20,740 bases of DNA, taken from the IMG/VR virus record IMGVR_UViG_3300034522_000014, positions 1 to 20,740 of that record. The stretch is one strand, 5' to 3'. Below, piece by piece: positions 1 to 20,740 of this stretch; position 1 is the first letter of the stretch; the number at the start of each line of letters is the position of its first letter. The notes below the pieces were generated by a model. It had not been told where the DNA came from. It worked only from the letters and a program-made list of their open reading frames with translations, and searched no databases. The DNA is from a virus. Position numbers and translations under genes: made by a program.

Positions 1-801
1 CTGTGCCTGATGCGAGGCCATCAACGTACTTTCGATAATAGAAATATGCTTTCTATAACGCATTTTGGCAGCTTCAGGGTCCCTTGCCGTCGCCAGCGTT
101 ACCGCGTCATATGCTGTATCAGGTGAAAAACCGGCTATCGGTGATATTCCCATAGATACGCCAACATAGTCCGAGAACCGATCCGCCATTGACCGACGAT
201 AATATGCCTGTTCAACGTTTACGCCTTCTGCAATACCGCTTGCGGCCCGCCGTGTGCCAACACGAGTCAGAAGCAAATTTCCATCAGGCTGGTCGTAATA
301 GAGCAATGCTGACCATCGGGCCACCCTTTCAATAATTTCCTGTGGTGATTCACCCCAGTTAATTGTGAATTGAGGTACCTTAATCAAGTCATCGACATCA
401 GTCGAAACCTGAATGTCATAGTACGATGCCAGGCGCTGAGCAATTTCAAGCGCATTACTGGCATTAATAACGTTATTGGGCCACTCCGCAGAACAATCCA
501 CAAGGTCCTGACATTTACTCCGCCCCGTGGCTCTTACTTCATGCCGAGAGCGTGATATTGCTGGTTCCCAATCATCAACATAACCGGTAACAGTTAGATC
601 GTCGCCAATAGTGACGCTGCAAGACATGCCCTCTTCAACCAACTGCTTATTGTCGCTGCCGGGATAATAATCCATCAGACCCAGATCGAAATCAGAAGGG
701 AAACGCTCTATTCCTCTTGTTACACGAACAGAATCCCAGCCCTCAATGATTTTGCCGCCAACCGTAAGTGAAACGACATCCTGATCATTGTCTTTACTCA
801 T
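1..801 (-). CDS. P: Mu gpP-like baseplate hub protein (partial, runs off the window)
   Basis: This is an open frame of 267 codons with no stop before the window edge, so the C-terminus is missing. It starts at an ATG that overlaps the stop of the gpN-type gene by four bases (ATGA), the usual coupling in this operon. The protein begins MSKDNDQDVVSLTVGGKIIEG and continues with GWDSVRVTRGIERFPSDF, a pattern typical of the Mu gpP (gp44) / gpD-type hub family, related to VgrG/T4 gp27 tail hubs. In that family the protein forms the ring at the base of the tail tube to which the spike binds. It follows tape measure and gpN genes, exactly the Mu order. The identification rests on sequence style and gene order; the missing part should carry the last part of the hub fold. 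Confidence 0.85.
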   Translation of the reverse strand, partial: MSKDNDQDVVSLTVGGKIIEGWDSVRVTRGIERFPSDFDLGLMDYYPGSDNKQLVEEGMSCSVTIGDDLTVTGYVDDWEPAISRSRHEVRATGRSKCQDLVDCSAEWPNNVINASNALEIAQRLASYYDIQVSTDVDDLIKVPQFTINWGESPQEIIERVARWSALLYYDQPDGNLLLTRVGTRRAASGIAEGVNVEQAYYRRSMADRFSDYVGVSMGISPIAGFSPDTAYDAVTLATARDPEAAKMRYRKHISIIESTLMASHQAQ

Positions 802-2198
802 TGTCTAAGCACCTTCATCGTAAGCGGCATAAATGCCGGATGCGGAACAAGCGCCTCCTGAATTAATTCATCGGCACGAGAAGCATCCTGATATAAGCGA
901 TTTGCAAGGGTTAGTGCGGGTATAGGCTGAGTCATTGTCACCAGCATCAGATCACTTAATCCCGACGAGCGTTCCATCATCGTAGAAATAAAAGCGGTTC
1001 TGATGCTTAGCAGAGCGTTATATAATTCATCATCTGCACGATCACCAACTAATAACAATGCTTCATCCAACTGCTGAGAAACACGCTGCGTTAACTGTTC
1101 AGATTCATCACGACTAGTCGGGTTTGCATCGGCTGCTGAGCTGGTCATTGCTCCAGTACACAACACAATAATCAACGTATTGATGGTTGCGGAAATTGCT
1201 TTACTACTTTCAGATTGCTGATATTCAGTGCTTGTAGAATTAGCGAGTTTCTCCAGAGCTGAAATCCTTTCATTCACACTACCGGCACTGTTCAGAATGG
1301 AATTAACAACATCAGAAATACCCTGAACAAATTCATCAGCAGTTGATGAATTATTCAGTTCATCAACAGTATCTGTAATGTTTTTGCGGTCCATTACCGA
1401 CTGGGCTGTCACCTGGTCTGAGAGGCCCTGATCATCCACCACATCAACTGTTGCTGCACTACCCGCAATTGCAGGCGAACGTCCGCCGACTGATCCCTTT
1501 TTATAACGCCCGTATCGTGTATTTCCAAATGTGGAGTTCAGGACATTACTTAGGTTTGTGACCTCGCTGATACTATTATCAACCATGTTTGTCCAGAACG
1601 TCACCGTCCCTTTAATGGTTTTAATAGCCTGAGTAACTCCCCGAATTTCACCTTTGATGCGTGCAAGTGTGCTAGCTACAGCAGTGCTCACCAGTTTCAG
1701 GTAGTTAGTCCGGACTGAATTTCCGGCAGCAGCACTGTCCGTTATAGCAAAAACTTTCTGACCTGATTCAATGACCATCAGGGTGAATTCAAATACCCGG
1801 CCGTTTTCCATCGACCCAGAGATACGAAGACCATTTTCAGGAACAGATACCGTTAATTCACCGAGCGTTGGATGAATCAGCGTACCGCTTCCTTTTTTTT
1901 CACAGGCAGCAATGAGCGACTGACGTTGAGTGATAACATCACCACCACCGTAAACCTGACTGTTCTGGATGATAAATCCACGGAGAACAAAACGCCGGGT
2001 TCCCCGACCAAGATCCTCTATCCAGGCCGTATCCCGATAAGGGTATTCATGTACAGCCTGACGTCTGCCATGGCTACCTTCTTCCATCACCATGGCGAAA
2101 GGAACACCACGAAAGGAACTGGAGCGTATTAATCCCCGCCAGTCATCGTTGTCACCGCCCCCCATCAGTGCAGTTATTGCATTCTGGATAATTGGCAT
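798..2198 (-). CDS. N: Mu gpN-like tail/DNA circularization protein
   Basis: The protein has 466 residues. Its first ~100 residues (RSSSFRGVPFAMVMEEGSHG, then ...HEYPYRD and ...RRFVLRGFI) match the DNA circularization N-terminal domain typical of Mu gpN and SfV-like tail proteins. In contractile-tailed phages this protein is a baseplate or tail-tip component acting between tape measure and gpP. The middle is rich in Ser, Thr and Asn and probably helical; no catalytic motif is visible. The start is supported by CAGGAG six bases upstream of the ATG. The gene lies directly behind an intrinsic terminator and is coupled to gpP by an ATGA overlap. The family name comes from an early DNA-circularization claim for Mu; a structural baseplate role is more likely. 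Confidence 0.87.
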   Translation of the reverse strand: MPIIQNAITALMGGGDNDDWRGLIRSSSFRGVPFAMVMEEGSHGRRQAVHEYPYRDTAWIEDLGRGTRRFVLRGFIIQNSQVYGGGDVITQRQSLIAACEKKGSGTLIHPTLGELTVSVPENGLRISGSMENGRVFEFTLMVIESGQKVFAITDSAAAGNSVRTNYLKLVSTAVASTLARIKGEIRGVTQAIKTIKGTVTFWTNMVDNSISEVTNLSNVLNSTFGNTRYGRYKKGSVGGRSPAIAGSAATVDVVDDQGLSDQVTAQSVMDRKNITDTVDELNNSSTADEFVQGISDVVNSILNSAGSVNERISALEKLANSTSTEYQQSESSKAISATINTLIIVLCTGAMTSSAADANPTSRDESEQLTQRVSQQLDEALLLVGDRADDELYNALLSIRTAFISTMMERSSGLSDLMLVTMTQPIPALTLANRLYQDASRADELIQEALVPHPAFMPLTMKVLRQ

Positions 2199-2211
2199 CA
2201 GGTCTCCTGAA

Positions 2212-2236
2212 ATAAAAAAACCGCCATCTGGCGGTT
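2212..2236 (-). terminator. Intrinsic terminator between tape measure and gpN genes
   Basis: On the minus strand a perfect 7-bp stem (AACCGCC / GGCGGTT) closes an AGAT loop and is followed at once by a run of T, then the Shine-Dalgarno of the gpN-type gene. It lies inside the tail operon, so distal genes depend on readthrough, antitermination, or accept reduced expression. Confidence 0.8.
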
Positions 2237-2265
2237 AACGTATATACAATGACAGTTGAAAATGG

Positions 2266-4071
2266 TCAGTAAGACATGGGTAACGTTATCCGTCCCCCAT
2301 CTTCGGCGCTGTATTCCCTACGCCCTCCCTTCCCGTCGATCATGGTGATCTCAAGTTTCAATTTTTGCTCAGCCATCGCACTCATGAAGGAGCGTGTAAT
2401 ATTATCGGTAAGGGTCTTATCTGGTCCCGAACGCTGCAACTCTGGCTGAATGATTCCGTCTCCAGAGGATTGTTCGTTCACCGGACTGTCAGGGAAAGTA
2501 TCACTTTGCTGTTTTTCTTCATTGATAATTTTCTGGTAATGACCGAGCACCGCATCAGGATAAGCCCGGTTCACAGGGCCCCAGCGACTTGTGTCATATC
2601 CCCCGTGATAGTATCGAAGCGCCAAAGGAACATCGCCGCCTGACCTCAGTAAGTTTTCGGATAAAATTTGTGCTCCAGCATTAATGTTCTGGTTTGGGTC
2701 GGTCCAGTCCGTTATCCCGGTTGCTTTGAAGTTTGGTCGGATTATCTGCATTAACCCATAAGCATCAGCACTACTTGTAGCATTAGGGTTACCCCCTGAT
2801 TCTTGCATCATGACAGCTTTGAGCAATCGTGGGTCAACGCCCCATTTTTTACCTGCATCACTAAAAATTGAATCATACTGCTCCCCCTGGTTATAAGGCA
2901 CATAACTATTACCAGGCGCATCCCGGCGAGTAATAACTGATATATCGTCCTGCAACTGGAGTGCGTTATCCGTTGCCTGGTAGCTCGCATCGTATCGTTT
3001 ACTGACGGCGTCAGTGTAAATTCCGGCATCTACTGCACCACGTTCACTTCGGGGCAGGCTGTTATAAAGCGCTTTATCGTTCTGAATGCGGCGAAGTTTA
3101 GTTGCTTCATCGCTGTTGATGATGCCAAGCGCATGAGAAAGGCCGGTAAAGTCACCGTTGGTGAACAGATCGGTAACGCCTTCAAGTCCGTCTTTAACTG
3201 AACCATCCGATAGAATGGTATTAAGCGCCTTGTTTTTTGAACGTTGCCACAGCCCATCCCAGGAGGCGCTAAGTTCATTCATCGTGCCATTGATGTCGCT
3301 GAGCTCTTTATTAAGTTCAGGATCAATTGTTAGCCCAAACTTATCCGATTTTGCCAACAGATTTGTTAGCTTGGCCCCTTCACGCATTAATGCCAGCATT
3401 TCCGGGGTAAAAGCCATTGCATCCGCAAATGACTTTTGCTGTTCAGGACGCAATGTAGGAAACACTCTGGCTATCTCCTGCAGTGTTCTTAGTACATCAA
3501 CAGATCCATCTTTATTTTTTTGTATCTGTACGCCAATCTGTGCCATTGCCCCCAGAGCCTGGCTGTTTGCTCCACTATTAGCTTCTTTTAGTGTTTTTGC
3601 TATCCCCTCAATAGAAGTTCTGGCACTTTCGCTTGCAGAGCCATTAATTTGCATTGCACCAGCAAGCCGTGAGAATTCATCAATCCGCATCCCTGCATTT
3701 TTTGCAGACACATCAAGATTGTATGCTTCCCTGGACGCTTCCCGAAAGCCATAGGCAACCTGTTTGAGTCCATAACCGGCAGCACCAACAACCCCAAGCG
3801 CACCAAGTTTACCGGAAAGTTCCCCCACCATTTTCAATGGAGGAACCATATCCCCGATAAGTTGCACGTTATCCCTGGCCGTTTTAGACAGATTTTCAAA
3901 GCGTGAAATAAAGCCATTTAGCCCATCAACTGTTTCCTGCCCACCCAACTGAAGCCCTTCCTTGGTTCTATCGAGTTTGGGTTCAAGGCCACGGATAGCT
4001 TCGTTGATACGGTCAATAACATCACTAACCTGATCATTAGCCACCAGCTCAAAATCAAAGACATTACTCAT
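2266..4071 (-). CDS. Tail tape measure protein with lytic transglycosylase domain
   Basis: This 601-residue protein is the tape measure that sets tail length and is ejected with the DNA. Residues 1-380 are long, Ala/Ser-rich and helical, with a hydrophobic glycine-rich patch near residues 88-105. Residues ~405-515 form a soluble lytic transglycosylase-like domain: VMMQESGGNP carries the presumed catalytic Glu at residue ~424, followed by AYGLMQI and ALRYYHGGYD, the family signatures. Such a domain would locally cut peptidoglycan during entry. The start ATG overlaps the end of the frameshifted chaperone reading frame. Gene order (sheath, tube, chaperone, tape measure, N, P) is that of Mu. At ~600 residues it is on the short side for a myovirus tape measure, implying a fairly short tail. 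Confidence 0.9.
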   Translation of the reverse strand: MSNVFDFELVANDQVSDVIDRINEAIRGLEPKLDRTKEGLQLGGQETVDGLNGFISRFENLSKTARDNVQLIGDMVPPLKMVGELSGKLGALGVVGAAGYGLKQVAYGFREASREAYNLDVSAKNAGMRIDEFSRLAGAMQINGSASESARTSIEGIAKTLKEANSGANSQALGAMAQIGVQIQKNKDGSVDVLRTLQEIARVFPTLRPEQQKSFADAMAFTPEMLALMREGAKLTNLLAKSDKFGLTIDPELNKELSDINGTMNELSASWDGLWQRSKNKALNTILSDGSVKDGLEGVTDLFTNGDFTGLSHALGIINSDEATKLRRIQNDKALYNSLPRSERGAVDAGIYTDAVSKRYDASYQATDNALQLQDDISVITRRDAPGNSYVPYNQGEQYDSIFSDAGKKWGVDPRLLKAVMMQESGGNPNATSSADAYGLMQIIRPNFKATGITDWTDPNQNINAGAQILSENLLRSGGDVPLALRYYHGGYDTSRWGPVNRAYPDAVLGHYQKIINEEKQQSDTFPDSPVNEQSSGDGIIQPELQRSGPDKTLTDNITRSFMSAMAEQKLKLEITMIDGKGGRREYSAEDGGRITLPMSY

Positions 4072-4491
4072 CGTCTTCAGGTTTCCTGAGTTTGTTGATC
4101 CGGGATGCCTGGGCTATCCACCATTTCAATCGGGCGCGGGTCATCCCCCACGCCCTATCTTCTGTCCATCGGAAATAGAAAGTTACATCAGCTGCCGATT
4201 CCTGCCAGGCCGTCAGGCCTTCCAGGTCAAAAAACTAAGCAGGTACTCCTCACACTTGCGAAAATCAATGAAGTCCATCGGCTGCAGAACGCTTTCACGC
4301 GTATCTGTTACGAGCGCAATTAGTAAACGCATTGCTGCGAGAGACGTAGATGCAGCCTGTTTTTCATAAAACTGCTCGGCCTGGCTGAGGGTCGGAGCTT
4401 TTAGTTCAAGCTCCGGATAGGTCATTTTTTTCGTCGTATCCTCAAGAGGCTTTACGAGAGGGATAATTTTTACACGTTCTAATTCAGCCAT
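4064..4491 (-). CDS. Tail assembly chaperone, -1 frameshift product (GT-like)
   Basis: Ribosomes that slip back one base on T TTT TTG (4234-4228) leave the zero frame and continue through 54 further codons, from GAC at 4228 to TAA at 4066-4064, giving a 142-residue fusion. The extension begins DLEGLTAWQESAADVTFYF and includes WGMTRARLKWW and ends LRKPEDDE. It has no start codon with a good ribosome site of its own and fills the gap between chaperone and tape measure exactly, its stop overlapping the tape measure start. This is the arrangement known for lambda G/GT and many long-tailed phages (established). That slippage occurs here is inferred from the slippery site, the frame phase and the open extension. 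Confidence 0.85.
4213..4491 (-). CDS. Tail assembly chaperone, zero-frame product (Mu gp41-like)
   Basis: The protein has 92 residues, starting at MAELERVKIIPLVKPLED. The ATG at 4491 is chosen over an upstream in-frame ATG because GGAGAA lies just upstream and the longer version would run into the tube gene. The sequence has the charged, helical character of the Mu gp41 tail assembly chaperone family, which coats the tape measure while the tube polymerises. Position between tube and tape measure genes is diagnostic. Its 3' end contains a -1 slippery heptamer (4234-4228) five codons before the stop, so this is probably the abundant G-like form, with a rarer extended form described separately. 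Confidence 0.88.
   Translation of the reverse strand: MAELERVKIIPLVKPLEDTTKKMTYPELELKAPTLSQAEQFYEKQAASTSLAAMRLLIALVTDTRESVLQPMDFIDFRKCEEYLLSFLTWKA
4228..4234 (-). promoter_or_regulatory. Programmed -1 ribosomal frameshift slippery site
   Basis: On the minus strand TTTTTTG lies in the phase T TTT TTG relative to the chaperone frame, matching the X XXY YYZ rule for tandem slippage. The zero-frame stop follows 12 bases after it. GC-rich sequence downstream (GGCCTGACGGCC at 4219-4208, an inverted repeat GGCC...GGCC) might act as a weak stimulatory structure. Confidence 0.85.
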
Positions 4492-4492
4492 A

Positions 4493-4864
4493 TCAGTTCT
4501 CCGATACTTCCCGGCCTTCCCAGCGAACATCAAACACAGCATCTTCGCTTTCCACTTCCTGAACGTTTACCGTCCAGAGCCCTTCACCAATAATCGTTTT
4601 ACCATTTGCCAACTCGGCAACGATGTTGACGTTGGTTTGCTCGCTAAAACCCTGGACGTTAGTCCCGCCGCTATCACGTAAACGGGCTGAAATGTAAGGT
4701 GCTACAGGCTTTTCTTTATACCCATGAACACCATCCATCCCAGCTAAGGTAGTGCGGTTTACCTTTGACACCTGATATTTGAAAGAACCTTCAACCATTA
4801 CCGTCACACCGTTAACAGTGACGTACGCGGTCCCCGCCAGGCGGTTAGAAGTATCACCTGCCAT
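4493..4864 (-). CDS. M: Tail tube protein (Mu gpM-like)
   Basis: The protein has 123 residues, starting MAGDTSNRLAGTAYVTVNG, and is predominantly beta-strand in character, with alternating polar and hydrophobic residues and the conserved-looking GSFKYQVSKVNRTTLAGMDG segment. This matches the Mu-type tail tube family (Tail_tube), whose hexameric rings stack to form the inner tube within the sheath. It follows the sheath gene by three bases and precedes the chaperone gene, the Mu order. Its ribosome site, AGGAGC, lies inside the end of the sheath gene, so the two are translationally linked. The identification is strong from both sequence and neighbourhood. Confidence 0.92.
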   Translation of the reverse strand: MAGDTSNRLAGTAYVTVNGVTVMVEGSFKYQVSKVNRTTLAGMDGVHGYKEKPVAPYISARLRDSGGTNVQGFSEQTNVNIVAELANGKTIIGEGLWTVNVQEVESEDAVFDVRWEGREVSEN

Positions 4865-4867
4865 CGT

Positions 4868-6370
4868 TTAAGCTCCTGTTGATTCAGCGCGAGTGCGGAA
4901 CTGGTTGAGTAACGCGAAAACACGTAGCTGGTTAATGAGAGTACCAGGCCACAACACATCAACGCGGTTAGGGTTTTTGGCGTTCTGCTCAACAATAATG
5001 TTTTTAGCAAATGCCTCTTTGTCTTGTGCATACCCGTTCCACACCAGCTTTCCGTATTCGGCGATCTGATCAGCTTTGATAATATTCGGGGTGACAATCG
5101 CAGCACCAGGAGCAAAGCGAGTACCATCAGCTGCCAGCTTCATCCGCCCAAACTTGCTGGTTACGGCTGTTCGAAGGTAACGAGTGACAAACATCAGGCT
5201 GAAAAGTGTTTCCACTTCCAGATAACTATCATCCGCATCGCCGTATGCATTTTTCTGATAAGTGGTGATCAGGTTTTCAATACGAACCGTACCGTCATCA
5301 TCAACCGTGAAAGTAGAAATGCCGCTGTACAGCAGATTGTTACGCTCTGTCAGTTCAAAACGGTCCTGCAGTGCTGGAGCCAGCACACCCAAAATAGCCA
5401 GGGACTGAACAGGACGCCCCGGATCATTACGCAAGCTGACCGCCGCTGCGCCTGTATATCCTGCAGACCATAACCAGGTTGGAGATGGTGATTTGTTCAC
5501 GCCCATCAGGGTTTCATGCTGATTGTTACGGACCTCTCCTTTTGTGCCTAATTGAGCATAGGTCCCGGCGGTAGTTCCGAAAGAATGACCGTAGAGTTGT
5601 TTATCCCACGCCCAGCGACCACTGATATCGGATAAGAACTCTTTCATCGAGTCCAGAGAACTGATGTCATCATATGGATTAACAATGAAGTCAAAAGTAC
5701 GGTCCTGAAGGTTTGCCAGTGCCCCGGTAAGATCGGGAGCGCCAGCACCGTCGTGCATCGCAGTAATAGTCAGTTCCAGACCTGCAGGTGTACGTTCGTC
5801 ACCGGGTAGGCCAAGATAATTCAGGCGAATATCAATGCCATTTCCAACCAGACCGAGGTTCTTTGCGGTCAGTGTGATGGTGTCAGTTGCCGCGCTGGCA
5901 GTTACCGGGAGGATACTTTTTGCGTTAATTGCAGCGGCCAGAGCCGTAGCAATCGAAGCGACGGTGTCCGTTGCCACTACGGTAAGCTGAATCCGCTCAC
6001 CAGCGATGTACAGAGAGATAACACCGGTCGCCGTTGGTGCACTGGTGACTTTAATCGAACCCGTTGCAACGGTCATCGAATCCGGGTCTTCTGCCAGTGG
6101 TAAAATCCAGACTTCCGCTGCGGTATCGTTTTTCTGATACGCCGTCATCATGGCGTGAAGAATACTGCCTTTCCCGGCAAGCTCACCGACTGTATCAGGA
6201 GAGGAAACGCGTTCAGGAATACCAGCTGTGGCTGAGCCTGAAGTCAGCATCCCACCGATAAGTAGGGTGCGCTGCGTAGCTGTGGCGTTATTCGCCATTG
6301 AGTTATCAAACTCAACGAAAAACAGCCCCACCCGCAGATTATCGGGAACACGAGCGAATGGAACAGTCAT
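4868..6370 (-). CDS. L: Contractile tail sheath protein (Mu gpL-like)
   Basis: This 500-residue protein starts MTVPFARVPDNLRVGLFFVE, a hallmark N-terminus of Mu-type sheath proteins, and contains NNATATQRTLLIGGM, the segment that begins the first sheath domain. Later segments such as NPYDDISSLDSMKEFLSD and the C-terminal LINQLRVFALLNQFRTRAES belong to the domain that contacts neighbouring subunits and tube in this family. The sheath contracts on host binding to drive the tube through the envelope. Its presence proves a contractile (myovirus) tail. The ATG overlaps the stop of the DUF2635 gene by four bases. Length agrees with Mu gpL (about 495 residues). Confidence 0.95.
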   Translation of the reverse strand: MTVPFARVPDNLRVGLFFVEFDNSMANNATATQRTLLIGGMLTSGSATAGIPERVSSPDTVGELAGKGSILHAMMTAYQKNDTAAEVWILPLAEDPDSMTVATGSIKVTSAPTATGVISLYIAGERIQLTVVATDTVASIATALAAAINAKSILPVTASAATDTITLTAKNLGLVGNGIDIRLNYLGLPGDERTPAGLELTITAMHDGAGAPDLTGALANLQDRTFDFIVNPYDDISSLDSMKEFLSDISGRWAWDKQLYGHSFGTTAGTYAQLGTKGEVRNNQHETLMGVNKSPSPTWLWSAGYTGAAAVSLRNDPGRPVQSLAILGVLAPALQDRFELTERNNLLYSGISTFTVDDDGTVRIENLITTYQKNAYGDADDSYLEVETLFSLMFVTRYLRTAVTSKFGRMKLAADGTRFAPGAAIVTPNIIKADQIAEYGKLVWNGYAQDKEAFAKNIIVEQNAKNPNRVDVLWPGTLINQLRVFALLNQFRTRAESTGA

Positions 6371-6558
6371 TCAGTATCTCCCTCATTTTTATGTGAATCA
6401 CTTTTTGCAGCGGCTTTCGGCTTCGCCACAACCACATCGCCATCACTTAAACGGCGACGCCAGAAGGTATTATCCGGGACCTCTGCACCTTCTTTCGGCA
6501 AAGGGGAGCCCTTTACGGGGCAGCGAACGCTGAGCCCGTTATTCGGTTTTAAAAACAT
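6367..6558 (-). CDS. DUF2635 family small tail-module protein (Mu gp38-like)
   Basis: This is a 63-residue basic protein, starting MFLKPNNGLSVRCPVKG and including VPDNTFWRRRLSDGDVV, the pattern of DUF2635, known from Mu gp38 and always found just upstream of the sheath gene. Its role is unknown; a tail assembly function is inferred only from its constant position. AGGAG seven bases upstream supports the start. The final ~20 residues are a charged Lys/Ser/Asp tail that looks disordered. Confidence 0.88.
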   Translation of the reverse strand: MFLKPNNGLSVRCPVKGSPLPKEGAEVPDNTFWRRRLSDGDVVVAKPKAAAKSDSHKNEGDTE

Positions 6559-6561
6559 GAT

Positions 6562-7107
6562 TTACTCCTGAAGGTTGATACTAATCCCAGGTTGAGGGGT
6601 GCCATCCGGTACGGCGATCGTGATATCAATCCCCTCCAGGGGAACCGTTTCAACCGGGTAGAAATCTTCCGGCCCCTGGTAATGTTCGATATCAATTTCA
6701 TACAGCAGCTGGCCCATATGAGCCTCGCCGTCTGCATCAACATTGATCGTTGAGCGAACTTCGGCGTACTTTTGTATTTTCCGGGTCAGTTCATAACTGT
6801 TGATGACTGCTCGCTCTACCTGCTCACGCAAGTCTTCCAGCGCAACTTCTGCGCGCATCGCCCCATCATCATCCGTTTCACCGTCATACTCCTGCACCCG
6901 ACCAGTGATACGGACAGTTGTCACGGTAGTGAAGGACGGCGTATTTCGCCCCATCGCCTTTTTATGGTCGAAAGGGGTCTGGATGAGTAAGGCGGGATAT
7001 TCCACCGGAGATGTAGGCCAGTCACGCGGAGAAAAGACACGAGCAGCCGCGTCAGTGGTATTTGTCAGCGCCAGCACCACCATCTTTCGAATGTCTGAAG
7101 CATTCAT
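6562..7107 (-). CDS. Probable tail terminator / tail completion protein
   Basis: The protein has 181 residues, starting MNASDIRKMVVLALTNTTDA. It has a mixed alpha/beta pattern: an N-terminal helix, a strand with YPALLIQTPFD, then TVTTVRITGRVQEYDG, a long helix (RAEVALEDLREQVERAV) and strands ending LLYEIDIEHYQGPEDF. This resembles the tail-terminator fold shared by lambda gpU and Mu gp37-type proteins, which cap the tail and allow joining to the head. It sits precisely between the head-tail joining gene and the DUF2635/sheath genes, where the terminator lies in Mu-like tails. The start overlaps the FII-like stop by four bases (ATGA). The fold is judged by eye, so the specific role remains an inference. 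Confidence 0.7.
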   Translation of the reverse strand: MNASDIRKMVVLALTNTTDAAARVFSPRDWPTSPVEYPALLIQTPFDHKKAMGRNTPSFTTVTTVRITGRVQEYDGETDDDGAMRAEVALEDLREQVERAVINSYELTRKIQKYAEVRSTINVDADGEAHMGQLLYEIDIEHYQGPEDFYPVETVPLEGIDITIAVPDGTPQPGISINLQE

Positions 7108-7463
7108 CGTTGTTTCGCTACGTTAAGTACAAGTTTTGAACCGCCATGGCTATCTGGTTCAACGTTCATCACGACGAACAACTGATTCACAGGCTTTCCG
7201 CCAACGTTTTTAATAAACACACGGTCGGATACAGCAGGGATCGCTCTGCCTAAGTTAGTGAACTCAGCATCGCGCACACCTAGAACCGGGCTCGTTGTAT
7301 TTATGGCTGAATCACCGTCAAGATTTTCAGTCACGACGGAATAGCCGCGATCGAAAATACCGTTAATCAGAAAAGAGGTACCGTCTTTAGGACGGTACTC
7401 ATGCTCATCGCCGAAAATGCCATGTAACGGGCTTAAGAGATGTAAATCCCAGTCCACGCCCAT
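7104..7463 (-). CDS. Head-tail joining protein (lambda gpFII-like)
   Basis: The 119-residue protein starts MGVDWDLHLLSPLHGIFGDE and has a beta-rich remainder: ...FLINGIFDRGYS, then AIPAVSDRVFIKNVGG and LFVVMNVEPDSHGGSKLVL. Small size, a short N-terminal helix followed by strands, the GIFD strand, and the ending around DSHGGS fit the lambda gpFII / Phage_attach family, whose members form the ring below the portal complex that receives the tail. It follows the FI-like gene by five bases with GGAG seven bases before the ATG, and is coupled to the tail-terminator gene. This is the last gene of the lambda-type head block. Confidence 0.78.
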   Translation of the reverse strand: MGVDWDLHLLSPLHGIFGDEHEYRPKDGTSFLINGIFDRGYSVVTENLDGDSAINTTSPVLGVRDAEFTNLGRAIPAVSDRVFIKNVGGKPVNQLFVVMNVEPDSHGGSKLVLNVAKQR

Positions 7464-7467
7464 CAGC

Positions 7468-7845
7468 TTACTCCGTTGTGATTTTCACACCACGCGCAGC
7501 AGATAATGCACGCTGCCGCAGAACCTGAACATCGGCAATCACACCAGCGGCCAGCAGACGCTCAGCATCCTTACCGGAAACCGGAATGCGGGAGTTTTCC
7601 CGGTAAACCTCACCGTCATGGCGAATGCAATTCCCTTTCAACACCACAAAATAGGGTTCCGCTGCTTCCTGAATATCTTCTTCAGCGACATCCTCATCCT
7701 CTGATGGGGCACCTTGTTTATCGTCAAGCGGCTGGGACTCCTGAACGTTGCCGCCGGCATTCAGCTCGTCAACATTCAGACCATCAGCGGCAGTCCATTC
7801 CGCATTCAGATCATCGCCCGGTGTAGTTTTGGTTGTTTTAGCCAT
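7468..7845 (-). CDS. DNA-packaging protein, lambda gpFI-like
   Basis: This is a 125-residue protein with start MAKTTKTTPGDDL at 7845, just two bases after the capsid stop; an in-frame upstream extension would overlap the capsid gene and lacks a ribosome site. The N-terminal two thirds are acidic and low in complexity (EDEDVAEEDIQEAAEP), and the C-terminal ~50 residues form a small domain (FVVLKGNCIRHDGEVY ... DAERLLAAGVI). Lambda gpFI, which helps the terminase dock on the prohead, has the same two-part design and the same position between gpE and gpFII. The call is therefore mainly by architecture and synteny. Confidence 0.65.
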   Translation of the reverse strand: MAKTTKTTPGDDLNAEWTAADGLNVDELNAGGNVQESQPLDDKQGAPSEDEDVAEEDIQEAAEPYFVVLKGNCIRHDGEVYRENSRIPVSGKDAERLLAAGVIADVQVLRQRALSAARGVKITTE

Positions 7846-7846
7846 A

Positions 7847-8896
7847 TCAGACCACCGTCGCACAGAGGGATGCGTTAACCCGGCTCGGAATAACCAGCGG
7901 GGAGGATTGCATCAGGATAAGACGCTGGGCAGGATCTTCTTTCACCCAGGATTTTGGCGCATAGGCCAGAGGACCGTAATTAAATGCCGGGTCGAGGATG
8001 ACGCCAAAGGCACGGGTACCCATCAGGTCAGCGCCAGACATAATAACAGCGCCGTCGGGGATCATCGGCTTCTCGACATTATCGAGCGGGTCAATAAACC
8101 AGTCGTTATATAACCATAGGTCAAAGTTACCCCAGCGCCCTTTATAGATAGCGCCCTTCATCACCTGTGGGCCAGCGTTAATCTGGTTACCAAACGGGCT
8201 CAGCACCGGGAACGTGATGGCATTATCCTTGATGGTGGTATCCAGCCGGAATGCGCGCCATGACTTATTCGTGAAGACCAGATCAGTGGCGACAGAGCCG
8301 GACTCTTTCAGGAAAGTCGTCTGCCAGATTTCAACGTCATCTGATGGCTGGGTATTGGTAGCGCCAGCAGCAACAGTCAGTGGCCATTTATCCGAGCCGC
8401 TAAGAGTGATGGTCAGGTCAGAAGCACGCCCAAAATCCACCACTTTAGTTTCATAGCCTTCCCCGGTAACGGTAACAGTGCCCGACACCAGTGCGCTGGC
8501 TGCCATCCATTCCAGACGACGATTGATCATGTCGATCTGGTCAGTCATTTCAAACTGCAGATTCAGCATTTCTCTCTCGGCAGCGGTGTATTCCCCGCCA
8601 ATTTTCTCACCAATCTGACGGCGGATGGGTTTACGCAGGTCCGGTGCCCGCTTGTCTTTGATGTAAGCGGGTTTAAAGGTGTTGGTCTGGTATTTACGGG
8701 ATTCGACCAGCTTACCTTCCACCAGCGGGGAAACGAACGGGGCCATACGACGCAGGCCGACATCAACATCAATTGCCACCTCTTCAGTCTCATAAGTCAC
8801 GACATTAGGGAAGAAGCGATCAAGCAGCCAGTTCTGACTGGTTTTCAGGTTAGGAACGACCTGTACCAGCACACTGGTATCAAAAATATTTTCCAT
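7847..8896 (-). CDS. E: Major capsid protein (lambda gpE family)
   Basis: The protein has 349 residues when started at MENIFDTSVLVQVVPNL, preceded by AAGAGA; a nine-residue upstream extension runs into a hairpin and was rejected. Recognisable gpE-family segments are the N-terminal NWLLDRFFPN, ...RRMAPFVSP, the MENIF start itself, and the mid-protein YKGRWGNFDLWLYNDWF and C-terminal MQSSPLVIPSRVNASLCATV. Length is close to lambda gpE (341 residues). The protein forms the HK97-fold shell of the icosahedral head and is stabilised by the gpD-type decoration protein encoded just upstream. Confidence 0.95.
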   Translation of the reverse strand: MENIFDTSVLVQVVPNLKTSQNWLLDRFFPNVVTYETEEVAIDVDVGLRRMAPFVSPLVEGKLVESRKYQTNTFKPAYIKDKRAPDLRKPIRRQIGEKIGGEYTAAEREMLNLQFEMTDQIDMINRRLEWMAASALVSGTVTVTGEGYETKVVDFGRASDLTITLSGSDKWPLTVAAGATNTQPSDDVEIWQTTFLKESGSVATDLVFTNKSWRAFRLDTTIKDNAITFPVLSPFGNQINAGPQVMKGAIYKGRWGNFDLWLYNDWFIDPLDNVEKPMIPDGAVIMSGADLMGTRAFGVILDPAFNYGPLAYAPKSWVKEDPAQRLILMQSSPLVIPSRVNASLCATVV

Positions 8897-8913
8897 AATC
8901 AGTCTCTTGATGG

Positions 8914-8931
8914 TGCCGGGCAAACCCGGCA
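8914..8931 (-). other. Perfect hairpin in the decoration-capsid gap
   Basis: TGCCGGG and CCCGGCA form a 7-bp GC-rich stem around a TTTG loop (minus strand), about 18 bases upstream of the capsid start codon. No T-run follows, so it is not an intrinsic terminator. It could protect or process the capsid mRNA. The rest of the ~100-base gap shows nothing recognisable. Confidence 0.6.
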
Positions 8932-9000
8932 GGAATTTGGAATGAGCGAGCCCCTGCCGGTTAAAGCAAAAAGCAGAGAAATTGTTTAAGGGGATTTAAA

Positions 9001-9399
9001 TCAGGAAACCGGAGCCTGGTTACTGTCTTTCAGGAAAATGGCCAGCAGCCTTAGTGCAGCTTTCATCTCTGCAATCGTCCAGGATGCGTCAATAGTGACG
9101 CGGTTCTGGTTAAACTCTCCCATCAGATACAGGCCACCAGTCTGATCAGAAGACGATGCGTCAACATCATCAACCAGAATAGCCACAGGAGCCTGGCTGC
9201 CATCTTCAGCAGTTTTCACACATTGGGTGTATTTTCCGCTGGCAGACACCAGTCCCAGCGCCGTGCCACGCTTAAAAGCGCCGCCGGTAATGATCCCGCT
9301 GTCAGTAACCAGCTGGAGCGTACCTGCAACCAGTTGATCTGGTACAAACAGCGAACTCTTCATACCCGGTTCAAACGGGTTCTGACCAAATTGATCCAT
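9001..9399 (-). CDS. D: Head decoration protein (lambda gpD family)
   Basis: The protein has 132 residues, with a core that matches the HDPD family: LVTDSGIITGGAFKRGTALG, then GKYTQCVKTAEDGSQAPVAI, GLYLMGEFNQNRVTI and an ending helix AEMKAALRLLAIFLK. Members trimerise on the expanded capsid and cement it when a full-length genome is packaged. It lies between scaffold and capsid genes, as in lambda. The ATG shares one base with the scaffold stop (TAATG). Confidence 0.93.
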   Translation of the reverse strand: MDQFGQNPFEPGMKSSLFVPDQLVAGTLQLVTDSGIITGGAFKRGTALGLVSASGKYTQCVKTAEDGSQAPVAILVDDVDASSSDQTGGLYLMGEFNQNRVTIDASWTIAEMKAALRLLAIFLKDSNQAPVS

Positions 9400-9989
9400 T
9401 ACTTCTCTCCTGTCGTAGAGTTATAGAGACTGGTCATTTTATCCACCAGCGCAGATTTGTTCCGGGTAGGTCGGTTACCATCTGGCCTCAGCCGAACCTG
9501 GTTATCCTGCATTCTCTGATCAAGCGAACGTTTATGGGTCGCCTGTGGCTGTTGTGCCGGGGCTGAAGATGCCAGGACACTGATTGCAGCCGCCGAACTC
9601 ATGCCGGTATTAAATGCCAGCGACGCGGCCAGTGAAGGATTCGCCGCGGCGTGCTTACTGCCGAAGATACGGGCACAACGTTTACGCTCGGCGGCGCGGG
9701 CATTTTTAACCGCTTTGCTTTCTTTTCGGTTGTCGTCGCCGTCGCTGTCGTCTTCAGAATCATCGTCTTCTGATGCTTCCTGATCATCACCGTCATCTTC
9801 AGCATCGTCGTCGCGTTCGTCTTCTTCCGCGTCGTCATCACGCTCATCGTCGTCTTCAGCGTCTTCGTCGCGCTCGTCTTCTTCTGCCTTACGAGCCTTC
9901 GCTTTTTTGGCTTTTTTGTCTTCATCCTCTTCAGATGCTGACTTGCCAAACCCAATCAGGTGAGCAAAATTAAAAGTTTTCTTCGTCAT
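9399..9989 (-). CDS. Head scaffold protein (Nu3-like) with long acidic tract
   Basis: The protein has 196 residues. Residues 1-18 are a short basic start (MTKKTFNFAHLIGFGKSA), residues 36-86 are almost entirely Asp/Glu/Arg, and residues 90-150 contain AERKRCARIFGSKHAAANPS and SLAFNTGMSSAAAISVLAS. That last block resembles the conserved C-terminal region of lambda-type C/Nu3 scaffolds (a helical 'lAfnTglsaeeAiavLa' pattern). The protein would guide capsid assembly and then be removed by the gpC-type protease. It begins two bases after the gpC stop and is a separate reading frame, not an in-frame internal start as in lambda C/Nu3. Confidence 0.78.
   Translation of the reverse strand: MTKKTFNFAHLIGFGKSASEEDEDKKAKKAKARKAEEDERDEDAEDDDERDDDAEEDERDDDAEDDGDDQEASEDDDSEDDSDGDDNRKESKAVKNARAAERKRCARIFGSKHAAANPSLAASLAFNTGMSSAAAISVLASSAPAQQPQATHKRSLDQRMQDNQVRLRPDGNRPTRNKSALVDKMTSLYNSTTGEK
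9732..9884 (-). repeat. Low-complexity GA-rich tract encoding acidic repeats
   Basis: This encodes scaffold residues 36-86. Three tandem copies of a nine-residue unit are visible: DERDEDAED, DERDDDAEE and DERDDDAED, followed by irregular Asp/Ser/Glu runs. The near-identical codons suggest expansion by slippage or unequal recombination. Confidence 0.75.
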
Positions 9990-9990
9990 A

Positions 9991-10853
9991 TCAAGATCCT
10001 GTTACTTGAAGTAAATGTCTGAACGCAGCATCAGGAGTGCAAACCTCATCTGCTAGTCCAATTTCTACGCCATCAGCCGCCATAAAACAGGCCGCCTGGG
10101 TATTTTTGATAACCTTTGCACTCATCCCCCGGTTACGGGCGACCGTGTTCACGAACAATTCACCCATGGCGTTGATATCATGCTGGATAGCATCCAGAGC
10201 TTCATCAGATAGCTCCCGATAGGGTGAACCTTCCGGCTACCGAAAGTAATGATCGTGACCTTCAGACCGTCCTCTTTAATGCGTTGGGTCCAGTCCAGAT
10301 GCATCGTAATGACACCCACAGAACCCACACCGCCGGTACGAGGAACAGAAATTCGGTCTGCCGCACTGGCGATGGCATAGGCCGCCGAGTAAGCGTTCTC
10401 GGTGAGGATGGCATGAATTGGCTTTTCTCCCCTGGCATTGTAGATTTCGTCCACCAGGTCAAAACACCCGGCGACTTCACCACCAGGTGAGTCAATATCA
10501 AGACAGATACCATCCACCTCGGGGTCTGCCAGCGCGGTTAGAAATGCCTGGCGGATTCCGTCATAACCCGTCATTCCGCTGTATGGGCGCAAACAGCCTA
10601 ATTTCTGCACCAACGTTCCGGTTATTTGGATAACGGCCACACCAGCTACGTTGTCATAACCAGGATCACGTTTGGTTTCCCGGCCCCGGTTATCGTCATA
10701 TCCGTAACTGTCCTCGTCGATCATTGCCATGGATGATTCAACCCGAGAAATACCGAAGCGGTCCATAACGGCAGCCATAATGACTTCGGCTTTATTCGGA
10801 TGTAAGGCCAGCGGGGTATTAAATAGCCGCTGAGCCAAATGAGGTAGATTCAC
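9991..10853 (-). pseudogene. C: Head maturation protease, S49/ClpP-like (gpC), frameshifted
   Basis: The first 208 residues, from a GTG that overlaps the portal stop (GTGA), are a normal S49 peptidase of the lambda gpC/SppA type: DIDSPGGEVAG, then the presumed nucleophile Ser156 in ENAYSAAYAIASAADR, GGVGSVGVITMH, and Lys208 in FGSRK, the presumed catalytic lysine. After Lys208 the frame breaks at 10230-10222. The original frame gives ~26 unrelated residues and stops at 10149, while the -1 frame continues naturally as GSPYRELSDEALDAIQHDIN and on to DGVEIGLADEVCTPDAAFR, stopping at 9991. Homologues usually have K-V-D-G-x-P-Y here, so a 7-base loss between GGTT repeats would explain it. A sequencing error or a functional shortened protease cannot be excluded. 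Confidence 0.8.
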
Positions 10854-12487
10854 TTTTCCTCCGGATCAGTAATTGTCTGACTAGCAAACTGGTCAGCCTG
10901 TGCCCAGCTAGGCAATGGAAGCCCACGTTTAAGGCAGGATTCGATTTCCCTCTGACGCTGATCGAGAACCTCTTCCCAGTCTTCACCAACGTTTTCACCC
11001 ACTTCAATTTCCAGAGTTGAAAGGCCAGCATCCAGACCAAGGATTGCACCTTTTTTCTCTGCCACAGGATCAACCCAGCCTCTCCCCGGCCCCATCCAGC
11101 GAGCACGTGAATACGCTGCTCTGGCATCAACGAAATCCGGTGCGCCTGCAGGCAGAGGTAAATCCTCATTGTCGTGAACTTCTTCAACAAAGGCGGTGAG
11201 AATAGGTTGAGCAAAACCTGTCGAGAAATCATCCCGGCGGCGGGTTAGTGTTTTCCAGGCTTCAAGCAACGATGAACGAGCAGAACTGTAGTTAACATCG
11301 GACCAATCCTGCGTCACCTGCTGCGGAGATAGCCCAGTACCAGATGAAAAATTGCGGAGAACCGCCGATTCAAATACTTCAAAGTTGCTGTAAGGCCGGG
11401 CCGCGTTCACTGTAGTGATTTTTTCACCAGGATAAAGAATGGGCATTCGAGCACCATTCTGAAGCGTCAGCCGACGGTCATTGTGAAACTCGACTCGTCC
11501 ATCCTGATATGCGCCAATTTCAGACTCGTCATAGTTTTCGCCTAGAGCAGACTGAACCATCGCAGGGTCATAAGGCGACTCAATATAAGCTGCAAAAATT
11601 GCGTTAAGAATCGCCGCTTCCAATTCACTCTGGTCATATTTGACCAGCATTTTCAGACGTTGGATCACTGGGGTCAAAATGCCATTACCGCGATGCTGAG
11701 CACCACGCTCATGGTCAAAATCATGAACTACATGCGGTCTCCCCCATGCAGTTTCGCGCGGGATGCGCTGCCAAGTCATCGTTTTAGCACCGCTCCACCA
11801 GTCCCCCATATGGGCTTCCCTGATGTGATATGCCACTGGCGCACCGTCATTATCAATTTCAACACCACCGCGAACATTCGGCATATCAAAATTCTGCTGA
11901 GGATTACTAAGGCGGTCAGGGTCAACGATCTGAACCGTGGTGGCATAACGACCTCTGCCACGACCAAGTCGATCGGTTCGATATTGGAGAATAGCCAGAG
12001 CATCGCCGTCGATAAGCTTGTGACGAAAGCCCAACCTCAGCATCTGTGATACAGTCAACTTCCGTTCTACGTCGCAATACCGCCCAGTGTCGTTACTCCA
12101 TGTTCGCCAGTGTCCATCCAGTGCTTTCCCATACTCTTCCGCCCAGGATGAATCAAACGCTTTGTTTCCCGTAATCATTCTGAGAACCCGATAATCAGGC
12201 TTCATAATGGGTCGGAAATTTGCGCCGACGGCGTTGTCCAACAACCGGGTTACAGCACCGTTTGCCCAACCATCATTACGAACTAAATCGCGAGCGCGAG
12301 AAACAATGCGATCCCGGTAAATGTTGATTTCGTTGTCTGGAGACCACAGAGCAGGTTGCCAATTTACCAACTGGTCACTGAATGAATCAGCCGCGTCATA
12401 AGGTACGCGGCTTCCGCCCACCAGCATTGATGGTCTACTTGGGCGCATAGGTTGCCCATCTGGGCCCAATATCTGTACTTTATTCAT
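10850..12487 (-). CDS. B: Portal protein (lambda gpB family)
   Basis: The protein has 545 residues. Family signatures include SRARDLVRNDGWANGAVTRL near residues 63-82, GDALAILQYR, the HDFDHERGAQHRGNGILTPV stretch, and the conserved core FSSGTGLSPQQVTQDWSDVN followed by YSSARSSLLEAWKTL. Twelve copies form the portal ring through which DNA enters and leaves the head. The C-terminus (residues ~470-545) is charged and probably flexible. The ATG shares one base with the gpW stop (TGATG), and the end overlaps the GTG of the protease gene. Length agrees with lambda gpB (533 residues). Confidence 0.94.
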   Translation of the reverse strand: MNKVQILGPDGQPMRPSRPSMLVGGSRVPYDAADSFSDQLVNWQPALWSPDNEINIYRDRIVSRARDLVRNDGWANGAVTRLLDNAVGANFRPIMKPDYRVLRMITGNKAFDSSWAEEYGKALDGHWRTWSNDTGRYCDVERKLTVSQMLRLGFRHKLIDGDALAILQYRTDRLGRGRGRYATTVQIVDPDRLSNPQQNFDMPNVRGGVEIDNDGAPVAYHIREAHMGDWWSGAKTMTWQRIPRETAWGRPHVVHDFDHERGAQHRGNGILTPVIQRLKMLVKYDQSELEAAILNAIFAAYIESPYDPAMVQSALGENYDESEIGAYQDGRVEFHNDRRLTLQNGARMPILYPGEKITTVNAARPYSNFEVFESAVLRNFSSGTGLSPQQVTQDWSDVNYSSARSSLLEAWKTLTRRRDDFSTGFAQPILTAFVEEVHDNEDLPLPAGAPDFVDARAAYSRARWMGPGRGWVDPVAEKKGAILGLDAGLSTLEIEVGENVGEDWEEVLDQRQREIESCLKRGLPLPSWAQADQFASQTITDPEEK

Positions 12488-12750
12488 CAGAATCTAAACC
12501 TCGCTGGCTTGCGGGGACGCGAGATAATCCCCAATTGCGCCTGCAGGAGCTGGATCAGAGCCAGCAAGTCTGCCAGCGAACTTTGCTGGTAGGATACGGA
12601 TCGTGTTCCGTCCCCCTGAGAATAGGAAAACGAAACACCGTGGCTTCCGGTTGCTAAGTCAATGTAAGCCTGCTGAGCTTTCGTAAGCGCATCTCTGAGC
12701 TGAGCATCAGTCATCGCGCCAGCCAGCAGACTGGTGTTCCGGTTAAACAT
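12487..12750 (-). CDS. W: Head-tail connector (lambda gpW family)
   Basis: The protein has 87 residues and includes MTDAQLRDALTKAQQAYIDL, GSHGVSFSYSQGDGTRSVSY and a second helix SSLADLLALIQLLQAQLG, ending in a basic tail. The helix - beta hairpin - helix layout and the 'R.V.Y..ssl..L...I..L' pattern are those of gpW, which binds under the portal to hold packaged DNA and prepare the tail-joining site. It lies between the large terminase and portal genes as in lambda. AAGGAAAA precedes the ATG. It is slightly longer than lambda gpW (68 residues) because of about a dozen extra residues at the N-terminus. Confidence 0.9.
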   Translation of the reverse strand: MFNRNTSLLAGAMTDAQLRDALTKAQQAYIDLATGSHGVSFSYSQGDGTRSVSYQQSSLADLLALIQLLQAQLGIISRPRKPARFRF

Positions 12751-12758
12751 GATTTTCC

Positions 12759-14882
12759 TTATTTCGGCAGAAGTTGTGACATTCGCTTACGCTTAACCGG
12801 TGCAGCTTCTTCAATGACAACGCCGGGTAACTCGTAGCTGATCTGTTCTTCCTGCTTAGTGGGAGCTGGCAGGAATTTATCTGGGTTAGCTTCCAGATTT
12901 GCTGCCCGAACGTTCAGCTTCAGCCCCATATGCATAAGCCCACAGAGCGCGGCGTAACCATAAACACGGCAATCCAAAGCTTCGTTAGCCCTACCAGGAA
13001 TAGCTTCCCAAACGCTGAAACGCTGTCCTGCAACCACCTTGTATACGAGCCGCTCAGCAAGTAGTTGGTTGAAGTAACCAATATCCCGATCCTCCGGGAA
13101 ATGCATATATCCAGCTGCAGGCATACCAGGCGCTGGCGGTTCAAGGTGCAGTCGCCCACGAATTGCATCCTTCGCAGAGTTAACACCCAGAATGATTGGC
13201 CTGAATTGCGCTTTGCTTTTCGATGAAGGTCTTTTTGTCGGCCAGACTGGGTTTCGTTTCCCACCCTGTGCTGATTCGCCTTTGATGGCCCAGATACGAC
13301 GCCCGAGCCGTTCTTTTGCAAACTCGTAAACTTTCTGAGTGTGGTGACCACCGGAGTCATGACAGGCCGCCATGATGGTTAGTCCCCGGCCATCAGCCCT
13401 ACGCCATACTTGTTTGAGGTACGCATCAAGCCGCCGCCATGGTTCATCAGTTTCGAGATCGCCATAGATAACATCATGGGAAACGGACCAGGACTCTTCG
13501 TTTCTCCCCCAGCCAATTACTTCAATCTCAAAGCGATCGTCCTGGGTATCAATTCCAGCCGTCAGCAATGCAACGCCATCCGGAACTTTTGCTGGGAAAA
13601 CCTCACGGCGAGATAGAAGAATATCTACCGGAAGCTGCTTACCGTGATTTGGCCTGTGAGGTAGCCCCATTTGGGTATTCCACCAGGCTTGCTCTTTGTC
13701 CGGGTCCCCTTTAGCTTTGATGTACTTCTCAGCGATATCAGATGGTTTATCTTTCTGCCAGGGGCTAAATAATTTTGATGCCTGGTATCCGGCGTGATGG
13801 TTATCAACGGCTTCACGCCCACAATCCGGGCACGTCGCACGATAGACAGCGTGGCGCTCAGACTCGGACCAGCTCCAAACTTTATCGACACTCCCCTCAT
13901 CCACAATTCGCCAGGCCGCGTCATAATCCATCAATGGGGAATGACGATTACCGCAGCACTCAAACGGACGGGTCTGGTGCCATCGGATGGTCTGTAATGC
14001 TCTTAACCGTTCCCCCTCTGACCAACCAGCCCCACAACATTCACAGTACAGCATGGCTGACTTAGTCAGATGCTTATCCCCGTCTTTCGGCCATTGAACG
14101 TGCTTAAAGAAATCAGGGAATTGTCGATGGCCACAGTGCGGACAAACAACAGAGGCCCGGCGCTGGTCTGAATCTGCATAGCTATCCGCTATACGGCTTT
14201 CATCCTCAACCGTGGGAGAACAGGCTCTGACAGACAACCAGGTTAGGCCAAAAGTAGCGGTTCGTTCTTCCGCCAGGGCGATAGGATCACCTTCACGGGT
14301 AATCGGATATTTATCTACCTCATCCGCCAGAAGGACACGGATCGGACGACGCGCAAGGTTATCCGGGCTACCAGCACCAGCCAGTGCCAGAAAGCCGCCA
14401 GTAAACGATTTGTAGAGAATGGTTTCTTTAGAGCTCTTTTGCTTTGAATCACCAATAATTTTACGAAGTACTGGTGTCACCCTAACCAGTGGGGTGATGC
14501 GCTCTTTCGAGAACTGCTCAGCAGCTTCTTCTTTCGGCTGCAGCAGAAGCATCGGACACGGATCAAGATGAGCAAAATAACCAAACAGGTTTTCCAGCAG
14601 CGCGGTTTTCATCAACTGGGTACAGCACATAACCGTTATGACGTGAACGCCAGATTCTGTTGCCGCCAGCATTGGCCCACGGGCAATTTCAACCGTAGAG
14701 GTTTCCCAGTTACCGGAAGTACTGCCTGCCTCTTTCGCTAGTTTGCGGAAATCGTCCGCCCACTGAGCCACGCTAATTCTCGGTGGTGGAGTCCATCCTT
14801 TCCGGACACTAAGCCTAAGTCGCTCAATCTTCCGCTGGGTTAAATTCTGGCTCTCCGAGGACTGAGATATGTTTGTGGACAT
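12759..14882 (-). CDS. A: Terminase large subunit (lambda gpA family)
   Basis: This protein of ~707 residues is the ATP-driven motor and nuclease that cuts and packages DNA. The ATPase part has the region VMCCTQLMKT near residue 90 (Q/Walker A position), LLLQPKEEAAEQFSKERI, and a Walker B-like VLLADEVDKYP near residue 190. Cysteine pairs CPHCGH, CECCGAG and CPDCGRE (about residues 240-360) look like zinc ribbons. The nuclease part starts at LLTAGIDTQDDRFEIEVIGW, with an acidic metal ligand, and includes CHDSGGHHTQKVYEF and DCRVYGYAALCGL. I chose the ATG at 14882; a TTG six bases upstream, closer to GAGGTG, is possible. It overlaps the small terminase gene by about 60 bases. Confidence 0.94.
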   Translation of the reverse strand: MSTNISQSSESQNLTQRKIERLRLSVRKGWTPPPRISVAQWADDFRKLAKEAGSTSGNWETSTVEIARGPMLAATESGVHVITVMCCTQLMKTALLENLFGYFAHLDPCPMLLLQPKEEAAEQFSKERITPLVRVTPVLRKIIGDSKQKSSKETILYKSFTGGFLALAGAGSPDNLARRPIRVLLADEVDKYPITREGDPIALAEERTATFGLTWLSVRACSPTVEDESRIADSYADSDQRRASVVCPHCGHRQFPDFFKHVQWPKDGDKHLTKSAMLYCECCGAGWSEGERLRALQTIRWHQTRPFECCGNRHSPLMDYDAAWRIVDEGSVDKVWSWSESERHAVYRATCPDCGREAVDNHHAGYQASKLFSPWQKDKPSDIAEKYIKAKGDPDKEQAWWNTQMGLPHRPNHGKQLPVDILLSRREVFPAKVPDGVALLTAGIDTQDDRFEIEVIGWGRNEESWSVSHDVIYGDLETDEPWRRLDAYLKQVWRRADGRGLTIMAACHDSGGHHTQKVYEFAKERLGRRIWAIKGESAQGGKRNPVWPTKRPSSKSKAQFRPIILGVNSAKDAIRGRLHLEPPAPGMPAAGYMHFPEDRDIGYFNQLLAERLVYKVVAGQRFSVWEAIPGRANEALDCRVYGYAALCGLMHMGLKLNVRAANLEANPDKFLPAPTKQEEQISYELPGVVIEEAAPVKRKRMSQLLPK

Positions 14883-15387
14883 TTTCAATCAGCACCTCTG
14901 TCATCCTGTCCGCTGGCACATCCAGATCAGCAGCCATCAACGGTGCCACTCGGGAAGGCCAGTTCAGCCAGGCATCACGCTGTTGGCGAAAGGCGTTGAA
15001 AAGAACCTCCTCGGCGGCAACCAATTCAATTGTCTGGCCGCTGTCTTTTTCATACTGAAGCTTTGCCAGCAGAGCCATATAGTTTTCACGTACCCTTGCA
15101 GCCTCTTCCCTGCTCAGTGTTGCACCTTCGGTAAGAATAATTTGCTGGGCCGCTTTCTCAATTTCAGTACCACCGTCATTACTGGCGGCAGGTGTTTTCT
15201 TTTTTTTCGCGTTCGTGGCTCGCGGGTCTTTACCATCACGATTTTTCTTTAGCGCTGCATCACTGGCTTCAACATCAATCAGGTCACCATCCATCACGAT
15301 GAAACGACCAGCTTTTATCCAGCGCCCGATGGTCTTACGGTCAACCCCCGAGTGTTGCGCGTACTGGCTCTGATTCATCGTTGTCAT
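14824..15387 (-). CDS. Terminase small subunit (Nu1-like)
   Basis: The protein has 187 residues. Its N-terminus, QSQYAQHSGVDRKTIGRWIK, then AGRFIVMDGDLIDVEASDAA, is a winged helix-turn-helix of the Nu1 / phage DNA-packaging type that recognises the packaging site. A Lys-rich linker (residues ~48-70) follows, then a long helical region with AARVRENYMALLAKLQYEKD that should mediate dimerisation and contact with the large subunit, and a C-terminal end (ENVHKHISVLGEPEF) typical of the family. AGGTGA six bases upstream supports the ATG at 15387. The first TGGGACAT repeat of the adjacent cluster overlaps the start codon, so protein binding to these sites could also repress its own expression (inference). 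Confidence 0.88.
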   Translation of the reverse strand: MTTMNQSQYAQHSGVDRKTIGRWIKAGRFIVMDGDLIDVEASDAALKKNRDGKDPRATNAKKKKTPAASNDGGTEIEKAAQQIILTEGATLSREEAARVRENYMALLAKLQYEKDSGQTIELVAAEEVLFNAFRQQRDAWLNWPSRVAPLMAADLDVPADRMTEVLIENVHKHISVLGEPEFNPAED

Positions 15388-15463
15388 GGGACATCACCTG
15401 GGACATTTTTTGATTGGGACATTCGCCTGGGACATTTTTCAAATGTCCCACCTAAATGTCCCA
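15387..15463 (+). repeat. Cluster of TGGGACAT repeats, candidate terminase-binding (cosB-like) site
   Basis: Six copies of the heptamer TGGGACA followed by T lie within 77 bases: plus-strand copies begin at 15387, 15399, 15415 and 15428, and minus-strand copies occupy 15444-15450 and 15457-15463. A seventh copy (followed by C) begins at 15528. Start-to-start spacing of the first six is 12-16 bases. The fourth and fifth form a perfect 10-bp inverted repeat with a 3-base centre (15428-15450). The cluster abuts the small terminase start, the place of cosB in lambda. Confidence 0.9.
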
Positions 15464-15625
15464 CTGGAATAAACAGGAATAATCAGCGCTGGCGCGGTAT
15501 GCCAGATGATCCACCCATGGTGGGGCATGGGACACAAATTCAAATTTTGTAGCTAGGAAAACAACGCGGCGCGCAATGCCCGTGCCTTACAAAAGTCACA
15601 GGAAGGACCCAAAAAGGGTTGGGGG
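15464..15625. other. Non-coding interval upstream of terminase, probable cos region
   Basis: No gene is credible between the gpZ-like stop and the repeat cluster. It holds one further TGGGACA copy (15528-15534), an AT-rich inverted stretch (CAAATTCAAATTTTG at 15535-15549), a GC-rich segment around GCGGCGCGC (15567-15575) and a short ACCC/GGGT inverted repeat (15608-15620). In lambda-type genomes the cohesive-end nick site lies here; the GC-rich segment is the best position, but the exact cut site cannot be read from sequence alone. Confidence 0.45.
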
Positions 15626-16264
15626 TTATTTTGCCGTTCGAATTGCCTCAGCTATGGCGCTGCTGAGCGCACCCGGTAGCAGACCAGATGCCATTGCGCG
15701 TGAGCGGTCCATATAGCCCAGTACAGGAGTCACCGGTAGCGCATCACCAAACCGAATCAAAAGCTTTGGAGAACGCTGTTTACGCTTCGGTCTTCGCGTC
15801 CCATTAGCGGAGCGCTTGGCTCGTCGCTTCTTAGCTTTCATCGGTTTCTTACGCTGCCAGACGGCGTTAACACCATCGACCTCGCCTACGAATACATTTT
15901 CCTTTGCTTTAAGCTGTGAGAGCTTATTACGCGGCATGTTGCCGTATTTGTTCAGCTTAACGTTCTTGGGATTCAAAAGAGCCTGACTATTGAGCTTGTG
16001 CTCTCCACCAAACTCGAATGGTTCCAGATAACCAGCAGCGGTATCACGGACAAAAACCTTTGCGGTCAGATTGTTCTTTCTCGCGGCAACCGAGCCAACC
16101 GATTTGATCGTAAACGGTGTAGGGCTCTCCAGATGTCGTTCAAATGCCGTCTTTTGCGCTGACTCTATCTGGCGTACAACTTTTGTCATCGCCTGAGCAG
16201 TGGCGAACGGTATCTGTTTCTGCAATAGTTTCAGATGATTAGAAAGCTCATTGAGATGTGGCAT
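15626..16264 (-). CDS. gpZ-like minor tail / morphogenesis protein
   Basis: The protein has 212 residues if started at the ATG (MPHLNELSNHLKLLQKQIPF) at 16264; a TTG fifteen bases earlier is possible but less likely. An N-terminal helical segment FATAQAMTKVVRQIESAQKT is followed by RHLESPTPFTIKSV, then a very basic stretch (KKPMKAKKRRAKRS and RRPKRKQR, about residues 140-170) and a C-terminal helix. The pattern 'fA.A.A.n.....i......' with a preceding coiled helix and a Lys/Arg-rich middle resembles lambda minor tail protein Z and related head-tail completion proteins. In lambda, Z lies after FII; here the gene lies before the terminase, next to the packaging region, which is odd. The assignment is by eye and uncertain. 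Confidence 0.5.
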   Translation of the reverse strand: MPHLNELSNHLKLLQKQIPFATAQAMTKVVRQIESAQKTAFERHLESPTPFTIKSVGSVAARKNNLTAKVFVRDTAAGYLEPFEFGGEHKLNSQALLNPKNVKLNKYGNMPRNKLSQLKAKENVFVGEVDGVNAVWQRKKPMKAKKRRAKRSANGTRRPKRKQRSPKLLIRFGDALPVTPVLGYMDRSRAMASGLLPGALSSAIAEAIRTAK

Positions 16265-16279
16265 AAAATACAACCTCAA

Positions 16280-16306
16280 TAAAAAACCACCGATAAATAG
16301 TCGATG
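16280..16306 (-). terminator. Probable intrinsic terminator after the metalloprotease gene
   Basis: On the minus strand CATCGA and TCGGTG pair (six pairs, one G-T) around a CTATTTA loop, followed by G and six Ts. The stem is short, so it may be weak. It fits an independently transcribed accessory gene. Confidence 0.5.
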
Positions 16307-16342
16307 ATTAATTATTACACCTAGAAGGATTACTCAAATTAT

Positions 16343-16942
16343 TTAAAAGCCCTTCTTTATAGGATATTTCGACACGAGGTCCATCAATTCGCTGGATGAG
16401 AGATGATACCGATACTCCACACCATCCTCATAAAAAACACGGGCCTTTTCGACAATCAAGGATGCTCCCGCAGCGATTAGCTCAATATTTTTACGGCAAA
16501 TCTCTTGCGATTTAGTCAAGGCTTCATCCAATATTTCACGCTGTTTATCTTTTGCTTGTTCTGTTCCACAAGTTTCTGAATATCGCATACATCTTAAGAT
16601 GTTTGTATATAAGCTCATTATCATTAAATCGCCTCGCCCACCTCGTCTTAATCCTTCATCATGCTTAGATTTATTTAACATTGAATTATCGAAATTCTGT
16701 GCGACTAGCCCTGAGCGAGATATAACTATTAACTCAAAAAATGTTCTCTCAACATGTTTTAATGTAGGCATTGGATAATCAAAGTTATGAGAAGCATACC
16801 CACTTGTTTCGCCATTACTATGAAGTCTGACACAAATGTCTTTAGCTTCATGTCCGTAATAGTGGGCTGCAACCCAATGCCCCATTTCATGAATAGCAGT
16901 TGAATAAATAGATTCCTGAAGTTCAGTTTTCATGATTTGCAT
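16343..16942 (-). CDS. Stand-alone M41 (FtsH)-like zinc metalloprotease domain
   Basis: The 199-residue protein carries HEMGHWVAAHYYG with the HExxH zinc motif at His18-Glu19-His22. Downstream, ISRSGLVAQNF (~residues 74-84) resembles the 'aGraAEe' segment and RRGGRGDLMIMSLYTNIL (~99-116) the 'GasnDl..AT..A' segment of FtsH-family M41 peptidases, making Asp105 the likely third zinc ligand. No AAA+ ATPase domain or membrane segment precedes it, so it lacks the machinery FtsH uses to unfold substrates. AGAGGA six bases upstream supports the first ATG. The gene is visibly richer in A+T than its neighbours and has a candidate promoter and terminator, all signs of a late-acquired 'moron' gene. Its target is unknown; effects on host FtsH-type regulation or defence are only speculation. 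Confidence 0.78.
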   Translation of the reverse strand: MQIMKTELQESIYSTAIHEMGHWVAAHYYGHEAKDICVRLHSNGETSGYASHNFDYPMPTLKHVERTFFELIVISRSGLVAQNFDNSMLNKSKHDEGLRRGGRGDLMIMSLYTNILRCMRYSETCGTEQAKDKQREILDEALTKSQEICRKNIELIAAGASLIVEKARVFYEDGVEYRYHLSSSELMDLVSKYPIKKGF

Positions 16943-16968
16943 AAATTGTCCTCTGGTAGCCTACACCC

Positions 16969-16977
16969 ATGATACCA
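16969..16977 (-). promoter_or_regulatory. Candidate extended -10 promoter for the metalloprotease gene
   Basis: On the minus strand TGGTATCAT matches an extended -10 (TGn plus a hexamer with five of six consensus bases), about 27 bases upstream of the start codon. No good -35 is present. It would allow expression of the protease gene from the prophage. Confidence 0.35.
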
Positions 16978-17027
16978 AAGAAATAATCATTATCGCAGAC
17001 ACTCAGTGAATGCCTGCTGTAATGCCG

Positions 17028-17225
17028 CTAGTCGTCGAGTTGCAACACACCGTGCTCCAGTGACTCGGAATAGGCAATCAGCCCAGTGTATTCAGGGATA
17101 ACCTCACCATCATCTGCTTCGAATTCCGGGATTGTGCCAGTGGTGATGGTGTATTGGGGCTGACCATCATCTTTCGCGAAGGCTGCCAGGTCTTCAATCT
17201 GCTTAGCTGTAAGAACTACTGTCAT
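17028..17225 (-). CDS. Small acidic protein of unknown function
   Basis: The protein has 65 residues, starting MTVVLTAKQIEDLAAFAKDD and ending YSESLEHGVLQLDD. I chose the ATG at 17225 because GAGGT lies six bases upstream; an ATG two codons earlier would leave no spacing to that ribosome site. I recognise no domain. It is acidic (many Asp/Glu, few Lys), with a predicted N-terminal helix and a following strand-rich region. It lies just downstream of the lysis-cassette terminator and upstream of the metalloprotease gene, a position where prophages often carry accessory genes. The strong ribosome site and compact spacing argue that it is real. Confidence 0.65.
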   Translation of the reverse strand: MTVVLTAKQIEDLAAFAKDDGQPQYTITTGTIPEFEADDGEVIPEYTGLIAYSESLEHGVLQLDD

Positions 17226-17242
17226 GCTCATACCTCAGTTGT

Positions 17243-17267
17243 TAAAAAAGCCCCGCTATTGCGAGGC
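17243..17267 (-). terminator. Intrinsic terminator at the end of the lysis cassette
   Basis: On the minus strand GCCTCGC and GCGGGGC pair (seven pairs, one T-G) around AATA and are followed by six Ts. The spanin stop codon TAG lies across the loop. The terminator separates lysis genes from the downstream accessory genes. Confidence 0.8.
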
Positions 17268-17489
17268 CGTAGTGATTTTATTTGGACAGTTGCGCTGAAC
17301 AGACCGGTTATGCGTCAACACATCTTTCTTAGTCTGGCGATCCATTACCTCAATGTCGTGCTCGGTTAGGTAGATGATATTCACCCAGTCACAGGCCGTG
17401 TCCGTTACTTCAGGTTTTGCGGGTAAATTTTTCGCGCAACTCACGGTCAACATCGTCATCAGGAAGATGATTAACAGTCTGCTGTACAT
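17256..17489 (-). CDS. Outer-membrane spanin lipoprotein (Rz1-like)
   Basis: The 77-residue protein has a short signal peptide, MYSRLLIIFLMTMLTVSC, with Cys18 as the probable lipidated residue. The lipobox TVSC departs slightly from the usual L-[AS]-[GA]-C. The mature part is short and hydrophilic with a few prolines. It starts within the i-spanin gene in another frame (80-base overlap), the architecture of Rz/Rz1 pairs. AGGAG six bases before the ATG supports the start. Such proteins sit in the outer membrane and join the inner-membrane spanin to disrupt the outer membrane at the end of lysis. The function is inferred from lipoprotein signal and position. Confidence 0.75.
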   Translation of the reverse strand: MYSRLLIIFLMTMLTVSCAKNLPAKPEVTDTACDWVNIIYLTEHDIEVMDRQTKKDVLTHNRSVQRNCPNKITTASQ

Positions 17490-17679
17490 CCCTGGCTCCT
17501 TTTGTTGTCTCTACCCGGCGTTCTGCAACGGCTTCAGTAGCTGCTGCACGTTCTTCAGTGCGTTGCTGGTCTGCTTTTGTTTCTGCGATATTGGTTCCGC
17601 GTGATTTACCCAGACCAAAAACACCTGCAATTGCAGCCAGTACAGCAACAGCCAGGCCGATAATCATTTCAAGTCCCAT
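17410..17679 (-). CDS. Inner-membrane spanin (Rz-like, short)
   Basis: The protein has 89 residues from the ATG at 17679 (GAGGT four bases upstream); a longer in-frame version overlapping the endolysin lacks such a site. A single N-terminal membrane segment (IIGLAVAVLAAIAGVFGLG, residues 6-24) is followed by a charged helical region rich in Glu, Ala, Arg and Gln (residues 30-65) suited to a coiled coil in the periplasm. It follows the endolysin directly and overlaps the lipoprotein gene, so it is the i-spanin partner by position and topology. It is shorter than lambda Rz (153 residues), so the pair probably bridges the periplasm with a compact design. Confidence 0.72.
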   Translation of the reverse strand: MGLEMIIGLAVAVLAAIAGVFGLGKSRGTNIAETKADQQRTEERAAATEAVAERRVETTKGARDVQQTVNHLPDDDVDRELREKFTRKT

Positions 17680-17686
17680 AGCGACC

Positions 17687-18304
17687 TCATACCAGTGCGG
17701 CTTTTGCTTTGGCGTAGCGTGCACGACGGTCGTTAACACCGTTCTGCCCACCATTGATGATCTGAGTGATGCGAACCAGATCGCCGGAATAACTCAGGCA
17801 TCCGCTGGTGGCGTAGAACCATGCAGCTGACCGTGCTGCGTTCATATCCTTTTCCAGCAACTCAGGATTGCTGACTAAATCCAGTTTTAATCCCGTTCCG
17901 CAGCGGCGGTAATTATCAAGACCGGTAATCTGAATCAGGCCACGGCCACGATATTTCCACCCATCGCCTGATGCTTTGTTACCGAGGCGATTGCTGTACA
18001 CCAGATTTGCAATGGCTGGCTGATTGGCTACCTGCCCTTTTTCTTTGTCACGCCCAAGCATATATGCCTGATAGTTCGTAATGCGGCGTCCAAAGGTGGT
18101 CAGCAGAGCGGCTGGGGTGTAGTTGAAGCTCTCCACCAGCGCAGAGAACCCCGCTGATTCATGTCCTGACTGAGCAATAAACATTGCCTGGTCTTCAGGC
18201 TTAACAATGCCGAACTCTTTCATTGCCGCGTCAATGTGCGGAAACCAGCGCGAAGCTAACCCGGCGCTTACACCAGCCGCCTGTTGAAGTTGTGATTGGT
18301 TCAT
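17687..18304 (-). CDS. Endolysin, glycoside hydrolase family 19 type
   Basis: The protein has 205 residues. It has the GH19 (chitinase-like lysozyme) signatures: AQSGHESAGFSALVESFNYT, with Glu49 as the likely proton donor and Glu58 nearby, YSNRLGNKASGDGWKYRGRG followed by LIQITGLDNY, and ITQIINGGQNGVNDRRARY. Such enzymes cleave the glycan strands of peptidoglycan during phage release. There is no signal peptide, so it needs the holin to cross the inner membrane. The ATG shares one base with the holin stop (TAATG), and the spanin genes follow, forming a complete holin-lysin-spanin cassette. Confidence 0.95.
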   Translation of the reverse strand: MNQSQLQQAAGVSAGLASRWFPHIDAAMKEFGIVKPEDQAMFIAQSGHESAGFSALVESFNYTPAALLTTFGRRITNYQAYMLGRDKEKGQVANQPAIANLVYSNRLGNKASGDGWKYRGRGLIQITGLDNYRRCGTGLKLDLVSNPELLEKDMNAARSAAWFYATSGCLSYSGDLVRITQIINGGQNGVNDRRARYAKAKAALV

Positions 18305-18585
18305 TAATGCCTCAGCGTATCAACGAGACGCGCCACGTTCCCACGAGCCCATAACACGGCAGCGCAAATAAGAAGGTTTACGATGACCACCATCCAGTGT
18401 GACTCTTGGTAGAGGCCGAATAGATATCGGAATGGAACGCTGGCATAAACCAGCACAACGAAGTACGCCAGCAATGATATAGCGGGGCGATGTCTTGCCC
18501 CTTCACGCTGGTAGAACATCAGGACAAGGACGATGACCGCACAAATACCTGCATTCACCATCGCTGACGGATCACTTGTTACCAT
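18304..18585 (-). CDS. Three-transmembrane holin (Phage_holin_3_7-like)
   Basis: The protein has 93 residues from the ATG at 18585, preceded by GGAGGAGGGG; an in-frame ATG six codons upstream sits on top of that ribosome site and was rejected. Three hydrophobic segments are visible: AMVNAGICAVIVLVLMFY, ISLLAYFVVLVYASVPFRYL and MVVIVNLLICAAVLWA, with a basic C-terminus (NVARLVDTLRH). Small size, three segments and immediate position before the endolysin fit a class I-type holin that forms holes in the inner membrane to trigger lysis. It overlaps the preceding holin-like gene by 14 bases. Confidence 0.85.
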   Translation of the reverse strand: MVTSDPSAMVNAGICAVIVLVLMFYQREGARHRPAISLLAYFVVLVYASVPFRYLFGLYQESHWMVVIVNLLICAAVLWARGNVARLVDTLRH

Positions 18586-18967
18586 TGCTGGCCCCTCCTC
18601 CACGGAATCGCGAAAGAATATTGAACAGGCTTCCCAAATCCTGACTGTTGAAAAATGTGAGCACTTTGATTGTCATCGCCGCCACTACAACAGCACCAAG
18701 TGCGTCTAATGGCCTGTCACTGTACCCGGTAGCCTGTGACAACTTTGAACCAACCAGGCCAGCAGCAAGAACGCCAACAATGAATGACGTCATGAAGTAA
18801 GCAATCAATCGTACTCGTGTGATATTTGCCGCTGTCGCTACATAAAATACTGCACCAGCGAATGCGCCAAATACCACGCCATAATCAATACCGGTTGCAA
18901 GACCAAATACGCTGGCCCCCATCAAGCCACCAGCCGCGACCGTAGTGCCAGAAACAGGATCGGACAT
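18572..18967 (-). CDS. Holin-like membrane protein
   Basis: The protein has 131 residues. Hydrophobic segments occupy about residues 11-34 (with a glycine-rich GGLMGASVFGLATG start), 33-48, 54-73 and 89-107, and the C-terminus is short and charged. The start MSDPVSGTTVAAGGLMGAS and this pattern occur in a putative phage holin family of enterobacterial prophages placed at the head of the lysis cassette. It is the first gene behind the late terminators. With a second holin gene right after it, one of the two may be the holin and the other an antiholin or pinholin; the sequence does not decide which. Confidence 0.75.
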   Translation of the reverse strand: MSDPVSGTTVAAGGLMGASVFGLATGIDYGVVFGAFAGAVFYVATAANITRVRLIAYFMTSFIVGVLAAGLVGSKLSQATGYSDRPLDALGAVVVAAMTIKVLTFFNSQDLGSLFNILSRFRGGGASNGNK

Positions 18968-19008
18968 TAAGCCCCCTCTTATTGCTGTGAGTCCTCTCAG
19001 AACGAGGG

Positions 19009-19040
19009 GAAAATAAAAAGGGCCACCATTTGGCAGCCCT
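19009..19040 (-). terminator. Intrinsic terminator 2 before the lysis genes
   Basis: On the minus strand AGGGCTGCC and GGTGGCCCT pair over nine positions (two G-T pairs) around an AAAT loop, followed by TTTTTATTTT. It lies 40 bases upstream of the first lysis gene, so unmodified polymerase should stop here. Confidence 0.85.
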
Positions 19041-19045
19041 CAAAA

Positions 19046-19072
19046 TGCAAAAACCCGCACGATGGCGGGTTT
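19046..19072 (-). terminator. Intrinsic terminator 1 before the lysis genes
   Basis: On the minus strand AAACCCGC and GCGGGTTT form a perfect 8-bp stem around CATCGT, followed by TT and then a second short T-run. The stem is symmetrical and a T-rich stretch also follows it on the plus strand, so it could act in both directions. Together with the next hairpin it makes a tandem late terminator. Confidence 0.8.
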
Positions 19073-19120
19073 CTTTTTGTTTTGTTGCTCAGTTCGCTTT
19101 AACGTCCCGAGCCTACCACA

Positions 19121-19149
19121 ATTTAAGCACTTTCTTGCTCACTCTGCAA
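19121..19149 (-). promoter_or_regulatory. Weak candidate late promoter (pR'-like)
   Basis: On the minus strand TTGCAG and TTAAAT are separated by 17 bases (three and four consensus matches). A start near 19114 would place the tandem terminators about 40-100 bases downstream, the layout of a lambda pR'-tR' late switch. The matches are poor, so the call rests mainly on position. Confidence 0.3.
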
Positions 19150-19701
19150 CTTAAATCTGTCGCTATTTGTGCCGAATGCGTCACAAACTGGAGCGTACAG
19201 GATCGATTCTGCCAGACTTAGCCAAGTGTCAATGCGGCGACGACATGTGATCAGCGGCCAGTCAGGATGTTTAGCCTGCAGTTCATTGGCCATCTGCAAC
19301 TTGCTCTTACGTAGGCGATGGCGGTCGACAATCACGCTATAGAGCGATCGGTAGTCATCATTCATCAGTACAGAAGCAATGACACCGTCCACTAACAACC
19401 CTTCTTCGTCTGAACAGAACGCCAGGCCGCTTTTATTTTTGCTGTTGAGGATTTCACGCAGGTACGCTTCAAGTTCAGGCTTGGTGATCCCTGATTTCTT
19501 CATGCGGCGCAGAGCATCATTGATAGCTGTCTTGGTGATTTTCCCGGATGCAAGGAGCTGGTTAAACATATTCCCACCACTACCACCGCCGATATAAGAC
19601 CAGCGGCCCCACATGCGCAACTTACCCTGTATCCAGATGCTTTCCAGAGTACGAAGACGAACCATTTCACCAGATTTACCAACTTCAGAAGGATTAATCA
19701 T
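19123..19701 (-). CDS. DUF1133 family protein, putative late antiterminator
   Basis: The 192-residue protein contains PSEVGKSGEMVRLRTLESIW, GKLRMWGRWSYIGGGSGGN followed by MFNQLLAS, KTAINDALRRMKKSGI, and a C-terminal helix-turn-helix-like section (RKSKLQMANELQAKHPDWPL, TCRRRIDTWLSLAESILY). These are the features of DUF1133, a family confined to enterobacterial prophages, found where Q genes lie, just upstream of lysis genes. The region directly downstream has a possible promoter and two terminators, as expected of a Q-controlled switch. A role in late gene antitermination is therefore inferred from position and context; direct biochemical evidence for the family is not known to me. GGAG eight bases upstream supports the start. 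Confidence 0.75.
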   Translation of the reverse strand: MINPSEVGKSGEMVRLRTLESIWIQGKLRMWGRWSYIGGGSGGNMFNQLLASGKITKTAINDALRRMKKSGITKPELEAYLREILNSKNKSGLAFCSDEEGLLVDGVIASVLMNDDYRSLYSVIVDRHRLRKSKLQMANELQAKHPDWPLITCRRRIDTWLSLAESILYAPVCDAFGTNSDRFKLQSEQESA

Positions 19702-19715
19702 TTAGCGTTCTCCAC

Positions 19716-20705
19716 TTACGCCAGTACGCCGATTGCCAGCGCACGATCTATAACCCGAAACACAAGGACCAACTGGTCACCGTATTTCGATTCAAATGCC
19801 ACAGGATCAGCATGCAACTCGTCGTGATGCTCTCTGCACAGAGGAATCACAAACAGGTCGTGTGCCTTTGTACCCATTCCACCCTGCCCGTGGCCAATCA
19901 GGTGGTGGGGGTCGTCAGCTTGCTTGTTACAGCAGACGCACGGCTGGGCCTTAACCCATCTCGTGTATTTCTCATTCACCCAGCGGCGACGCTTGGGTTT
20001 AAGCATGAAGGATTCCGGCGTCTCCGGGTCTACCTTCATTGCCACTATCTTTTTCGCTTTCTCCTGCACCAGTTGTTGAGCGGGTAATGTCGGAACAATA
20101 TCGCTTTCACGTGTTACCGACTGGTGAGTCTCTTCATTCAGACGAAGAGCTTTATGGGCTACGGCTTCAGGTATCTCGTCAGCCAGGTCGTTCCTGACCA
20201 TCCACCAGCAAAACTCCGGCAGCGTCAGAATGTGGTCCTCACTGAAACCTAATTGGCCGTTTACAACCTTCAGTATCCAGGATACCAGGTTTTCACGGGC
20301 TATACCCGCCAGACCTTCAGTGAACTGATCACGAATTTTTAAGTCACAGCCCCAGCACGTGCGGATTGAGCCAGGCGCATGCCGGGTGATGGTGTAGTTG
20401 CGATCGTGCCACTCGCTGTGTGGGTACTGACATTCCAGTTTCCTTTCGAGCCAGACATCCAGTGAATTGAGTCCACCAGCACGATGTATGACCTTCTGAT
20501 TTTCGAAGACATCACGCATTAACGGATCGTTCTGAAGCTCCTGAGCAGTCTCTGGCAGCAGACCAGACGGCAACTCAGCCATTGACTCTGCCTGTGGCTC
20601 GATAAGAACACGCCCACGTCTGAACAGATGCATCAGTTCACTGCCTGGGCGAAATATCACTACCCCGGTCATCGGGGCCACTTCAGGTGTCAGTAATGCC
20701 CTCAC
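19716..20705 (-). CDS. DUF968 protein with Ref-like HNH nuclease domain
   Basis: This 329-residue protein starts at a GTG overlapping the preceding stop (GTGA). Residues 1-210 are the DUF968 part, with CWGCDLKIRD at 117-126 as a possible zinc site. The C-terminal ~90 residues hold a His-rich HNH-type domain: QPCVCCNKQADDPHHLIGHG and HDLFVIPLCREHHDELHAD, with Cys256, Cys258/259, His267/268, His282, Cys290 and His293/294 as likely metal and catalytic residues. This domain resembles phage P1 Ref, a RecA-dependent nuclease. DUF968 genes occur in the delayed early region of lambda-like prophages near recombination and antitermination genes. A DNA-cutting role in recombination is likely by homology; the specific substrate is unknown. 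Confidence 0.82.
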   Translation of the reverse strand: MRALLTPEVAPMTGVVIFRPGSELMHLFRRGRVLIEPQAESMAELPSGLLPETAQELQNDPLMRDVFENQKVIHRAGGLNSLDVWLERKLECQYPHSEWHDRNYTITRHAPGSIRTCWGCDLKIRDQFTEGLAGIARENLVSWILKVVNGQLGFSEDHILTLPEFCWWMVRNDLADEIPEAVAHKALRLNEETHQSVTRESDIVPTLPAQQLVQEKAKKIVAMKVDPETPESFMLKPKRRRWVNEKYTRWVKAQPCVCCNKQADDPHHLIGHGQGGMGTKAHDLFVIPLCREHHDELHADPVAFESKYGDQLVLVFRVIDRALAIGVLA

Positions 20706-20740
20706 GCTACCTGCCCCTTAGCAATATGCTCTGCCCACAG
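20702..20740 (-). CDS. C-terminal end of an upstream gene (partial)
   Basis: Thirteen codons of an open frame end at TGA (20704-20702), reading LWAEHIAKGQVA. The stop overlaps the GTG start of the DUF968 gene, the normal coupling in this operon, which supports it as a real gene end. Too little is present to identify it. Confidence 0.6.
   Translation of the reverse strand: MWAEHIAKGQVA

Follow-up and report, generated by a model that had tools for sequence, protein, structure and literature searches.

A repeated heptamer at a small terminase gene as the candidate cosB of a lambda-type cos, with a repeat word that follows the TerS recognition helix

The locus raises the question of why one short word is repeated up to the start codon of a small terminase gene, and which protein would read it. 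In the window, i.e., the whole 20,740-bp stretch of viral DNA analysed here, there are seven exact copies of TGGGACA, and every one lies inside 15387-15534, on the plus strand at 15387, 15399, 15415, 15428, and 15528 and on the minus strand at 15444-15450 and 15457-15463. Six of the seven are full TGGGACAT words packed into 77 bases (15387-15463), and the outermost copy at 15528 reads TGGGACAC. Followed toward the terminase genes, the array begins with an R3-type site (15528..15534, minus strand), an exact TGTCCCA ~47 bp from cosN. Its tandem partner 7 bp away (15521..15527, minus strand) is an eighth, degenerate copy, TGCCCCA on this strand and TGGGGCA on the other, and is intact TGTCCCATGTCCCA in most relatives. 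Two exact, inverted R2-like sites follow on the plus strand (15457..15463 and 15444..15450), the second being an arm of a perfect 10-bp dyad, TGGGACATTT-TTC-AAATGTCCCA, at 15428-15450. The array ends with four direct R1-like sites on the minus strand. All four are exact matches. Those at 15428..15434, 15415..15421, and 15399..15405 are kept at -48/-47, -35/-34, and -18 from TerS, respectively; the fourth (15387..15393) is kept at -6 in most relatives, and its last A is also the A of the TerS ATG (15387-15385). By chance, TGGGACA is expected 2.75 times per shuffled window and ~0.02 times per 148 bp, and when the 330-bp region was dinucleotide-shuffled 1000 times, the count of its most repeated 6-mer was never reached. 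An earlier, sequence-only reading of this DNA had described six copies in 77 bases, four direct and two inverted, a seventh at 15528, a perfect 10-bp dyad formed by two copies, an overlap with the start codon of the abutting small terminase gene, and no other clusters in the window. Exact searching agrees with all of this; the degenerate eighth copy, cosN, and cosQ had been overlooked.

On the minus strand, the order toward the terminase genes is cosQ, cosN, a CTAGCTA...TTTG spacer, the R3-type pair, a spacer of ~60 bp, the two inverted sites, the four direct sites, and the TerS ATG at bp ~194 of cos. The cosQ-like element GGGTCCTTCC (15601..15610, minus strand) has its counterpart in relatives as GGGTCCYTCC, ~20-30 bp upstream of cosN. 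The cosN itself (GGGCATTGCGCGCCGC, 15566..15581, minus strand) contains a 12-mer that is identical to the 5' overhang mapped in Serratia phage BZS1. This 12-nt cohesive end, GCATTGCGCGCC, was mapped by PhageTerm and by comparing a prophage PCR product with the phage ends (PMC7556043). On its right side, the BZS1 genome (record L107) terminates in the same cosQ plus CACGG. In the BZS1 register, the cohesive end of the window would be GCATTGCGCGCC at 15568-15579. The lambda nick register has CG flanks on both sides (PMC4669245), and lambda-register nicks would give GGCATTGCGCGC at 15569-15580, one base off the BZS1 report. The spacer CCTAGCTACAAAATTTGAATTTG (15535..15557, minus strand), from cosN to the first repeat, carries the CTAGCTA...TTTG block, which is kept in many relatives despite different repeat words. 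The window has, in the arrangement of a lambda-type cos, a cosQ upstream of cosN, a cosN whose 12-nt 5' cohesive end is assigned by sequence identity to the mapped BZS1 overhang, and repeated sites in which R3 falls at bp ~50 and R2 points the opposite way to R3 and R1. In the interval from the first pair to the inverted sites, the consensus of an IHF-type site was not enriched over shuffles in 60 long-leader and 101 short-leader regions. We estimate at roughly nine in ten the probability that the array is the cosB, i.e., the candidate TerS-docking part, of a lambda-type cos.

The proteins that would act on such a site are encoded directly after it. The small terminase subunit TerS (187 aa, 14824..15387, minus strand) belongs to PHROG_57 (E 5.9e-33) and has a predicted N-terminal winged HTH, as expected of a Nu1-type small terminase; its recognition-helix codons, DRKTIGRW (residues 16-23), lie at 15319..15342 on the minus strand and are assigned to helix 17-26 of the model. 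The large subunit TerL (12759..14888, minus strand) is of the lambda gpA family and contains both the ATPase and the nuclease domains of this type (Pfam GpA_ATPase, PF05876, 4.9e-65; GpA_nuclease, PF20454, 1e-78). The AlphaFold2 model of TerS (mean pLDDT 76, pTM 0.35) predicts an HTH at the N-terminus (helices 6-13 and 17-26), followed by a C-terminal part that is also helical. The best PDB matches of this model in Foldseek were 7lwr and 7lw0, entries for a viral DNA packaging motor, with lower matches to 1j9i (gpNu1) and 6hn7 (the Rpp paper entry); the E-values are weak (0.29 for the match to known TerS domains) because the shared domain comprises ~50 residues. Searching the solved structures by sequence gave no convincing match with the single TerS query, and with the TerS family profile the best match was RppC, a weak one (E 0.089). 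The window is part of a temperate phage with a Q-like antiterminator, lysis genes, TerS, gpA-type TerL, gpW, a lambda-type portal, head genes, and a contractile-tail sheath. A gene at 16343-16942 (minus strand), with a weak Peptidase_M50B match below the cut-off (E 0.0017), sits between the lysis region and a minor tail gene upstream of cos, which is likely a cargo position.

The repeat word was followed through relatives of this locus. Viral contigs were scanned by cosN or cosQ-cosN patterns alone, which avoids selection by TerS, and the pooled loci comprised 222 cos sites, 191 of them with a recognisable HTH TerS, and a non-redundant set of 178. Word classes were called from the DNA near cosN alone; the split between GTAACA and GTAACG rests on one base, and the rare classes hold one or two loci each. 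Relatives with a TerS identity of at least 82% have TGTCCCA at the same positions, with or without the loss of one or a few sites, whereas those at 60% or below have zero copies of TGTCCCA and a different iterated word instead. This word is GGTAACA in Edwardsiella and Burkholderiales relatives, BZS1, and phiNP, and GTTCGCAC, after the same cosN type, in Achromobacter/Cupriavidus relatives. The cos-seeded search, made without TerS, added many other phages with the same cos and different iterated words, so that the words at the first site include, by lineage, GTCCCA, GTAACA, GTAACG, GTTCGCA, GTCCGCA, GTTTCA, and others. In 176 of the 178 non-redundant loci, no other 6-mer of the region is repeated more often than the one found 45-53 bp from cosN, and the seven main motif classes, 172 loci in total, all have their first site 47-51 bp from cosN. 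This offset stays fixed while the TerS start varies from about +57 to +303 from cosN. The first sites form a tandem pair with a spacing of 7 in 50 loci of the GTCCCA class and 72 of the GTAACA class. Of the 55 GTCCCA-class loci, 49 have an inverted first distal site, and in all classes the copies within an array switch word in concert. The sequence-only reading had proposed to search relatives with the same small terminase for conserved spacing, and both motif and spacing are indeed kept with related TerS. The opposite pattern, repeats shared with unrelated terminases and missing with related ones, was not seen, since divergent TerS come with a different iterated word.

By comparing word and protein within this set, the part of TerS that goes with the word could be narrowed down. 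The aligned recognition helices comprise 41 strings, of which none is common to more than one word class. The helix of the GTCCCA class is [DN]RKT[IV][GST]RW in 55 of 55 loci, that of the GTTCGCA class S[DE][TM]LVR[RK]A, that of the GTCCGCA class DEKQVRR, and that of the GTTTCA class SHTAV[GS]KW. In the GTAACA class, 87 of 88 loci have R at position 2, and all six of the GTAACG class have K there. The word is shared by 99.9% of pairs with an HTH identity of at least 0.7, compared with 72% of pairs with a C-terminal identity of at least 0.7, and 8 word changes are needed on the HTH tree (minimum 7) vs 17 on the C-terminal tree; related sequences are non-independent, so the pair statistics express association, and the tree counts and domain-swap cases are least affected by shared descent. 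In these sequence comparisons, the repeat word tracks the TerS recognition helix and not the TerS C-terminus.

It could be argued that this match reflects nothing but common ancestry and that the repeats have no recognition role, as arrays and TerS are co-inherited within a lineage. We regard this as highly improbable, because nearly identical TerS C-termini occur with different words and HTHs. The TerS of L089 (GTCCCA) and L197 (GTAACA) have a C-terminal identity of 90% and an HTH identity of 53%. Those of L018 and L355 are 94% identical in the C-terminal region, their aligned helices differ by one residue (H/R), and their words differ by one base (GTTTGCA/GTTCGCA), with other HTH differences also present. 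Conversely, one word is found with two TerS C-terminal types, both GTCCCA and GTAACA having been seen with each of the two. In addition, all copies of a word change together. Moreover, cultured phages agree in word and helix with the classes they resemble, AcaML1 (GGTTTCCA, helix SHTAV) with the GTTTCA class and Haddon/Turba (GGTTAAC, helix SRAYV) with the GTTAACA class.

The recognition of the word by TerS would act on DNA, and the GTAACA class separates DNA-level from protein-level selection. In its 75 short-leader loci, the TerS start codon comes shortly behind the first pair, and the remaining copies fall in TerS codons, where they coincide with Gly-Asn linkers (2.5 GN per protein). In its 13 long-leader loci, on the other hand, the array is non-coding and the linker holds 0.08 GN per protein. 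The same word can be coding or non-coding, and therefore the DNA word is the conserved entity. A further cosN class with CGTTACAC repeats was noted in L318-L361 (e.g., L318, L340, and L352), whose TerS have an N-terminal region with repeated Val-Thr, consistent with embedded sites.

The array is also found outside complete phages. Three E. coli satellites, L368, L369, and L370 (NZ_CP027550, NZ_CP070229, and NZ_CP141863), each contain a complete cosQ-cosN-TGGGACA array, at three chromosomal sites (thiM/rcnR, nfeF/tRNA-Ile, and tRNA-Pro/yejO). They carry integrase, Icd-like, primase or RepA-type replication, ssb, ProQ, and PerC genes, and their annotation contains no TerL or structural genes. 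In all three, a second cosQ-cosN on the same strand lies 4.9-5.3 kb upstream, with six copies of GTGTAAA. A search of the viral contigs for a cos with this word (TTTACAC) gave no match, and therefore it looks satellite-specific. After the second cos, L369 encodes two TerS-like proteins, one HTH-less (PHROG_57 E 1.1e-7) and one with an HTH (E 3.2e-14); these adjacent genes (13977-14333 and 14333-14866) are possibly a split terminase small subunit for hijacking. The strain of NZ_CP141863 also carries a GTCCCA-class prophage, L363. The two-cos islands may be packaged by a helper phage. A family-wide genome pattern search gave 4 of 392 sampled genomes. Two neighbouring observations concern E. coli: an island beside hpt (L377:12088-12975, NZ_CM169492) combines a cosQ-cosN and a GTGTCAA array with an HTH protein that resembles TerS (helix SRQALYNW), and prophage L363 (442-1587) carries heat-labile enterotoxin II-like A and B genes in the holin-endolysin interval, by annotation only.

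The position of the array at the start of TerS and its operator-like dyad would also suit an operator through which TerS or another regulator controls terminase expression, since the sites adjoin and overlap the start codon. As the main function, this is very unlikely. A promoter-like site was looked for in 15300-15700 and none was found, the position of the array is fixed to cosN and not to the gene start (about +57 to +303), and in short-leader relatives the sites lie within the ORF. In the satellites, the TGGGACA array stays beside cosN although there is no large terminase gene and no TerS after the array, as would be expected of a packaging site and not of a gene operator. The sequence-only reading had thought the array possibly autoregulatory; that suggestion finds no support in the promoter search or in the satellite arrays, and a secondary autoregulatory role may still accompany packaging.

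The heptamer is not confined to cos sites. A scan for three direct TGTCCCA copies listed 80 viral contigs, in 10 of which cosN was present by pattern. Five further listed contigs (L113, L388, L391, L397, and L427) have TerS-adjacent arrays with a truncated, variant, or lost cosN, and the remaining ones contain coding repeats or other arrays, some near VapE/DUF5906/DUF927 genes. The heptamer was thus rejected as a stand-alone cos marker, since most of the 80 listed contigs are not cos and TGTCCCA iterons occur elsewhere, some beside replication genes. In L391 (about 4030-4370), the TGGGACA array and TerS are kept and the cosN side looks replaced by transposase-like sequence, so this is likely a packaging-dead prophage. 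Five unrelated phages (L380, L398, L406, L410, and L424) have dense TGTCCCA iterons beside VapE/DUF5906 helicase-type genes, several in both orientations, which are possible replication-origin iterons using the same heptamer. Such arrays near VapE/DUF5906/DUF927 primase-helicase genes would lend themselves to the view that the array in the window consists of origin iterons that adjoin terminase by accident. We see hardly any chance of this, because the window array has no adjoining replication gene, every GTCCCA-class cos array is paired with a [DN]RKT..RW TerS, and the word switches with the helix.

The TGGGACAT words are very probably docking sites for selecting the phage's own DNA to package. 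We hypothesize that the winged HTH of TerS recognises (A)TGTCCCA, a word of 7-8 bp, both in the R3-type pair, which lies ~47 bp from cosN, and in the R2/R1-type cluster, where two copies are inverted and four direct. The docked TerS would place the gpA-type TerL on cosN, TerL would make the 12-nt staggered cut there, and packaging would start toward the terminase genes. Physical binding, cleavage at the cosN of the window, and the role in choosing DNA are what we infer from sequence comparison. The proposal of the sequence-only reading, a cosB-type array read by a winged-helix TerS, gains support, as the word tracks TerS relatedness and the cohesive end mapped in BZS1 is found where it would be expected. 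By its sequence organization, the locus is a lambda-type cos whose cosB has a multi-copy array and represents a new word class, with a probably modular specificity that switches in concert.

TerS HTH and iterated word together probably form an exchangeable cassette for packaging specificity. In such a cassette, cosN and the TerL-binding TerS domain would remain constant, the HTH would be replaced, and all 5-10 copies would be rewritten at once, often with the array within TerS linker codons, and some satellites would combine two cos, one bearing the satellite's own word along with TerS-like proteins, the other the helper's word. If this is true, a readable residue-to-base code would follow, e.g., D/N at helix position 1 with GTCC, and K instead of R at position 2 with a final G instead of A. 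Experimental work on packaging specificity in lambda-like phages covers a handful of TerS/R-site pairs (lambda, 21, and N15), whereas in the TerS/word family the natural pairs number well over a hundred, spread over about ten word classes with fixed geometry, and some differ mainly in the HTH. These natural pairs make the TerS-DNA recognition code, and its switching without loss of packaging, directly testable. They would also provide a sequence rule to predict which phages could package which satellites, and suggest that satellites can bear two specificities. Literature searches on the TerS recognition helix and packaging specificity gave the lambda/21/N15 and PICI papers; among the best 20 of 978 open-licence papers found with the motif strings, none linked these words to cos, which is weak evidence of novelty.

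Among the closest known systems is lambda cos (cosQ-cosN-cosB with R3, I1, R2, and R1, served by gpNu1/gpA). Its R3 occupies bp 50-65, its R2 has the opposite orientation to R3 and R1, its Nu1 gene begins at bp 191, and the spacing between cosN and R3 is critical (PMC9026076). The window shares with lambda cos the cosQ GGGTCC, a 12-nt cohesive end, a first site ~50 bp from cosN, inverted and then direct sites, the TerS start (bp ~194 vs 191), a gpA-family TerL, and a winged-HTH TerS. However, the R word of the window is 7-8 bp, compared with 16 bp common to lambda R2 and R1, and there are 8 copies with a tandem R3 pair instead of three. In addition, lambda has the IHF site I1 between R3 and R2, and none was recognised in the window; the N15 and PICI cos lack an IHF site. 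In N15, R3 is at bp 48-60 (PMC9026076), and its cosB, with a single R3 and with rR2 inside gene 1, resembles the short-leader relatives that start TerS soon after R3; rR2 (bp 249-260) is a single-copy precedent for their inverted copies inside the TerS gene. Unlike N15, these relatives have up to ten copies, mostly coding for a repetitive linker, and the window itself has a long leader. Serratia phage vB_SspM_BZS1 and Citrobacter phage phiNP share the cohesive-end 12-mer, the CTAGCTA spacer, and the tandem R3 pair with the window, and their TerS are related to that of the window (34-36% in the matched part). Their word is GGTAACA instead, in BZS1 TerS starts at record base 75, and the array runs into the TerS coding region; no description of the iterated array was found in the passages of the BZS1 paper covered by the search (PMC7556043). 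The E. coli PICI cos-rpp modules (PMC6739421, PMC9026076) are likewise satellites with cosQ/cosN and without a large terminase gene. The published PICI cos lack repeated R sequences, whereas satellites L368-L370 have two cos, each with an iterated word, and TerS-family proteins (PHROG_57).
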